Made by a program: the position numbers and the translations under genes. From NCBI GenBank assembly GCA_004298675.1, contig SCRI01000083.1, forward strand, positions 34,437-98,436: a DNA stretch of 64,000 nucleotides, given 5' to 3'. The notes beneath the pieces are model-generated. The model saw only the letters and a program-made list of their open reading frames with translations, searched no databases and was not told the origin of the DNA. Positions within the stretch are counted from its first letter, which is position 1. Each line of letters begins with the position of its first letter. The stretch is from a bacterium. GTDB taxonomy: Bacteria; Vulcanimicrobiota; Vulcanimicrobiia; Vulcanimicrobiales; SCRA01. This document shows, one piece after another, positions 1 through 64,000 of this stretch.

Positions 1-972
1 TTCATTGCAGTGGTTGCAGCGCTCATGACGGTCGTCGCGCCCGCGTTTGCGTTGGATCCGTTCTCGCAATTACAGACTCGTCTCGACAGCCTTGCGAGCC
101 GTGCGCCGGGTAGCGTAGCCGTTGCGGTGCGCGATCTGCGCACGGGTCAAGTCGCCGGTTACAATGCTCAGGCTAGTCTGCCGGCGGCTTCGACGATCAA
201 GGTGCCCGTCATGGTCGAAGTCTTCAAGCAGATGGAGGACGGTACGTTCACGCTGGGTCGCGAGGTGACGCTTCAGAACGGCGATCGCGACGACGGTTGG
301 GGCGACCTAGCGGCTGCCCCCAGCGGATCGCACTACACCGTGCGGCGGTTGTTGTGGCTGATGATCACGCAGAGCGACAACACGGCTGCCAACATGCTCA
401 TTCGTCTCGTCGGGCGCGTCCACGTCAACGAGACGATGCGCGCGCTGGGACTCGACCACACCGCGCTCAGCGACTACATCCGCTCCTATGGAGACATCCG
501 CAGCATCCGTACCACCGCCTCCGACATGGCGCACTTGATGGCGCTGATCGCGCACGGCGAGCTGGTCGACGAATGGTCCTGCGGAGAGATGCTCGAGATC
601 ATGGCTGGGCAGCAGATCAACACGCTGCTGCCGGAGCCGTTGCCGTCCGACGTGCTGATCGCGCACAAGACGGGGAGCCTCCACGACACGCTCAACGACG
701 TGGGCGTGGTCTACTTGCACGACGCGCCCTATGCGATCGCGGTGATGACGACGCGTCTGCCTAGCCTGGATTCGGGGCGCGCCTTCATTCACGCCGTTTC
801 CAGTCTGGCTTTCAAGCAGATCTCCGCGCTCGCGGCGCAGCGCGCGGACGGCACCGCGCCGGCTGCGGAGACCGCCACGCCGATCGTCCGCCCGGCGGCG
901 GCGGTGACGGCCCCGGTCTGGGATCAGAGCGCTCCGAAGGACGTGCTGGACTGGCAGACGGTGGACGACTAG
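1..972 (+). CDS. Class A beta-lactamase-like serine hydrolase (5' partial)
   Basis: Exported penicillin-recognising serine hydrolase. The frame stays open to the window edge, and the residues before an A-F-A/L cleavage-like site are hydrophobic, so the true start and part of the signal peptide lie outside the window. Counting from the GTG at 10, the nucleophile motif S61-T-I-K64, the S122-D-N motif and K220-T-G are all present in the right order and spacing for the class A fold. The omega-loop segment between SDN and KTG has no E-x-x-L-N, so the deacylating Glu166 of true class A lactamases is not visible. Residues after about 275 form an Ala/Pro-rich tail. It could be a weak lactamase, a DD-peptidase-like protein or a penicillin-binding sensor. 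The fold assignment is firm; the activity is not. Confidence 0.85.
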   Translation, partial: FIAVVAALMTVVAPAFALDPFSQLQTRLDSLASRAPGSVAVAVRDLRTGQVAGYNAQASLPAASTIKVPVMVEVFKQMEDGTFTLGREVTLQNGDRDDGWGDLAAAPSGSHYTVRRLLWLMITQSDNTAANMLIRLVGRVHVNETMRALGLDHTALSDYIRSYGDIRSIRTTASDMAHLMALIAHGELVDEWSCGEMLEIMAGQQINTLLPEPLPSDVLIAHKTGSLHDTLNDVGVVYLHDAPYAIAVMTTRLPSLDSGRAFIHAVSSLAFKQISALAAQRADGTAPAAETATPIVRPAAAVTAPVWDQSAPKDVLDWQTVDD

Positions 973-981
973 CGGAGCGGG

Positions 982-1944
982 TTATCCTGCTGCGGCGGTC
1001 TTGCGCCCGGCGTAGGTGGGCGTGATCCACGAGCGGTAGCGCGGCTCACGCCCGCGCACGGCGTTCTCGTAGACGCTCATGAGGCGTTGCGTTACCGGCC
1101 CGATCTTCCCGCTCCCAATTACGCGGCGATCGAGCGAGACGATCGGTGCGATCCCGGCAGCCGATCCGCACAGGAAAGCCTCTTCACAGACGTAGACCTC
1201 GGTGCGGTCGATCGAGCGCTCGCGAACTTCCAGCCCGAGCGCGTCGCGCGCGATCTCGATGATCGAGTTGCGCGTGATGCCTTCCAGGATGTTCTGGCTG
1301 GCATCGGGGGTGACGAGCATGCCGTGTTTGACCATGAAGAAGTTTTCGGCGGAGCCCTCCGAGACGTGGCCGTCCGCGGAGAGCATCAACGCTTCGTCGA
1401 AGCCATTCTGCGCCGCTTCGCTCTTGGCGAGCGCCGAGTTGACGTAGGCGCCGGTGATCTTCGCGCGCGCGGGCACCGAGCAGTCGTCGACGCGCCGCCA
1501 CGACGACGTGCAGACGTTGAGCCCGCCTTCGCTGTCGATGTAGCGGTTGAACGGAATCGCGACGATGGCGAAGGCATCGGGAACGCTGTGTAGGCGTACC
1601 CCCACGTCCTGCCCCGCCTTGTATGCCAGCGGACGGATGTAGACGTCGCTCTCGAAGCCATTGCGCGCGCAGAGTTCGATGGTGGTCTCAACCATCGCGT
1701 CTACGCTCATGCCCAAATCGATGTTCAGGATCTTGGCCGACTGGGTGATGCGTTCGAAGTGCGGAGCCAGACGCAGCAGATACAACTCGTGCTCCTGTGC
1801 GTTCCAGAACCCGCGCACGCCCTCGAAGCATCCGGTTCCGTAATTCAGGCCGTGCGTAAGCAGGCCGACTTTGACGTCGCCGTACCGGGCGTAGCCCTGG
1901 TCCTTGGTGTACACCGTCAAGTTCGCGAGTTGGTCGAGTTCCAT
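982..1944 (-). CDS. ilvE: Branched-chain amino acid aminotransferase
   Basis: PLP-dependent class IV aminotransferase of 320 residues that interconverts branched-chain amino acids and their 2-oxo acids in the cytoplasm. The PLP lysine is K162 in AKITGAYVNSALAKSEA, followed by the family motif SEGSAENFF. The N-terminal HGLNYGTGCFEGVRGFW is typical of IlvE. The ATG at 1944 is chosen because a GGAGGAG ribosome site lies just upstream and the start overlaps the tatD stop (TGATG). An open frame continues further upstream but is Arg/Pro-rich and not family-like. It is the last gene of the rsmI-metG-tatD-ilvE operon. Confidence 0.95.
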   Translation of the reverse strand: MELDQLANLTVYTKDQGYARYGDVKVGLLTHGLNYGTGCFEGVRGFWNAQEHELYLLRLAPHFERITQSAKILNIDLGMSVDAMVETTIELCARNGFESDVYIRPLAYKAGQDVGVRLHSVPDAFAIVAIPFNRYIDSEGGLNVCTSSWRRVDDCSVPARAKITGAYVNSALAKSEAAQNGFDEALMLSADGHVSEGSAENFFMVKHGMLVTPDASQNILEGITRNSIIEIARDALGLEVRERSIDRTEVYVCEEAFLCGSAAGIAPIVSLDRRVIGSGKIGPVTQRLMSVYENAVRGREPRYRSWITPTYAGRKTAAAG

Positions 1945-2799
1945 CAGTTGACTCCTCCCGCCGCGCTCGTTCTCCCCGCTCCGGTGCGGGGCCCTTCGTC
2001 GCCCGGAAAAACGCCCGGCAGGCGGAAGAAGGTGCGGGCGCGGGCGCTGCTCTCGGCCGCGAGCTGATCGAAGGGTACGTTCAAGAGATTCGCGACGAAC
2101 GTCGCGGTCTCGACGACGTAGGCGGGCTCGTTGCGTTGGCCGCGGTGCGGTACGGGCGTCAGGTAGGGGCAATCGGTCTCGAAGACCAGGTGCTCGTGGC
2201 CGACGCTGCGCACGGCCTCCCGGATCTGCGTCGCGCTCTTGAAGGTGATCGCGCCGCCGATCGCGAGCAGTAGCCCGAACTCCGCCGTCCAGCGCCGCGC
2301 ATCTTCGACGTCGCCGGTAAAGCAGTGAACCAGCCCGGGGTAGCCGTGCGGTAGCTCCTCGCGCAGGATGCGCGCGAAATCGTCTTCCGCTTCGCGCTGG
2401 TGAAAGACCAGCGGCTTGCCGGCGCTCACGGCGGCGCGGATCTGGCGGCGTAGGATCTCCTGCTGTACCGGGCGCGGGCTGTGGTCGTAATGGTAGTCGA
2501 GCCCGATCTCGCCGACGGCCACGACGCGCGGGTCGGCGCAGGCCTCGCTCAGCAGCCGCTCCAGGTCGTCCGGCGCTGTTTTGGCTTCGTGCGGGTGGAT
2601 GCCGAACGTGGCGTAGAGTTCGGGCGCGCCGTCGAACTGTGCGTGCGCCAGCGCGATGGCGGCGAGGCTGTCGGCGGGGTCGCAGCCGATGGCCACGATC
2701 GTGTCGAGGCCCGCGGCACGCGCGCGCCGCAGCACCTCGGCGCGGTCGTGGTCGTATTCGGCGCCGTGCACGTGGGCGTGGGTGTCGATCACGGGCGCG

Positions 2800-2807
<8 letters not shown>
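1944..2807 (-). CDS. tatD: TatD family metal-dependent hydrolase/DNase
   Basis: TIM-barrel metal-dependent hydrolase of 287 residues, the TatD/YcfH family of 3'-5' DNases. Numbered from the TTG start, the metal ligands are H10 and H12 (DTHAH), E100 (VGEIGLDYHYD), H136 (FHQRE), H161 (VHCF) and D212 (ETDCPYL). The TTG at 2807 overlaps the metG stop by 8 bp. A GTG at 2792 would give M-I-D-T-H, which resembles the usual family N-terminus, so the exact start is open. The pairing metG-tatD is common in bacteria. Confidence 0.92.
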
Positions 2808-4341
<1,534 letters not shown>

Positions 4342-4380
4342 CGTGTTCTCCTTGGACTATTCGTTTCGGAATCTCCGTCC

Positions 4381-5280
4381 TTAGTCGCCCGAGGGTAGGG
4401 TGCCTTCCTTGCGCCGCGCCGCACGCGCGTACAAGGCGCGCCGCTCGCCCAGTCCCGCGGCGGCCAAGGTCCGCGCGATCGCCGCCACGCCCTCGCCGGC
4501 CGCCAAGAGCGCATCGATACGGGCGTCGATCCCCTCGCCATCCGGTTCTGCGCGCGCGGCCGCGGCCGTGCCCGTGCCCAGGACCACCAATGCGAGCTCG
4601 CCCCGGACCGGCGTGGGGAGGCCGGCGAGCACCTCGCGCGGCGTGCCCCACAGGCGCTGTTCGTGGAGCTTGGTATATTCGCGCAGGAGAAAACAGCGCT
4701 CCACGCCGGCGCTCTCGGCATCGTGCAACGCCTGCTCGATGCGGTGAGGCGACTCGTACCAGACGCAGGCGCCTTCGCCCAGCGCGGCCTCCCGCAGCGC
4801 CGTGCGCCGTTCGCCTGCGCTGCGCGGGAGAAAGCCTGCAAAGCGCAAGCCCTTGACGGGAAAACCCGAGATGACGGCGGCGGAGACGAAGGCGCACGCT
4901 CCCGGCAGCACGTCGAAAGGGATGCCGGCCGCGCGCGCGGCGTTCACGAGTGCCGTGCCCGGGTCGCTGACGCCCGGCATGCCCGCGTCGCTCACGACGG
5001 CGATGGTCTTGCCCGCGGCGGCCAGGGCCAGCAGCTTGGGACCGGATGCGCGTGCGTTGTGCTCGTGGTATGGATGGAGCGCCTTGCCCGTGATCTCGAA
5101 GCGCGCCAGCAGCTTGCGCGTGACGCGCGTATCCTCGCAGGCGATGGCGTCGGCGGAGCGCAGGGTCTCGAGCGCCCGCAGCGTGAGGTCGCCGAGGTTG
5201 CCCAGCGGCGTTGGAACGAGCACGATACGTCCGGACAGAGCGGAGGCCTCCACGCCGTCTCGTTCGAACAGGCGGGCCAT
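4381..5280 (-). CDS. rsmI: 16S rRNA (cytidine(1402)-2'-O)-methyltransferase
   Basis: SAM-dependent tetrapyrrole-methylase-fold enzyme (299 residues) that 2'-O-methylates C1402 in the 16S rRNA decoding centre. Family motifs are visible in order: LVPTPLGNLGDLTLRAL at the N-terminus, CEDTRVT, HEHN, VVSDAGMPGVSDPG, and YESPHRI. A strong GGCGGAGG site lies 5-8 nt before the ATG at 5280, which fixes the start. That ribosome site falls inside the possible N-terminal codons of the divergent gene on the plus strand. It is the first gene of the operon running into metG. Confidence 0.95.
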   Translation of the reverse strand: MARLFERDGVEASALSGRIVLVPTPLGNLGDLTLRALETLRSADAIACEDTRVTRKLLARFEITGKALHPYHEHNARASGPKLLALAAAGKTIAVVSDAGMPGVSDPGTALVNAARAAGIPFDVLPGACAFVSAAVISGFPVKGLRFAGFLPRSAGERRTALREAALGEGACVWYESPHRIEQALHDAESAGVERCFLLREYTKLHEQRLWGTPREVLAGLPTPVRGELALVVLGTGTAAAARAEPDGEGIDARIDALLAAGEGVAAIARTLAAAGLGERRALYARAARRKEGTLPSGD

Positions 5281-6535
5281 GCGTACCTCCGCCACCGTGG
5301 AACTCCGTGGCCACCTCATCGACTCGGGCATCTTCCAGCGCGTGCTGGAGACGATGGCGGACGCCGACGCGGAGTACACGATCGACGTCTTCGACGTCGG
5401 GCATACCAAGGCCGATTCCAGTTACGCGCGCGTGACGGTGTTCGGCTTGGAGCCGGAGCCCTTTGCGGTATTGCTCGACGACCTGCGCGCCATCGGTACC
5501 ACCGTGCTCGAAGATGCGGATGCGCGCACCGAGCCTGCGCCGGCCGCCGGTGTGCTGCCCGACGATTTCTACGCGACGACCAATTTAGAGACGGAGGTGC
5601 GCCTGCGCGGCGAGTGGGTGCCGGTGGCGCTGCCGGAGATGGATTGCGCCATCGTGGTGCGCAACGGGCTCCCGCTTACGCTAGCCGGTTACGACGTGCG
5701 CGCGGGCGAGCCCGTGGTGGTGGGCCACGAAGGTGTGCGGGTCAAGCCGCTCGAGCGCCCGCGCAGTCGCGCCGTCTTCGAGTTCATGTCCAGCGCGGTC
5801 TCCAGCGAGAAGCCCAAGGAGGCGCTGGTGGCGGAGATCGCGCGCGAGCTGCGTGCCTGTCTGGAGGGCGGCAAGCGCGTGCTGGTGGTGGGCGGTCCGG
5901 CCATCGTGCACACGGGCGCCACGCGCTACTTGGCGGCGCTGATCCGCGCGGGCTACGTCAACGCCCTCTTCGCGGGTAACGCCTTAGCGGTGCACGACAT
6001 CGAGTCGCAGTTCTTCGGCACGTCGCTGGGCGTCGATCTCGACAACGCCTACCCCGTGGAGCACGGTCACGTGCACCATCTGCGCACCGTCAACCGCGTG
6101 CGAGCGTTTGGCGGTATCCAAGCCGCCATCGACCGTGGCGCGCTGCGCGGCGGCGTCATGTACGAGGCCTACCGCGCGCGCATCCCGGTGGTGCTGGCGG
6201 GCTCCATCCGCGACGACGGTCCGCTCCCGGACGTGATCACCGACGTGGTGGAGGCGCAGAAGGCGATGCGTGCGGTGGTGCCGGAGGTCGGCGTGACGTT
6301 GATGATCTGCACGCTGCTGCATTCGATTGCCGTGGGCAACATGCTGCCCGCCAGCGTGCGCGTGGTCAACGTGGATATCAATCCCGCCAGCGTCACCAAA
6401 CTATCCGACCGCGGCTCCTTCCAGACGATCGGTTTGGTGACGGACGCCGCGGCGTTCTTGCGCGAGCTTTGCGCGGCGCTGAAGGTGAGCGTCGAACCGC
6501 CCAGCCCGGCTTCGCCCGCGGGGTCGCTGGCGTAA
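5279..6535 (+). CDS. TIGR00300 family protein, archaeal-type ornithine cyclodeaminase
   Basis: Protein of 418 residues that matches the TIGR00300 family in memory: an N-terminal LOR/SDH-like conserved region (VELRGHLIDSGIFQRVLE ... FDVGHTKADSSYARV) followed by a Rossmann-like nucleotide-binding half (VLVVGGPAIVHTGATRYL, GNALAVHDIESQFFG). Archaeal members convert ornithine to proline and ammonia. It lacks the amidinotransferase domain found in cyanobacterial ArgZ/AgrE fusions. The ATG at 5279 overlaps the rsmI ATG on the other strand by two bases; a GTG at 5297 is an alternative start that begins closer to the conserved region. Neither has a convincing ribosome site. Function is inferred from family knowledge. 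Confidence 0.85.
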   Translation: MRTSATVELRGHLIDSGIFQRVLETMADADAEYTIDVFDVGHTKADSSYARVTVFGLEPEPFAVLLDDLRAIGTTVLEDADARTEPAPAAGVLPDDFYATTNLETEVRLRGEWVPVALPEMDCAIVVRNGLPLTLAGYDVRAGEPVVVGHEGVRVKPLERPRSRAVFEFMSSAVSSEKPKEALVAEIARELRACLEGGKRVLVVGGPAIVHTGATRYLAALIRAGYVNALFAGNALAVHDIESQFFGTSLGVDLDNAYPVEHGHVHHLRTVNRVRAFGGIQAAIDRGALRGGVMYEAYRARIPVVLAGSIRDDGPLPDVITDVVEAQKAMRAVVPEVGVTLMICTLLHSIAVGNMLPASVRVVNVDINPASVTKLSDRGSFQTIGLVTDAAAFLRELCAALKVSVEPPSPASPAGSLA

Positions 6536-6541
6536 CTCGCG

Positions 6542-7759
6542 GTGGCACGCAACGGCAACGCGCTCAGCAGTCTGGAGGCGCGGCGCATCGCGATCGCGGC
6601 GCAGGGCTTTGGGACGCGGCGTAGCGGGATAGTTGGGCGCGCCGGGCTGCTGACGGCGATCCAACGGCTGGGGCTGGTGCAGATCGACTCCGTGAACGTG
6701 CTGGTGCGTTCGCATTACCTGCCCGCGTTTTCGCGCTTGGGAGGCTACGAGCGCACGCTGCTCGAGCGTCTTGCGTATGGCCGCTCGCGCAAACTCTTCG
6801 AGTACTGGGCGCACGAGGCGTCGCTCCTGCCGTTGGAGACCTATCCGCTGCTGCGCTGGCGGATGGAGCGCGCGCGCCGCTCCATCGGCGTCTACTCCGG
6901 CGTCGCGCAGCTCGCACGCGAGCGCCCGCGTTTCATCGTGCAGGTGCGCAAGGCGCTCGAAGAGCGCGGCGCGATGAGCGCCTCCGACTTCGAGGGCGCC
7001 AAAGGGCTGGGTGGTTGGTGGGGCTGGAGCGACACCAAACGTGCGCTCGAGTATCTCTTCTGGGCGGGTGAGGTCACCGCGGCCGGCCGCCGCAACAGCT
7101 TCGAGCGCGTCTACGACGTGGTGGAACACGTGCTTCCCGCCGCGATCCTGGCGGCGCCGGTGCCCGCGGAGGCCGAGGCACAGCGCCAGCTGCTGCTGAT
7201 CGCCGCGCGGGCTCTCGGTGTCGCAAGCGAATCCGACCTGCGCGACTACTTCCGCCTGGACGCGCGCGACGCCAAGGCACGCGTGGCGGAGCTGGTCGAG
7301 AGCGGAGCACTGCTGGAGGCCGGCATCGAAGGCTGGCGGCAACCGGCGTACGTGGATTCACGGCGTGCGCGGCCGCGCCCTAAGGAGCGTAGCGCGCTGC
7401 TTTCGCCCTTCGACTCGCTGATCTGGAATCGCCCGCGTACCAGCCGCCTCTTCGGCTTCGACTATCATCTCGAGATCTACACGCCTTCACACAAGCGTGT
7501 CCACGGCTACTACGTGCTGCCCTACCTGTTGGACGACGCGCTGGTGGCACGCGTGGATCTCAAGGCCGATCGCGCCGCCAAACGGCTCTTGGTGCACGCA
7601 GTGCACTTCGAGCGCGGCGTGGCTAAAGACGCGGTGACCGAGCGGTTAGCGCTGGACTTGGAGGCGATGGCGGCGTGGCTGGAGCTCGAGGCCGTCTCGC
7701 TGCCGGCGGCTATGGATTCTCGCCGATATCGAGCGCCGCGTGTTCGAGCGCTCCCATGA
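6542..7759 (+). CDS. Winged-helix DNA glycosylase of the YcaQ/AlkX (HTH_42) family
   Basis: 405 residues of the HTH_42/YcaQ family, monofunctional glycosylases that remove alkylated bases or unhook interstrand crosslinks. The catalytic motif of YcaQ-type members, Q-x-D, is seen as Q47-I-D49 in GLVQIDSVNVLVRSHYLPAFSRLG, and the following FEYWAHEASLLPLE and RLFGFDYHLEIY segments are family signatures. It starts with a GTG 6 bp after the TIGR00300 gene and is probably co-transcribed. Its last 50 bp overlap the convergent lysR gene, an unusually long overlap for this window. Confidence 0.88.
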   Translation: MARNGNALSSLEARRIAIAAQGFGTRRSGIVGRAGLLTAIQRLGLVQIDSVNVLVRSHYLPAFSRLGGYERTLLERLAYGRSRKLFEYWAHEASLLPLETYPLLRWRMERARRSIGVYSGVAQLARERPRFIVQVRKALEERGAMSASDFEGAKGLGGWWGWSDTKRALEYLFWAGEVTAAGRRNSFERVYDVVEHVLPAAILAAPVPAEAEAQRQLLLIAARALGVASESDLRDYFRLDARDAKARVAELVESGALLEAGIEGWRQPAYVDSRRARPRPKERSALLSPFDSLIWNRPRTSRLFGFDYHLEIYTPSHKRVHGYYVLPYLLDDALVARVDLKADRAAKRLLVHAVHFERGVAKDAVTERLALDLEAMAAWLELEAVSLPAAMDSRRYRAPRVRALP

Positions 7760-8615
7760 AGGCGCGCATCGCGGGCGTGGGATCCGCGCCGCGGCGGCGG
7801 ATGATGCTGATCGTGCGCTCGATCGCGAGATCGGTGACGTTGATGACGGCTAGGCCCTTCTTGTCCAACTGCGAGAGCGCCGAGACCCAGGTGATCCCCA
7901 GCCCCACGCCGACCGCGGCGCGGATCCCCTCCGCGCTGCCGATTTCGATCGTGTGCTCGAATGCCAGACCAGCTTGCCGCAGTGCCGTGTCGATGGCCTC
8001 GCGCATGCCGGAGCCCTGTTCGCGCTGGATCAGCGGCTCGTTCTTGAGCGCGCTGACGCTCACCGTCTGGCCGGCCAACGGATGCTGTGCGGAGCAAACG
8101 CAACGGAGCACGTCGCGATAGAAGGGCGAGACGGTCAGCTCGGGATGCTGCACGGGCACTTCGATGATTCCCAAGTCCGCCAGCTCATTGACCACCGCTT
8201 GGATGATGTCGCTGCTGAAGCCGATCTGTAAGCTGATGTTGAGTGCGGGATGGGTGTGGCGCAACTGCGCCAGTGCGTGCGGTGCTAGGAGCGCACCGGC
8301 GGTGAGGCTCGCGCCTACCGTCAACCTGCCGCCGACGCCGGCCAGGTAATCCTCGGCCGCCTTCGCCGCGTGCTCTCCCTCGGAGCGCAGGCGTTGGCCG
8401 ATACGCGCGAGCTCTTGACCCAGCGGCGTCGGCTCGACGGCGCGTCCGTGCTCGATCACCAGCGGCGATCCACAAGCCCGCGTCAGGCTCTCGATCTGCT
8501 GCAAGAGCGCGGCGTGCGTCATTCCGGCGCGTTCGGCGGCTTGCGTGAAGCTGCGCGCCTCCACCACGTGCCAAAGCGCGACGAGCTGGTTGAGGTCGAA
8601 ACGCGGTACCGCCAT
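7710..8615 (-). CDS. LysR family transcriptional regulator
   Basis: 301 residues with an N-terminal winged helix-turn-helix (FDLNQLVALWHVVEARSFTQAAERAGMTHAALLQQIESL; quoted here only as landmarks F-D-L to E-S-L) and a periplasmic-binding-protein-like effector domain beginning GGRLTVGASLTAGALL. The effector domain resembles CysB/CysL-type regulators. The ATG at 8615 is chosen for GAGG eight bases upstream and because it begins at the HTH. No divergent metabolic gene sits beside it, so the target is unknown. The C-terminal coding end overlaps the YcaQ-like gene. Confidence 0.9.
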   Translation of the reverse strand: MAVPRFDLNQLVALWHVVEARSFTQAAERAGMTHAALLQQIESLTRACGSPLVIEHGRAVEPTPLGQELARIGQRLRSEGEHAAKAAEDYLAGVGGRLTVGASLTAGALLAPHALAQLRHTHPALNISLQIGFSSDIIQAVVNELADLGIIEVPVQHPELTVSPFYRDVLRCVCSAQHPLAGQTVSVSALKNEPLIQREQGSGMREAIDTALRQAGLAFEHTIEIGSAEGIRAAVGVGLGITWVSALSQLDKKGLAVINVTDLAIERTISIIRRRGADPTPAMRAFMGALEHAALDIGENP

Positions 8616-8693
8616 CGCTACTGCCTCATACCCAGGCAAGCCGCCGTGCTACCGCACGGTTTGCTTGCTTTGGCTGCCAACCGAGCGTTGGCG

Positions 8694-9683
8694 CTAGGCG
8701 ATGCCGAAGAGAAAGCCGGAGATCATCTGGTAGAGCTCGTCGATGAAGATATCTGAGTGGCTTCCGCTGATGCCTCCGCTGTAGAGGTGTTGCTGGGCGC
8801 GCGCTTGGTGGATCGGCGTAAGGTCAGCGACGATGAGCCGATCCGATATTCCGCGCATGTCTGCTGCGACGAAACCGGGAGCGACCGTGATGGCTTTGGC
8901 GCCGCCGAATGCGCCTTCCGTCTTGGCCGTGGGTCCCACCGCCCCCAGAGCCTGACGCGAGGTGCGGAACAGGTTGGCGAGTCTGCCTGCTAAGACGTAC
9001 CATTCGGTAAGTGCGCGGTCGAGCGTTGATTTCGTGATCAACATGCGCAGCCCTCGGATATTGGAGATCTCGCCGTAGATATCGCCGGATTCCAAGTTGT
9101 CGCTGTCCGTTGCCGGCTCAAGCAGCACTACGTTAAATGATGTGTCGGCCGGTAGGGTAATAGTATTGTTGCCTATGTCCACCTGTAGATCCTGAAGTGC
9201 CGCGCAGAGCACCTTGCAGCCGAAACTATGGCCCAGCATGAAGAGGCGTATGGGGAGACTCGCGGTGGCTCGCTCATTTAGGATCAGGCGCAGCATCGAG
9301 TAGACAGCATTGCGACCGACGGCATCGGCGCGGTGCTCCATCGTATAAAAGGTGAGCAACTCGGCTGTATTGAGTGGGCTGTTGGGATTCTCGGTGATCT
9401 GGGATGGCCAGTGGATACCGACGCCCAGCGAGTTACCTGGCCCGTACTTGAAAACTGGAGGGCTTGCTTGCGCGACGAGGAGTATTTGCCTGGCAAGCTC
9501 GACAGAGAACCGGTTGTAGTCGTCGAGTGCGCGGGCGGCGTCGGTAGCCCAGCCGTGTGAATAAATGTAGACGTCGGTGAACTTGAACGGATCCACGGCC
9601 AGCGCGGTTTGGATTACGGAGTCCATGCCGGCATCGAAGATAACACCGTTCTCGTTGATTGGGATCGTAAGATAGTGTGACAT
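8694..9683 (-). CDS. Alpha/beta hydrolase of unknown substrate
   Basis: 329-residue cytoplasmic alpha/beta hydrolase. The nucleophile elbow is G-H-S153-F-G, a probable oxyanion-hole loop is Y-S-H-G-W-A at 41-46, and H309 in GSHSDIF is the likely catalytic histidine; an acidic residue after strand 6 (LEPATD, near 189-193) could complete the triad. There is no signal peptide. AGGA seven bases before the ATG supports the start. Base composition is lower in GC than the flanking core genes and it borders a stretch of gene fragments, so recent acquisition is likely. Substrate unknown. Confidence 0.75.
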   Translation of the reverse strand: MSHYLTIPINENGVIFDAGMDSVIQTALAVDPFKFTDVYIYSHGWATDAARALDDYNRFSVELARQILLVAQASPPVFKYGPGNSLGVGIHWPSQITENPNSPLNTAELLTFYTMEHRADAVGRNAVYSMLRLILNERATASLPIRLFMLGHSFGCKVLCAALQDLQVDIGNNTITLPADTSFNVVLLEPATDSDNLESGDIYGEISNIRGLRMLITKSTLDRALTEWYVLAGRLANLFRTSRQALGAVGPTAKTEGAFGGAKAITVAPGFVAADMRGISDRLIVADLTPIHQARAQQHLYSGGISGSHSDIFIDELYQMISGFLFGIA

Positions 9684-9718
9684 ACATGAGTCCTACCCAG
9701 CTTGGTTGCTGCGCAACC

Positions 9719-9897
9719 TCAAGGCTTCGCCTGCTCTCGATGCTTAGCTGCTCGCCGAGCGGCCACGTGCCGGTCGACGGAGATCGTGCCACCGCGTGAG
9801 CTGAGGATCACGTCGGCACCGGCAGCGCGCAGCCGCACCGAGGCCTGCGGCGAGAGGTGCGGTGGCCAGAAACCAGCGCTCGAGGAGTAACCGGTTC
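9719..9897 (-). pseudogene. Remnant of a comEC 3' end
   Basis: On the minus strand this segment reads GYSSSAGFW, then about 18 codons are missing, then SVRLRAAGADVILSSRGGTI, then a stop. The intact ComEC in this window ends with SYSSSAPFL ... ARVRAAGAQIFLTSRDGTI, so this is a displaced comEC tail with an internal deletion. It lies in the same orientation as the intact gene, about 2 kb away. No upstream ComEC sequence is attached. The two tails differ at many positions, so this is not a recent exact copy. Confidence 0.8.
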
Positions 9898-9904
9898 CAT
9901 AGCA

Positions 9905-10264
9905 GTCCGCGTGGGCTCTGGGAAGCTTGTCCTTTTTGATTATGCATGTGCGAACAGAGATGCTGTGATTATCACTGGTGATAAACGCTGCATTGTGGCC
10001 CTGGCGGGGAGTTCAAAAGCTGCGGGTATCGTTAAGACGCTTCAGGGTCGAGTTGTGCATGTGGAGTGCGTAATCGAGGCCATGAACGGCCTCTGCGGAT
10101 GGAAGAATGTCCGGGCTAAGCTGTGTTCCGATCCGTCCGCAGATCCGCGCTTGTTCGCCGTGGTGGACTCGAGGCACGACGAGAAGATGGTCCCCCAAAA
10201 TTTGTCTAACAGAGTTCAGACTCTCATCGCGGATTCGGCCAGCTTAGTGATGTTCGAACCTTAA
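9905..10264 (+). pseudogene. 5'-truncated gene fragment, possibly PIN-domain-like
   Basis: About 118 codons read SGKLVLFDYACANRDAVIIT-GDKRC ... to a TAA. The pattern of a hydrophobic strand followed by ITGDKR and a helix resembles the C-terminal half of PIN-like nucleases, where an acidic residue follows a buried strand, but this match is weak. The open frame extends upstream only by reading through the comEC remnant on the other strand, so the normal N-terminal half seems to be missing. I interpret it as a gene cut at a rearrangement junction near 9900. It could instead be a short intact gene starting at a GTG near 9857. Confidence 0.5.
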
Positions 10265-10425
10265 GCAGTTACCGCTGCGTTGAGATTTTCCAATGCTACC
10301 TGCTCGACCTGAAACGCGAGACTTGCGTACCTTTTCTCAATAGCGGAAGGTTGTACGGCGCCATCACGTCCTCTAGCATCCGCTTCTTCGCGACGAGCTT
10401 GGCGATATCGATCTATGTGTCTCGC

Positions 10426-11403
10426 CTAGTCCGGTTCGGAGATTCCGCGGTAGGGCTTGAACGGGTTCCGTTCGCCTACCGCAGCATTCGCTTTGTCAAC
10501 GATCCATTGTGTCAACGTGTGGTTGGTCGCCATGACTTTGTACAGTTCCTCGGTCGTGCCGAGTACGATGATTCTGTGTGTAAGTGCCAAACCGACCTCC
10601 ACTATTGCAGCTTCAGTGAAGCCTGGATTGGCAATAAAGAGGCCGCGGCCATCGCCACGCGTCAGAACTCCCATCACGTGTTGGGCGACGTCCTTCGGGC
10701 CAAGGAGATTCTTCCACCACTTCGCCTCAACCACATAAATCTGCCCTTTCACTTCGATCACGCCATCGACTTGCTCGACCGTTCGATTGTTGCGGTTTCC
10801 CGTAATGCGAAAAGATTCGCGTACCAGGATTTCCTCGAAGTTGCACCAGTCATTCAGGAGGACTTCGAACGTTTTTCCGCGTTCATATTCATCCTGCATC
10901 GTGAATAACTTGTAGAGCCGACTCTTGATGTCTTCGCGCTTACTCGCCCTTTGCTTCTCTCTCTCTAGCTCCGCATTCTGTCGCGCGAGCCGTTGAGACC
11001 GCTCGGCGTCGCGCTCCTGTTGCATGCGCGTAAACGCGTCCTTTTCGTCGATGAGTTCCCGGGCTTTCGCGACCGCGCCCTTGGCCGCCAGCCTCTTATC
11101 CTGGTAGATGGAGTCGAAATTGTTAAAGTCTACGATCCCTTTGAGGACCTCTCTACGGACCTTAAGTCCGTGGTTGCCCGACATTTCATTGACGACCTTC
11201 AGGAGCGTGTGCGCCATCTCGATCTTTCGCAACGACGCCCGGTCCGTTCTGATTTGCCGCTCATATTCGGCCAACCTCGGGTGTTCTAGCCCGGCGCCAC
11301 GAAAGAATGTGACCACGTCGCGCTTCGAGTTGCGGATCAGCGCAATCGCCTCTACGACCGCCGTAAAGACATCTGGCCGGAACTGGTAGGCCTCCATAGG
11401 CAT
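10426..11403 (-). CDS. Mrr-like restriction endonuclease with coiled coil
   Basis: 325 residues. The C-terminal domain has the PD-(D/E)XK arrangement of Mrr_cat nucleases: E180 in the first helix, D213 in VEQVDGVIEVKG, and E226-A-K228 in VVEAKWWK, followed by a helix and QHVMGVL. Residues about 103-160 are charged and heptad-like, a likely coiled coil. The N-terminal 100 residues are helical and unrecognised. Such enzymes typically cut modified or foreign DNA. No methyltransferase is adjacent, which fits a type IV (modification-dependent) or stand-alone role. Two ATGs (11403, 11397) are possible, and both sit in an inverted repeat. Confidence 0.8.
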   Translation of the reverse strand: MPMEAYQFRPDVFTAVVEAIALIRNSKRDVVTFFRGAGLEHPRLAEYERQIRTDRASLRKIEMAHTLLKVVNEMSGNHGLKVRREVLKGIVDFNNFDSIYQDKRLAAKGAVAKARELIDEKDAFTRMQQERDAERSQRLARQNAELEREKQRASKREDIKSRLYKLFTMQDEYERGKTFEVLLNDWCNFEEILVRESFRITGNRNNRTVEQVDGVIEVKGQIYVVEAKWWKNLLGPKDVAQHVMGVLTRGDGRGLFIANPGFTEAAIVEVGLALTHRIIVLGTTEELYKVMATNHTLTQWIVDKANAAVGERNPFKPYRGISEPD

Positions 11404-11409
11404 GGAGGC
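11390..11409 (-). promoter_or_regulatory. Inverted repeat over the start of the Mrr-like gene
   Basis: GCCTCCAT-AGGC-ATGGAGGC is a perfect 8 bp stem with a 4 nt loop. In the mRNA it would fold over both candidate start codons of the nuclease gene and no separate ribosome site is visible upstream. It may limit translation of a potentially toxic nuclease, or be a binding site for a regulator. Function is inferred. Confidence 0.4.
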
Positions 11410-11751
11410 TGATTCGGAAACCGTCTCGGTCGCCCTTTCGCTATACTACGCCCGGGGGTACGTGCCGCGCCAGAGAGTTTCCTTACCCGCTGACTAATGG
11501 TCGCACTACATGAGATATTAACTACGCGGTTTCCGGTGCAATAATCTGGTCAACGCCGGGGAGTAGGACGCGCGGATCGTCGTAATCAGCAAGCGCCGCC
11601 TTCGGCGAGATACAGTTGATGATGAGGGATGGCCTCTCGTCGCGGAGACGCGATGCTGCGGCGAAGACCGGGCGAAGTGGACCTTGCCTTTGTCGCGTTT
11701 CTTGTTGGCGTTGATTCGAGACGCATGCGTCCCACCTGCCCGGTAACTGTG
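11404..11751. other. Intergenic stretch with an unidentified partial open frame
   Basis: No complete gene is seen. On the minus strand a frame ending at 11522 closes with a protein-like stretch containing SLIINCISPKAALADYDD, but it has no plausible start and upstream it runs into comEC in a non-coding frame. It may be another gene fragment. No integrase, tRNA or clear att site is visible here. Confidence 0.4.
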
Positions 11752-13899
11752 CTATCGGGGAACATCCCTGCTCCCCGTGCTTTCCGAGCATCCGTGCTCC
11801 ATATCGACGGTGATCGTACCGTCCCGGGAGGTGAGGAAGATCTGGGCGCCGGCGGCGCGTACCCGCGCCAGGGCGGCGGGCGCCGGCAGGCCGTAGGCGT
11901 TGTGGAGGCCGACGGAAGCGATGGCGATACGCGGGCGCACAGCGTCCAGGAACGGTGCGCTGGAGGAGTAGCTGCTGCCGTGGTGGCCAAGCACTAGCAC
12001 GTCGGCGCGCAACTCCGCTGCCGGATAGGCCTCGACGAGCGCGCGTTCCTCCTCGCTCTCCGCATCGCCCATGACGAGTGCGGTGCAGTCGCCGGCGCGC
12101 ACGCGCACCACGATGGAGTCGTTGTCGACGTCGTCGTGGGTGCCGCGCAGTGGCTGTGAAAACGGTGCGAGGATCGTGATTTCGGCGTTGCCGCTGCGCC
12201 ACGTTGCGCCGGCGCGCAGATGCGCCACCGGTGCGCGGGCAACCTCCGCGTCGCGCAGCAGCGCGCCGAAGGCACCGCGTGCCGGCCAGCCGCCGTCGAT
12301 TAGGCGATCGGCGCGCAGCGTCTGCATGACCGCGGCAAAGCCCGCGAAGTGATCCTGATGCGGGTGTGATATCACCAGCGCGTCAACGTGGTGGATCCCC
12401 GCGCGCACGAGCAACGGCACCAACGTGCGCGGGCCCTGCGGCGCGGGTGCGCCGTCGACCAGGGTGGCGTGGCCTTCCGAAAGCACGGCGATGGCCTGCC
12501 CCTGACCTACGTCCAGCGCGACGATGCGTGTCGTGCCTGCGCCGGGACGAGGCGGCCACAGGCAGAGCGCGGCTGCCGCCAACATGCAGTACAGCGCGCA
12601 GCGCGTGCGGCGCAGGCCCAGCCACAGCGCTGCCGCGTCGTACGCGGCGATGGACCACCACGGCGGCGGCGTCGCCACCAGATGCGCGTACGGAAGCAAG
12701 GAGATCACACGCACCACGCCCAGGATCCAACCGCACGCCAGCGCCGCCAGCGGCGCAAAGAACGGCTGCGCCATGGTCAGCATGCCGAAGCCCAGCGCCG
12801 GTGCGACCATCGGTACCACCAGAGCGTTAGCCAGCGGCGCGTAGGGTGCGAGTTGCAGGAAGAAGATCGCCTGCAGCGGCCACACCCCGATTTGCGTGGC
12901 CAGCGTCAACGCGATCCCTTCGCGCAACAGGTGCGGTAGAGACAGGCGTTCGAGTGCGTGCGCGATGGGTGCCGCAAAGAGCGCGATCGCGCAGACGCAC
13001 GAAAACGAGAGCAGAAACGATGCGCCGCCGACGCTCCACGGCTGCCAGAGCGTCACGACGATCGCGGCCAGTGCAATCGCCTCTGGTCCCAGTGCGGCAC
13101 GCCCGCTTGCGCGCGCCAGCAGCGCGCAGGCGGCCATGATGCCCGCGCGCAGCGCCGGCAGATGCGCGCCGGAGAAGGCTACGAAGGCCGCGACGCCTAG
13201 CAGCGCGAGCAGCGCCGCGGCGATGCGCCCGGCTCCCAGCGCTTCGCAGATCAACAGCAGCATCGCTGCGAAGGCGCCCAGATGGAGGCCCGCGGTGACC
13301 AGCACGTGCGTGGTTCCGGTTTCGGAGAAGGCAGACGCCACCTCGTTGTCCAATGCACCGCGCTCGCCGATGAGGGCGCCGTCGAGCAGTGCCGCCGCGG
13401 GCGCGGGCAGCGCTGCCAAGCGCTCGCGTCCCCACACACGCACGCGTGCGACGGTAGCCGTGAGGCCGTACCCGGGTTCCCGCCGCACGATGCGTCCGTT
13501 TAGCTGTGCCGTCACACCGCGTGCGCGCAGCTGCGGCAAGCGCCGCAGGCGTCCGCGTATGGTGACGAGCGTCCCTGCTTGCACGCTGCCGTGGGCGCGC
13601 ACGTCCAGCGTGCCGAAGCTGGTGCGCGCCAGCGCGAACGGAGCATCGTCGCGCTCGGGCGGTTCGACGACGATGCCGCGCACCGTCACGAGTCCAGTCG
13701 GCAAGACGCGCGCCGCCGGGTCGCGCCAAGCGGAATCGGCGCAGGCACCCACCAGGGCAACCGCCAGCGCGAAGAGAATCGTTCGCCGCCCGCGGCAGGC
13801 GGCGCCCACGAGGACGGCGGCGCAGCCCAACGCCCATGGCGGCGTCATCTGCGAGCCCGCGATGCACGCGGCGGCCAGAGCGGGGAACCAGAGACGCAC
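11752..13899 (-). CDS. comEC: ComEC/Rec2 family DNA uptake channel with MBL nuclease domain
   Basis: About 715 residues. Order of parts: two N-terminal membrane segments, an OB-like DUF4131 region (VTVRGIVVEPPERDD ... TIRGRLRR), the multi-helix competence domain (GTTHVLVTAGLHLGAF, FVAFSGAHLPALRAGIMA), and a C-terminal metallo-beta-lactamase domain with SHPHQDHFAG, MGDAESEEE and LGHHGSSYSSS. ComEC carries single-stranded DNA across the inner membrane during transformation, and the MBL domain is thought to degrade one strand. The GTG at 13899 is chosen; a TTG at 13932 is possible. It is divergent from the epimerase gene. comEA is present 8 kb away. Confidence 0.92.
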   Translation of the reverse strand: MRLWFPALAAACIAGSQMTPPWALGCAAVLVGAACRGRRTILFALAVALVGACADSAWRDPAARVLPTGLVTVRGIVVEPPERDDAPFALARTSFGTLDVRAHGSVQAGTLVTIRGRLRRLPQLRARGVTAQLNGRIVRREPGYGLTATVARVRVWGRERLAALPAPAAALLDGALIGERGALDNEVASAFSETGTTHVLVTAGLHLGAFAAMLLLICEALGAGRIAAALLALLGVAAFVAFSGAHLPALRAGIMAACALLARASGRAALGPEAIALAAIVVTLWQPWSVGGASFLLSFSCVCAIALFAAPIAHALERLSLPHLLREGIALTLATQIGVWPLQAIFFLQLAPYAPLANALVVPMVAPALGFGMLTMAQPFFAPLAALACGWILGVVRVISLLPYAHLVATPPPWWSIAAYDAAALWLGLRRTRCALYCMLAAAALCLWPPRPGAGTTRIVALDVGQGQAIAVLSEGHATLVDGAPAPQGPRTLVPLLVRAGIHHVDALVISHPHQDHFAGFAAVMQTLRADRLIDGGWPARGAFGALLRDAEVARAPVAHLRAGATWRSGNAEITILAPFSQPLRGTHDDVDNDSIVVRVRAGDCTALVMGDAESEEERALVEAYPAAELRADVLVLGHHGSSYSSSAPFLDAVRPRIAIASVGLHNAYGLPAPAALARVRAAGAQIFLTSRDGTITVDMEHGCSESTGSRDVPR

Positions 13900-13950
13900 A
13901 GAGGCTCTCTGCGCGGCGGAGTTCGGCGTCAAGACGACAGGAGCGAGTGT

Positions 13951-14874
13951 TTGCGGATTATCGTTACCGGCGGAGCCGGGTTCATCGGGTCGCACATTGC
14001 CGACCGCTACATCCAGGAGGGGCACGAGGTCGTGGTCGTGGACAACCTCTGGGATCACGGCGGCGGCCGCCGTGAAAACATCAACGCCCGCGCCAGCTTC
14101 GTGCACATGGATATCCGCGATCAGGAGCTTGCTCGCGTCTTCCAGGACTTCAAGCCCGCCGTGATCTCGCACCATGCCGCCCAGCACAGCGTGGCGATCT
14201 CCTCGCGCGATCCCATCTTCGACGCGCAGGTCAACGTCGTCGGCCTACTCAACGTCCTGTCGAACGCCGCGAAGGTGGGGGCGCGCAAAGTCATCTTCGC
14301 GTCTAGCGGCGCTACCTTCGGCACGCCCGAGCGGTTGCCGATCGACGAGAGTACTCCCCAGCGCCCCGAGTCGCCGTACGGCATCTCGAAGATGGTCGCC
14401 GAGCACTACTTGCGTTTTTTCAAAGCGCAGCACGGGCTCGATTTCACGGCGTTGCGCTACGGTAACGTCTTCGGCCCGCGTCAGGACCCCAACGGTGAAG
14501 CCGGCGTCATCTCGATCTTCATCGGCAAGTTCCTGGCCCATGAAGGCGTGCGCATCGACTGGGACGGAGAGCAGACGCGCGACTACGTCTACGTGCGCGA
14601 CGTGGCCGACGCCAACTCCTTGGCGCTCGAGCACGGTGACGGTGAGTGCCTGTGCATCGGCACCGGCAAACGCACCAGTGTCAATCAGATCTATCTTTCG
14701 CTGGCGAATATCACCGGCTTCCAGGCGCCGATCTCGCACGCGCCGCAGCGTCCCGGCGACGCGCGTGATGCGCAGTTCAACTCCGCACGCGCGCGCGACA
14801 TCCTGGGCTGGACGCCTCAGACCAAGCTCTTGGACGGGATGCGCGAAACGGTGGACTACTTCCGCAAGCCCTAG
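13951..14874 (+). CDS. NAD-dependent epimerase/dehydratase (UDP-glucose 4-epimerase-like)
   Basis: Extended short-chain dehydrogenase of 307 residues. The NAD-binding motif is GGAGFIGSH near residues 7-15, a catalytic serine lies in FASSGATFG, and Y143-x-x-x-K147 (SPYGISKMVAEHY) completes the active site. RYGNVFGPRQDP and RDYVYVRDVADA are typical of UDP-glucose/GalNAc 4-epimerases. TTG start with AGGAG seven bases upstream. It supplies activated sugars for envelope polysaccharide. The stop overlaps the convergent HutD-like stop by 4 bp (CTAG). Confidence 0.88.
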   Translation: MRIIVTGGAGFIGSHIADRYIQEGHEVVVVDNLWDHGGGRRENINARASFVHMDIRDQELARVFQDFKPAVISHHAAQHSVAISSRDPIFDAQVNVVGLLNVLSNAAKVGARKVIFASSGATFGTPERLPIDESTPQRPESPYGISKMVAEHYLRFFKAQHGLDFTALRYGNVFGPRQDPNGEAGVISIFIGKFLAHEGVRIDWDGEQTRDYVYVRDVADANSLALEHGDGECLCIGTGKRTSVNQIYLSLANITGFQAPISHAPQRPGDARDAQFNSARARDILGWTPQTKLLDGMRETVDYFRKP

Positions 14875-15461
14875 TCGATGCGCACCAGCGCGACGCGCGC
14901 CGAGTCAGCGCGTGGGCGCAGGCACACCGGCGCGCTGCCGTCAAGGCACAGTGTGTCGCCAACGTGGAGGTGTTCGCCAGCGCCGGACGGAGGCACCTCG
15001 ACGACCAGCTCCCCCTCGAAGACGTAGACGAAGCGGGCCTCCGGGCCCGCAAGGTTCAGCGCGCGCTCGCCGATTCGGCGCGCCTCGACGGCGTGCGTGC
15101 ACTCGGCGCGCCGCGTCATCACGTTGAAGTCGCGCACGGGGCCGTCGATCAGCCGGCAGTCGACCTTCAGCTCTCCCGCGAACGGAAACGGGTGAAAGGG
15201 GCGGTCAAGCACGGCGCGCTCGCCGTTCGAGAGATCGAGGATGACGCCGTGCCCCTCCAGCGGCACGATGGTGCGATCGTAACTGGTGAAGTCCGAGAAC
15301 GGGCCGTCGCGTTCGATGGTGGCCACCGAGAGGCGCCACACCGGTGCCTCCTCGGACGGGAAGACGGTGATCTCGTGCGTGATTCCCCCGCCGTTCTTCC
15401 ACGGCATGGCGCGGTACGAGGCACGGCGCAGCACGCGGCCGGTCCGGTGAGTGTGAGCCAT
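14871..15461 (-). CDS. HutD/Ves family cupin protein
   Basis: 196-residue bicupin-like protein of the HutD/Ves family: RAMPWKNGGGITHEIT near the N-terminus, WRLSVATIERDGPFSDF, and VPLEGHGVIL are the family hallmarks. HutD is linked to histidine utilisation in some bacteria, but no hut genes are nearby, so the role is unknown. The ATG at 15461 is five bases after the stop of the secreted-protein gene upstream, so the two are probably co-transcribed. Confidence 0.85.
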   Translation of the reverse strand: MAHTHRTGRVLRRASYRAMPWKNGGGITHEITVFPSEEAPVWRLSVATIERDGPFSDFTSYDRTIVPLEGHGVILDLSNGERAVLDRPFHPFPFAGELKVDCRLIDGPVRDFNVMTRRAECTHAVEARRIGERALNLAGPEARFVYVFEGELVVEVPPSGAGEHLHVGDTLCLDGSAPVCLRPRADSARVALVRID

Positions 15462-15466
15462 CGGCG

Positions 15467-15844
15467 TTAGCCGGCCTCCGTTTGGCTGCGCTCCAGCGCG
15501 GCAAGCTTCGCGATGAGCGCCTTGGCGGTGGCGGCGGGGACGCCGTCGCGTACGAGGTCGCGCGTCTCGAAGGCCATCGTCCCGGCGGCGACCACGCGCC
15601 AGGCTCCGTGCACCCGCCGCACCAGCGACTCGCCGTTGTTCGCGCCCGACGTCCATCCGGCGACGGCGTAGCCGCCGGCCACGGCCACACGGCCGATAGC
15701 TGGAATGAGCTGCCGATGCTGCACGTTGATGGCGTAGTCTACCACCGCCTTGGCGATCTGGCCGTCCGTGGAGGACGCCGCCCACACCCCCGGCGTCAGA
15801 GCCAGTAGCAGTGCCGGTACCAGGGCCAAGAACACGCTTTTCAT
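15467..15844 (-). CDS. Small secreted protein of unknown function
   Basis: 125 residues with a signal peptide (MKSVFLALVPALLLALTPGV, cleavage near VWAA). The mature part has GGYAVAGWTSGANNGESLVRR and ends in a helical segment (TAKALIAKLAALERS). The pattern resembles small periplasmic proteins with a conserved GWT...GE.L...W core, but I do not recognise a named family. The start was chosen at the signal peptide; the ribosome site is weak. Upstream partner of the HutD-like gene. Confidence 0.7.
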   Translation of the reverse strand: MKSVFLALVPALLLALTPGVWAASSTDGQIAKAVVDYAINVQHRQLIPAIGRVAVAGGYAVAGWTSGANNGESLVRRVHGAWRVVAAGTMAFETRDLVRDGVPAATAKALIAKLAALERSQTEAG

Positions 15845-16211
15845 CCAGCATTGCTTGCCGACAATGCATCCCATAGCCTCTTGTCTCACCCTAAGTGACT
15901 GAACGAACGGCGGTCCAGGGCCCAAACGATGGCGACGGAATGAGAGGCAGCGACATTCGGTCGCACCGAGGCGCAAACCACGAGGCGCTTAGCCAAACCT
16001 GAGGTCGTGCCATATGACTATAGGAACACGTCAGGGGGATCAGACTAGCGAGCGACGGTGATGTCAAGCCCGGAGCCGCTCAAACGGCCTTCGGGGGATT
16101 CATCCTGCGACGGACACCGTTGAGAAAATCGAGGTAGTGCGCGAAGGCGGAATAGTTTGCCTGTTCGAACTGGTGTCAGGTGATTTCGTAGCTTCGATTA
16201 GCGGGTGTACT
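15845..16211. other. Intergenic region, nothing identified
   Basis: About 370 bp between a secreted-protein gene on the minus strand and the DUF3800 gene on the plus strand. No ORF with coding character, RNA gene or strong palindrome was seen. It marks the drop in GC into the 16-17.8 kb patch and must hold promoters for both directions. A GTG at 16137 could lengthen the DUF3800 protein. Confidence 0.4.
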
Positions 16212-16967
16212 ATGTCATATGTTTCAGCAGAACACTATACGATATATCTTGACGAATCCGGCGATCACAGCCTACGGGTTATTCAGCCGAATTATCCGGT
16301 CTTCGGCCTAGGCGGCGTCTTAGTCGCTAGTGATGACCACGCCGCGTATGCCACCAGTCTGTCGGCCTGGAAGACAGCGTTTTTTGGTCGCGATGTGTGC
16401 CTTCACTTACAGGATATCAATCGCAATAAGGGGCCTTTCGCCATATTGAAGGGGGATAATGTTCTGCGCACGCGCTTATTCGCGGAGATGCAAGCGGAAC
16501 TCGATAGATACAATTTTACGCTCATCTGCGGGGTCATCGATAAGCGCCACCACCTTGAGGTATACGGTGCGGTCGCGAGAGATCCGTATTGCGTTACACT
16601 GGAGTTCTTGATCGAGCGCTTTTATCGTGAACTTCGGAGCCGGAGATCGCGCGCCGGCATTATTGCCGAATCACGCGGCCGCGATTTAGATGCTGCACTC
16701 CAATTGCATTATGCGGCGTTGCTTCGCGGCGGAACATTTTATGTAACTGGTCGCGAGCTGAGAAGCCGATTAGCGCCCGAAATAGAGTTTCAGCCAAAGC
16801 ATCCAGATGCAGCCGGATTGCAGATATCCGATATTGTTATCGGGCCAGTATGCCGAGACATTTTGGGGCTGACAACGCCGTACCGGGTGACGATGACTCA
16901 CAAGATGCGCAGAGACGCGCTCGGAAACGTTGCGGGCTACGGGCTTAAGGTGTTCCCTGAGAAATAA
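16212..16967 (+). CDS. DUF3800 domain-containing protein
   Basis: 251 residues starting MSYVSAEHYTIYLDESGDHS. The Y-L-D-E-S-G-D motif near residue 13 and the late D-A-A-G-L-Q-I-S-D-I motif are the two acidic signatures of the DUF3800 family, which is often found in mobile or defence-related settings and may have a nuclease-like fold; no function is established. Codon use is clearly less GC-biased than neighbours, which suggests transfer. The ATG at 16212 is preferred over the GTG at 16137, because the family motif begins soon after it. Followed by a hairpin. Confidence 0.8.
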   Translation: MSYVSAEHYTIYLDESGDHSLRVIQPNYPVFGLGGVLVASDDHAAYATSLSAWKTAFFGRDVCLHLQDINRNKGPFAILKGDNVLRTRLFAEMQAELDRYNFTLICGVIDKRHHLEVYGAVARDPYCVTLEFLIERFYRELRSRRSRAGIIAESRGRDLDAALQLHYAALLRGGTFYVTGRELRSRLAPEIEFQPKHPDAAGLQISDIVIGPVCRDILGLTTPYRVTMTHKMRRDALGNVAGYGLKVFPEK

Positions 16968-16970
16968 TAA

Positions 16971-16998
16971 AAGAAGGGCCCGCAAGCAGTCCCTTCTT
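16971..16998 (+). terminator. Hairpin after DUF3800 gene
   Basis: AAGAAGGG (16971-16978) and CCCTTCTT (16991-16998) form an 8 bp stem with a 12 nt loop right after the stop codon. No U-tract follows, so it may act as a weak or Rho-assisted terminator or protect the 3' end. Confidence 0.5.
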
Positions 16999-17320
16999 GC
17001 CAACAGTATATCATAGTTGTCAACACCGCCTAGCGGTGCTCAGCAAACTGGCGGGCGCTTTCTGGCTGCTCCCTTGGCATCTCACAGAAGTGAAAACCGT
17101 CATCTGGTTCGCAGGCGTTTGGAGTGGAAATAGTTTGGAAGCGCTATATGTGCCACGAGTAATCCTTCTTGTAGGCTATTGCATTGGGCATACTTGCGTG
17201 GCACAGCGTTGCCGCAACCTTCACAACTTCAGATTGGGAGAGTTGCGCTTACACCGTCGGGAGAGCGGCTGGGGAAACGCCATACCCTCGATCGTAGCAA
17301 ACTGAAACGGGAGTTCTACG
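16999..17320. other. Low-GC intergenic stretch, no gene supported
   Basis: A plus-strand open frame of about 100 codons exists here but lacks a ribosome site and coding character. Nothing else was recognised apart from the AGGAG-less leader of the following gene. Confidence 0.35.
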
Positions 17321-17773
17321 TTGGCTAGTCAAGATGGACCCTGGCCCGAGCAGTTGATCCTGCATAGTCAGAGGATCAAGAGTTTCGCCGAAAGTATCCT
17401 GACCGCTGAAGTCGCTCAGAGTCAGGACCCCGATTTGCCCCTCAGCGAAGAGGCGCTCAAGGGCTATCGGGAGCTAGTAAAAATGGTGAAGGACTTCTAT
17501 GCTCTGGCTCGTGAGCATGGTGTGAACGTATCGGAAGCGCCGATTAGAGGCCGCGTAAACCTTGTGGTGATGTGCGAAGGCTGCGGTGGCGTGATACATC
17601 AAAATATCAATGTTGCACTTGAAGAGCTCGATGAGATCGGGCTGAAGTACAACCTAAGCGTCCTCTGCCAGAGTTGTGGGACGAAGACTCGGGTGACGGC
17701 TCAGTCCGTCGAGGTAAGAGGCTATACTCCAGAGGAAATTGAGAGAGCGCGTAACCTCGAGCCCCAGGAGTAG
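17321..17773 (+). CDS. Small zinc-ribbon-like protein of unknown function
   Basis: 150 residues. An N-terminal helical region is followed by C-E-G-C-G-G (near 86-91) and C-Q-S-C-G-T (near 116-121), two CxxC pairs spaced as in a zinc ribbon. The start is TTG with GGGAG seven bases upstream. Composition is lower in GC, like the DUF3800 gene before it. No named family is recognised. Zinc binding is an inference from the cysteine spacing; a structural or nucleic-acid-binding role is plausible. Confidence 0.65.
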   Translation: MASQDGPWPEQLILHSQRIKSFAESILTAEVAQSQDPDLPLSEEALKGYRELVKMVKDFYALAREHGVNVSEAPIRGRVNLVVMCEGCGGVIHQNINVALEELDEIGLKYNLSVLCQSCGTKTRVTAQSVEVRGYTPEEIERARNLEPQE

Positions 17774-17963
17774 ACGGTAGTCCATCGGCAACTCTTTTAT
17801 GTGTGGTGGCCTTTGCTGCGACCAGCGATTGAGGTTAGGCCTCGGAAATGAAACTTCGGGATGAATTTAGCCAAGGCGTGACGCGGCGACCTTTTCCCTT
17901 CGGACTCGCCTGCCGGCCGATTCGTAAAAGGTGTGGCGCTGCAGGTGTCGGGAAGCCTCGCCC

Positions 17964-19616
17964 ATGACGCACGAGGTCTTCAACCAGCCGCCGCTGCTGG
18001 TGGATTACGACCTCTTCGGCGAGGACGCGGCGCTCGTCGAGGGCGTCGAGTGTTTCGACGCCGCCTGGGCCCGCGAGCCGCTGCATGAGTTGGGCTCCCT
18101 CGCCGGCACCGCGGAGGCCATACGCTGGGGCGAGGAGGCCAACGCCAATCCCCCGCTGCTGCGCACCCACGACCGCTTCGGGCACCGCATCGACGAGGTC
18201 GAGTTCCACCCCTCTTGGCACCGGCTCATGGACACGGCCGTCACGTATGGCCTGCACGCCTCGCCCTGGCGCGAGCCGCGCCCCGGTGCACACGTCGCGC
18301 GCGCCGCAGCTTTCGCCGTCTGGTCGCAGGTGGAGGCGGGCCACGGTTGCCCGATCTCGATGACGCACGCCGTGCTCCCGGCTTTGCGCGTGCAGCCCAG
18401 CCTCGCGGAGATCTGGGAGCCGCGCTTCACTTCTTTGAATTACGATCCCGGGCTGCGTGCGCCGCAAGAGAAGGAAGGCGCGCTGTGCGGGATGGCGCTG
18501 ACGGAGAAGCAAGGCGGCTCCGACGTACGTGCCAACACGACCGCGGCGCGGCCGGCGCAGCGCGGCGGCCCGGGTGCGGAGTATCGCCTCACCGGACACA
18601 AGTGGTTCTGTTCCGCGCCGATGTGCGACGCGTTCCTGGTGCTGGCGCAGGCCCCGGGCGGACTCGCCTGTTTTCTGCTGCCGCGCGTGCTGCCCGACGG
18701 CACGCTCAACGCCTTCCGCATCCAGCGGCTCAAAGACAAGATGGGCAATCGCTCCAACGCGTCGAGCGAGGTGGAGTTTGAGGACGCTGCGGCCTGGTTG
18801 ATCGGTGAGGAGGGGCGCGGCGTGCAGACGATCATCGAGATGATCAATCACACGCGCTTGGATTGCGCCATCGGCAGTACCGCCATCATGCGGCAAGCGG
18901 TGGCGCAGGCGGCTCATCACGCCGCGCACCGCTCCGCGTTTGGCAAGCGTTTGATCGAGCAGCCGCTGATGCGGGACGTCTTGGCCGACCTGGCGCTGGA
19001 GAGCGAGGCCGCGACGTGGCTGGTGCTGCGGCTAGCCGCAGCCTGCGACCGCGCCGCCGGCGACGTGCGCGAAGCTGCCTTCAAGCGTCTCGCCACCGCG
19101 GTGGGCAAGTACTGGATCTGCAAGCGTGCACCGGGCCATGTCTACGAAGCGTTGGAGTGCCTGGGCGGCAACGGCTACGTGGAGGAGTCGATCCTCCCGC
19201 GCCTCTACCGCGAAGCTCCGGTGAACGCGGTCTGGGAAGGCTCCGGGAACGTGATCGCACTCGACGTGTTGCGCGCGCTGAGCAGGGAGCCGCAGACGTT
19301 GGAGGCTTTCTTGGCGGAGCTGCGCGAGGCTAGCGGCGCCAATAGCTGCCTGGATGCGGCGATCACCCATCTCGAGCGCGAGCTGACGAACCGCCACGAC
19401 CCGCAGACGCGTGCGCGGCGGATCGTCGAGCAGATGGCGTTGACACTCCAAGCCTCGCTGCTGGTGCGCTTCGCACCGGCGGCCGTGGCCGACGCCTTCT
19501 GCGCTAGCCGGCTAGGCGGTGACTGGGGGCATACGTACGGCACGCTGCCCCACGGCTTGGGCTACGAGACCATTCTCGAACGGGCGCGTCCTCGCGTCAG
19601 CTCACGACCAAGTTGA
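17964..19616 (+). CDS. Acyl-CoA dehydrogenase, AidB-like
   Basis: 550 residues, close to E. coli AidB (541). The N-terminus FNQPPLLVDYDLFGEDAALVEGV and the loop GMALTEKQGGSDVRANTT are typical of the AidB/isovaleryl-CoA-dehydrogenase-like subgroup, which binds FAD and DNA in E. coli and is linked to the adaptive response to alkylation. YEALECLGGNGYVEES matches the C-terminal FAD/substrate helix. The ATG at 17964 is chosen at the family N-terminus. Its 3' end overlaps the convergent leuS by 20 bp. Confidence 0.88.
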   Translation: MTHEVFNQPPLLVDYDLFGEDAALVEGVECFDAAWAREPLHELGSLAGTAEAIRWGEEANANPPLLRTHDRFGHRIDEVEFHPSWHRLMDTAVTYGLHASPWREPRPGAHVARAAAFAVWSQVEAGHGCPISMTHAVLPALRVQPSLAEIWEPRFTSLNYDPGLRAPQEKEGALCGMALTEKQGGSDVRANTTAARPAQRGGPGAEYRLTGHKWFCSAPMCDAFLVLAQAPGGLACFLLPRVLPDGTLNAFRIQRLKDKMGNRSNASSEVEFEDAAAWLIGEEGRGVQTIIEMINHTRLDCAIGSTAIMRQAVAQAAHHAAHRSAFGKRLIEQPLMRDVLADLALESEAATWLVLRLAAACDRAAGDVREAAFKRLATAVGKYWICKRAPGHVYEALECLGGNGYVEESILPRLYREAPVNAVWEGSGNVIALDVLRALSREPQTLEAFLAELREASGANSCLDAAITHLERELTNRHDPQTRARRIVEQMALTLQASLLVRFAPAAVADAFCASRLGGDWGHTYGTLPHGLGYETILERARPRVSSRPS

Positions 19617-22086
19617 GCAGCTTATCCGGCACGTAGACGCGCTTACGCAGCGTCTTACCGTCGATCTGCGTTTGCACCGCGGGCTCCTGGAGCGCCAGCG
19701 CCGCCACGTCCTCCTCGCCGGTGCGCGGCGGGACCTGGAGCCGTGCGCGCACCTTGCCGTTGACTTGCACCACCACCGTCACCTCGTCTAGCGCCAGCAC
19801 GCCAGCGTTGGGCTGTGGAAACGTCTGCAGATGGATGCTCTCCTCGCCGCCCATGCGCTCCCAGAGCTCCTCGGCGATGTGCGGGGCGAACGGCGCCAAA
19901 GCCAGCAGGGTGCCGCGCAAAGCCTGTAAGTAGACGACGTTCTTCTCGCCGCCGGGCGTGCGCGAGAGTTCGGTGAGCGCATTCAGCACCTCATCGAGTC
20001 TGGCGATGGTCGTATTGAAGTGGAAGCGGCGCGTGTTGGCTTCGTCCAGCGCGCTCTTGTATGCGAGGTGGAGCGCCCGCAGCAGCGATTTCTCCTGCGG
20101 CGTGGCCGTGGCGGGGAGCGGGTCCACCGGCAGTTCGCGCAGGCGCGGCGCCGCTGCGTCGGCTAGGCGCCAGAGCCGGTTCAGGAAGCGCACGCGCCCT
20201 TGGATGCCGGTATCGGTCCAGTCGGTGACGTCCTCTGGCGGCCCCGCCGCAAGCAGAAAGAGACGCATCGCGTCGACGCCGTGCTGCTCGACGGTGGCGT
20301 CGATGCCCACGACGTTGCCGCGGCTCTTCGACATCTTCTCGCCGCCGTAGATCAGCGTGCCTTGGTTGAACAGGCGCGTGAACGGCTCGTCGCCTTCCAC
20401 CAACCCCATGTCGCGGCAGACGCGGTAGAAGAAGCGCGCGTAGAGCAGATGCAGCACGGCATGCTCGGCGCCGCCGATGTACTGATCCACCGGCATCCAA
20501 TGCTGGGCCAGCGCCGTGGAGAAGGGTTCCCGGTCGTTGTGCGGATCGAGGTAGCGCAGAAAATACCACGAGGAATCCATGAACGTGTCCATGGTGTCGC
20601 TCTCACGGCGTGCCGGACCGCCGCAGACGGGACACGTAGCGCGCATGAAGTTCTCGTCGCGCGCCAGCGGCGAGCCCTCGCCGGTGATCGGAATGTTCGT
20701 GGGCAGCAGCACGGGCAGCTCAGCGTACGGCACCGGCTGCTCGCCGTGCGTCTCGCAGTAGACGATCGGAATCGGCGTGCCCCAGTAACGCTGACGCGAG
20801 AGCAGCCAGTCACGGAAGCGGTAGTTGACGGTCCACTCGCCCACGCCCAACTGCGTCAGGCGATCGCCCACGGCTCGCAGTCCGCGCTTGGAGGCCATGC
20901 CGGTAAAATCGCCGCTGGCGATCATGCGCCCCTCGCTCACGTACGCCTCGTGCAGAGTCTCGGGCTCGGTCGTGCCGGGAGGCAGGATGACCTGAACGAT
21001 CGGTAGTGCGTGCTTGCGCGCGAACTCGAAATCGCGCTCGTCGTGTGCGGGAACGCCCATGACGGCGCCGGTGCCGTACTCCGCCAGCACGTAGTTGGTG
21101 ACCCAAATCGGCACGCGCTCGTGTGACAACGGATTCACTGCATAGATTCCGGTGAAGACGCCGTCCTTCTCCATGAGTGAGGTGCGCTCGAGTTCGCTCT
21201 TGTTCTTCACGCCTTGGATGAAGCGCTCGATCTCGCCGGAGCGTTTGCTGATCTCCAGCAGTTTCGCCACCACCGGATGCTCGGCGGCGATGGCCAAGAA
21301 CGTCACGCCGAACGTGGTGTCGGGGCGCGTGGTGAAGACGCGAATATGCTGGCCTAGACGCTCGATTTCAAACGAGAAGGTGACGCCCTGGCTGCGTCCG
21401 ATCCAGTTGCGCTGCATGGTCTTGATGCGCTCGGGCCAGCCGGGGAGATCGTCCAGCCCGTTCAGCAACTCGTCGGCATAGGCCGTGATCTTCAGGAACC
21501 ACTGCGAGAGGTTGCGGCGCTCGACGGGGCTGCCGCAGCGCCAGCAGACGCCGCCTTCGGCCTGCTCGTTGGCGAGCACGGTCTGGTCCTTGGGGCACCA
21601 GTTCACGGGCGCCTCGCGCTTGTAGGCCAGGCCACGCTCGTACATCTTCAGGAAGAACCACTGATTCCAGCGGTAGTACTCGGGCTCGCAGCTGGCGATC
21701 TCGCGCGACCAGTCGTACGACGTCCCCAGCAGCCGGAGCTGGCGCTCCATGTTGGCGATGTTCTGGTGCGTCCACTGGGAGGGGTCGATGCCGCGCTGGA
21801 TGGCGGCGTTCTCCGCCGGAAGACCGAAGGCGTCCCAACCCATCGGGTGCACGACGTTGTAGCCCTGCATGCGCATCATGCGCGCCACGGCGTCGCCGAG
21901 GGTGTAATTCTTGGCATGACCGACGTGCAGATCCCCGGACGGGTACGGCAGCATTTCGAGCGTGTAGTACTTGGGCTTGGGCGAGTCGTCGGACGCGCGA
22001 TAGAGCGCGCGTTCCTCCCATTGCCGCTGCCAGCGCCGCTCGGTGGATGCGTGATCGTACGTTTGGGGAGGAGTCGTCTCGGTCAT
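19597..22086 (-). CDS. leuS: Leucyl-tRNA synthetase
   Basis: 829-residue class I synthetase that charges tRNA-Leu. The HIGH motif is H54-V-G-H57 in PYPSGDLHVGHAKNYT, and KMSKS is at 584-588 in EKMSKSRGN. A full CP1 editing domain is present (TTRPDTTFGVTF and GTGAVMGVPAHDERDFEFA), so misacylated tRNA can be hydrolysed. Zinc-type Cys pairs occur in CWRCGSP and CPVCGGPA. The ATG at 22086 starts at the family N-terminus; an in-frame TTG at 22116 is less likely. Divergent from comEA. Confidence 0.97.
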   Translation of the reverse strand: MTETTPPQTYDHASTERRWQRQWEERALYRASDDSPKPKYYTLEMLPYPSGDLHVGHAKNYTLGDAVARMMRMQGYNVVHPMGWDAFGLPAENAAIQRGIDPSQWTHQNIANMERQLRLLGTSYDWSREIASCEPEYYRWNQWFFLKMYERGLAYKREAPVNWCPKDQTVLANEQAEGGVCWRCGSPVERRNLSQWFLKITAYADELLNGLDDLPGWPERIKTMQRNWIGRSQGVTFSFEIERLGQHIRVFTTRPDTTFGVTFLAIAAEHPVVAKLLEISKRSGEIERFIQGVKNKSELERTSLMEKDGVFTGIYAVNPLSHERVPIWVTNYVLAEYGTGAVMGVPAHDERDFEFARKHALPIVQVILPPGTTEPETLHEAYVSEGRMIASGDFTGMASKRGLRAVGDRLTQLGVGEWTVNYRFRDWLLSRQRYWGTPIPIVYCETHGEQPVPYAELPVLLPTNIPITGEGSPLARDENFMRATCPVCGGPARRESDTMDTFMDSSWYFLRYLDPHNDREPFSTALAQHWMPVDQYIGGAEHAVLHLLYARFFYRVCRDMGLVEGDEPFTRLFNQGTLIYGGEKMSKSRGNVVGIDATVEQHGVDAMRLFLLAAGPPEDVTDWTDTGIQGRVRFLNRLWRLADAAAPRLRELPVDPLPATATPQEKSLLRALHLAYKSALDEANTRRFHFNTTIARLDEVLNALTELSRTPGGEKNVVYLQALRGTLLALAPFAPHIAEELWERMGGEESIHLQTFPQPNAGVLALDEVTVVVQVNGKVRARLQVPPRTGEEDVAALALQEPAVQTQIDGKTLRKRVYVPDKLLNLVVS

Positions 22087-22156
22087 AGCAGGCCCGTTTC
22101 GCCTCCGGAGCCTCAAGTGCTTTCCAGCGGCCGGTGCGCACGCAGAGGAGAGGCGT

Positions 22157-22765
22157 ATGCGCTCGTTTTCGCCCGTGCTGCTGCGCCTTGCCGGCGCGCT
22201 GATCTTGCTGCCCGCCGTCGTGGCCGCGGCGCGCTTCGGTCTGGCGTGGCAGGCTGCGCCGTCCCCGCCGCCGTCCGTCCACGCGGCGGCGCGCGCCGCC
22301 TCAACCCCGGCGGCGCTGGCAGTCGTCTACGTGGCGGGCGCGGTGGCTCGTCCGGGGCTGGTGAGCCTGCCGGCGGGAGCGCGTGTGGCCGTCGCGGTAG
22401 CGCGCGCGGTGCCGCTTGCGCAGAGCGATCTGGTGGCGGTCAATCTCGCCGCGCGGGTCGCGGACGGTGAGGAGATCGTCGTCCCCGTCCGCGGCGCCGT
22501 GGCGAGCCGCGTACCGGGCGCCACCGCGCGCGTCTCACACCGGCGTGTGGCGCGCCCGAGCGCTCCGCCTGCGCAACCGCTCTCGCTCAATGCAGCCGAT
22601 GCGCAAGCGCTCGCCGCGGTTCCCGGCATCGGAGCGCGCACGGCCGCGCGCATCGTTGCGTATCGCGAGACCTACGGCCCCTTTGCCGCCGTTGACGACC
22701 TGCTCGACGTCGCCGGGATCACCGAACGCTCGCTTGCGCGGGCGGCGCCGTACCTGCGTCCGTGA
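22157..22765 (+). CDS. comEA: ComEA family DNA-binding competence protein
   Basis: 202 residues: an N-terminal membrane anchor (LAGALILLPAVVAAARF), an SLBB-like domain (VVYVAGAVARPGLVSLPAGARV), a linker, and a C-terminal helix-hairpin-helix (LNAADAQALAAVPGIGARTA ... AYRETYGPFAAVDDLLDV). ComEA binds incoming double-stranded DNA outside the membrane and hands it to ComEC. The two competence genes are not adjacent here. A GTG overlapping the TGA stop could couple translation to the acyl-CoA ligase gene downstream. Confidence 0.9.
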   Translation: MRSFSPVLLRLAGALILLPAVVAAARFGLAWQAAPSPPPSVHAAARAASTPAALAVVYVAGAVARPGLVSLPAGARVAVAVARAVPLAQSDLVAVNLAARVADGEEIVVPVRGAVASRVPGATARVSHRRVARPSAPPAQPLSLNAADAQALAAVPGIGARTAARIVAYRETYGPFAAVDDLLDVAGITERSLARAAPYLRP

Positions 22766-22812
22766 CACGTTTTATAAAATGTCCGGCGCCGCCGCTCCGA
22801 GAAATCGGTGCC

Positions 22813-24630
22813 ATGGCTACCTCCACGAGCTTCGCGGCGGGGGCGGAGACGCGCTCCCTTCCGGAGTTGCTGTTACCGGCGTTGCGCGCCGATCTCCCCG
22901 ATCTGCTGTGCGAGCGCACGCAGCGCGGCGGCCCGTACCGCCGCTTGAGCTCGCGAGAGGTGCTGAGCCGTGCCCAGCGCGTCGCCTTGGGGCTGCGCGA
23001 ATTGGGGCTGAAGGCGGGGGATCGCGTCGCGCTGCTTTCGCCCAATTGCATCGACTGGATCGTCGCCGACTTGGGCACCCAGCTCGCCGGAATGGTGACG
23101 GTGCCGATCTTCGCCACGCAGGCCGCCGATCAAGTCGCCTACATCTTGCGCCACGCGCAGGCGCGCGTGCTCTTCCTGCATGATCAGGGGCAGCGCACGC
23201 AGCTATTGGAGGCGGGAGCAGAGCTTCCGGAAACCTTCATCTTCGGCGGCGCGGGGGCGGAGGGCATGGCGGCGCTGGAGGCGCGCGGCGAGCAGCGCGC
23301 GGCGGCCGCTCCCGAGGAGTTGCTGCATCTGGGCGAAGGCATCCCCGGCGACGCCCTCTGTACGCTGATCTATACCTCGGGAACGACGGGCGATCCCAAG
23401 GGCGTGATGCTCACGCACAGCAACTTCACCAGCAACGTGGTCGACGCGTTCGTAGCCGGAATGAGCGGCCTGCGCGCGCGCGACGTGGTGCTCTCAGTGC
23501 TGCCGGTCGCGCATATTTACGAGCGCATGATCACCTACGGCTACCTCTACATTCAGTGCTCCACGTACATCTGTCATAGCCCCGACGAGTTGCTCGACGA
23601 TTTGCGCGCGGTGCGCCCCAAAGTCATGACCGCCGTTCCACGCCTCTTCGAGCGCATGCTCTCGGGGATCGTCGGCAAGGCCCGCGAGGACGGCGGCCTC
23701 AAGGCGCGCCTGGTGCCCTGGGCTCTGGCCGTCGGCCGCGAGCGCATGCGCGTAACCCTGGTGGAAGGCCGCCGGCCGCCGCTTGGGCTGGCACTGGCGT
23801 TCGCCGTGGCGCGGACCTTGGTGTTGAAGCGGATTCCGCCGCTGATGGGGCTAGATCGCCTCCACTTTTTCGTCTCGGGCAGCGCGCCGCTGCACCTCGA
23901 CACCACGCTCACCTTCGCGGGGCTGGGACTGGAGATTCTGCAGGGTTACGGACTCACCGAGACCTCGCCGGTGGTCACCGTCAACCCGCTGGGAGAGAAT
24001 CGGCTGGGCAGCGTGGGGCGCGTCATTCCGCACGTCGAGGTCAAGATCGCGCCGGACGGCGAGATCCTCGTGCGCGGCGCCAACGTGATGAAGGGCTACT
24101 ATCTCAACGACGCCGCCAACGCGGCGGCGTTTGAGGACGGCTGGTTCCGCACCGGCGACATCGGTCGCTTCGACGACGACGGCTACCTTTACGTCACGGA
24201 CCGCAAGAAGGAGCTGCTGAAGACCTCCGGCGGCAAGTATCTCTCGCCCGCCCGCATCGAGACCGCGCTCAAACGCTCCATCTACATCGCGCAGGTGATG
24301 GTGGTTGGCGAGGGGCGGCCCCATCCCGCGGCACTCATCGCGCCGGATTGGAAGCTGGTGCGCGAGCATCTCGGCGTTCCACCGCGCACGCGGACCGAGG
24401 ACCTCGCCCGTGACGAGCGCGTGGTGCGCTTGTTCGCACACGAAGTGCACGAACAGAGCGAAGGGCTCTCGCCGTTCGAGCAGATTCGCCGTTTCGCGGT
24501 GCTGCCGCGTGAGCTGACCGTTGAGACGGGGGAGCTCTCGCCGACGCTCAAGCTCAAGCGGCGTATCATCGAAAAGCGCTACGCGGAGCTGGTCGAGCGC
24601 GTCTACGCGGAGGCGGTACCTACGGAGTAG
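22813..24630 (+). CDS. Long-chain acyl-CoA ligase (AMP-forming)
   Basis: 605-residue adenylate-forming enzyme that activates fatty acids to acyl-CoA via acyl-AMP. The P-loop-like motif is YTSGTTGDPKGVMLTH at 187 onward, GYGLTETSPVVTVN is the adenylate-binding motif, and FRTGDIGRFDDDGYLYVTDRKKELLKTSGGKYLSP (landmarks TGD and RKKE) covers the hinge and C-terminal lysine loop. It resembles FadD15/FAA1-type ligases. An in-frame GTG at 22762 overlapping the comEA stop would extend it by 17 residues. The 3' end overlaps the convergent marR gene by 28 bp. It feeds the beta-oxidation operon next door. Confidence 0.92.
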   Translation: MATSTSFAAGAETRSLPELLLPALRADLPDLLCERTQRGGPYRRLSSREVLSRAQRVALGLRELGLKAGDRVALLSPNCIDWIVADLGTQLAGMVTVPIFATQAADQVAYILRHAQARVLFLHDQGQRTQLLEAGAELPETFIFGGAGAEGMAALEARGEQRAAAAPEELLHLGEGIPGDALCTLIYTSGTTGDPKGVMLTHSNFTSNVVDAFVAGMSGLRARDVVLSVLPVAHIYERMITYGYLYIQCSTYICHSPDELLDDLRAVRPKVMTAVPRLFERMLSGIVGKAREDGGLKARLVPWALAVGRERMRVTLVEGRRPPLGLALAFAVARTLVLKRIPPLMGLDRLHFFVSGSAPLHLDTTLTFAGLGLEILQGYGLTETSPVVTVNPLGENRLGSVGRVIPHVEVKIAPDGEILVRGANVMKGYYLNDAANAAAFEDGWFRTGDIGRFDDDGYLYVTDRKKELLKTSGGKYLSPARIETALKRSIYIAQVMVVGEGRPHPAALIAPDWKLVREHLGVPPRTRTEDLARDERVVRLFAHEVHEQSEGLSPFEQIRRFAVLPRELTVETGELSPTLKLKRRIIEKRYAELVERVYAEAVPTE

Positions 24631-25079
24631 GGCTCGCCCTGCCCGAGGTCGAGCGCTGCATGCAGCGCTCCGGCGGCGTGCTCGATGACCGCGCGGCGCT
24701 CCGCGCCGCCGGCTCCGATCAGATGGCTCAGCGCGCGCTCGATGCGCATCGCGCGATCGGCCAAGAGCAGGCGCCCTGTCGGGGTCAGGGTCAGGCCTGC
24801 GGCGCGGCCGCGGCCTTGCCCGGGCTCGCGTGCAACGACGCCCTTGCCGGTCAAGCGCTTCACGATGGCGCTAGCAGCGTTGGGGCTCAAGCCCGTGCGT
24901 GCCGCCAGCTCCGCAGTGAGCGTCGCGCCGGCCGCGATCTGCTCCATGACGGCCAACTGGGTCACGGAGACACGCGGCTCGAGGTGCTCCAACTGATCGG
25001 CAAGGAAGGACGAGAGACGGGAAACCAAGGCAGCGAGCGATGGATAATCGCCCGCTGGGGGAACCATGGCGGGGGACAT
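24603..25079 (-). CDS. MarR family transcriptional regulator
   Basis: 158 residues with a winged helix: QLAVMEQIAAGATLTAELAA, RTGLSPNAASAIVKRLTGKG (recognition helix) and the wing VVAREPGQGRGRAAGLTLTP. It is divergent from the fatty-acid degradation operon and convergent with the acyl-CoA ligase gene, so it probably controls both acyl-CoA metabolism and itself through the palindrome at 25180-25195. Start codon may be the ATG at 25079 or at 25067; neither has a strong ribosome site. Confidence 0.88.
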   Translation of the reverse strand: MSPAMVPPAGDYPSLAALVSRLSSFLADQLEHLEPRVSVTQLAVMEQIAAGATLTAELAARTGLSPNAASAIVKRLTGKGVVAREPGQGRGRAAGLTLTPTGRLLLADRAMRIERALSHLIGAGGAERRAVIEHAAGALHAALDLGQGEPYSVGTASA

Positions 25080-25179
25080 ACCCCTAGCCTAACGGGCTCC
25101 GCTCCGGGTACGAAATGAGTGCGGTCACAGCGGCTCTTGACGAGCGGTCTGACCGGCGCTAGTATGTTACGTGAGGCTA

Positions 25180-25195
25180 TTGATAATTTTATCAA
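25180..25195. promoter_or_regulatory. Perfect palindrome, probable MarR operator
   Basis: TTGATAA-TT-TTATCAA is a perfect 7 bp inverted repeat with a 2 bp centre, conspicuously AT-rich for this genome. It lies between the divergent marR gene and the acyl-CoA dehydrogenase start, 97 bp before the latter. Size, symmetry and place fit a MarR dimer site. No second copy was noticed in the window. Confidence 0.7.
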
Positions 25196-25291
25196 CATGT
25201 GGACTTCGCCCGCCGCGCCGCGCTTTGCATGCCGGCGCGAGTTTACCGTTCCGCCGCGTCATGCCAAGGAACGCGAGAGAGTGTGGAGATC

Positions 25292-27112
25292 ATGAGCACG
25301 TACCAAGCACCCCTACGAGACATGCAATTCGTCCTGCGCGAGCTCGCAGGCGCCGAGGACGTCGCCAAACTGCCCGGCTGTGAGGAGACGCTGGACGTCC
25401 TCGACTCGATCCTCGAAGAGGCCGCCGCGTTTGCCACGGGCGTGCTCGATCCGCTCAACGTGAAGGCCGACCGCGAAGGCTGCACGTGGAAGGACGGCGA
25501 GGTCACCACCCCCACGGGTTTCAAGGATGCGTACCGGCAGTTCGCGCAGGCGGGCTGGATCGGTCTCCCCGTTCCCGCCGAGTACGGCGGTCAGGGTCTG
25601 CCCTCGCTGCTGCTGGGGCCCACGCTCGAGATGTGGAACGGCGCCAACGTAGGATTTGCCAACGGTCCGCTGCTCAATCAAGGCGCGATCGAGGCGATCG
25701 AGCTGGTCGGTTCCGAGGAGCAGAAGCAGCGCTACATTCCTAAGCTGGTCTCCGGCGATTGGACCGGCACGATGTGCCTGACGGAGCCGCAGGCGGGCTC
25801 CGATCTCGCGCAAGTGCGAAGCAAAGCCGTGCCGGAGGGCGATCACTACCGTATCAGCGGGCAGAAGATCTTCATCACGTTCGGCGAGCACGACATGGCG
25901 AAGAACATCGTGCACTTGGTGCTGGCCCGCTTGCCCGATGCGCCTGAGGGCACCAAGGGTATCTCGCTCTTCATCGTGCCCAAGTTCTTGGTGAACGCGG
26001 ACGGTACGCTGGGTGAGCATAACGACATCTACTGCGCCGGCATCGAGCACAAGCTCGGCATCAACGGCAATCCCACCTGCACGATGAACTACGGCGAGAA
26101 GTCCGGTGCGATCGGCTATCTCGTGGGCGAGCCGAATCGCGGCCTCGAGTACATGTTCATCATGATGAATGCAGCGCGTTTCAGCGTTGGCGTGCAGGGC
26201 CTGGCTATTGCCGACCGCGCCTATCAAAGTGCGCTGGCGTATGCCAAGGAACGCGTGCAGAGCCGCGACGTGGCGGCGCGCTCGCCGCAGCCGCAGCCCA
26301 TCATCAAACACCCTGACGTGCGCCGCATGCTGATGTGGATGAAGTCCCAGCTCGAGGCGATGCGCGCGCTTTCGTACGTGACCGCGATGTCGCTGGATTT
26401 CGCCCACCGCCACCCCGACGAGAAGGTGCGCCGCGAGCACAAGGCCTTCGTCGAGCTGATGATTCCGGTGGTCAAGGGCTGGTGCACCGAGACCGCCGTC
26501 GACCTCTGCTCGACCGCGGTGCAGGTGTTCGGCGGGATGGGCTACATCGAGGAGACGGGCATCGCGCAGCAGTACCGCGACGTTCGCATCACCACGATCT
26601 ACGAAGGCAGCACCGGTATCCAGGCGCTGGATCTGGTGGGCCGCAAGCTGATCCGCGATATGGGCTCCACCGCCACGGCCGTCGTCACCAAGATGAAGAA
26701 GTTCGCCAAGGAACTGCAAGGCGACGACAACGCCGACGTCAAGGCGATCGGGGCGGCCTTTGCGCGCGGTGTCGAAACGCTGGCCGATACGTCGCAGTGG
26801 ATCGGCATGAACGCCATGGGCGACCTGCACACGGCCTTCGCCTGCTCGGTCCCGTACCTGAAGCTCTGGGGCGTGGTGGCAGGCGGTTGGCAGATGGCGC
26901 GTGCGGCGCAGATCGCGGCTCGCAAGATCGCCGCCGGCGATCGCGAGGCCGACTTCTACCAGGCCAAGCTCGCCACGGCACGCTTTTACGCGACCAACGT
27001 GATGAGCCAAGACGCGTGGCTGCAGCGTCAGATCAAGGAGAGCTCGGCCGACGTGATGACGCTCTCCGAAGGGCAGTTCGAGTTGGACCGTAAGCCCACG
27101 GTGGTGGCATAA
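25292..27112 (+). CDS. Acyl-CoA dehydrogenase (large, FadE-like)
   Basis: 606-residue flavoprotein that makes the 2,3-double bond in acyl-CoA. GLPVPAEYGGQGLPSLL, MCLTEPQAGSDLAQVRSKA and GISLFIVPKFLVN mark the N-terminal and middle domains, and VQVFGGMGYIEETGIAQQYRD with ITTIYEGSTGIQALDL mark the FAD-binding C-terminal helical domain, followed by the extra C-terminal domain of the 600-residue acyl-CoA dehydrogenases. The ATG at 25292 has GGAG five bases upstream. First gene of the operon with fadB-like and thiolase genes; the next gene starts 2 bp after its stop. Confidence 0.93.
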   Translation: MSTYQAPLRDMQFVLRELAGAEDVAKLPGCEETLDVLDSILEEAAAFATGVLDPLNVKADREGCTWKDGEVTTPTGFKDAYRQFAQAGWIGLPVPAEYGGQGLPSLLLGPTLEMWNGANVGFANGPLLNQGAIEAIELVGSEEQKQRYIPKLVSGDWTGTMCLTEPQAGSDLAQVRSKAVPEGDHYRISGQKIFITFGEHDMAKNIVHLVLARLPDAPEGTKGISLFIVPKFLVNADGTLGEHNDIYCAGIEHKLGINGNPTCTMNYGEKSGAIGYLVGEPNRGLEYMFIMMNAARFSVGVQGLAIADRAYQSALAYAKERVQSRDVAARSPQPQPIIKHPDVRRMLMWMKSQLEAMRALSYVTAMSLDFAHRHPDEKVRREHKAFVELMIPVVKGWCTETAVDLCSTAVQVFGGMGYIEETGIAQQYRDVRITTIYEGSTGIQALDLVGRKLIRDMGSTATAVVTKMKKFAKELQGDDNADVKAIGAAFARGVETLADTSQWIGMNAMGDLHTAFACSVPYLKLWGVVAGGWQMARAAQIAARKIAAGDREADFYQAKLATARFYATNVMSQDAWLQRQIKESSADVMTLSEGQFELDRKPTVVA

Positions 27113-27113
27113 G

Positions 27114-29228
27114 ATGATGATCCATTCCCAAGACCGGGACGGCGTGCGCGTGCTCACGCATGACAATCCGCCCGTCAACGCGCTCTCGTTCGCGCTCTCC
27201 AAGGAACTGCTTGCCGCGGTGACCGCCGCGGAAAGCGATCCGGCGGTGCGCGCGGTGATCTTCACGGGCGCCAACCGTATCTTCAGCGCCGGAGCCGACG
27301 TCAACGACTTCCGCGGCGAGCCGGATCCGGAAGCCAAGAGCATCCGCGACGTGATCGCCGCAGTGGAGCGCGGCACCAAGACCTACGTCGCCGCCATCGA
27401 CGGCAACGCCATGGGCGGCGGCCTGGAGCTCTCGCTGGCCTGCGACTATCGCGTCGCCACGCCGCGCTCGAAGGTGGGGCTGCCGGAGATTCGCTTGGGG
27501 CTGATTCCGGGTGCGGGCGGAACGCAGCGCCTGCCGCGCCTGATCGGCGCGCAAGCGGCGCTGGAGATGATGCTCAAGGGCAAGACCGTGCCCGCCGCGG
27601 ACGCAAAGAAAAAAGGCATCCTCGACGAGATCGCTGAGGGCGACGTGGTGGAGGCGGCACTGGCGCTGATCGCACGCGTCGCCGCCGGCGAGCCCAAGCG
27701 CCGCGTCTCGCAGCGCAAGGTGGAGATCGGCGGCGGCATCCAAGCCTTTGCGCTGCCGTACGTCGTGGCCCAGGCGCATAAGATGTGTCCGCCCGAGGAG
27801 AAGGGCGGATTTGCCGCCCACAAGTTGGTGGACGCCGTTCAGGCCGCCTTCGAGCTGCCGTTCAAGCGCGGCTTGGCGCGCGAGTTCCGGCTCTTCGACG
27901 AGCTGGTGCGCTCCGCGCCGGCCCAGGCGCTCATGCACGTCTTCTTCGCCGAGCGCGAGCTGGCGAAGGTTCCGGGATTGCCGGCGGCTCAGCCGCTGCA
28001 GATCAAGAAGGCCGGCGTCATCGGCGCCGGCACGATGGGCACCGGCATCGCGATCACGTTCGCCAACGCCGGCATCCCCGTCACGGTCATCGAGCCCAAA
28101 GACGAACAGATCGAGAACGCCAAGCAGATGGTCTTTGGCATGTTCATGCATGAGGTGAAGCGCGGCCGGCTGACGCAAGAAGAGGCCTGGAAACTAGGCC
28201 AGTCGATCGTCTTCACCGACGAGCACGCGGAGCTCGGCGATGCCGACGTGGTGGTCGAAGCCGTCTTCGAAAGTATGGACGTGAAGCGGCAGGTCTTTCA
28301 GAAGCTCGATCAGGTGACCAAGCCCGAAGCAATCCTCGCGTCGAATACCTCCACCCTGGATATCGACGCGATGGCGGCGCAGACGTCGCGCCCGGGCAGC
28401 GTGCTCGGGCTGCACTTCTTCGCCCCAGCCAACATCATGCAGTTGCTGGAGATCGTGCGCGGCACGCAGACGTCGCCGCAGACGCTGGCTACCGCGCTCA
28501 AGCTGGCCAAGGATCTGCGTAAGATCGGGGTGCTCTCCGCCAACGCCTTTGGCTTCATCGGCAACCGCATGCTCTTCGACTATGCGCGCGAGGTCGTGGC
28601 GCTGGCCGAAGAAGGCGTGGCGCCGCAGCGCGTGGACGCGGTGCTCAAGGACTTCGGCATGGCCATGGGGCCCTTCGCGATGTTCGATCTGAGCGGCGTC
28701 GACGTCTTCTGGCATATCCAGCAGGCCCGCCCGGAGATGGGCTCCGCGCGCACCAAGATCGTCGATCGCATGTACGAGCTCAAACGTCTGGGGCAGAAGA
28801 CCGGCGCAGGCTTCTACAAGTATGAGAAGGGCAGCCGCGATCCCATCCCCGATCCAGAGATCGAGAGACTTTTCGCGGAAGAGGCCGCCAAGGCGGGTAT
28901 CGCGCAACGCACCGGCGTCTCCGACGAAGAGATCGTCAAGCGCGCCATCTACGCGCTCATCAACGCGGGTGCGAATTTGCTCAAGGACGGCGTGGCGCTG
29001 CGCGCCGGCGACATCGACATTGTCTACATCTACGGCTACGGCTTCCCACCGCATCACGGCGGCCCCATGTGGTATGCCGACGAGATCGGCGTGGAACGGG
29101 TCCTCGCCGACATCGCGAGCTTTCGCGAGCGCTTCGGCGCGCAGTGGGAGCCCTCGCCGTTGCTTGTCGAGATTGCACGCGGCGGCAAGAAGTTCGCTAC
29201 GTATACGAAGGAGTTGACCTATGCGTGA
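27114..29228 (+). CDS. fadB: Bifunctional enoyl-CoA hydratase/3-hydroxyacyl-CoA dehydrogenase
   Basis: 704 residues. The N-terminal crotonase domain has [20 protein letters not shown] (oxyanion hole and first Glu region) and [20 protein letters not shown]. The NAD-binding dehydrogenase domain begins at about residue 302 with [19 protein letters not shown], and [17 protein letters not shown] carries the catalytic His. Two C-terminal HCDH repeats follow ([35 protein letters not shown]). It performs the second and third steps of beta-oxidation. The start (tandem ATGs 27114 and 27117) is directly after the dehydrogenase stop; the 3' end overlaps the thiolase start by 8 bp. Confidence 0.95.
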
Positions 29229-30402
29229 GGCGGCGATCGTCTCGGCGGCACGCACGCCGATCGGCAAGGCATTTCGAGGCGCGTACAATCAGACCCACGG
29301 CGCGACGCTAGCCGGCCACGTCGTGCAGCAGGCGGTCTCGCGGGCGCGGGTCGAGCCGGCCGAAGTCGAGGACGTGGTGATCGGCGTCGGCCTACCCGAA
29401 GGCGCCACTGGCAACAACCTCGGGCGCGTGGCCGCCCTGCGCGCGGGTCTCCCCGTTTCGGTTGCCGGCACCACCGTCAGCCGCTATTGCGCCTCCGGCT
29501 TGCAGGCGATCTCGGTTGCGGCGCAGCGCGTCGTGGTGGATGGCGCCGGCGTGATCGTCGCGGGCGGATGCGAGTCGATCAGCATGGTGCAGAACGACAT
29601 GAACACGCACGACTTCACCGAGGAGTGGATCCTGCGTCATGTCCCGGACCTCTACACGCCGATGCTCTACACCGCCGACTTCGTAGCCAAGAAGTACGGC
29701 GTGTCGCGCGAGCGCCAGGACGAGTATGCGCTGCAGAGCCAGCAACGCACTGCGGCCGCACAGGCGGCGCACAAGTTCGACGACGAGATCGTGCCGCTGC
29801 CAACCTGGAAGTTCATCGAGAGCAAGGAAACCGGCGACGCGCGCGAGGAGCGCGTAGAGTTGAAGGCCGACGAGGGCAACCGTCCCGACACGACCTTGGA
29901 GGGGCTAGCCGCGCTCAAGGGCGTCACCGATCCCGCCTCCTCGATCACCGCCGGCAACTCCTCGCAGCTCTCCGACGGCGCCGCCGCGGTCGTGGTGATG
30001 GAGACGGAGCTCGCGCGGTCGCGGGGGCTGGAGCCGCTGGGATTCTATCGCGGCATGGTCGTCGCCGGCTGCGAGCCCGGTGAGATGGGCATCGGTCCGG
30101 TCTTCGCCGTGCCGGCGCTCCTCAAACGCCACCATCTCACGGTCGATGACATCGGACTGTGGGAGCTCAACGAAGCCTTTGCCGTGCAGACCGTCTACTG
30201 CCGCGACACGCTGGGGATCTCCAACGAAATCTTCAACGTGGATGGAGGCGCCGTCTCCATCGGCCATCCCTACGGCATGAGCGGGGCGCGCATGGTGATG
30301 CACGCGCTGATCGAAGGGAAGCGCCGCAAAGCGAAGCACGTGATCGTGACCATGTGCATCGGCGGCGGGATGGGCGCTGCGGGATTGTTCGAAGTCGCCT
30401 GA
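29221..30402 (+). CDS. fadA: Acetyl-CoA acyltransferase (thiolase)
   Basis: 393-residue thiolase for the last step of beta-oxidation. The nucleophilic cysteine is C90 ([11 protein letters not shown]), with H349 ([11 protein letters not shown]) and C379 ([11 protein letters not shown]) completing the active site. The start overlaps fadB by 8 bp, so translation is coupled. Followed by a padR gene after 32 bp. Confidence 0.95.
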
Positions 30403-30434
30403 CGACCACACCACCTGGTGAAGGGAGAGCAATC

Positions 30435-30902
30435 ATGCCGACCGTACGAACGCGTGAAGGTAAGCTGACCCGGATCTCCGCCGCCGAAGTCCTGCGTGGA
30501 CCGATCAAGAGCAAAACCGTCTTCCCGGTCCTGCTCCTGCACATGCTCGTGCAGGCTCCCGATCACGGCTACGGCCTGATGCAGCGCATCGAGCGCCTTA
30601 CCGGAGATCTCTTGCCGGTCAACACCAACACGATCTATCCGCTGTTGCGCCGGCTGGAGGAGCGCGGCTTCGTCAAGGGCAGCTGGGATCACCCCAGCAA
30701 GCGCGCGCGTAGAATCTACGAGATCACCCCAAGCGGGCGCGAGCGCTTGGACCTGATCAAGGGCAATATGCTGCCGTACCTGGAGATGATTCTGGCGGCG
30801 ATCGTCAAGCTCAAGACCGAGCTATACGGTGAAGCCGCGGCGCCGGTACCGGGAAAGCCCGCCTCCGCCGTGCCCGTGCGCGCGAAGCTGCTGAGCCGGT
30901 AA
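30435..30902 (+). CDS. PadR family transcriptional regulator
   Basis: 155 residues with the PadR winged helix: LLLHMLVQAPDHGYGLMQRI, TNTIYPLLRRLEERGFVKGS and RRIYEITPSGRERLDLIKG. It has an extra N-terminal arm of about 25 residues and an Ala/Pro-rich C-terminal tail. GGGAG precedes the ATG at 30435. It sits inside the beta-oxidation operon between the thiolase and an enoyl-CoA hydratase, so it may respond to acyl-CoA or aromatic intermediates. The ligand is unknown. Confidence 0.9.
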   Translation: MPTVRTREGKLTRISAAEVLRGPIKSKTVFPVLLLHMLVQAPDHGYGLMQRIERLTGDLLPVNTNTIYPLLRRLEERGFVKGSWDHPSKRARRIYEITPSGRERLDLIKGNMLPYLEMILAAIVKLKTELYGEAAAPVPGKPASAVPVRAKLLSR

Positions 30903-30915
30903 GGCGCTGGTGCTC

Positions 30916-31698
30916 ATGACGTTCGAGAATCTGCTGCTGGCTACCGAGTCCGGCGTCGCCACTATCACGATCAATACGCCTCCAGTCAACGCCCTCTCGG
31001 CCAAGACGATGACGGAGCTGGGCCGCGCCTTCGATGCGCTCGAGGGCGAGGCCGGCGTGCGCGCCGTGGTGGTAACCGGTGCGGGAGAAAACGTCTTCAT
31101 CGGCGGTGCGGACATCGGCGAGTTCACGCGCATCGCCTCTCCGGAGGACGCCCGCGCCAAGATGCGCAGCGGAGCCGAGCTCTTCCGCCGCATCGAGCTG
31201 TACCCAAAACCGGTGCTTGCCGCGATCAACGGTATCTGCGCGGGTGGCGGCTGCGAACTCGCGCTGGCTTGCGATCTGCGCATCATGGCCGAGCCGGCCC
31301 GCATCGGTCAGCCGGAGATCAAACTCGGCATCATCCCCGGGTGGGGCGGGACGCAACGGCTGCCGCGCCTGGTGGGGCCGGGCAACGCGCTCATGCTGAC
31401 GATGACGGGGGAGACGATCTCCGCAGCCGAGGCGCTGCGCATCGGCTTGGTCAACGCCGTCGTGCCGGCCGGTGCGGCGCTGGAGCGGGCGGGTGAGATC
31501 GCGCGTCTGCTCGCGCAGCGGCCCCCGCTGGCCTTGGCCGCGCTCAAGCGCGCGGTGACGACGGGGCTGGATGAGGGCTATGCTGCGGGCATCGCCTGCG
31601 AGCAGAGCGAGATGGTGAAGCTCTTCTCCGGTACCGACGTGCGTGAGGGCATCGCGGCGTTCCTCGCCAAGCGCAGCCCCGTCTTCCGGGGGGCTTAG
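30916..31698 (+). CDS. Enoyl-CoA hydratase/isomerase
   Basis: 260-residue crotonase. INGICAGGGCELALACDLRI forms the oxyanion hole and supplies one glutamate, and [20 protein letters not shown] the second glutamate region, so hydratase activity is likely. The ATG at 30916 is preferred over a GTG at 30910. It lies 13 bp after padR and is the last gene of the operon; a small hairpin (GTGTG/CACAC, 31721-31736) followed by TATTCTTT may end the transcript. Confidence 0.92.
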   Translation: MTFENLLLATESGVATITINTPPVNALSAKTMTELGRAFDALEGEAGVRAVVVTGAGENVFIGGADIGEFTRIASPEDARAKMRSGAELFRRIELYPKPVLAAINGICAGGGCELALACDLRIMAEPARIGQPEIKLGIIPGWGGTQRLPRLVGPGNALMLTMTGETISAAEALRIGLVNAVVPAGAALERAGEIARLLAQRPPLALAALKRAVTTGLDEGYAAGIACEQSEMVKLFSGTDVREGIAAFLAKRSPVFRGA

Positions 31699-31903
31699 AC
31701 CCGCCGCCGCGGGCTACATGGTGTGACTTGGCACACTATTCTTTACCCTGGCTTGACGAATACCGCTAGTAGACGCCGAAGCCGCGGCGAACGTTGCCCC
31801 AACCGCCTATCTCCGGCACGTCACCTTCCCCCCGTACCGGCCCGCGGAGTAACGCGTTTATCGGCCGTCCGCAGCGGACGCGAGCGGCGAGAGGGGAAGC
31901 AGG

Positions 31904-32548
31904 ATGCTCTTCGTTCACAAGCACCGTCAACGCAAGGAGATGCCCGTAACACAAAGCATCTTCGCGGGTCGCGCCGGTCTCGACGTGTGCTGCTCCGTGC
32001 GGGTGCCCGGATGCGAGAATCTCGTCAACATCACGATTAGCGCCTTTCCCAACGTCGCGGCGCGCGCTGAAGCCCTGGGCATCGACTTGGCGACCGCGCT
32101 GCTGATCCTGCCGAGCAACTTCGAAACCGCCGCCTCACGCTCAGAGTTTGCGTACGATAGTTCGACGTCATGGCTGAGCGGTGCGCTTACCGATGCGCGC
32201 ATCTCGTACACGGTCTTGCTTCCTAGCCGCGTGTCGCTGCGCAAGACAGAGTTGCACGCGCAGGCTTTCCGTAACCGCGTGGCCGGGACGGCGGAGCTGC
32301 CAATCCTCTGCACCACGCCGCAGTTCGTGGAAAACTCGTTTGACGCGTTTGCGCTGAGCGTTCAGCAGCTCTTCATCGCGGCGCGGATGGCAGGTGGAAA
32401 GCGCGACGCGGATGCCACGGTGATCCACTTGGTCGTAGGCCCGCGCGCGGGGCGCTACGTACGCGTTACCTACGAGGGGCCGACCACCGCGGCGACTCCG
32501 GTCGCCACGGCGATCCGCAATCTGATCGCTCAGACGGCCACGGTCTAG
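31904..32548 (+). CDS. Protein of unknown function
   Basis: 214 residues, no signal peptide or membrane segment. Features seen: a basic N-terminus (FVHKHRQRKE), a Cys-containing strand (LDVCCSVRVPGC), and a C-terminal half with FALSVQQLFIAARMAGG and VIHLVVGPRAGRYVRVTYEG. No family recognised. The ATG at 31904 follows GGGGAAGCAGG. It is flanked by a 205 bp gap upstream and is convergent with the TPM gene. Confidence 0.6.
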   Translation: MLFVHKHRQRKEMPVTQSIFAGRAGLDVCCSVRVPGCENLVNITISAFPNVAARAEALGIDLATALLILPSNFETAASRSEFAYDSSTSWLSGALTDARISYTVLLPSRVSLRKTELHAQAFRNRVAGTAELPILCTTPQFVENSFDAFALSVQQLFIAARMAGGKRDADATVIHLVVGPRAGRYVRVTYEGPTTAATPVATAIRNLIAQTATV

Positions 32549-32554
32549 CGCGGG

Positions 32555-33568
32555 CTACCAACCCCCGCCGCCACCGTCGCCACCACCCCAACCGCCGCCG
32601 CCGGCATCGCCGCCACCCCAGCCACCGCCGGGGTCACCGCCGCCCCAACCCCCGCCGGGGTCGCCCCAGCTGCCGCCGGAGGCGTTACCCATGTCTGGCT
32701 GGCCGGCGTCGGGCTGGTAGGCTCCTGCGTCGGGGTTTGCGGCATTCGGGTCGCCGAACGTGCCGGCGGTGCCAATCGTGCCTTGGTTGTGCTGGCCGAA
32801 GAGCTCGTTGCCTAGCCACGCTCCGCCCAGGCCGCCTAGCAGGCCGCTCCAAAAACCGCCGCCGCCGCCCCAGCCGCCGTAACCGTAACCGGGGCCCCCG
32901 CCTCCGTAGCCGGGGCCCGCTGCGGGGCCTGCTCCGGGCCCGTAGCCCGGCCTGCCGAAGCCGCCGGCGCTACGCAACACCGAGCGTACGATCCAAAAGA
33001 TGCCGACGATGATCAGGATCCACCAGAGCAAGCCCACGTGCGTCCCCCTTTGGCTGCCGGGATACGGTGTCGTGGCAGCGGGGGCGCCGTACGTGACGGA
33101 GCGCGCGCCCGCGGCCGGGTGGCTCCGGTAGGTATCGAGGACGAGGCCGACCGCGTTGGTCACGCCGCCGTCGAAGTCGCCCTGCCGGAACGAAGCGTTC
33201 ATCGCGTCGCGGATATGCGCGATCTCGCCGGGCGGGAAGACGCGGTGGGCGGCCCGGTCACCGACGATGTAATCGCTGTGCTCGGCTTTGGCGACGAAGA
33301 TCAGCACGCCGTTGATGCTCTGCTGAGCGAACGTGCTTTCCGCCGCCGCGGCTAGTGCGGTTCCGTTGAGCGTGGGAACCGTCACCACGACGACTTCTTT
33401 GCCGGTGGCCGAGGCGAAGCTGCCGATCTCCCCGTTCAGAGCGGAGACGGTCCCGCTCGAAAAGAGCGCGGCGCCGTCCTGTACGTATGAGTCCCGCGCC
33501 AGCGCGGGCGCAGCGAGGCCGGCGAGCGCGAATGCGCACGTAGCCGCAAACACCGCGATTCTATTCAT
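32555..33568 (-). CDS. TPM-domain protein with glycine-rich tail
   Basis: 337 residues: signal peptide (RIAVFAATCAFALAGLAAPA), a TPM domain (VQDGAALFSSGTVSALNGEI ... KEVVVVTVPTLNG ... VFPPGEIAHIRDAM), a membrane segment (VGLLWWILIIVGIFWIV near 185-200), and a long Gly/Trp-rich C-terminus with GGGWGGGD repeats. TPM domains occur in photosystem repair factors and in YgcG-like envelope proteins; some have acid phosphatase activity. GGAG seven bases before the ATG at 33568 supports the start. Probably the last gene of the tsaE operon (57 bp from the small membrane protein). Confidence 0.85.
   Translation of the reverse strand: MNRIAVFAATCAFALAGLAAPALARDSYVQDGAALFSSGTVSALNGEIGSFASATGKEVVVVTVPTLNGTALAAAAESTFAQQSINGVLIFVAKAEHSDYIVGDRAAHRVFPPGEIAHIRDAMNASFRQGDFDGGVTNAVGLVLDTYRSHPAAGARSVTYGAPAATTPYPGSQRGTHVGLLWWILIIVGIFWIVRSVLRSAGGFGRPGYGPGAGPAAGPGYGGGGPGYGYGGWGGGGGFWSGLLGGLGGAWLGNELFGQHNQGTIGTAGTFGDPNAANPDAGAYQPDAGQPDMGNASGGSWGDPGGGWGGGDPGGGWGGGDAGGGGWGGGDGGGGGW
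32558..32690 (-). repeat. Gly-Trp coding repeat
   Basis: Tandem imperfect units encoding GGGWGGGD/GGDPGGGW at the C-terminus of the TPM protein. Being a low-complexity coding repeat, it may vary in length between strains. Confidence 0.7.
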
Positions 33569-33625
33569 GAGTCTCTCCATCAGGGCGCAATACCCGGACC
33601 GGCGGGTAAAAGTTTCCGCTGCAGA

Positions 33626-33742
33626 CTACTGGCCGACCGAGGCGCCAATGACGACGATGCCGCCCACGATGCTGAGCGAGAAGAGGATGATGATCGTCCA
33701 AATCACGACGCGCTGGAGGTCGCCGCGGCGGCGTTTGCTCAT
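33626..33742 (-). CDS. 38-residue single-pass membrane protein
   Basis: Short gene reading MSKRRRGDLQRVVIWTIIIL and ending SIVGGIVVIGASVGQ. A basic N-terminus and one hydrophobic span (about residues 12-34) predict an inner-membrane protein with a cytoplasmic N-terminus. Its ATG overlaps the rsfS stop as ATGA, the same coupling used elsewhere in this operon, which supports it as a real gene. Function unknown. Confidence 0.65.
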   Translation of the reverse strand: MSKRRRGDLQRVVIWTIIILFSLSIVGGIVVIGASVGQ

Positions 33743-34092
33743 CGAGCCGCCTCGCTGCGCTCGGCCGCCGTGGCCGTGCCCCAGAGGCGCTCGAGATTGT
33801 AGAAGGCACGCTGCTCGGGCGTAAAGACGTGCGCGACCACCGTTCCGAGATCCACGAGAATCCAGCCCCCGTCGTTGTAACCCTCTACGCGCTGTACCTT
33901 GGCGCCCTCGCCTTCCGCCGCTTCGACGATCGCGTCGGCGATCGCCCGCGTCTGGATCTTCGAGCGTCCCGTAGCCAGTACGAAGGCGTCGGCGATGATC
34001 GTGCGCCCAGCCAAGTCGATGGTGGCCACTTCTTCAGCCTTCTTGTCCAATGCAGCGCGGCTCACGGTTGCGGCGAGCGGGGTTTCAAGCAT
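33739..34092 (-). CDS. rsfS: Ribosome silencing factor
   Basis: 117-residue RsfS/DUF143 protein that binds uL14 on the large ribosomal subunit and blocks subunit joining. AEEVATIDLAGRTIIADAFV, LATGRSKIQTRAIADAI and GGWILVDLGTVVAHVF are the conserved blocks. The ATG at 34092 overlaps yqeK by 8 bp. The yqeK-rsfS pair is widely conserved. Confidence 0.95.
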   Translation of the reverse strand: MLETPLAATVSRAALDKKAEEVATIDLAGRTIIADAFVLATGRSKIQTRAIADAIVEAAEGEGAKVQRVEGYNDGGWILVDLGTVVAHVFTPEQRAFYNLERLWGTATAAERSEAAR

Positions 34093-34675
34093 GCAGTAGC
34101 TCCTCGGGAATGACGGCGCCGTAGGCGCGCGCGCAGGCGAGCGTCTTCGGCGAGGGAGTGAGGCCACGCTCGGCGTTGCGCGCCAGCGTGCTCTCGAGCA
34201 CGGCGCGCATGCCGGCGTCCAGGTCTTGCAGCGCCGTCTCGAGCATTGCGGCGCGGCCATCGTAGACGCGTCCCGGCTCCACGGCATCGGCGATATAGAG
34301 CACGGCGTCGAGGTCCGCCATCTCGGCGGCCCCCAGCGTGTGCTTTTGAATCGCGCTGAGGATGCCCGCGTCGGTGACGCCGAAGCGCTCGCGCGCGAGT
34401 TCCGCGCCCACCGGGGCGTGGATGACGACGGGATGCGCGAGATCGAAGGCGTCGATCGGCAGTTTGCGGCGACGCGCCTCCAGCAAGAGCCGGTCCTTAG
34501 ACCACAGGCGCGCGAGATCGTGGAGCAGTCCAGCGGTTCGGGCGCGCCGCGCACTCAAGCCATGCGCGATGGCCAGGCGTTCCGCGGTGCGGGCGACGCC
34601 GATGCTGTGACGGTAACGAGCCTCTTGTCCGATCTCCTCGCGCACGCGGCGGGCAGTCGCGGTCCACGCCCTCAC
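34085..34675 (-). CDS. yqeK: YqeK family HD-domain hydrolase (Ap4A phosphatase)
   Basis: 196-residue HD-domain protein; YqeK enzymes split diadenosine tetraphosphate symmetrically. Metal ligands are visible in YRHSIGVARTAERLA, GLLHDLARL and VVIHAPVGAELA, then QKHTLG. The GTG at 34675 overlaps the rimI stop (GTGA), matching the tight packing of the operon. Confidence 0.92.
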   Translation of the reverse strand: MRAWTATARRVREEIGQEARYRHSIGVARTAERLAIAHGLSARRARTAGLLHDLARLWSKDRLLLEARRRKLPIDAFDLAHPVVIHAPVGAELARERFGVTDAGILSAIQKHTLGAAEMADLDAVLYIADAVEPGRVYDGRAAMLETALQDLDAGMRAVLESTLARNAERGLTPSPKTLACARAYGAVIPEELLHA

Positions 34676-35214
34676 CGTTTGAGCAGCTCTTCCTTGAGGG
34701 TGCGCAGCCGGTTGCGGTAAATCTCGCCCTTGAGGTTGCCGGCCCACATCACCAGCGCGTTCTCGTTGTTGTCGCTGTAGTAGCCGCGGCGCGTGGAAAC
34801 CATCGTAAAACCGTACTTCGTGTAGAGGTTCTGCGCGGTGAGGTTGCTTTCGCGCACCTCGAGCGTGATCCAGGAGGCGCCGCGCTCCATCGCTTCGTCG
34901 ATCAGCTGCACCAAAATGCGTTCACCGAGATGCAGGCCGCGCAGCTCAGGATGGACGGCGATGGTGGTGATGTGGGAGTCCTCCAAGATCACCCAGAGTC
35001 CGCCGTACGCGACCACGCGAGAGGCGATCCGCCCCACGAAGTAGTGCGCGAGCTTGTTGTCCTTGATCTCATTGTAGAAAGCGTTGGGCGGCCAGACCGT
35101 GCTGAACGAGAGCTGCTCGATGCGCGTCACCTCCGGGATGTCGGCAACGACCATCTGCGCGATCTGGAGATCCCCCGGGTTTGGGGCACCGGGACGCCCG
35201 AGTTCGGCCTTCAT
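34672..35214 (-). CDS. rimI: Ribosomal-protein-alanine N-acetyltransferase-like GNAT protein
   Basis: 180-residue GNAT acetyltransferase. The acetyl-CoA loop appears in VHPELRGLHLGERIL and the C-terminal block is NLTAQNLYTKYGFTMVSTRR, characteristic of RimI. Location directly after tsaB is typical of rimI. The N-terminus has about 15 extra residues. Start ATG overlaps the tsaB stop (ATGA). Confidence 0.92.
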   Translation of the reverse strand: MKAELGRPGAPNPGDLQIAQMVVADIPEVTRIEQLSFSTVWPPNAFYNEIKDNKLAHYFVGRIASRVVAYGGLWVILEDSHITTIAVHPELRGLHLGERILVQLIDEAMERGASWITLEVRESNLTAQNLYTKYGFTMVSTRRGYYSDNNENALVMWAGNLKGEIYRNRLRTLKEELLKR

Positions 35215-35858
35215 CGCGGTTGGGTTGTACGCGGCCGTTCGCCGTAGTCGGGGACGACTCCGTGTACGCCCTCCAGCGGAACCGCCGCCGCGGCGGCCCG
35301 CGCCACCCGCAGGGCGGCGGGCTCGCCGTCCGTGCAGGGCTGCAGGCGCACGCCGGCCCGTTCGAAGGCTGGAGTCAGCTCCTCCAGCATCCCCGCCGCC
35401 GCCAGCAGCGTGTCGCCGGAGCGGGCGCGCACCCAGGCGGCCACGTCGTCCACGCCGGCGCAGAGCCGCTCCTCGCCGCCGCCCAGGCGCAGGCGCACGC
35501 AGGCCGCCCCGGCCCGGCCGCGCACGGCTACGAGCGCGGGCTCGGTCATCCGCGCGGGGGTCAGCGCGTCGTAGGAGGAGACGCCGATCAAGGGCAGCCC
35601 CAGCGCGAAGGCCAGCGACTTGGCGTACGTCAGCGCGATGCGCAGGCCCGTGAATCCCCCTGGGCCCACCGTCACCGCCAGCCGTCCGAGATCGGCGGGG
35701 CGCTTGCCGGCGGCGCGCAGCGCGGCGTCCGTGGCGCGCAGCCCCTGTTCCAGGGCGTCGCGCGGCGGGGCCGACTCGACCCACGTTGATCCGCTCACCG
35801 TGTCCAGCAGAGCCGCCGTCAGAGGCCCCAGAGCGCCGTCGAGGGCCAGAATCAGCAC
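35211..35858 (-). CDS. tsaB: tRNA t6A biosynthesis protein TsaB
   Basis: 215-residue ASKHA-fold partner of TsaD in forming threonylcarbamoyladenosine at position 37 of ANN-decoding tRNAs. The N-terminal LILALDGALGPLTAALLD and the signature VGPGGFTGLRIALTYAKSLA identify it. GTG start overlaps tsaE by 7 bp. tsaD itself is not in the window. Confidence 0.93.
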   Translation of the reverse strand: MLILALDGALGPLTAALLDTVSGSTWVESAPPRDALEQGLRATDAALRAAGKRPADLGRLAVTVGPGGFTGLRIALTYAKSLAFALGLPLIGVSSYDALTPARMTEPALVAVRGRAGAACVRLRLGGGEERLCAGVDDVAAWVRARSGDTLLAAAGMLEELTPAFERAGVRLQPCTDGEPAALRVARAAAAAVPLEGVHGVVPDYGERPRTTQPR

Positions 35859-36316
35859 GCCGCCTCCAGGCAGCCGAGCAGGCGTTCCGAGCGCGGCCCG
35901 CCGGCGTGGAGGGTGATGGAGCGGGGGAGGGCACCGATGCCCTCGATCGTGACGGCGAGGCGGTCCTCCGGCAGCAACTCGGGTGCCCGCTCGGGCCACT
36001 CCACCAGCACCACCGCGTCGGGGGTCAAGGCTTCCTCGAATCCCAGCTCCTCGAGCTCGTGCTCGCTCTCGACGCGATAGAGGTCGAGATGGTGGAGCGG
36101 GGGCTCCTTGCGGTAGCGGTGCCAGAAGACGAAAGTGGGGCTGGCAACCGGATCGTCGCCTAGCGCGGCGCGCACCACGCCGCGGATCATGGTGGTCTTT
36201 CCACTGCCCAATTCTCCGCTGAACGCCAAGACGTCGCCGGGGCGCAGATTGCGCCCGATGCGCTCGCCCAGTGCGATGGTCTCTTCGGCGGAGTAGGTGG
36301 TGGTACGTTGGAGCAC
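35852..36316 (-). CDS. tsaE: tRNA t6A biosynthesis ATPase TsaE
   Basis: 154-residue P-loop ATPase of the t6A complex. Walker A is GELGSGKTTMIRG, followed by SPTFVFWHRY, LHHLDLYRVES and LVEWPER, all family signatures. The GTG start at 36316 has only a weak ribosome site. First gene of the operon tsaE-tsaB-rimI-yqeK-rsfS-small membrane protein-TPM. Confidence 0.93.
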   Translation of the reverse strand: MLQRTTTYSAEETIALGERIGRNLRPGDVLAFSGELGSGKTTMIRGVVRAALGDDPVASPTFVFWHRYRKEPPLHHLDLYRVESEHELEELGFEEALTPDAVVLVEWPERAPELLPEDRLAVTIEGIGALPRSITLHAGGPRSERLLGCLEAAC

Positions 36317-36437
36317 GTCGCGGCGCGCTTCGCCGTACCAGGCGCGCCGGCCCTCTGCGACGAAGGGGAGAGGCGATCTCTAATCGCTTGCGGAGGGCAG
36401 CTTTCTGCTACTGAGGGTCAACGACATCGCGCTCGGC

Positions 36438-36629
36438 TTGGTCGTCGGAATCATCTCGGCGTTGGTCGGTGCGGGCATTGAGGCAGGCGTGATCTTCACC
36501 CGCTTCATGAGTGCGGGCCACGCGCCCGAGGGCTCGCGCTTGGGCCTCGTCGCCATCATTGGCGCGATCGTGGGCGCGATCGTCGGTTGGATCTTCGGGT
36601 CGATCACCCGTCCGCGCAAGCGCGTGTGA
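36438..36629 (+). CDS. Small two-span membrane protein
   Basis: About 63 residues with two hydrophobic spans (VVGIISALVGAGIEAGVIF and LVAIIGAIVGAIVGWIFG) and a basic end (RPRKRV), typical of small glycine-rich membrane proteins. The only standard start in frame is the TTG at 36438, but a GGAGGGCAG site at 36392-36400 points to initiation near a CTG at 36405. The stop overlaps the next gene (GTGA), so the pair is coupled. Function unknown. Confidence 0.6.
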   Translation: MVVGIISALVGAGIEAGVIFTRFMSAGHAPEGSRLGLVAIIGAIVGAIVGWIFGSITRPRKRV

Positions 36630-36865
36630 CCGGAAGCGAGATTGCCGGAGCGGCCGTCGAGGCCAAGGCCCGCGTGCGGGCCGCGGCGGAGCGTGCGTTG
36701 CAAGCCATTGAAGCGGCCGCGCGAGGCGCCCAGGAGGCCGTGCGCGAGCTTGCAGCGCCTCCGGAGCCGTCGCCATCGTCTCCCGGGTTAGCCGAGTTCG
36801 AGATCGAGGGTCTGGACGAACCGCTCTTCGACGAAAGCGAGACGTTCGGTCAGGCCGAGGAATAG
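36626..36865 (+). CDS. Small acidic helical protein
   Basis: 79 residues starting at a GTG that overlaps the previous stop. The first half is an Ala-rich helix with regular charge (VEAKARVRAAAERALQAIEA), a possible coiled coil or amphipathic helix; the second half is Pro/Ser then acidic (FEIEGLDEPLFDESE). No family recognised. It ends 35 bp before gyrA. Confidence 0.6.
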   Translation: MTGSEIAGAAVEAKARVRAAAERALQAIEAAARGAQEAVRELAAPPEPSPSSPGLAEFEIEGLDEPLFDESETFGQAEE

Positions 36866-36900
36866 TCGTTGTCCATCCATGAAGGGCTAGCACCACACTA

Positions 36901-39420
36901 ATGGCACCACATAAGATCGTCCCGGTAGCCGTCGAGCAGGAGATGCAGACGTCGTACCTCTCGTACGCGATGTCCGTCATCGTCTCGCGCGCGCTGCCGG
37001 ACGTCCGCGATGGCCTCAAGCCCGTGCAGCGCCGCATTTTGTACGCGATGCACGACATGGGCTACGGCCCGGACAAGCAGCACCGTAAGAGCGCCGGTGT
37101 GGTCGGTGAAGTGCTGAAGACCCTGCACCCGCACGGCGATGCCTCGGTCTACGACGCCCTGGTGCGCATGGCGCAGGATTTCACGCTGCGTTACCCCCTG
37201 GTCGATGGGCACGGCAACTTCGGCTCCGTCGACGGCGACTCGGCCGCGGCGATGCGTTACACCGAGGTCCGCTTGGCGCGCATCGCCTCCGAGATGCTGG
37301 TGGACATCGACAAAGAGACCGTCGACTTCGTCCCCAACTACGACAATCAGGGCACCGAGCCGGCCGTCTTGCCCGCGCGTATGCCGCAGCTGCTGGTCAA
37401 CGGCTCGTCCGGCATCGCGGTGGGCATGGCCACCAACATTCCGCCGCACAACCTGCGTGAGATCTGCGCGGCGCTGAAGCTGCTGATCGGCAAGCCTGGC
37501 GCCGTAGACGACGAGGTCATCGATCTCGTCAAGGGGCCCGATTTCCCCACCCACGGGTCGGTCTTGGGCCACGAGGCGATCCGTAACGCCTACAAGACCG
37601 GGCGCGGCTCGGTGGTCGTGCGGGGCAAGGCCGAGATCGAAGAGGAGAAAGGGCGCTTCTCGATCGTCATCACCGAGATCCCGTTCCAGGTCACGAAGAC
37701 GCGTGTGGTCGAGTCGATCGCCGAGGCCGTCAACGAGAAGCGCATCCAGGGCGTCTCGCGGCTGGACGACGAGTCCAACCGCAAGGGCATGCGCATCGTG
37801 TTGGAGCTGTCGCGTACCGCCACGCCGCAAGTCGTGCTCAACCAACTCTACAAGCACACACCGCTGCAGAGCACGTTCGGCTTCAACATGCTGGCGTTGG
37901 TCCCGCATAAAGAAGGCAAGCTCGAGCCTGGGGTGGCGGGGGCCTCGACGCCGCTGGAGCCGCGCGTGCTCTCGCTGCGGGAGATGCTGCTCCACTACTT
38001 GGACCATCGCGTCGACGTCGTCTACCGGCGCACCGTCTTCGACTTGCGTAAGGCGCGCGAGCGTGCGCACGTGCTCGAGGGCTACCGCATCGCGCTCGAC
38101 AACATCGACGAAGTCATTGCGCTGATTCGCGGCAGCGAGACGACGGAGAGCGCGCGTGCGGGCTTGATCCAACGCTTCGCGCTCACGGAGATCCAGGCCA
38201 ACGCCATCCTCGACATGCGCCTGCAGCGTTTGGTGGGGCTGGAGCGCGCCAAGATCGAGGAGGAGTATCACGCCTTGCTCAAGCTCATCGGCGAGCTGGA
38301 GCTGATTCTCCAAGGCGGTAAGTCGTTCGAGAACACGGCGCTGATGGCGGTCATCAAGCGCGAAATCGAAGAGGTCGACAAAAAGTACGGCGACGATCGG
38401 CGCACCCTGGTCCTCCCCGCCGAGGAGGAGATGGTGATGGAGGACCTGATCCCCGACACGGAGGTCGTGGTCACCAGCACCTCGGGCGGCTACATCAAGC
38501 GCGTCTCCGTCGACACGTTCCGCGCGCAGAATCGCGGCGGGCGCGGCGTCGCCGGCATCAACATGAAGAAGGAAGACGTCGTCAAGCACCTCTTCGTGGC
38601 GACGACGCATCAGTACGTCCTCTTCTTCACGAATACCGGCCGCGTCTACCGCCTCAAGGCCTACGAGATTCCGGATTCGTCGCGCACGGCGCGCGGCACG
38701 AATCTGGTCAATCTTTTGACGCTAGGACCCGGCGAGGCCGTGACGGCCATCTTTCCCATCCGTGACTTCGAGGCCGACCAGTACATGGTGATGGTCACCA
38801 AGCGCGGCGTCATCAAGAAGTCGAAGGTGGGAGACTTCGCCAACGTGCGCCGCAACGGGTTGGCCGCCATCAATCTCGACCAGGGCGACGATCTGCTGGC
38901 CGTGGACGTCTCCGACGGCAAGAGCGACATCATCATCGCCACGCGTAAGGGCATGGCGGTGCACTTCAGCGAGACCGACGTCAGGCCGATGGGGCGCACG
39001 GCGCGCGGCGTGCGCGCCATCACGCTGGACGCGGCAGATACGGTGGCGGCGATGGACGTGGTGGAGGCGGATCGCCAAGAGGTGCTGCTGGTGACCTCGC
39101 AAGGCTACGGTAAGCGCACCCCTATCGACGAGTATCGCCATACCAGCCGCGGGGGCAAGGGCGTGAAGGCGTTCGCGCGTGCCGAGAAGCTGGGCGTGGT
39201 GGTCGATCAGATCCTGGTGAACGAGCACGATGAACTCATGCTCATCACCAACGCCGGCACCACCATCCGCATGCGCGTCGCCGACATCCGCAAGAGCGGG
39301 CGCGCCACGCAGGGTGTGATCTTGCAGCGCTCGGGCGAGGCTGAGGAGGTCATCGCGATCGCCAACATCGAGCGCCTGGCCAAGAGCGTTCGCGACATCA
39401 CCGGCGAGGACGGTGAGTAG
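36901..39420 (+). CDS. gyrA: DNA gyrase subunit A
   Basis: 839-residue type II topoisomerase subunit that cuts and rejoins DNA. The catalytic tyrosine is Y120 in [14 protein letters not shown]. The quinolone region reads [19 protein letters not shown], so the position of E. coli Ser83 is Ala81 here, with Asp at the Asp87 position (D85). The C-terminal beta-pinwheel is present with a GyrA-box-like QNRGGRG in place of QRRGGKG. gyrB is not adjacent. A strong hairpin follows the stop. Confidence 0.96.
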
Positions 39421-39437
39421 CGGTAACTCAAGCAGAA

Positions 39438-39457
39438 GGGCGCGATCTCTCGCGCCC
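39438..39457 (+). terminator. Terminator after gyrA
   Basis: GGGCGCGA-TCTC-TCGCGCCC, a perfect 8 bp GC-rich stem with a 4 nt loop, 18 bp after the gyrA stop and followed by a short T-containing tract (TACGCTTTAT). Confidence 0.75.
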
Positions 39458-39623
39458 TACGCTTTATCGAATCTGGCCCAAGGGAGTAACCCTCCGTGGC
39501 CACATTCTACCGCGCGCGCCGCGGGAATGGTAGTCCCGCACGGGTGTTCGCGTTGCGGCCCGGGGCCCAGGCTTGCTAGGCGGCAGGGAGGCCCAGTCTA
39601 GCCTACAGAACGCTCGCCCTAAG

Positions 39624-42125
39624 ATGAGAGCGGTGGTGATGGCCGGGGGTGAGGGCACCAGACTTCGTCCGCTCACCTCCACGCGACCTAAACCCTTGAC
39701 CCCCGTTGCAAACAAGCCGGTGATGCATCACATCGTCGACCTGTTGCGCAATCACGGCCTCACCCGCATCGTCGCGACCATCCACTACCTCGCGGACGAG
39801 ATCGAGAGCTATTTCGGCGACGGTACCGAGTACGGCGTGGAGATGGCTTACGTCGTGGAAGACACGCCGCTGGGTACCGCTGGAGCTGTCAAGTTAGGCG
39901 AGGAGCAACTGGGTGGAGAGCCCTTCGTCGTCATCAGCGGCGACGCGCTCACCGACCTCGATCTCGGGGCCGTCATCGAACAGCACCGGCGCTGGGGCTC
40001 GAAGGCCACGATCGTGCTCCAACGTGTGGAGAATCCGTTGGAGTTCGGCGTGGTGATCACCGACGAAACGTCGCGCATCACGCGCTTTCTCGAGAAGCCT
40101 ACGTGGAGCGAAGTCTTCTCCGACACGATCAACACCGGCATCTACGTGTTGGAGCCCGAGGTGCTGGGTTACATGGAACCCGGCCGCGTGTACGACTTCT
40201 CCAAGGACATCTTTCCACGCATGCTGGCCGAGGGCGTGCCGATGTACGGGTTCGTCACCACCGACTATTGGACCGACATCGGCAACTTACAGCAGTACCG
40301 CCAGGCCAACTACGATGCGCTGGCGGGGAAGGTGCGCCTGCAGATTCCCGGCGCGCAGATCCGCCCAGGCGTCTGGGTGGACGAGGGCAGCGAGATCGAT
40401 CCGACCGCACGCCTGCACGGGCCGTTGGCGATCGGGCGCAACTGCACCATCGCCGCGGAGGCCGTGATCGAAGAGTACACCGCCATCGGTGACGCGACGA
40501 TCGTCGAGGAGGGCGCCAACGTCCATCGCGCCATCGTCTGGGACGACGTCTACATTGGCAAGGGTGCCAGGCTCACCGCCTGCACGATGTGCGACCGCAA
40601 TATCGTCAAGGAACACGTTGCCGTTGGAGAGGGCGCGGTGATCGGGCGTGGCTGCACGGTCAACGCGGGCGCCACCATCTCGCCGCAGGTGAAGATCTGG
40701 CCCGACAAGGCCGTGGCGGCGGGGGCCACCGTCTCGATGTCGCTAGTCTGGGGCATCAAGTGGCCCGGCTCGCTCTTCGGTGGCGACGGCGTGCGCGGCC
40801 TCGCCAACATCGAGATCACTCCCGAGTTCGCCATCAAGCTCGGTCAGGCGTTTGGCACGTTCCTCAAGCCGGGGCAGAGCGTGATGACCAGCCGCGACAC
40901 CCACCACGCCTCGCGCCTGGTCAACCGCTGCATCATCTCGGGCCTGCTAGCCGTGGGTGTGAACGTTTCGGATCTGCGCTCCTACCCCATCCCGCTCTCG
41001 CGCTACGCGGTGCGCCAGTCGGGCGACGGCGGCGTGCACGTCCGCGTCTCGCCGTACGACCCCAACTCGTTCTTGATCGAGTTCTTCGCACCCAGCGGCA
41101 TCAACGTCGACAAGAACGTGGAGCGGAAGATCGAGAATCTCTTCTTCCGCGAGGACTTCCGCCGTACGTCGATGGACGATGTGGGGCTGCTCGATTTTCC
41201 GGGGCGCGCGCTCGAGCGCTACGCCAGCGGGTTCGCGAAGAGTCTGGCTTCGACGGCGCTGCCGACGGCGGGTTTCAAAGTCGTGGTTGACTTCGCCTAC
41301 GGCAGCTCCGCGGCGATTCTGCCGCGTCTGCTTGGCCAGCTCGGCATCGAGATGGTCTCGCTGAACGCGTACTTCGACGATTCGAAAGTGCGTACGTTTG
41401 CCGACGAGCGCCCGCGCTACGTTCAACAGCTCTCCACCATCGTGCGCACGCTGGAGGCCAATGCCGGCATCCTGGTGGATCCCGGCGGAGAGAAGCTGAT
41501 CGTCGTCGACGACACCGGCCGCGCCATCGGCGCGAACGAGCTGCTGGCGCTGACGGTGCTGCTGGTGGTGCGCGCCAAGTCGGGGGCGCACGTGGCGGTC
41601 CCCGTGACCGCACCTTCGGTTATCGAGCGCATCGCGCGCGAGCACGGCGCGACGGTGATCCGCACCAAGAGCGACCGGCGCACGATGATGGAACTGGCGC
41701 AAGCCGAAGGCGGCGAGCTCGACTTCGTGGGAGGGGCCCGCGAGGGTGTGATCTTCCCGGAGTTTCAGCCGGGTTTCGATGCGATCTTCGGTACCGCCAA
41801 GCTGATGGAGCTGCTAGCACGCGAGCGGCGCCCGATCTCTCAGCTGATGGAGGCCGTGCCGCCGTTCCACGTGTCGCGCGTGGTCGTCCCCTGCGCGTGG
41901 GAGCGCAAGGGCCGGGTCATGCGCACGCTGATCGCGGACAACCGCTCCGGTCAAGTGGAGCTGCTCGACGGCGTCCGGGTGACGGTCGACGGCGGCTGGG
42001 TTCTGATGCTACCGGATCCCTCCGACCCGCAATTCAACGTCTTCGCGGAGGCCGGGAGCGAGGACGAGGCGCGCGGCCTAGCCGACCGCTTCGCCGCCCG
42101 GATCAGCGAGCTCGCGGCGAGCTAG
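39624..42125 (+). CDS. Fused sugar-1-phosphate nucleotidyltransferase / phosphomutase-like protein
   Basis: 833 residues in three parts. Residues 1-240: nucleotidyltransferase with MAGGEGTRLRPLTSTRPKPL, GDALTDLDL and TDYWTDIGNL, as in mannose- or glucose-1-phosphate guanylyl/uridylyltransferases. About 250-370: left-handed hexapeptide repeats (IGDATIVEEGANVHRAIVWD). About 380-833: alpha-D-phosphohexomutase domain. The mutase active site is altered: the serine loop reads VRVS476PYDP rather than TASHNP, and the metal loop D619-P-G-G-E-K replaces DGDGDR. The fusion is known in cyanobacteria and Firmicutes as mannose-1-phosphate guanylyltransferase/phosphomannomutase. No ribosome site precedes the ATG, which may be leaderless. 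Confidence 0.85.
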   Translation: MRAVVMAGGEGTRLRPLTSTRPKPLTPVANKPVMHHIVDLLRNHGLTRIVATIHYLADEIESYFGDGTEYGVEMAYVVEDTPLGTAGAVKLGEEQLGGEPFVVISGDALTDLDLGAVIEQHRRWGSKATIVLQRVENPLEFGVVITDETSRITRFLEKPTWSEVFSDTINTGIYVLEPEVLGYMEPGRVYDFSKDIFPRMLAEGVPMYGFVTTDYWTDIGNLQQYRQANYDALAGKVRLQIPGAQIRPGVWVDEGSEIDPTARLHGPLAIGRNCTIAAEAVIEEYTAIGDATIVEEGANVHRAIVWDDVYIGKGARLTACTMCDRNIVKEHVAVGEGAVIGRGCTVNAGATISPQVKIWPDKAVAAGATVSMSLVWGIKWPGSLFGGDGVRGLANIEITPEFAIKLGQAFGTFLKPGQSVMTSRDTHHASRLVNRCIISGLLAVGVNVSDLRSYPIPLSRYAVRQSGDGGVHVRVSPYDPNSFLIEFFAPSGINVDKNVERKIENLFFREDFRRTSMDDVGLLDFPGRALERYASGFAKSLASTALPTAGFKVVVDFAYGSSAAILPRLLGQLGIEMVSLNAYFDDSKVRTFADERPRYVQQLSTIVRTLEANAGILVDPGGEKLIVVDDTGRAIGANELLALTVLLVVRAKSGAHVAVPVTAPSVIERIAREHGATVIRTKSDRRTMMELAQAEGGELDFVGGAREGVIFPEFQPGFDAIFGTAKLMELLARERRPISQLMEAVPPFHVSRVVVPCAWERKGRVMRTLIADNRSGQVELLDGVRVTVDGGWVLMLPDPSDPQFNVFAEAGSEDEARGLADRFAARISELAAS

Positions 42126-42227
42126 GGGTGCAACCGCGTCGCCCCGTACCAGGGTTCTGAGGCCCGGCGCCCTCGCGGCGTCCGCGCAACTATTGATGAT
42201 GCTTCCCGAGCAAGGATGGAACGAGAA

Positions 42228-42560
42228 ATGAGCGCACTACCCGACGTCGGTACCGTCAACTTCAAGCAGGAGGTGCTGGAGTCCCAGCAGCCGGTACTCG
42301 TCGATTTCTGGGCCCCTTGGTGCGGCCCGTGTAAGATGTTGTCCCCGATCGTCGAGAAGGTGTCCGGATACTACGCCGGGCGCGTCAAGATGCTCAAGCT
42401 GAACACGGACGAGAACCCTAGCCTCGCCGGCGAGTACCAGGTCAGCGGCATCCCTTGCCTGATCCTCTACAAGAACGGCCGGGTGGTCGATCGCATCGTC
42501 GGCTACGTGCCCGAGAACGCGATCACCTCGATGATCGACAAGCACCTCAGCGCAGCCTAA
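42228..42560 (+). CDS. trxA: Thioredoxin
   Basis: 110-residue thioredoxin with W31-C32-G-P-C35 and the cis-proline loop SGIPCLILYKNG. The cysteine before that loop's L (IPC) is unusual; most have IPT. The ATG at 42228 has AAGGA about 11 bases upstream; an ATG at 42216 would add four residues. It precedes selA by 18 bp and may be co-transcribed with the selenocysteine genes. Confidence 0.93.
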   Translation: MSALPDVGTVNFKQEVLESQQPVLVDFWAPWCGPCKMLSPIVEKVSGYYAGRVKMLKLNTDENPSLAGEYQVSGIPCLILYKNGRVVDRIVGYVPENAITSMIDKHLSAA

Positions 42561-42578
42561 GGGCAGGCTGCCGCTCAG

Positions 42579-43955
42579 ATGTCGTCGACTCTGCGCGGCC
42601 TGCCGGCCGTGCATCGTCTGCTCGGCGAACCCGCCGTCGCCGCCTTTGGAGCCCTCCTAGGCGGCGGCGCGCTCACTTGCGCCGCGCGCGAGGTGCTCGA
42701 TGCCGAACGGGCGCGCCTGCACGACGAAGGTGGGGAGCCAGCTCCATACGAGGAACTGGTAGGGCGCCTACTCGTGCGACTGGCCGACGCTGAGAGCGAG
42801 GGCTTGGTGGCCGTGGTGAACGCGGCGGGCGTGCTCGTGCACACCAACCTCGGACGCGCGCCCTTGGCCGCGGAGGCGCTTGCGGAGATCGCGCGCATCG
42901 GCGCCGGCTACTCCAATCTCGAATTCGATTTGCGCGAGGGAGTGCGCGGCTCTCGTTACGAGCGCGTCAACGCGTTGTTGCGCGAGGTCACCGGCGCCGA
43001 AGATGCCGTGGTCGTCAATAACAACGCCGCGGCCGTGCTCTTGGTGCTGGACACCTTTGCCAAAGGGCACGAGGTGGTGGTGGCGCGCTCGCAGTTGGTG
43101 GAGATCGGGGGCGGCTTTCGCATCCCCGACGTCCTGCGCAAGAGCGGCTGCACTCTGGTGGAAGTCGGCGCCACCAACAAGACCTATCGTTCGGATTACG
43201 AGCGCGCGCTGACGCCGCAGACGGCGTTGCTGCTGCGTTGCCACCCCTCCAATTACCGCATTGAAGGATTCACGCGCGAGGTCGAGGCCGCTGAACTGGC
43301 GTCGCTCGGTGCGCGCAGCGGCATTCCCGTGGTGGAGGATCTCGGCAGTGGAACGCTGATCGATCTCGCGCGCTACGGCTTGCCGGGCGAACCGACGGTG
43401 CGCCAGGTGGTTGAAGCAGGCGTGGATCTCGTGACGTTCAGCGGTGACAAGCTCTTGGGCGGTCCGCAAGCGGGCATTATCGTGGGGCGTCGCGCCTTGA
43501 TTGCGCGCATGCGCGCCAACCCGCTGTTGCGCGCGCTGCGCGTCGACAAGTTGACGCTGGCGGCACTAGCCGCGACGCTGCGCCTGCATGCACAGCCCGG
43601 CGGTCTCGAGCGCATCCCGCTCTACGCGCTGTTGGCGCGACCGGTGGAGCGCATCGAAGAGTTGCTCGAAGGCGTGCGTGAGCGCTTGGCCGGGCGCATC
43701 GGCGCGGACCTGCGCGTGGAGGAGTCGGTGGCGTTCGTGGGCGGAGGCGCGCTGCCTACGGCAACGATTCGTTCCCGCGCGCTGGCGGTACATCCGCATC
43801 GCGGCGGGGCCGAGGCCTTGGCGCGACGGTTGCGCGAGAGCCGCCCCGCCATCGTTGGACGGCTTGAAGGCAACGACGTGCTGCTCGACGGCCGCGCACT
43901 GCGCGACGAGGATTTCGAGATCGTGTACGGCGCGCTGGCGCGAATCCTGAGCTAA
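42579..43955 (+). CDS. selA: L-seryl-tRNA(Sec) selenium transferase
   Basis: 458-residue PLP enzyme that converts Ser-tRNA(Sec) to Sec-tRNA(Sec) using selenophosphate. The PLP lysine is K291 in FSGDKLLGGPQAGI, the N-terminus reads LRGLPAVHRLLGEP, and GVLVHTNLGRAPLAAEA and NNNAAAVLLVL are family motifs. Length matches E. coli SelA (463). Next to selB (19 bp). selD, which makes selenophosphate, is not in the window. Confidence 0.96.
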   Translation: MSSTLRGLPAVHRLLGEPAVAAFGALLGGGALTCAAREVLDAERARLHDEGGEPAPYEELVGRLLVRLADAESEGLVAVVNAAGVLVHTNLGRAPLAAEALAEIARIGAGYSNLEFDLREGVRGSRYERVNALLREVTGAEDAVVVNNNAAAVLLVLDTFAKGHEVVVARSQLVEIGGGFRIPDVLRKSGCTLVEVGATNKTYRSDYERALTPQTALLLRCHPSNYRIEGFTREVEAAELASLGARSGIPVVEDLGSGTLIDLARYGLPGEPTVRQVVEAGVDLVTFSGDKLLGGPQAGIIVGRRALIARMRANPLLRALRVDKLTLAALAATLRLHAQPGGLERIPLYALLARPVERIEELLEGVRERLAGRIGADLRVEESVAFVGGGALPTATIRSRALAVHPHRGGAEALARRLRESRPAIVGRLEGNDVLLDGRALRDEDFEIVYGALARILS

Positions 43956-43974
43956 GGGGGTCACGCGCGAGCGC

Positions 43975-45840
43975 ATGCACGTCATTGGAACCGCCGGGCA
44001 CGTCGATCACGGTAAGTCCTCGCTCGTGCTGGCCCTCACGGGGACCAACCCCGATCGCTGGCTCGAAGAGCAAGTGCGTGGGATGACGCTCGATCTCGGC
44101 TTCGCGCGGCTCGATCTCGGAGACGGCGTGGAGGCGGGGATCGTCGACGTGCCGGGGCACGAGCGTTTTCTGCACAACATGCTGGCGGGCGCGGCGGGGA
44201 TGGAGCTGCTGCTGCTCGTGGTGGCTGCGAACGAAGGGCCGCGCCCGCAGACGCGCGAGCATCTCGCGATCGTGAGTTACCTCAATGTCCGGCGCGCGCT
44301 GATCGTGCTGACCAAGGCGGACCTGGTGGACGACGAGGAGTTGGCCCTGGCCGAGGAGGCGGTGCGCGAGGCAGCGGCGGGTACGGTGGCGGAGCATGCG
44401 CGTGCCGTCGCCACCTCCACCGTCACCGGGCGCGGCTTGGACGAGCTGCGCGCGGCGATCCGCGAGGAGCTGTTGGCGCTTCCCCCACGCCCGCTCGACG
44501 CGCCCGCCTACCTGCCCATCGATCGTTCCTTCGCGTTGCAAGGCCACGGGACGATCGTCACGGGCACGCTCATGCAGGGGCGAATGCGCGTGGGAGAAGA
44601 GTTGATGCTGCAGCCCGGTGGGCGACGCGTGCGCGTGCGCGGTCTGCACGTCTTCCATCGCGCCCTGGAAGAGGTGGGCGCGGGCTCACGCCTGGCCGTC
44701 AACCTGCCCGGCATCGACTACCGCGAGATCCAGCGTGGCATGACGCTGGGTGCCCCCGAGCTACAGCCGCGCGAGGCGCTAAACGTGCGCTTCCGGCCTT
44801 CAGCCGGGGGGCTCCAACTGCTGCGCCGCCGCACCAAGGTACGCGCGTACCTCGGCTCCGCGGAGATTCTCGGCACATTGGTCTTCGAGCGCGCGCCCGA
44901 GCGCGTGCAGGAGGTGGAGGCGACGCTGCATCTGCGCGAGCCCGCGCTGGCCTTCCCGGGCTCTACCTTCGTCGTGCGCCGGGTCTCGCCCAAAGATTTG
45001 TTGGGTGGTGGGATCATCGCCGGCGCCGGCGCCGTACCGGCACTTGCCGACGAAGGCGAGGCCTCCCCTGAGAGCATCGCGCTCGCGGCTGCGCTTGCCG
45101 CGGCCGGGCGCACGCCGCTGGCACTGAACGAGTTGGCGGCGCGCGCCAACCTGCGCGCCGAGCGCGCGGCGCAGGAGCTCGCCACGCTGCTCGAAGACGG
45201 GCGCGCGCTCGAGCTGGCGAAGCCGGCGGCGTATCTCGACGGCGGCGCCGGCGCCGCGCTGCTGGCGGAAGCAGGAAAGGCGCTGACGGAGCGTCACGAG
45301 CGGTCGCCGTGGGCGTTGGGCCTGCAGACGCCTGCGCTGGCGCGCGCGATGGGTGTCGCCGAGCCGCTGGCGGCGCGGCTGCTGGCGGCGTTTGCGCACG
45401 CGGGGAGTCTGGCCCAGCGCGGCGGCTGGTGGTCCCTGCCGTCGTTCGCGCCGCAGTTGAGCAAGGAGCAGCAGCGTTTCTTCGCAGCGACGCTGGCCGT
45501 CGACGCGCGTGCGCCGCTGACGCCGGTCGCACTCGTGGCCGTGCGCGAGCGTGTTGCCGCTTCGAAGGTCGCAGGCCTCGGTGATGCGCTGGAGACGCTC
45601 TTCGTGGGCGGGGCTCTCGTGAAGGTTGCCGATGAAGTCTACCGCCGCTCGCAGGTCGAGCAGATTCGTGCTCGCCTGGAGGAGGCGCTGCGCGCCAAAG
45701 GCGAGCTGACGATGGCCGAGTTCCGCGACGCCGTGGGAACTTCGCGCAAGTACTGCGTGCCGTTGCTGGAATGGTTCGACGCTACTGGCGTGACGGTGCG
45801 CGCGGGCGACGTGCGTCGCTTACGGCAGACCGCTCGCTGA
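43975..45840 (+). CDS. selB: Selenocysteine-specific elongation factor
   Basis: 621-residue GTPase that brings Sec-tRNA(Sec) to UGA codons. The P-loop is G8-HVDHGK-S, with [13 protein letters not shown] (G3) and LTKADLV (G4). Domains II-III follow, then winged-helix repeats in the C-terminal third that bind the SECIS hairpin ([20 protein letters not shown] at the end is the last one). The 3' end overlaps the convergent ABC ATPase gene by 21 bp. Confidence 0.96.
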
Positions 45841-46830
45841 GAGCTCGCGTACGTCTTCGTCGCGCACCGCCGCGAAGATCATCTCGCCCGGCGCGTACTG
45901 ATCGCTCATCCAAAGATCGAGCGCGACGTCGGCGACGATCTCGACGTCGCCTTGCAGACGCAGGCGCACGATACCGCCGCTACGGGCTGCGTCGGCGACG
46001 CACAGGTGCCAGGTGTAGCGCTCGTGGAGCGGTTGGCGTGAGAGGCTCACGCGCCAGGGATCGAAGGCGATGCGCCGCCGCGGTGCCTCCGGAGGGCCAG
46101 GGAGCTCCACCAGATCGACGCCGGCAAACTCGGCCACGAAGCGCGTGGCCGGATGTGCCGCCAAGTCGTCGGCGCTTCCGTATTGCACGATGCGTCCGCT
46201 GTCCATCACCGCAATGCGGTGGCCCAGAAAGCGCGCATCGTCGAAGTCGTGGCTGACCACGATCGCGGGGATCGTGAGCGAGCCGAGGATACGAGCGAGC
46301 TCGCCGCGCACGGAGGCGCGGCTTTGCACGTCGAGCGCGGAGAGCGGCTCGTCTAGGAGCAGCAACCGCGGCTGCGTGACCAGTGCGCGCGCCAGCGCCA
46401 CGCGTTGGCGCTCGCCGCCGGAGAGCGTGCGCGTGGTGGAACGGCGCAGATGGGCGATGCCCAAGCGCTCGAGCATCGCGTCTACCCGCTGCGCGCGTTG
46501 CGCGGGCGGGAGCGCGAAGAGTCCGTAACCGACGTTGGCCGCGACGTCCAAGTGCGGGAAGAGCGCGTAGCTCTGGAAGAGATAACCGATGTCGCGGCGC
46601 TCCGGTGGCACGAAGCTGCCGGTGGCGTGATCGTAGAGCGTCTGCCCGTCCAGAGCGATCGCGCCGCCGTCCAATGCCACCAGGCCCGCCAGTGCGTTTA
46701 GTGTCGTCGTCTTGCCACAGCCGGACCGCCCGGCAAGCACGAGCACTTCGCGCCCCATCTCGAGCGTGACGTCCAGCTCGAAGTCCGGGAGGTGGCGGCG
46801 GACGTGCAGGGAGAGCAGGCTATCGCTCAA
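45820..46830 (-). CDS. ABC transporter ATP-binding protein (ModC/CysA-like)
   Basis: 336-residue ATPase. Walker A is GRSGCGKTTTLNALAG, the Q-loop is YLFQSYALFPHL, the signature is LSGGERQRVALARAL, and Walker B is LLLLDEPLSALD. A C-terminal TOBE-like domain follows (about 240-336). It resembles molybdate, sulfate or Fe3+ importers. The TTG start overlaps the RNase D stop (TTGA). No permease or binding protein gene is nearby, so its partners must be elsewhere. Confidence 0.85.
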   Translation of the reverse strand: MSDSLLSLHVRRHLPDFELDVTLEMGREVLVLAGRSGCGKTTTLNALAGLVALDGGAIALDGQTLYDHATGSFVPPERRDIGYLFQSYALFPHLDVAANVGYGLFALPPAQRAQRVDAMLERLGIAHLRRSTTRTLSGGERQRVALARALVTQPRLLLLDEPLSALDVQSRASVRGELARILGSLTIPAIVVSHDFDDARFLGHRIAVMDSGRIVQYGSADDLAAHPATRFVAEFAGVDLVELPGPPEAPRRRIAFDPWRVSLSRQPLHERYTWHLCVADAARSGGIVRLRLQGDVEIVADVALDLWMSDQYAPGEMIFAAVRDEDVRELSASGLP

Positions 46831-47999
46831 GGCTCGATGGCTAACCGCGGCTCGCCGGTGAGGTAATCGCGTACGGCGACATGGTGCTCGCCTCGCAGCA
46901 GCTCCCAAAGCGGCTCGCCCACCAGGGCGACGCGCCAGTCGGAGAGGCCGAGCGCTTGCGTAAAGGCCGCGAAGTCCTGGGGCAGCTCGCGTGCCACGTG
47001 CTCGAGCGCCGCGCGCGGCGCCAGCAGCGAGGGTGGCAGTTGCTCGCGCGCGGCGATCGCGCCGATCACCACGCTCATCAGCGTCACCAGCGCCTCGCGC
47101 GCTCCGTCGAGTCCGCGTTGGTGACGGGGCGGCAATTGCTCCTCCGGCCAGGCTTCACCGGCGCTCACGGCTTCGATGAGGCGCGCTCCGAGCGTGCGTT
47201 TGGTCTGTTCGTTGATGCGGCGCAGGCTGTCGAGGTCGCGCACGTCCTTGGGCTTGAGCGCGGCGAGGCCAACGAGGATGTCGTCCGAGAGCACGAAGCG
47301 CAGGGGGACGTCACGCTCGCGCGCGATATGCTCCCGCAGTTGCGCTAGCTCCGAGAGGATCGCCAACTCGCGCCTGCCTAAACGCTGGTTACCGGAGACT
47401 TTGAGGTAGAGGCGGTCGCTCTCCACGCGGTAGCGGGCAGGGTCGCTCATCCCAGCGCACTCCGCGATGGCCCACTCCAAACGTCCGCGTTCGACGAGCA
47501 GTGCGCGGATGCTCTCGAAGAGCGGCACGAGATGAACGACATCCTCGACCAGGTACTCGATCTGGGCCGGCGAGAGCGGGCGCGCACTCCAGTCGCTCAC
47601 CGTATGGGCCTTGCGCAACCGCAAGTGGAGCAGCTGACGGACTGCCTCGGCCAACGACACGGAGGCGCCGAAGCCGCAGAACGCCGCGGCGATCTGGGTG
47701 TCGACGACACGCTTGGGCAGCGTGTCAAAGCGTTCGAACAGGATCCGCAGATCGGCGGAGAGGGCGTGGCCGACGATCTCTTTGTCCGCGAGCATGCGTG
47801 TCAGCGGGGCGAGGTCCGGTACGGCTAGCGGGTCGACGAGCGCGACGCCCTCGTCGAACGCCAGTTGCAGCAGCATCAGCCGCGGCACGTAGGAGTTCTC
47901 GCCGTGAAACTCCGTGTCCAGGGCCACACGGTGCACTCGCTCGATGCGTTCGCAGAGCGCAAGGAGGGAGGGGCGATCCGTTACGGAGATCACGTCCAT
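46827..47999 (-). CDS. rnd: Ribonuclease D
   Basis: 390-residue 3'-5' exoribonuclease of the DEDDy class involved in tRNA 3' trimming. Exo I is D28-T-E30 (VALDTEFHGENSY), Exo II lies in VGHALSADLRIL, and Exo III is YLVEDVVHLVPL with the Tyr. An HRDC domain follows (RELAILSELAQLREHIARER). Divergent from the candidate selenoprotein gene with a 104 bp gap. Confidence 0.92.
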   Translation of the reverse strand: MDVISVTDRPSLLALCERIERVHRVALDTEFHGENSYVPRLMLLQLAFDEGVALVDPLAVPDLAPLTRMLADKEIVGHALSADLRILFERFDTLPKRVVDTQIAAAFCGFGASVSLAEAVRQLLHLRLRKAHTVSDWSARPLSPAQIEYLVEDVVHLVPLFESIRALLVERGRLEWAIAECAGMSDPARYRVESDRLYLKVSGNQRLGRRELAILSELAQLREHIARERDVPLRFVLSDDILVGLAALKPKDVRDLDSLRRINEQTKRTLGARLIEAVSAGEAWPEEQLPPRHQRGLDGAREALVTLMSVVIGAIAAREQLPPSLLAPRAALEHVARELPQDFAAFTQALGLSDWRVALVGEPLWELLRGEHHVAVRDYLTGEPRLAIEP

Positions 48000-48103
48000 A
48001 TCAGGCGACTTCGCCGTGCGCCCTCCGGCTCCGCCCTTGGCACGAAGGGGATCGGCGGGACGGCGCGTAGCCTGAGCGCGTAGGCGAGAGGAGCCGGATA
48101 GAC

Positions 48104-48529
48104 GTGAAGAACGAGAGGCGCATTGGGCGCTTCACCGTCGCGGGGCAGCTCACCGACGACGAGTTGGGAGGATTGCCCGCCCATGGTTACGGCCTATTGG
48201 TGAACGTGCGGCCGCCCGAAGAGTTAGACGAACCGGAGGAGCCGAAGGTGGGTGTGGGGTGCCGCTATGAGAACGTGCCCTTTACGGGGCGGACGCTCTC
48301 GCGCGATCACGTACTGCGGGTGCGTCAAGCGGTTGACGCGGCCATGGGACTCGACGTCCTGATCCACTGAGCAGGTGGGACGAGGGCCGCGGTCGTGGCC
48401 GCCATCATCGAGTCGGAAGTGGACGGGAGCGGCGTGCGGGGCACGCTTGGGAAACTCATCGAGGCTGATTTCGACGTCACGGGAACCCCATACGAACACT
48501 TTATCGAACAATATTTCACACGAGGGTAA
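48104..48529 (+). CDS. Candidate selenoprotein, DSP/TIGR01244-like phosphatase or sulfurtransferase
   Basis: 141 residues if the TGA at 48368-48370 is read as selenocysteine (U89). The N-terminal half (RFTVAGQLTDDELGGLPAHG, then LLVNVRPPEEL) matches the dual-specificity-phosphatase-like TIGR01244 family, where the P-loop is H/Y-C-x-S-G-T/N-R. Here the frame reads V-L-I-H-[TGA]-A-G-G-T-R-A-A-V-V-A-A, so the TGA occupies the catalytic cysteine, and downstream sequence keeps the family helix before a TAA at 48527. A SECIS-like hairpin follows the TGA, and a terminator follows the TAA, not the TGA. GTG start with GAGGAG upstream. selA, selB and tRNA-Sec are in this window. Alternative: a nonsense-mutated pseudogene. 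Confidence 0.8.
48385..48400 (+). promoter_or_regulatory. SECIS-like hairpin after in-frame TGA
   Basis: GGCCGC-GGTC-GTGGCC folds into a 6 bp stem (one G-U pair) with a GGTC loop. The loop is 21-24 nt after the TGA, inside the usual bacterial SECIS distance, and GGUC resembles the apical loop of the E. coli fdhF element that SelB recognises. Prediction by eye only. Confidence 0.6.
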
Positions 48530-48534
48530 TCGCG

Positions 48535-48557
48535 ACTCCGGTGCTGAAAACCGGAGT
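48535..48557 (+). terminator. Terminator after the candidate selenoprotein gene
   Basis: ACTCCGGT and ACCGGAGT form a perfect 8 bp stem with a 7 nt loop, 5 bp after the TAA at 48527-48529 and followed by a T-rich run (ACGTTTCGTATTCT). Its place supports a message that extends past the in-frame TGA. Confidence 0.7.
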
Positions 48558-48599
48558 ACGTTTCGTATTCTCTAGACGGAAAGCTATATGGAGGGTGTT

Positions 48600-49721
48600 A
48601 TGGCAAGGATATCACCATGGCTGCGTTCGATCGCGGTCCTTTCGATATTGGCGCTCGCGAGCTGCGGTGGTGGCGGCGGCGGGAGCGCTGCCGCTCCACC
48701 GGCGAGTGCTACGCCTCCCGGCACCAGCACCCCAGCGCCGGTCACGCAAGCAGCGGTGCAGCGCACCGATGCGGCGCAGTCGCTGCAGATGCTGCAGGCC
48801 TCGCGTGGTCTGAATTCCGGCGGTGTGACGACGGCCTCTGTGGCACGGCGCGCTGCCACCCAGGTGCGGCGCGCGATGTCGGCCGGGGTGCGGCACGTGG
48901 CCTCGGTAGGGACCTGTACGTCGCAAACCGTGACGAGCATGAACCAGACCTCGTCGACGACTGCGACGATTACCGTGCAGTCGTACTATGACCAGTCGTG
49001 CACGAGCCTAGAGGGCACACTCGTCTGGAACCTCACGGTAAACTCGCCGACGTCGGTCTCTGGACCGGCGACGATGACCCGCTATGCCGCCAGCGGCAGC
49101 GTCGTAACCTACGAGACGCTTTCGTTGAGCATGACATTCACTGACACGACTCTGACACAGCTGTCGCAGTTGAGCGTTGATGTGACGAGCATCGCGAGCT
49201 CGGTCAACGGACCGTCGATCGGCAGCTTTGGCATCGCCTGCGGCCTCACCGGAGCGTCGAGCCTCACGTGTGGACTGGGTGCCGTGGCCAACATGCCGTC
49301 GCTCTCCGTTGAGCAAGGCTTCACGCTCGGGCTCACGGGTAGCGAGTCGGCATCGTCAGTGCAGGCAACGATCACCGCGCAGGCATTTCAGGGTGGGCTG
49401 AGCGCTCTCACGCTCAGCCCTGGTACGTTCCCAGCGTGGACGATCAGCGGTGGCGCGCTGCTTGACAGTGCCTCCGCTACGGTAGCCGCGACGTACGCTT
49501 CCAATGGCACGCCGACGTCGCTCGCCTTCACGATGACCGACTCACAGGATCAAGCCACCGTGGTTCTGGTGGCGAACTCGAGTGGGATTGCGGGGACGAT
49601 CGCCCGGACCGATACGGGTGCGACCGTGGCGACCTTCACGATCGATGCCCTAGGCAACGGGACGATCAGCTACAGCAACGGAACCCAAGGGCAGATCGAG
49701 GACTACCTGATCGTCTCCTAG
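48600..49721 (+). CDS. Lipoprotein of unknown function
   Basis: 373 residues. A lipobox L-A-L-A-S-C ends the signal peptide, followed by a Gly run and a Thr/Pro/Ala-rich linker. The rest is rich in Ser/Thr beta-strand-like sequence (TVTSMNQTSSTTATITVQSY), suggesting a surface beta-rich domain. GGAGGG is seven bases before the ATG at 48600. No family recognised. An outer- or cell-surface lipoprotein is inferred. Confidence 0.75.
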   Translation: MARISPWLRSIAVLSILALASCGGGGGGSAAAPPASATPPGTSTPAPVTQAAVQRTDAAQSLQMLQASRGLNSGGVTTASVARRAATQVRRAMSAGVRHVASVGTCTSQTVTSMNQTSSTTATITVQSYYDQSCTSLEGTLVWNLTVNSPTSVSGPATMTRYAASGSVVTYETLSLSMTFTDTTLTQLSQLSVDVTSIASSVNGPSIGSFGIACGLTGASSLTCGLGAVANMPSLSVEQGFTLGLTGSESASSVQATITAQAFQGGLSALTLSPGTFPAWTISGGALLDSASATVAATYASNGTPTSLAFTMTDSQDQATVVLVANSSGIAGTIARTDTGATVATFTIDALGNGTISYSNGTQGQIEDYLIVS

Positions 49722-49754
49722 GGAGTACCTGGAGGCCGGCGAAGAGCGCGTGCG

Positions 49755-51281
49755 ATGACGGGTCTGGCGCTTGCGCTCTTCGCTTTCGTTTTGCACGTTG
49801 CGACAAGCGGGCGTTACGGCTACTTTCGCGACGAGCTCTACTTCATCGCCTGCGCCCACCACCTGGCTTGGGGCTATGTGGATCAGCCGCCGCTGGTGGC
49901 GCTGGCGGCGTGGCTCTCGGGCGCCTTTGCTTACGCGTTGGTGGCGTTGCGCGTACTGCCGGCGCTAGCGGCTGCCGCGACGGTGTGGGTGATCTGCCGC
50001 CTGACGCGGGAGTTGGGCGGAGGATGGTTCGCGGAGCTCCTGGCGGGGCTGGGCGTGGCGCTAATGCCCGCCTACCTTCTGTTGGGTAATACGCTCACCA
50101 CCACGTCGTTCGAGCCGCTGTCGTGGTCGCTCCTGGCGTGGCTGATCGTGCGCATGATCCGCACGGGTGAGCGGCGGTTGTTTCTTGCGGTCGGTTTGGC
50201 CGTGGCGTTTGGCCTCTACGGCAAGTATTCGATGGTACTCTTGGTCGTGGCTGTATCGGCTGGCCTATTGTTGACCGCCGAGCGGCGGGTGCTGAAGACG
50301 TGGTGGCTGCCAGCTGCGGCCGCGCTGGCACTGCTGCTGCTCGCGCCGAATCTGCTCTGGCAGGCACGCCACGCCTGGCCGATGCTGACCGTGCTCCACG
50401 GCGACGTGCTCAACCGCCATGCCTTCAACAATGGGCTCACGCTCGAGTACAAGAACGTGGCCCGCAACGCGGCGGCGTTCTTGGTGGAGCAAGCGCTCTT
50501 CACCAATCCCATCTTCGTGCCGCTGTGGATCTGCGGTACCGTCAGCCTGCTCTTTGGGCGCACGCTGCGTTCTTATCGCGCGTTGGGCATCGCATACGTC
50601 GTGCTTTTGGTATTGGCCGTCGCGCTGATGGCCAAAGGTTACTACATCATCGGCATCTACGGCACGCTGCTGGCCGCCGGCGCGGTGACGCTCGAGCGCC
50701 TCTGGCAGGTGCGTGTGGCGCTGCGCGGCGTGGTGATCGCCGTTGCCGTGACCTTGACCTTGCCGCTACTGCCACTGTCGATTCCACTGTTACCGGTGGA
50801 CACGCTGGTCGCGTACTCAGCCGCGCTGGGGTTAACGGGCCGCGACGGCACGCCGCCACGCTTGTTTCAGCCGCTCTTCGCCGAGGAGTTCGGCTGGGAG
50901 GAGCTGACCGCGCAAGTTGCGCGCGTCTATCACTCGCTGCCGCCGGCCGCGCGCGTGCGTACGGGGCTCTTCGCCGACACCTACGGCGACGCGGCGGCGC
51001 TGGCGTTTTACGGACCGCGGTACGGACTGCCGCCGGTGATCAGCGGTCAGAATACCTACTATCTGTGGGGCACCCACGGCTACAGCGGCGAGACGATGAT
51101 CGCCGTGGGCGCGATGCAAGCCGAGATCCTCAAGCGCTCCTTCGCGGACGTGCGGCTGGTGGCGACCTATGGCAGCCCGTACAAGTGGGTGGTGGAGGGG
51201 CCGGCGCCGATCTATCTGTGCACGCATCCGCGCGCACCACTCCAGCAGCTCTGGCCGCGCTTCAAGTGGTACGGCGCCTAA
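49755..51281 (+). CDS. Glycosyltransferase family 39 / ArnT-like membrane protein
   Basis: 508-residue polytopic GT-C glycosyltransferase. The first loop has GYFRDELYFIACAHHLAWGY-V-D-Q-P-P, where R-D-E-L carries the catalytic aspartate typical of PMT_2/ArnT enzymes that use polyprenyl-phosphate sugars. About ten membrane segments follow, then a periplasmic C-terminal domain (YGLPPVISGQNTYYLWGTHG). The acceptor (lipid A, protein or glycan) cannot be told. Stop is directly next to the convergent FAD oxidoreductase stop. Confidence 0.88.
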   Translation: MTGLALALFAFVLHVATSGRYGYFRDELYFIACAHHLAWGYVDQPPLVALAAWLSGAFAYALVALRVLPALAAAATVWVICRLTRELGGGWFAELLAGLGVALMPAYLLLGNTLTTTSFEPLSWSLLAWLIVRMIRTGERRLFLAVGLAVAFGLYGKYSMVLLVVAVSAGLLLTAERRVLKTWWLPAAAALALLLLAPNLLWQARHAWPMLTVLHGDVLNRHAFNNGLTLEYKNVARNAAAFLVEQALFTNPIFVPLWICGTVSLLFGRTLRSYRALGIAYVVLLVLAVALMAKGYYIIGIYGTLLAAGAVTLERLWQVRVALRGVVIAVAVTLTLPLLPLSIPLLPVDTLVAYSAALGLTGRDGTPPRLFQPLFAEEFGWEELTAQVARVYHSLPPAARVRTGLFADTYGDAAALAFYGPRYGLPPVISGQNTYYLWGTHGYSGETMIAVGAMQAEILKRSFADVRLVATYGSPYKWVVEGPAPIYLCTHPRAPLQQLWPRFKWYGA

Positions 51282-52415
51282 TCAGATGATGTTGACCTCG
51301 ACGAGCGGTTCATGCCGCAGCACGCGCTCGAACGCGAGCGGTGAGAGATCGAGCGTGCGGTATGCGCCGTGCAGGATCAACTCCGTGACGCCGCGCCCTA
51401 TCGCGGGCGCGTGCTGCAGCCCATGGCCGCTGAAGCCGTTGGCGAAGTAGGCGTTGACGAGCGTGGGGTGGCGCCCGACCATACCGTTGTGATCGAAGAC
51501 GTTGTATTCGTAGTAGCCTGCCCAGGAGTGACGCAGCTTGACGCGCTCGAAGAGCGGGACGCGCTCGGCTAGCGCGGGCCAGAGAATCTCGTCGAAGGTC
51601 GCGCGATCGGCTTCCAGCGGTAGATCGTCGGGATCGCTCTCCTCCGGCGGCGAGATACCCACGAGGAAGTCGTCGCCTTCGGGACGGAAGTAGAGGCCGC
51701 TCGTATCGATTACGAGCGGACAGCGCGCAAGGCTCCCCGGCGCCGAGAAGACGTAAACGCAGCGGCGGCGTGCGCGTACGGGAAGATCGACGTTCAGCAT
51801 GGCGCCGACGGCGGCCGCCCAGGGACCCGCGGCATTCACCACGAGGTCCGCGGGGAGGCTCGAGCCATCGGCCAGGCGCACCGAATGCACGCGCTCGCCC
51901 GCGATCTCCATGCCGGCGACGTCGCCCCGCAGATAGATCGCTCCTTGACTCACGGCCTGCTCGCGGAAGTACTGCAGCAACAGGTAGCCGTCGAACCAAC
52001 CCTCACCATGCACGCCCAGACTTCCGAGTGCTACGTCATTCGTGGAGAGCCACGGAAAACGTTCGCGCAACTGTGCGGGATCGAGCAGCACGGCATCGAC
52101 ACCGTGCTCGCGTTGGATGGCGTGATTGGAGCGCAGGCGTTCGACGCCGCGTGCGCTTGCGAGGAAGAGGTAGCCGTGTTCCGCCAGGCCGATTTCGCGT
52201 GCGAACGCCAGCCCAAATTGCGACATCGCGATGTTGATGGGCGTGGAGAACTGCTGACGGATGGAGCTGGCGCTGCGCGCCGACGAAGCCAGGCGGTACG
52301 ACGGGTCGCGCTCGACTACGGTGACGCTGCCGGCCAGCGCGGGGTCGGCCGTGAGAAATGCGGCAATCGCGCTGCCGATGGCGCCCCCGCCCACGATGAC
52401 GATCGCTTGTGGCAT
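51282..52415 (-). CDS. FAD-dependent oxidoreductase (DAO family)
   Basis: 377-residue D-amino acid/glycine/sarcosine oxidase-like flavoprotein. The dinucleotide motif is IVIVGGGAIGSAIAAFL at the N-terminus, with ASSARSASSIRQQFSTPINI the flavin-adjacent loop, LVNAAGPWAAAVG in the middle and FSGHGLQHAPAIGRGVTELI at the C-terminus. It oxidises an amine or amino acid; substrate unknown. Confidence 0.88.
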   Translation of the reverse strand: MPQAIVIVGGGAIGSAIAAFLTADPALAGSVTVVERDPSYRLASSARSASSIRQQFSTPINIAMSQFGLAFAREIGLAEHGYLFLASARGVERLRSNHAIQREHGVDAVLLDPAQLRERFPWLSTNDVALGSLGVHGEGWFDGYLLLQYFREQAVSQGAIYLRGDVAGMEIAGERVHSVRLADGSSLPADLVVNAAGPWAAAVGAMLNVDLPVRARRRCVYVFSAPGSLARCPLVIDTSGLYFRPEGDDFLVGISPPEESDPDDLPLEADRATFDEILWPALAERVPLFERVKLRHSWAGYYEYNVFDHNGMVGRHPTLVNAYFANGFSGHGLQHAPAIGRGVTELILHGAYRTLDLSPLAFERVLRHEPLVEVNII

Positions 52416-52469
52416 CGTGGGCGTTCTTGTGGCGCCGGCAAGCCGCTCTCCTGCAGCGGCCGGCAGAGT

Positions 52470-52847
52470 TTAGCGGCGGGACGAGTTCAGCGTTACGGCC
52501 GCGCGAATGAGCGCCTTCAGGGCCGCCTCGTCGATCTTCTCGCCTTCGCGAAAGTCGATGGCTCGCCGCGTGTTGCCTTCGAGACTGGAGTTGAAGAGGT
52601 GCGCTGGATCCGCCAGCGAGGCTCCTTTGGCAAAGGTCATCTTCACGACGCTCTTATAGGTCTCTCCGGTGCAGATGATGCCGTCGTGAGACCACACCGG
52701 CACCCCTCGCCACTTCCACTCCTCGACCGCGTCGGGATCGGCTTGTTTGATCAGCGTCCGGATCTGGGCGAGCATCGTACCGCGCCAGTCGCCCAGCTCC
52801 GCGATCCGCTGGTCGATCAACTGCGATGGAGAGGGGGTCTGGTTCAT
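52470..52847 (-). CDS. DUF1801 domain-containing protein
   Basis: 125-residue YdhG/DUF1801-type protein: EEWKWRGVPVWSHDGIICTG and KMTFAKGASLADPAHLFNSS are the family blocks. Small cytoplasmic protein, function unknown, related in fold to the iron chaperone frataxin-like group. ATG overlaps the upstream cysteine-synthase-like stop (ATGA), so they form an operon. Confidence 0.88.
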   Translation of the reverse strand: MNQTPSPSQLIDQRIAELGDWRGTMLAQIRTLIKQADPDAVEEWKWRGVPVWSHDGIICTGETYKSVVKMTFAKGASLADPAHLFNSSLEGNTRRAIDFREGEKIDEAALKALIRAAVTLNSSRR

Positions 52848-53812
52848 GTCGCAGCCCCCATGCTAGTGCCCGCGTTCTTGGTTCGGCTGCCGTAGGTATG
52901 GAGGTACTTCATCCCGGTGTCGACCATGACGGTGACGACGGTTGCATTGGACCCGAGCTCCTCAGCCAATCGCAGCGCGGCGACCACGTTTGCGCCCGTG
53001 GAGACCCCGGCGAATAGCCCCTCTTCCCGCGCCAACCGTAGCGCCATCTCCGTCGCCTCGTCCGTGGTGACGCGCTCGATCCGGTCGGCAATGCCGCTGC
53101 GCCAGAGCGGCACGACGTAGCCGGCTCCGACGCCGTCGATCTTGTGCGCGCCGGAGCGGCCGCCCGAGAGCACCGCCGATTCGGCGGGCTCCACGGCGGC
53201 GATCGTGATGCTCTGATTGCGCGCACGCAGCGTCTGCGCGAGGCCCCGCACGGATGCGGCGGTTCCGACAATTTGGACGAAGCCGTCGATCTGCCCGCCG
53301 GTTTGCACCCAGATCTCCTCCGCCATCTCGTGATAGGCGGCCAGCTGGTCGCGGTTGTTCATCTGATCGACCCAGAATGCGCCGGTCTCGGCGGCGACAA
53401 CGCGGGCGGCCTCGATCATGTCTTTGGTGAGTTTCTCGGTCATGCGCCCGTCCTCGCTTGGAACGAGTTGCAGCGTTGCGCCGAGCAGCCGCATGTGATC
53501 GAGCTTCTCTTTCGAGAATGCGTCCGAGCTCACGATGTAGAGCGGGTGTTTCTTGACCGCGCAGATCAAGGCAAGCGAGACACCGGTGCTGCCGCCGGTG
53601 TACTCCACGACGGACCCACCGGGAGCGAGGCGTCCACTGGTCTCGGCGGCCTCGATGATGGCCAGCGCCATGCGATCCTTCATGCTGCCGGTGGAATTCT
53701 CGCTCTCCAGCTTCAGCAGCACGCGGGCGCTGCTTGCCGGCACGATCGCGCGCAACGGCAAGATCGACGTCTTGCCGATGCAATCGAGGATCGTGCGCGG
53801 CGAGTCGGTCAC
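52844..53812 (-). CDS. Cysteine synthase-like PLP enzyme
   Basis: 322-residue fold-type II PLP enzyme. The PLP lysine is K45 in STGSMKDRMALAI, and EYTGGSTGVSLALICAVK binds the substrate carboxylate. It resembles O-acetylserine sulfhydrylase/cystathionine beta-synthase-like proteins. The usual N-T-G-x-x-K is S-T-G-S-M-K here. GTG start one base after the MaoC-like stop. Exact substrate open. Confidence 0.88.
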   Translation of the reverse strand: MTDSPRTILDCIGKTSILPLRAIVPASSARVLLKLESENSTGSMKDRMALAIIEAAETSGRLAPGGSVVEYTGGSTGVSLALICAVKKHPLYIVSSDAFSKEKLDHMRLLGATLQLVPSEDGRMTEKLTKDMIEAARVVAAETGAFWVDQMNNRDQLAAYHEMAEEIWVQTGGQIDGFVQIVGTAASVRGLAQTLRARNQSITIAAVEPAESAVLSGGRSGAHKIDGVGAGYVVPLWRSGIADRIERVTTDEATEMALRLAREEGLFAGVSTGANVVAALRLAEELGSNATVVTVMVDTGMKYLHTYGSRTKNAGTSMGAAT

Positions 53813-53813
53813 G

Positions 53814-54314
53814 TCAGCGAGATTCGGTCGCGCCGTCGCGGCAGCGTAGCAGGTTCATCGGCTTGAGAGACATGACGACGTCGCCGTCCTGGTTGAGAAC
53901 TTCGATGAACGTGCGCACCATACCACGGTCCGGCTTCGACTTCGAGCGGTTAGCTTCGAGGACCGTCAGCCTGGCACGCAGGAGGTCGCCGGGCCGGACC
54001 GGCTTGATCCAGCGCAGCTCGTCGATCCCGGGGGATGCGATGCTGGCCACGTGCGAGAGATAGTAGTCGACGAAGAGGCGCATCACCAGCGCCGCCGTTT
54101 GCCAGCCACTGGCGATCAGGCCCCCAAACGGGCCCGCTGCGGCGGCCGCGGGATCGGTGTGGATGTACTGCGGATCGTACTGCTTGGCAAAAGCGACGAT
54201 CTCTGCTTGCGTGATCTCGACCGGCCCGCACTCGAAGACCGACCCCGGCTCATAGTCCTCGAAGTAGCGGCTCTCGATGGGGGTGGAGAACTCTCCGGCG
54301 GCTTTCTGCTGCAT
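53814..54314 (-). CDS. MaoC-like acyl dehydratase
   Basis: 166-residue hot-dog fold protein. YDPQYIHTDPAAAAAGPFGG is the hydratase-2 motif with catalytic Asp and His, followed by LIASGWQTAALVMRLFVDYY and RPGDLLRARLTVLEAN. It hydrates enoyl-CoA esters. First gene of the operon with the cysteine-synthase-like and DUF1801 genes, an odd metabolic grouping. Confidence 0.9.
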   Translation of the reverse strand: MQQKAAGEFSTPIESRYFEDYEPGSVFECGPVEITQAEIVAFAKQYDPQYIHTDPAAAAAGPFGGLIASGWQTAALVMRLFVDYYLSHVASIASPGIDELRWIKPVRPGDLLRARLTVLEANRSKSKPDRGMVRTFIEVLNQDGDVVMSLKPMNLLRCRDGATESR

Positions 54315-54436
54315 GCGCCGACACTTTGGCGGCAGCGCAACACGCGCCTGCAGGGCCGCGGTGCGCCCTTACTGAGGTCGAGATTTCCAAGTAGTGCTCT
54401 TCCGTGATCCAGTGCGAAGTAGGTACAGCGTTAGAT

Positions 54437-54874
54437 CTATTTCCACCAGATCAGCTCTAAATCCATATCGTTTTGACTGAATTCCCACCAGCAGGTGCGC
54501 CCTTGCCAGTTGCGCCCGCTCTCAACGTGTGGGGATTCGATCAAGAGCCTTATCGGCCTGACGTCGTCTGAACCTGCACTGTTCCTCCACCTATAAGTTG
54601 GAATTATAGCCAGCACGCGAGCCTTGTCACCGTCAAAGAACCCAAGCGAATGGACGTTTAGAAAATTGTCCATCTTATCGCCGCTCCACTTGTCGAGGTA
54701 TTGTTCGCTCCATTTCAGGTTCTGCAACGTGTCAAAACAGTCTGAACCTATGCCGCCGTTTGTCACGGTGATTTCACTCCCAACTCGCGGAGCCGGTTGA
54801 ACGGTAGCCCCTGCAATAGAGAAGGCGCCTATGCAGATTCCGGCGCCCAAGACTGCGATCAAATAGCGATGCAT
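54437..54874 (-). CDS. Secreted protein of unknown function
   Basis: 145 residues with a signal peptide (MHRYLIAVLGAGICIGAFSI, cleavage near GA-TVQ). The mature part is rich in Trp and Asp (KWSEQYLDKWSGDKMDNFLN), with two Cys that could form a disulfide. GGAGG lies ten bases before the ATG. Lower GC than core genes. No family recognised. Confidence 0.65.
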   Translation of the reverse strand: MHRYLIAVLGAGICIGAFSIAGATVQPAPRVGSEITVTNGGIGSDCFDTLQNLKWSEQYLDKWSGDKMDNFLNVHSLGFFDGDKARVLAIIPTYRWRNSAGSDDVRPIRLLIESPHVESGRNWQGRTCWWEFSQNDMDLELIWWK

Positions 54875-54983
54875 TTTTGACGATCCTCCGGGATGCCTCA
54901 TACTATTCCGATCGTTGCCAATATGCGCAGATGAAATGAGCAAATATCGCTTCCCGCGACGCTTTTCACCGCACATACTACTA

Positions 54984-55301
54984 CTACTGCCCGTTCCTCG
55001 TTTCGCGATCACCCGCGGAGTCCGCCTCAATCTGACACACGTACGCTCCATGTTTCGTCCGACCGTACCAGCGCTCTCCCTTGAGGTGATAGATCCCGGA
55101 ACGCGTGTTTAGCCACACGACGGTGTCTTTGGGACAATGCGCCTGGGCGGCACTCTCCGTTTCGAAGAACTGTAGCGTCCCGGCATTGGCGGGGGCTGTA
55201 GCCTGGACATGCGTTTTTGCGAACGCGGCTTGAGGAACAACGGCCAAGCTGCAAGAGAGTAGTAACGTAACGGCAAGCGTTATGCGCGATAATAGCTTCA
55301 T
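54984..55301 (-). CDS. Small secreted protein with paired cysteines
   Basis: 105 residues: signal peptide (MKLLSRITLAVTLLLSCSLA ... AFA), then a compact domain with A-H-C-P-K-D-T-V-V-W-L-N-T and R-S-G-I-Y-H-L-K-G ... Y-G-R-T-K-H-G-A-Y-V-C. The spacing suggests a conserved periplasmic domain with one disulfide that I have seen in uncharacterised bacterial proteins. GGGAG precedes the ATG. It lies 178 bp from tRNA-Sec, divergent from it. Confidence 0.7.
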   Translation of the reverse strand: MKLLSRITLAVTLLLSCSLAVVPQAAFAKTHVQATAPANAGTLQFFETESAAQAHCPKDTVVWLNTRSGIYHLKGERWYGRTKHGAYVCQIEADSAGDRETRNGQ

Positions 55302-55478
55302 AACTCGCTCCCTACAGAAAGGCTTGCCGAATGCCGTGCATCCGGGAAGCAGTATAGCTAGGTAGCAGTTTACGTACCCGCCGTGAGGAGTGCTGTACCT
55401 GCGCGAGAATCCACGCCAGTTCTGCAAAGCAAGCAGGCGTCACGAAAAGCCCCGTCGCATAAGGGAATCCCGCAACAT

Positions 55479-55572
55479 GGGAGAGTATGGGCCTGGTGGC
55501 TCACCCGGTCTTCAAAACCGCGGAGGCCTTCGCAAGGGGGCTGGTCGGTTCGATTCCGACACTTTCCCGCCA
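55479..55572 (+). tRNA. selC: tRNA-Sec (anticodon TCA)
   Basis: 94 nt including an encoded CCA. The acceptor stem has 8 bp (GGGAGAGT with ACTTTCCC), one more than normal tRNAs. The anticodon loop is CTTCAAA with TCA at 55512-55514, the variable arm is long, the T arm is TCGG-TTCGATT-CCGA, and the discriminator is G. These are the marks of bacterial selenocysteine tRNA. It serves SelA/SelB from 42.6-45.8 kb. Confidence 0.93.
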
Positions 55573-55588
55573 GATTCGGCCGGCCAGA

Positions 55589-55748
55589 GGATACTGGTTC
55601 TGGGGCCGCCCATCAACGGCGGAGCTGTGGCAAGGCCTGCACGAAGTCACGTGCAAGGCACGCCCGGATTGGGACATCACTGCGCCCGGGCTCCGCGAGG
55701 ATTGGGAGGGTGAGCGACACCTGCACTTCCCGTATCGTGCACGCACCG
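55589..55748 (+). repeat. Inverted repeat, left arm
   Basis: About 160 bp that match 57787-57945 in inverted orientation, with roughly 20 differences counted by eye. The match begins sharply at GGATACTGG and ends at ACGCACC. The arms enclose about 2 kb of accessory genes. Confidence 0.85.
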
Positions 55749-55801
55749 CATCGGAAACGCAAGTCCGACTCAGCGGCGGCGAAGTCTCGGCTACGCCGTA
55801 G
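55589..55801 (+). pseudogene. Redoxin gene 3' fragment next to tRNA-Sec
   Basis: Starting 17 nt after tRNA-Sec, the plus strand reads GYWFWGRPSTAELWQGLHEV ... WDITAPGLREDWEGERHLHF, nearly identical to the C-terminus of the redoxin-like gene at 57775-58353, then an unrelated tail to a stop at 55801. The N-terminal redoxin domain is missing. It is a displaced gene end. Many differences from the intact copy are at third codon positions. Confidence 0.8.
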
Positions 55802-55965
55802 GCGTCTCAGCCCAGTTTAACTCGCTCCGCGTTTAACAATCCGTAAGTAGATTCGCTCTGCCCGCGCCTGATGCACCGCGAGAGACGCCCCTGGTTACTC
55901 GATCCACCGGTCGATGACCCGAGTCGGCAAGAGGAATCGGGCTAGCCCAGAGAAACAAGCAAGCG

Positions 55966-56811
55966 ATGGCGGGTGCTCCACAATCTCAACCTCCACGGGG
56001 AGCTCGAGTCCGAGACACGATCACCGGCCTTGCCGTAATCGTGATCCTAATCTTCGGGATTATTAGTGCGTTTCGCGAGCTATTCGGGCTCGGATCATGG
56101 CTTTTGACATGGCTCACGGGGCATGTGCACGTCCCGCCAGGGATGTTATCCGCCGCAATAGAGTTCTTCCAGAAGGACGTCATCGATCAACTTGCGGTGT
56201 GGATTACAGCTGCCGCAACGGTAGCACTGTGGATCGCAACGTGCGCCATCATACGAACAGGAAACGTTCAGGCCGCGATGGGCGCGCCGTTCTTGCGCGT
56301 CGATTTGGCGCCGTCGGGCCCGCGCCAACCAAACCTCCAGGGCGTCATCCAGCCGGACCCTGCTTACTTACCCGAATGGGGCCAAGAAGATCTCGCGCAT
56401 CCACAACTAGGACCGTGTGTGGTCCATGCCGCACCGGAGTACGTCAACCTTACAATTACCAATGAGCAAACGGCCCCTTTCGGGGTAAGCGGAGACATCA
56501 GAATAGCGGCTATGCTCACCTTTCCGGCGAACGCTGCGGGCGCAGAAGGGCACATTAAACGCAACGTCCGAGCCCTAGTACTCGGGACCACACCCGTTAC
56601 GGCCTCCGTTAGTGGTCCAATTTTTAATATCGGGGGCTTATCGTGGTTCCGAGTTGAACTCTTGACGCTTGCCTACAGGGACATCGGAAGCAAGGAACGT
56701 CAGGCTGGATATGGAACCGGAACCCTTATGCGGGATGTTATTGGCAACGTAACGCGCATTGTCAAGATTTTCGAGCCTGGGAAGAGGGAATTGAGAACAC
56801 CGCATGGCTAG
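55966..56811 (+). CDS. Membrane protein of unknown function
   Basis: 281 residues. Two hydrophobic spans (TGLAVIVILIFGIISAFREL region, and VWITAAATVALWIATCAIIR) bracket a short loop, followed by a soluble domain of about 170 residues with beta-like sequence (APEYVNLTITNEQTAPFGVS). Low GC and unlike the core genes. It overlaps the next small gene by 8 bp. Lies inside the inverted-repeat-bounded patch. No family recognised. Confidence 0.6.
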   Translation: MAGAPQSQPPRGARVRDTITGLAVIVILIFGIISAFRELFGLGSWLLTWLTGHVHVPPGMLSAAIEFFQKDVIDQLAVWITAAATVALWIATCAIIRTGNVQAAMGAPFLRVDLAPSGPRQPNLQGVIQPDPAYLPEWGQEDLAHPQLGPCVVHAAPEYVNLTITNEQTAPFGVSGDIRIAAMLTFPANAAGAEGHIKRNVRALVLGTTPVTASVSGPIFNIGGLSWFRVELLTLAYRDIGSKERQAGYGTGTLMRDVIGNVTRIVKIFEPGKRELRTPHG

Positions 56812-57037
56812 CAAAGAATCGCCGGCCCCCGACTCATGGTATAAGATTCACGAAGCGCCAAAGGAAAGCGCAGCTCTTGTGAGTGAGTCCGCCCCGTCTG
56901 TGGCGTACGTGCGGGCAGAAAACCCAAGCTTCCCCGAGATCGTAGGACGTACGACATACAGAGTGATCATGAAGCCGATAGAAATGCTGTCCTCGCGCCG
57001 TTGTCACGTCGCTCCTACTGACTCAAAACGCGCATAG
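56804..57037 (+). CDS. Small protein of unknown function
   Basis: 77 residues, hydrophilic, starting MASKESPAPDSWYKIHEAPK. It overlaps the membrane protein gene by 8 bp, which suggests coupling. No motifs seen. Low GC. Confidence 0.4.
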   Translation: MASKESPAPDSWYKIHEAPKESAALVSESAPSVAYVRAENPSFPEIVGRTTYRVIMKPIEMLSSRRCHVAPTDSKRA

Positions 57038-57101
57038 TGGATCGCCACGAGCCTATTTTAGGGGGAATACGCCGCAACCGGCTGGCAAGGAGAGCGGCGC
57101 G

Positions 57102-57296
57102 TTAGCCGTTTTCAGAGCGGCCCACGAGCTTTCCATCTATGCAAGCGCCTGTAACGTTGACTGAGACGGACCCCGGCTCCAGCGACATCGGTGTGAGCAT
57201 CAAAAGCATTTGCCGGACGACCTCGCGCACGTCATCCTCTTCAAGGGCGCCGCTTGCTGTTACCTCGACGTTGAGCTGTACGAGATGTGTTGCCAC
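57102..57296 (-). CDS. Possible small protein
   Basis: 64 residues from a GTG (ATHLVQLNVEVTASGALEED ... SVNVTGACIDGKLVGRSENG). The sequence is balanced in composition and looks protein-like, with a beta-helix-beta pattern. AAGG lies about nine bases upstream. It overlaps the end of the DUF6582-like gene by 56 bp in another frame, so one of the two boundaries may be wrong. Confidence 0.4.
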   Translation of the reverse strand: MATHLVQLNVEVTASGALEEDDVREVVRQMLLMLTPMSLEPGSVSVNVTGACIDGKLVGRSENG

Positions 57297-57678
57297 GCTG
57301 CGTGGCCTTCTTTCTTCGGGTTGCCGCGGCCTTACGCGCTGCTGCTTTTGCAACACCGGTGCGTTTGCGCGTGGCCGCGCCGCGTTTGGCGCTCTCCGCG
57401 CGATGCGGTTGCGGATGGACACCGAGCTCGGTCCATGAACTTTCGGAGAGATCGATGCCGTAATGACGCGCCGCTTTCTTGATGTTAGCGAATGCCAAGG
57501 CGCGGTCGGCTTCCGAGGCATCGGTAATTTGGTCGAAGCGCGCTACTGCGTTGCGCGTGTGTTTCTTATCGGTCAGCGGCTCTTTGCGCTGCTTCGGAAA
57601 GGCGAACACCGAGTCCGGCAAATCGCTTTGCATCGTGAGCGTGCCATGTTTTTCGTGAGGTTTCCATGTAGCTCTCAT
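57241..57678 (-). CDS. DUF6582-like protein with histone-H1-like tail
   Basis: 145 residues. The core DSVFAFPKQRKEPLTDKKHT-R-N-A-V-A-R-F with DASEADRALAFANIKKAARH resembles the small DUF6582 proteins found on phages and chromosomes. The last 55 residues are Lys/Arg/Ala/Thr-rich (KAAARKAAATRRKKATQRGN), like bacterial histone-H1-type DNA-binding tails. DNA or RNA binding is inferred. Start at 57678 or at a later ATG (57633). Confidence 0.65.
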   Translation of the reverse strand: MRATWKPHEKHGTLTMQSDLPDSVFAFPKQRKEPLTDKKHTRNAVARFDQITDASEADRALAFANIKKAARHYGIDLSESSWTELGVHPQPHRAESAKRGAATRKRTGVAKAAARKAAATRRKKATQRGNTSRTAQRRGNSKRRP

Positions 57679-57774
57679 GCCCGCCGTGTACCCACGGTGT
57701 GAGGTCTTGCAGCGCAGCAGCGGCACGGTTGGCCGGCGGCGTGGCGTCCGCTTGTTCGATGGCGGGTCCGGCAC

Positions 57775-58353
57775 TCACGCCGGCTTGGTGCGTGGACGAT
57801 AAGGGAAGTGCAGGCGGCGCTCGCCTTCCCAATCCTCACGCAGTCCGGGCGCGGTGATATCCCAGTCAGGACGCACCTTGCGCGTGACTTCGCGCAGGTC
57901 TTGCCACAGCTCCGCCGTTGATGGGCGCCCCCAGAACCAGTATCCGTTGTAGATCTTGTAGATCACCAAGTCCGGCTCCAGCACGAGCGTATGCGGGATC
58001 ATCGGGTCGTGCGTGGAGTCCGTGTACTCCTGGATCTGGAGATCTTTCTGAATCGTGCGCCGCTGATCCGAGAGAAACGGCCACTGCGCGCCGACGGCAT
58101 CGCGAAACTCGTTGAGTTCGTAAAGGTTGTCGGTGGCGATCGTCACGATGCGTGTATACGCCACGGCGATCTTCGGATAGAAAGCCGCCAGCTCCAAGTG
58201 CTGCTGATGGTCCTTCGGGCAGAAGTGCCCGCGTGACAGCAAGAGGATCATCGGATTGCCGTCTTGCAGCTCGCTCAAGCGCCGCCGGACTTTCGTGTGG
58301 TCCGTCAGCTCGTAGTCGGGAAAATGTGCTCCCGGGACGATGTCCGCGCGCAT
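57775..58353 (-). CDS. Redoxin/peroxiredoxin-like protein
   Basis: 192-residue AhpC/TSA-like protein. The N-terminal IVPGAHFPDYELTDHTKVRR and MILLLSRGHFCPKDHQQH place a single cysteine (F-C-P-K-D) at the peroxidatic position; no resolving Cys is obvious. RIVTIATDNLYELNEFRD and LVLEPDLVIYKIYNGYWFWG follow. It could reduce peroxides or act with thioredoxin. Its 3' end is repeated in inverted orientation beside tRNA-Sec. Confidence 0.82.
   Translation of the reverse strand: MRADIVPGAHFPDYELTDHTKVRRRLSELQDGNPMILLLSRGHFCPKDHQQHLELAAFYPKIAVAYTRIVTIATDNLYELNEFRDAVGAQWPFLSDQRRTIQKDLQIQEYTDSTHDPMIPHTLVLEPDLVIYKIYNGYWFWGRPSTAELWQDLREVTRKVRPDWDITAPGLREDWEGERRLHFPYRPRTKPA
57787..57945 (-). repeat. Inverted repeat, right arm (within redoxin gene)
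   Basis: Partner of 55589-55748. This arm is part of the intact redoxin-like gene, so it is probably the parental copy or its close homologue. Confidence 0.85.
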
Positions 58354-58429
58354 GGCCGCTTTCGCCTCCGTCGTTGGGTAGGGCTAGTATACCGAATGGG
58401 TACACGGTTGCCATGGCCGTTCCTCCGTC

Positions 58430-59245
58430 ATGACGGAGCGTACCAAGCTCCTGATCCTCGCCCTCGGTGGCCTGCTGATGTTGGCGGGCGCGGGTAGCTT
58501 CGCGCGGCACGCGCTCGCTGCGGGGATTCCGCTGCTGCTCGTGGGTGTGGCGGTGATCGTCTACGGTGGCTTCCTGCCGCCGCACCCAGCCCCGTCGGTG
58601 GAGGTGCCGGCTCGAACGGTCGCGCTCGAAGCCGTGCTCGACGAGCCGTTGAGCCGCTGGCTATGGCTCGTGAAGTGGCTGCTGGCGATCCCGCATTTCG
58701 TGGTGTTGGCGTTGCTGCTGCCTGCGTTTTCCGTGCTGACCGTCGTCGCGTTCTTTGCCATTCTCTTCACGGAGCGCTATCCGCCCGCGCTCTTCGCCAC
58801 CAACGTCGGCATTCTGCGCTGGGGCTGGCGTGTGGGTTACTATGCGTACAGCACGCTCGGCAGCGACCGTTATCCGCCGTTCACGCTGCAGCAGCGTGAG
58901 TATCCCGCTGCCTTCACGGTCGCGTATCCGCCGCGCCTCTCGCGCGGACTGGTTCTGGTGAAATGGTGGCTGCTGGCCGTGCCACACTACCTCATTGTCG
59001 GAGCCTTCGTGGCCAACGGCGGTGAGCGCGCCGGCCTGACCACAGTCCTCGTCGTATGCGCCGCCGTGGGCCTTGCGTTCACCGGCCGCTATCCGCGCGG
59101 ACTCTACGACTTCATCATGGGGCTGAACCGCTGGACCTATCGCGTCATTGCCTACGCCGCGCTGCTCCGCGACGAATACCCCGCGTTCCACTTGGACCCT
59201 GGTGGCAGCGAGCCGGTCCCGACGAGTAAGATCGAGCCTGTTTGA
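58430..59245 (+). CDS. DUF4389 membrane protein
   Basis: 271 residues. Two N-terminal membrane spans, then two DUF4389-type units, each with a membrane segment and a motif (RWLWLVKWLLAIPHFVVLAL ... ERYPPALF; LVLVKWWLLAVPHYLIVGAF ... GRYPRGLYDF). Bacterial DUF4389 proteins are uncharacterised integral membrane proteins. Followed by a strong terminator. Confidence 0.88.
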   Translation: MTERTKLLILALGGLLMLAGAGSFARHALAAGIPLLLVGVAVIVYGGFLPPHPAPSVEVPARTVALEAVLDEPLSRWLWLVKWLLAIPHFVVLALLLPAFSVLTVVAFFAILFTERYPPALFATNVGILRWGWRVGYYAYSTLGSDRYPPFTLQQREYPAAFTVAYPPRLSRGLVLVKWWLLAVPHYLIVGAFVANGGERAGLTTVLVVCAAVGLAFTGRYPRGLYDFIMGLNRWTYRVIAYAALLRDEYPAFHLDPGGSEPVPTSKIEPV

Positions 59246-59248
59246 CCG

Positions 59249-59300
59249 CATGGCCGAGCCGGCATCGATTCGGCTGGCCATGCGTATCGTGCTCATACGC
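59249..59300 (+). terminator. Tandem hairpins after DUF4389 gene
   Basis: CATGGCCGAGCCG pairs with CGGCTGGCCATG (59249-59282; 12 bp, one bulged G), followed at once by GCGTAT/ATACGC (59282-59300, loop CGTGCTC). They lie 3 bp after the stop. Confidence 0.7.
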
Positions 59301-59421
59301 TGAACGGGTGCGCCAGGCCGGCTCGCTTTCCAAACGTCGTACCTGCCGGTACAACCGTTAACCCGCGGGCGAGTGCGCTACGTCCGCTCCCTTGGTAGCA
59401 TCAACGCTCAGGGAGAGTGAG

Positions 59422-60672
59422 ATGCACCCCAAGATCGTTCCCGGAGATACAGCCTGGCTGCTCTTCTCAGCGGCTCTCGTCATGCTCATGACGCCCGCGT
59501 TGGGCTTCTTTTACGGCGGGCTCGTCCGGCGCAAGAACGTCCTCTCCACGATCATGCACAGCTTCTTCATCCTCTGTCTGATCAGCGTGCAGTGGGTGGC
59601 CTGGGGCTATACGCTGGCGTTCGGGCCGGACGTGCACGGCTGGGGCATCATCGGCAATCTCTCCTGGCTAGGGCTCAACCACGTTGGCTTGGCCCCCAAT
59701 CCCGACTACGGCTCCACGGTCCCGCAGCTCGCGTTCGTCGCCTTCCAGATGATGTTCGCCGTCATCACGCCCGCGCTCATCACCGGCGCGTTCGCGGAAC
59801 GCAAACGCTTCAAGGCCTTTGTCATCTTCACGCTGCTCTGGGCGACGTTCGTCTACGATCCGGTAGCGCATTGGGTCTGGGGTCACGGCGGCTGGCTGAG
59901 CCGTTTGGGCACGTTGGACTTCGCCGGCGGCACCGTGGTGGAGATTGCCAGCGGCGTCTCGGCGCTGGTGGCGGCAATGGTGCTGGGTCCGCGCATCGAG
60001 TTCGAGCGCGGTGAGGGCGATCCCACCGAACCCTACAATGCGGCGATGACGATCCTGGGCGCGGGGCTGCTGTGGTTCGGCTGGTTCGGCTTCAACGCCG
60101 GCAGCGCCATCACGTCGGGCGGGCTGGCCGCCAATGCGTTCGTCGCCACCAACACTGCCGGCGCCATGGCCGCGCTGACGTGGATGACTATCTCGTGGAT
60201 GCACCGCGGCACGCCCAGCGTGCTGGGCGCGACCGTTGGCGCCATCGCCGGCTTGGTTGCGATCACCCCCGCGGCCGGCTACGTGGGCGTGTCGGCGTCG
60301 GTGCTCATCGGCATGGGCGCCGCGCTGGCCTGCTATCTCTGCGTCCACTTCATACGGCGCAGCGACGTGGACGACGTGCTGGACGTCTTTGCGATCCACG
60401 GCGTGGGCGGTGTGTGGGGTATGTTGGCTACCGGGCTTTTCGCGACGCTTGCGATCAATCCAGCCGCGGCCAACGGGCTCTTGTACGGGAACGTGCATCA
60501 ATTCGCGATCCAGGCTCTGGCGGTGGCCGTGACGTTCGTCTACTGCGGCGTGATGACGTTCGTGGTGCTCAAGGTCGTGAACGCGTTCGTCCCACTGCGC
60601 GTCAGCGAGCAGGAGGAGGCCATGGGCCTGGACGCCACGCAGCACCGGGAGGTCGTCGCCTCCGCGCCGTAA
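59422..60672 (+). CDS. amt: Ammonium transporter
   Basis: 416-residue Amt/MEP/Rh channel with about eleven membrane spans. FYGGLVRRKNVLSTIMHSF is the family start, YDPVAHWVWGHGGWLSRLG carries the first pore histidine and IHGVGGVWGMLATGLF the second. GGGAG precedes the ATG at 59422. No glnK gene is adjacent, though amt is usually paired with a PII protein. Confidence 0.95.
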   Translation: MHPKIVPGDTAWLLFSAALVMLMTPALGFFYGGLVRRKNVLSTIMHSFFILCLISVQWVAWGYTLAFGPDVHGWGIIGNLSWLGLNHVGLAPNPDYGSTVPQLAFVAFQMMFAVITPALITGAFAERKRFKAFVIFTLLWATFVYDPVAHWVWGHGGWLSRLGTLDFAGGTVVEIASGVSALVAAMVLGPRIEFERGEGDPTEPYNAAMTILGAGLLWFGWFGFNAGSAITSGGLAANAFVATNTAGAMAALTWMTISWMHRGTPSVLGATVGAIAGLVAITPAAGYVGVSASVLIGMGAALACYLCVHFIRRSDVDDVLDVFAIHGVGGVWGMLATGLFATLAINPAAANGLLYGNVHQFAIQALAVAVTFVYCGVMTFVVLKVVNAFVPLRVSEQEEAMGLDATQHREVVASAP

Positions 60673-60712
60673 CGACCCTTTCGGCGGCTCCCGCGCGGAG
60701 CAGAAGGATCGT

Positions 60713-62272
60713 ATGGATGATCGAGGCGCCGGTGAGCGCGATCTCACCGACGAGCAATGCGCTATTGTCGAAGCGGCCCGGCGCGGAGAGAGCTTCAAAG
60801 TCACGGCGTTCGCGGGTACCGGCAAGACCACGTCGTTGACCGAGGCGGCACGTGCGTTACCGAACCGGCACGTACTCTATCTGGTCTTCAACAAGGCGCA
60901 GCAGCAGGCGGCGGCGCGGCGCTTCGCGGCACTTAAGCACCGCGATCCACAACTGACGATCGAAGCACGCACCGCGCACAGCATCGCCTGGAGACTCTTC
61001 GGCGGCCGCCGCTACCGCGGCCGCCTAGCGCGCGACACACACGGTGCCTTCCGCGCCTGGGTGAGCTACCTGCTGGATCGCAATCTGGTGTGGGGCGCGA
61101 AGAGCGATGCGCGGGTCGATGCCGCGTGGGCGGTGGTCGACACGCTGGGTGCTTTCCTCGCGTCCGATGCCTTTGAATTCGGTCCCGAGCATCTGCCCGC
61201 CCGCGCCGCGCAGCGCGGCGACTCCGTGCTCAACGCCGCGCGCAGCCTCTGGCAAGAGCTCGATGGCTCCTCCTCCGGTTCCCTGCCCGTCACGCATGAC
61301 GTCTACCTCAAAGCGTGGCAGCTCTCGCAGCCGGTGCTGCCGTGGTGCGAGGTCGTGCTGTACGACGAAGCCCAGGACGCGACTCCCGCTATGCTCGATG
61401 TGGTGAAGCATCAGCGCAAGCTGCAAACGATCTACGTGGGCGACCAGCACCAGCAGATCTACGAGTTCCGCGGCGCCGTGAATGCGCTACGCAGCCTGCA
61501 TCTCCCGGAGTATCCGCTGACGCGAACCTGGCGCTTTGGCGAGCGCATCGCCGCCGTTGCCAACGGCATTCTGCAAGCCAAGGGCGAGACGCGCCACCTG
61601 CGGCCCAGCGCGCCTCGCCGCGATACCGTGGAGACCGGCTTTCCCAAAGTCTGCGACCTCGTGCTCTCGCGCACGAACGTGGGCTTGGTGGAACAGGCGC
61701 TGCGCTGTACGGAACGTAAAGCGAGCTTCTTCATTCGCGGCGCGACCGACGCTGAGACCGGCGCGGCCGCCAACGGCTTCGGCGAACTGCGCGGCAGGCT
61801 GCTGGCGGCGCACAGTCTTTGGAGCGGCAGGCGGACGCGTCACCCCGCGTTTGCCGCATTCGAGTCTTGGGAGGCCCTGCGGCGTATGGCCGATGCCGAT
61901 GGCGGCGAGGCCTTCCGCCCCTACGTGCGCCTCGTGGAGCAGCACGGCGCACGTACGCCTGCGCTCGTGGCCAAGCTGCGCAACCACGCCGTTGAGAACG
62001 AGGGCGTGGCCGACGTCGTGCTCTCGACGGTACATCGCTTCAAAGGAGAGCAGGCGCGGCGCGTCGCGCTGGCCGACGACTACTGGGAGTTTGCCTCACG
62101 CCGCAAGGGCGAGGAGCATGCCGCGCTCGATGAAGCCGAGGCCAACATCGCATACGTGGCCGTGACGCGGGCCATGGAAGAGCTGTGGATGGGCGGCGCT
62201 CAGGCCACGCTGCAAAGCTCCCTTGCGCTGCTGGGCGTCTCCCTCCCCGTGCGCGGCGCCGCCGTTAGGTGA
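60713..62272 (+). CDS. UvrD/Rep-like superfamily 1 helicase
   Basis: 519-residue SF1A helicase, short, resembling the FBH1-like group. Motif I is AFAGTGKTTS at 32-41, motif II is VLYDEAQDATPAML, motif III is VGDQHQQIYEFRGAV, motif V is LSTVHRFKGEQARRVAL and motif VI is AYVAVTRAMEELWMG. It probably unwinds DNA during repair or limits RecA filaments. AGAAGGA lies upstream of the ATG. Overlaps the convergent GNAT gene by 8 bp. Confidence 0.9.
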   Translation: MDDRGAGERDLTDEQCAIVEAARRGESFKVTAFAGTGKTTSLTEAARALPNRHVLYLVFNKAQQQAAARRFAALKHRDPQLTIEARTAHSIAWRLFGGRRYRGRLARDTHGAFRAWVSYLLDRNLVWGAKSDARVDAAWAVVDTLGAFLASDAFEFGPEHLPARAAQRGDSVLNAARSLWQELDGSSSGSLPVTHDVYLKAWQLSQPVLPWCEVVLYDEAQDATPAMLDVVKHQRKLQTIYVGDQHQQIYEFRGAVNALRSLHLPEYPLTRTWRFGERIAAVANGILQAKGETRHLRPSAPRRDTVETGFPKVCDLVLSRTNVGLVEQALRCTERKASFFIRGATDAETGAAANGFGELRGRLLAAHSLWSGRRTRHPAFAAFESWEALRRMADADGGEAFRPYVRLVEQHGARTPALVAKLRNHAVENEGVADVVLSTVHRFKGEQARRVALADDYWEFASRRKGEEHAALDEAEANIAYVAVTRAMEELWMGGAQATLQSSLALLGVSLPVRGAAVR

Positions 62273-63128
62273 GGTGCGGCGCGGTGTGGCGCCGTGCGTT
62301 CTGCGGCAGGTAGATGAGGGTGCGCAGGGCTCCGGCTTCGGTGAATCCGAGGCGCTCGTACAGACGGCGTGCAGTGTGGTTGAAATCGTTGACGCAGAGC
62401 GAGAGCGTGGGATGCCCTTCCTCGAACAGGGTTTGGCAGACGGCATGGAGGCCGGCCGAGGCATAACCGCGCCCCCGGTACTCCGGCGGCGTGAAGACGC
62501 CTTGCAATTGCGTGGTCCGTGCCGTTACCGCACCGATGCTGACCTTGAATCGCAGTTGCCCTTCGTCGGTCCAGACCCAGCTCCAGCCACGTTCGATGTT
62601 GCGGCGGGTGCCCTCACGAAACGACGAAAAGTCGGCACGCCGGGGATCGAAGCCCAACTCCTCGGCGGTCATCGCCGCGGCGTGATATGCCACCATCTCG
62701 AGGTCCGCAAACTCGGCGCGCCGTACGCGCGCATGCGGCGCGGGGCGAAGCTGCTGCGGCGTGAGCGCGTAGACCGGCTGGCACGCGCGCACGACCGGGG
62801 GTTCGCCGAAGGCCTCGCGTGCCATGGACTCGATGTACTCGACATCCGCGACCGTGCCCACGAGCAGGCTCGGCCGGCGCGAGCGCACGAGGAGTTCAGC
62901 CAGCGCCGCGCGTGCGGCATCCGAGGCGCCGGCGATCACGATCTGCGGCCCGAGATAGAGCATACCGGCCACGCGCTTGCCGTCCCACGCGACGTAGATC
63001 GGCGCGTGAAGCACCAACGATTCGCTCGTGAGCATCCACGCGAGAAATGCGTTCTCATACGGTGCGCGCTCGAGAAAGGCGAGCACCGCATCGCGGTCGC
63101 CTGCTTCGATGCGTCGTACGTCCATCAT
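62265..63128 (-). CDS. GNAT acetyltransferase with N-terminal DUF4081-like domain
   Basis: 287 residues. The C-terminal GNAT domain has the acetyl-CoA loop TPPEYRGRGYASAGLHAVCQ and NHTARRLYERLGFTEAG. The N-terminal half (RIEAGDRDAVLAFLERAPYE ... ENAFLAWMLTSE) is a second, degenerate GNAT-like domain as in DUF4081 proteins. Substrate unknown. Overlaps the upstream cyclase-like stop by 4 bp. Confidence 0.88.
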   Translation of the reverse strand: MMDVRRIEAGDRDAVLAFLERAPYENAFLAWMLTSESLVLHAPIYVAWDGKRVAGMLYLGPQIVIAGASDAARAALAELLVRSRRPSLLVGTVADVEYIESMAREAFGEPPVVRACQPVYALTPQQLRPAPHARVRRAEFADLEMVAYHAAAMTAEELGFDPRRADFSSFREGTRRNIERGWSWVWTDEGQLRFKVSIGAVTARTTQLQGVFTPPEYRGRGYASAGLHAVCQTLFEEGHPTLSLCVNDFNHTARRLYERLGFTEAGALRTLIYLPQNARRHTAPHLT

Positions 63129-64000
63129 CCTGGTGGCAGCGGGATCGGTGGCCCCTCGTCGTCTTCGTAGGTCATCGGTACGGGAAGCTCCGGGAGCTCC
63201 ATCGTGCCGGCGTCCGTCCGTGAGAACCGCGCTCCAGCCTGATCGCCTGGCTTATGGTGCTCGGGCCGCGAGTCCTCCGCCGCTTGCCCTTGCGGCGCGA
63301 ACGGCGGCGGCGCCGCAGGCGGCATTGGAGGCAGCGGTTGCTCGGCTTCGCGCACGGTCGTCGCGCGGAACGCGTGCGGCGGCGGGAGCAGCAGCTCCCG
63401 GACGCCGGCATGACGTGCGAGACCACGGATCACGTAGGCGCGCGCCACGCGTTTGAGGCCGCGCAGCGGGAGATCCGAGGTGGGAACCGCGGTGAAGATC
63501 TCGCGGATCGGCTCGAAGGCGGATTCGCTTACTAAGACGAGCGCGTTGATATTCTCCGTGACTTCCTGCAAGCGTTCGGTGAACGTGACCTCGGGGCCCA
63601 CTGCGGTATAGGCGCGGCGTTCTTGAAATCCGGTGTCGCCGGCGATGACCTGGCCGGTGCTAACGGCGCAGCCCACCTGCAGCGGCTGGCGCCGCTGTTG
63701 GCTCCAGCGTGCGCTCATCGCGGAGACGAAACGCACGATGTCGATGGCGGCGCGCACCGCATGTTCTTCCTGGTGCGGATCGTCGACGGGCGCGCCGAAG
63801 ATCGCCACGATGCCGTCGGGCAGGAAACGGTCGATGGTGCCGCGGTGGCGCTGGATCGCCTCGCCGGAAAGCGTGTAGAACTCGTTGAGGTAACGCAGTA
63901 GTTCTTCGGGCGCCAGGCGCTCCTGTTTCAGCGTGAAGTTCCACAGTCGCGCATAGAGGATCGTGGCGGTAAGCGAGCGCCCCTCCAGCGCACGTGCGTC
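63125..64000 (-). CDS. Nucleotidyl cyclase-like protein (5' partial)
   Basis: 292 codons visible; the frame stays open to the window end. It has the class III cyclase fold: EFYTLSGEAIQRHRGTIDRF-L-P-D-G-I-V-A-I-F-G-A-P is the second metal Asp region. The first metal motif, normally F-A-D-x-x-G-F-T, reads Y-A-R-L-W-N-F-T, so the aspartate is Arg; the usual V-N-x-A-A-R-L reads V-T-F-T-E-R-L. Catalysis is doubtful. A Pro-rich C-terminal tail of about 80 residues follows. An N-terminal sensor may lie beyond the window. Confidence 0.8.
   Translation of the reverse strand, partial: DARALEGRSLTATILYARLWNFTLKQERLAPEELLRYLNEFYTLSGEAIQRHRGTIDRFLPDGIVAIFGAPVDDPHQEEHAVRAAIDIVRFVSAMSARWSQQRRQPLQVGCAVSTGQVIAGDTGFQERRAYTAVGPEVTFTERLQEVTENINALVLVSESAFEPIREIFTAVPTSDLPLRGLKRVARAYVIRGLARHAGVRELLLPPPHAFRATTVREAEQPLPPMPPAAPPPFAPQGQAAEDSRPEHHKPGDQAGARFSRTDAGTMELPELPVPMTYEDDEGPPIPLPPG

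Follow-up and report, generated by a model that had tools for sequence, protein, structure and literature searches.

A probable selenocysteine variant of the DUF442 domain in the bacterial phylum Vulcanimicrobiota/Eremiobacterota

Introduction

A 64,000-nucleotide stretch of DNA from a member of the Vulcanimicrobiota, referred to here in its entirety as the window, contains a reading frame at 48104-48529 that runs through an in-frame TGA, raising the question of whether this codon ends a short protein or is read as an amino acid. The original prediction, made from the DNA letters without database searches, held that the codon specifies selenocysteine (Sec) in place of the catalytic cysteine of a phosphatase-like loop, and that the resulting selenoprotein is new. 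Here we assess this reading by comparison across the phylum, and ask which chemistry the encoded protein is likely to perform.

Results

An open frame interrupted by a single TGA

Re-reading the frame from the sequence confirmed the predicted coordinates and the residues around the TGA (VLIH-U-AGGTR-AAVVAAII). From the GTG at 48104, 88 codons lead to the TGA at 48368-48370, followed by 52 sense codons and a TAA at 48527-48529, with the TGA as the sole in-frame internal stop between these ends. The GTG start is supported by an M-K-N-E beginning common to nearly all homologues in the alignment. The standard gene call stops at the TGA after 88 residues and, as anticipated, loses the active site. 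The features of the gene, all on the forward strand, are as follows.

48086..48093, +, likely ribosome binding site GAGAGGAG, read from the sequence, about 10 nt before the GTG
48104..48529, +, complete putative Sec gene from GTG to TAA, 141 aa including Sec89, homologues aligning over residues 1-139 of 141
48365..48385, +, active-site loop H-U-A-G-G-T-R, residues 88-94, from the alignment of 21 homologues
48368..48370, +, in-frame TGA, predicted Sec89
48371..48526, +, 52 post-UGA codons under protein-level constraint (dN/dS below)

A 377-residue Ser/Thr/Ala-rich, lipoprotein-like open reading frame without a Pfam match adjoins the gene downstream at 48588-49721.

The TGA and the sequence beyond it are conserved across the phylum

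The homologue search covered 149 genomes of the phylum, which is represented in public records mainly by Candidatus Eremiobacterota/WPS-2 assemblies, and 21 of the 149 carry the gene. The original prediction had looked to homologues with Cys or TGA at position 89 for support, and both occur in the same column: TGA in 16 species and a Cys codon (TGC/TGT) in the remaining five (genomes G038, G053, G057, G101 and G121). The other 15 TGA species share 41-77% protein identity with the window protein over its whole length, and no further in-frame stop interrupts the coding sequence in any of the 21 species. Invariant throughout the homologues are H88, U/C89, T93 and R94 of the loop along with R36, E40 and R74, while the C-terminal end T-P-Y-x-x-F-I-x-x-Y-F is also kept; Sec89 is the sole conserved Cys/Sec in the alignment. 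The gene tree requires at least two changes between Sec and Cys. Outside the phylum, a pattern scan of genome contigs found Cys homologues in Methylobacterium/Methylorubrum and Cys forms only; Sec forms may nonetheless occur there.

Downstream of the UGA, dN/dS ranges from 0.06 to 0.47, lies below 1 in nine of nine pairs and is similar to the upstream value. Because synonymous sites are already strongly diverged among the relatives compared, neutral retention of either the frame or the TGA is an unreasonable explanation. Sequencing error as the source of the TGA was rejected, given its presence at the same column in 16 species. None of the three outcomes listed in advance as contrary to the prediction, namely a true end at the TGA, a sequencing error or decay of the downstream part, agrees with the 16-species TGA and the downstream dN/dS below 1.

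Two irregularities emerged among the database records. Near a contig end (L015, G037:C164:9534-9755) lies a second, broken copy whose sequence before the UGA is nearly that of G010; beyond the UGA it is unrelated, and it represents a chimera, contaminant or pseudogene. Two assemblies titled Rhodospirillales bacterium (L030 and L033) carry the phylum's version of the gene on contigs matching G057 and G005, both placed in the order to which the window's genome belongs, and the titles look wrong.

A covarying hairpin accompanies the UGA

A six-pair stem is common to all 16 UGA copies and is capped, 20 nt past the UGA, by an apical loop that reads GGUC without exception; with the U of the UGA as position 1, this loop occupies positions 24-27. 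In the window this element is placed as follows.

48385-48390 / 48395-48400, +, stem of the SECIS hairpin, with the apical loop GGUC at 48391-48394, supported by covariation and synonymous resampling

The spacing fits the range for bacterial SECIS elements, in which the apical loop lies 16-37 nt from the UGA (PMC10778597). Pairing holds in 97.9% of stem cells across the 16 UGA copies, and four of the six pairs have changed on both sides (G-C/C-G/A-U at the base, C-G/U-A inside), giving a covariation score of 0.444 versus 0.225 for shuffled alignments (0/500). Pairing drops to 23-75% once the 3' arm is displaced by one to three columns. When synonymous codons were resampled according to the family's codon use in 2000 sets, the GGUC loop was expected in 4.2 copies (observed 16/16; 0/2000) and complete hairpins in 0.8 (observed 14; 0/2000), and no set in 2000 reached the observed number of pairs. 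The protein sequence therefore does not account for the hairpin, since synonymous resampling never reproduces it. The GGUC loop is absent from all five Cys copies, in which pairing stands at 76.7%, or 23 pairs against 21.3 (sd 1.6) with resampled codons, and is thus little better than resampling. Folded as a single sequence, the window's post-UGA region is not significantly stable (z -0.79 to 0.27), so the hairpin is visible by comparison only.

In E. coli fdhF, too, SelB contacts a GGU in the apical loop. In the present gene, SelB carrying Sec-tRNA-Sec would bind the GGUC-loop hairpin just past the UGA, and the ribosome would insert Sec as residue 89, which would be the DUF442 nucleophile.

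Selenocysteine machinery in the window and the phylum

The claim that selA, selB and tRNA-Sec all lie in the window held true, each being located there.

42579..43955, +, selA, selenocysteine synthase
43975..45840, +, selB, Sec-specific elongation factor, with SelB-wing_3
55479..55568, +, tRNA-Sec with UCA anticodon (RF01852, 71.7 bits)

The same genome also holds selD. Across the 16 TGA genomes, selA scored above cut-off in all, selB in 14 and a high-scoring tRNA-Sec was found in 12, and most of the genomes missing selB or tRNA-Sec are fragmented or incomplete assemblies. One Cys genome, G038 (91% complete), has neither selA nor selB above cut-off and no high-scoring tRNA-Sec, and has apparently lost the Sec trait. 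In the remaining four Cys genomes selA and selB are retained, indicating that genomes able to make Sec do not strictly need it.

Several further observations concern these genes. The selD gene of the window's genome (L057, G000:C43:69356-70279, minus strand) is itself a UGA gene (CAG-UGA-ASK), with a downstream hairpin whose apical loop is UCC, not GGUC. In a formate-dehydrogenase-like gene of the same genome (L060, G000:C87:17190-17939, minus strand) the UGA occupies the canonical site (ARI-U-HSST); the hairpin after it, GGUGCCU-GGUCU-AGGCACC, shares the GGUC of the window's Sec gene and has its GGU at nt 22-24 counting from the U of the UGA. A thioredoxin gene at 42216-42560 sits directly upstream of selA-selB, an order identical in G002, and a distant phylum member contains a selA match with one in-frame TGA (G134:C21:69523-70815).

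The UGA is very probably read as selenocysteine

The conserved UGA, the Cys homologues, the covariation of the SECIS hairpin, the downstream constraint and the Sec machinery together strongly support the original prediction on its central point: judged from these comparative sequence data, 48104-48529 very probably encodes a selenoprotein with Sec89 at the catalytic position of PF04273, where five homologues have the family's nucleophilic Cys. We infer that translation through the UGA is efficient. A genuine stop, producing an 88-residue protein or marking a decaying pseudogene, agrees with the standard gene call and is nonetheless highly improbable, as 21 species keep the downstream part uninterrupted by any other in-frame stop, its dN/dS lies below 1 for the tested pairs, the covarying hairpin is tied to the UGA copies, and the Cys copies form one continuous protein. 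Least credible of all is that an altered code or a suppressor makes the in-frame UGA specify Cys, Trp or Gly, because UGA terminates several ordinary window genes (selB and four others) and some homologues of the Sec gene, the search for tRNAs in the window found tRNA-Sec only, the gene has a SECIS, and the UGAs of SelD and the formate-dehydrogenase-like protein fall at known Sec sites.

A DUF442 domain with a predicted tyrosine phosphatase-like fold

The read-through protein matches PF04273 (BLH_phosphatase, formerly DUF442) over residues 9-101 with 34.9 bits against a gathering threshold of 26.1. The match to TIGR01244 (residues 10-102, E 4e-9) reaches 36.6 bits, below the 85.85 cut-off, and that to NF040641 (Blh, bifunctional sulfur transferase/dioxygenase) 36.1 bits, below 625, the protein being a single 141-residue domain. 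The Pfam scan returned no match to rhodanese PF00581, and no selenoprotein model matched in the NCBIfam scan. The predicted structure (pLDDT 94.3, pTM 0.90) adopts the fold of protein tyrosine phosphatases (PTPs) and dual-specificity phosphatases (DSPs), with Sec as nucleophile and an Arg at the end of the loop. Its best PDB match is the DUF442 protein 3gxg/3gxh (Z 18.7); 2f46 (Z 16.1) is one of several other close structures, and small PTPs such as Tk-PTP and VHZ also come near in the structure search. The description of the protein as DSP/TIGR01244-like therefore stands for the fold and, through the above-threshold PF04273 match, for the remote family, but not for TIGR01244 membership, where the score falls below cut-off.

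In all 21 homologues the loop reads H-U/C-X4-R, with six residues from U/C to R, departing from the HCX5R signature of tyrosine phosphatases, whose CX5R loop has seven; six residues is likewise the loop length of rhodaneses. The stretch expected to supply the general acid (residues 58-68) contains no conserved Asp, position 63 being Asp in 8/21 homologues of the alignment.

Gene neighbourhood

Synteny around the gene, including branched-chain amino acid ABC transporters, LepA, peptidases and similar genes, is shared only by closer relatives. In G026 a response-regulator gene lies upstream of the Sec gene, with a homologous gene in G110. Comparison of neighbourhoods among relatives revealed no consistent partner and no conserved neighbour pointing to sulfur metabolism. 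Linkage to the sel genes is confined to the window's genus, where three of its four members show it; in other genera it is absent, the Sec gene lying on other contigs or far away. Given this limited distribution, we do not assign the protein to the Sec synthesis pathway.

Discussion

Relation to characterized systems

Two DUF442 domains provide the closest functional precedents. That of Cupriavidus SQR has the loop CRTGTR and acts as a thiosulfate/GSSH sulfurtransferase for which the loop-end Arg is essential (PMC8533005), and the PTP-folded DUF442 domain of Blh has demonstrated sulfurtransferase activity (PMC5823870). The window protein resembles both in its PF04273 domain, predicted PTP-like fold and six-residue loop ending in T-R (PMC8533005, PMC5823870). 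It differs in having Sec for Cys, in standing alone without an SQR or dioxygenase domain, and in its loop (UAGGTR versus CRTGTR), and the sequences are only distantly similar. The TIGR01244 family sulfur transferase can likewise be aligned, albeit with the sub-cut-off score and with Sec at the nucleophile here. NMA1982 (2f46) and the Shewanella DUF442 protein (3gxg/3gxh), the best sequence-profile and fold matches, show 16-18% identity and have a Cys nucleophile.

Among known selenoproteins, the rhodanese-like forms 1-5 (PF00581) carry Sec at a sulfurtransferase-type nucleophile, with UxxG in forms 2 and 4 (PMC13188914), but belong to the Rhodanese (Cdc25-like) domain family, unlike the PF04273 protein described here. 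The selenoprotein arsenate reductase (TIGR00014) and the arsenate reductase-like NF041106 also place a Sec nucleophile in an oxyanion enzyme (PMC13188914); these are different families, and the window protein matches neither.

A possible selenol-based sulfurtransferase

Three functions had been offered for the protein: phosphatase, arsenate-reductase-like or sulfurtransferase-like enzyme. The last fits best, as the loop is CX4R rather than CX5R and residues 58-68 show no conserved Asp, and by analogy with the DUF442 sulfurtransferases we consider a selenol sulfurtransferase the most likely mechanism, at roughly even odds. In such a cycle, the selenolate within the six-residue loop U-x-x-G-T-R would take up sulfane sulfur from thiosulfate, GSSH or polysulfide with the assistance of the loop-end Arg94, and the resulting E-Se-S intermediate would hand the sulfur on to a thiol acceptor, a scheme suggested by the six-residue loop together with the sulfur transfer of the tested DUF442 relatives. 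Counter to this, the loop has no equivalent of the basic residue (CR-) in the tested DUF442 loop.

Another redox role is possible though less likely, whether reduction of an oxyanion (arsenate, selenate), removal of peroxide or delivery of selenium to SelD. As a rule Sec is found at redox or nucleophilic positions; arsenate reduction is also known for CDC25, a phosphatase with a rhodanese fold and an HCX5R loop (PMC10135228); and the gene lies a few kb from selA-selB in two further members of the window's genus. Against such a role, the protein has no resolving thiol, Sec89 being its sole conserved Cys/Sec, and the sel linkage does not extend to other genera. Unlikely, in turn, is a selenoprotein in which the selenolate replaces the PTP cysteine of a protein or small-molecule phosphatase. 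The PTP/DSP fold found by prediction and structure search would suit this activity, and Pfam and PDB entries call DUF442 members putative phosphatases; yet the loop is HUX4R rather than HCX5R, the alignment of residues 58-68 lacks the conserved Asp, and the DUF442 domains tested so far transfer sulfur (PMC8533005, PMC5823870). A study cited in PMC10135228 is reported to have moved the preference of a rhodanese from sulfur to phosphate with a longer loop.

A probable new family of selenoproteins

Among the 119 families/subfamilies that a 2026 inventory gives for prokaryotic selenoproteins there is no PF04273, TIGR01244 or phosphatase entry (PMC13188914), and a literature search of partial coverage combining selenoprotein with Eremiobacter-, DUF442, TIGR01244 or PF04273 found no report. 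This absence and that of any matching NCBIfam selenoprotein model support the claim of novelty, and we class the family as a new one among selenoproteins, in which the known DUF442 domain takes a Sec form. On the basis of the structural model, it is apparently the first selenoprotein family on a PTP-like fold. The fuller proposal, that this is the first natural PTP/DSP-fold selenoprotein family, whose six-residue-loop selenolate transfers sulfane sulfur (or selenium) and which has undergone repeated Sec/Cys exchange within the Eremiobacterota/Vulcanimicrobiota, may equally prove right or wrong.

The occurrence of natural Sec and Cys members in one family makes the chemistry of selenium and cysteine directly comparable. 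Across the phylum, gene callers cut the protein at 88 residues and so lose its active site, concealing a Sec protein type that is conserved in many species of this little-known bacterial phylum.
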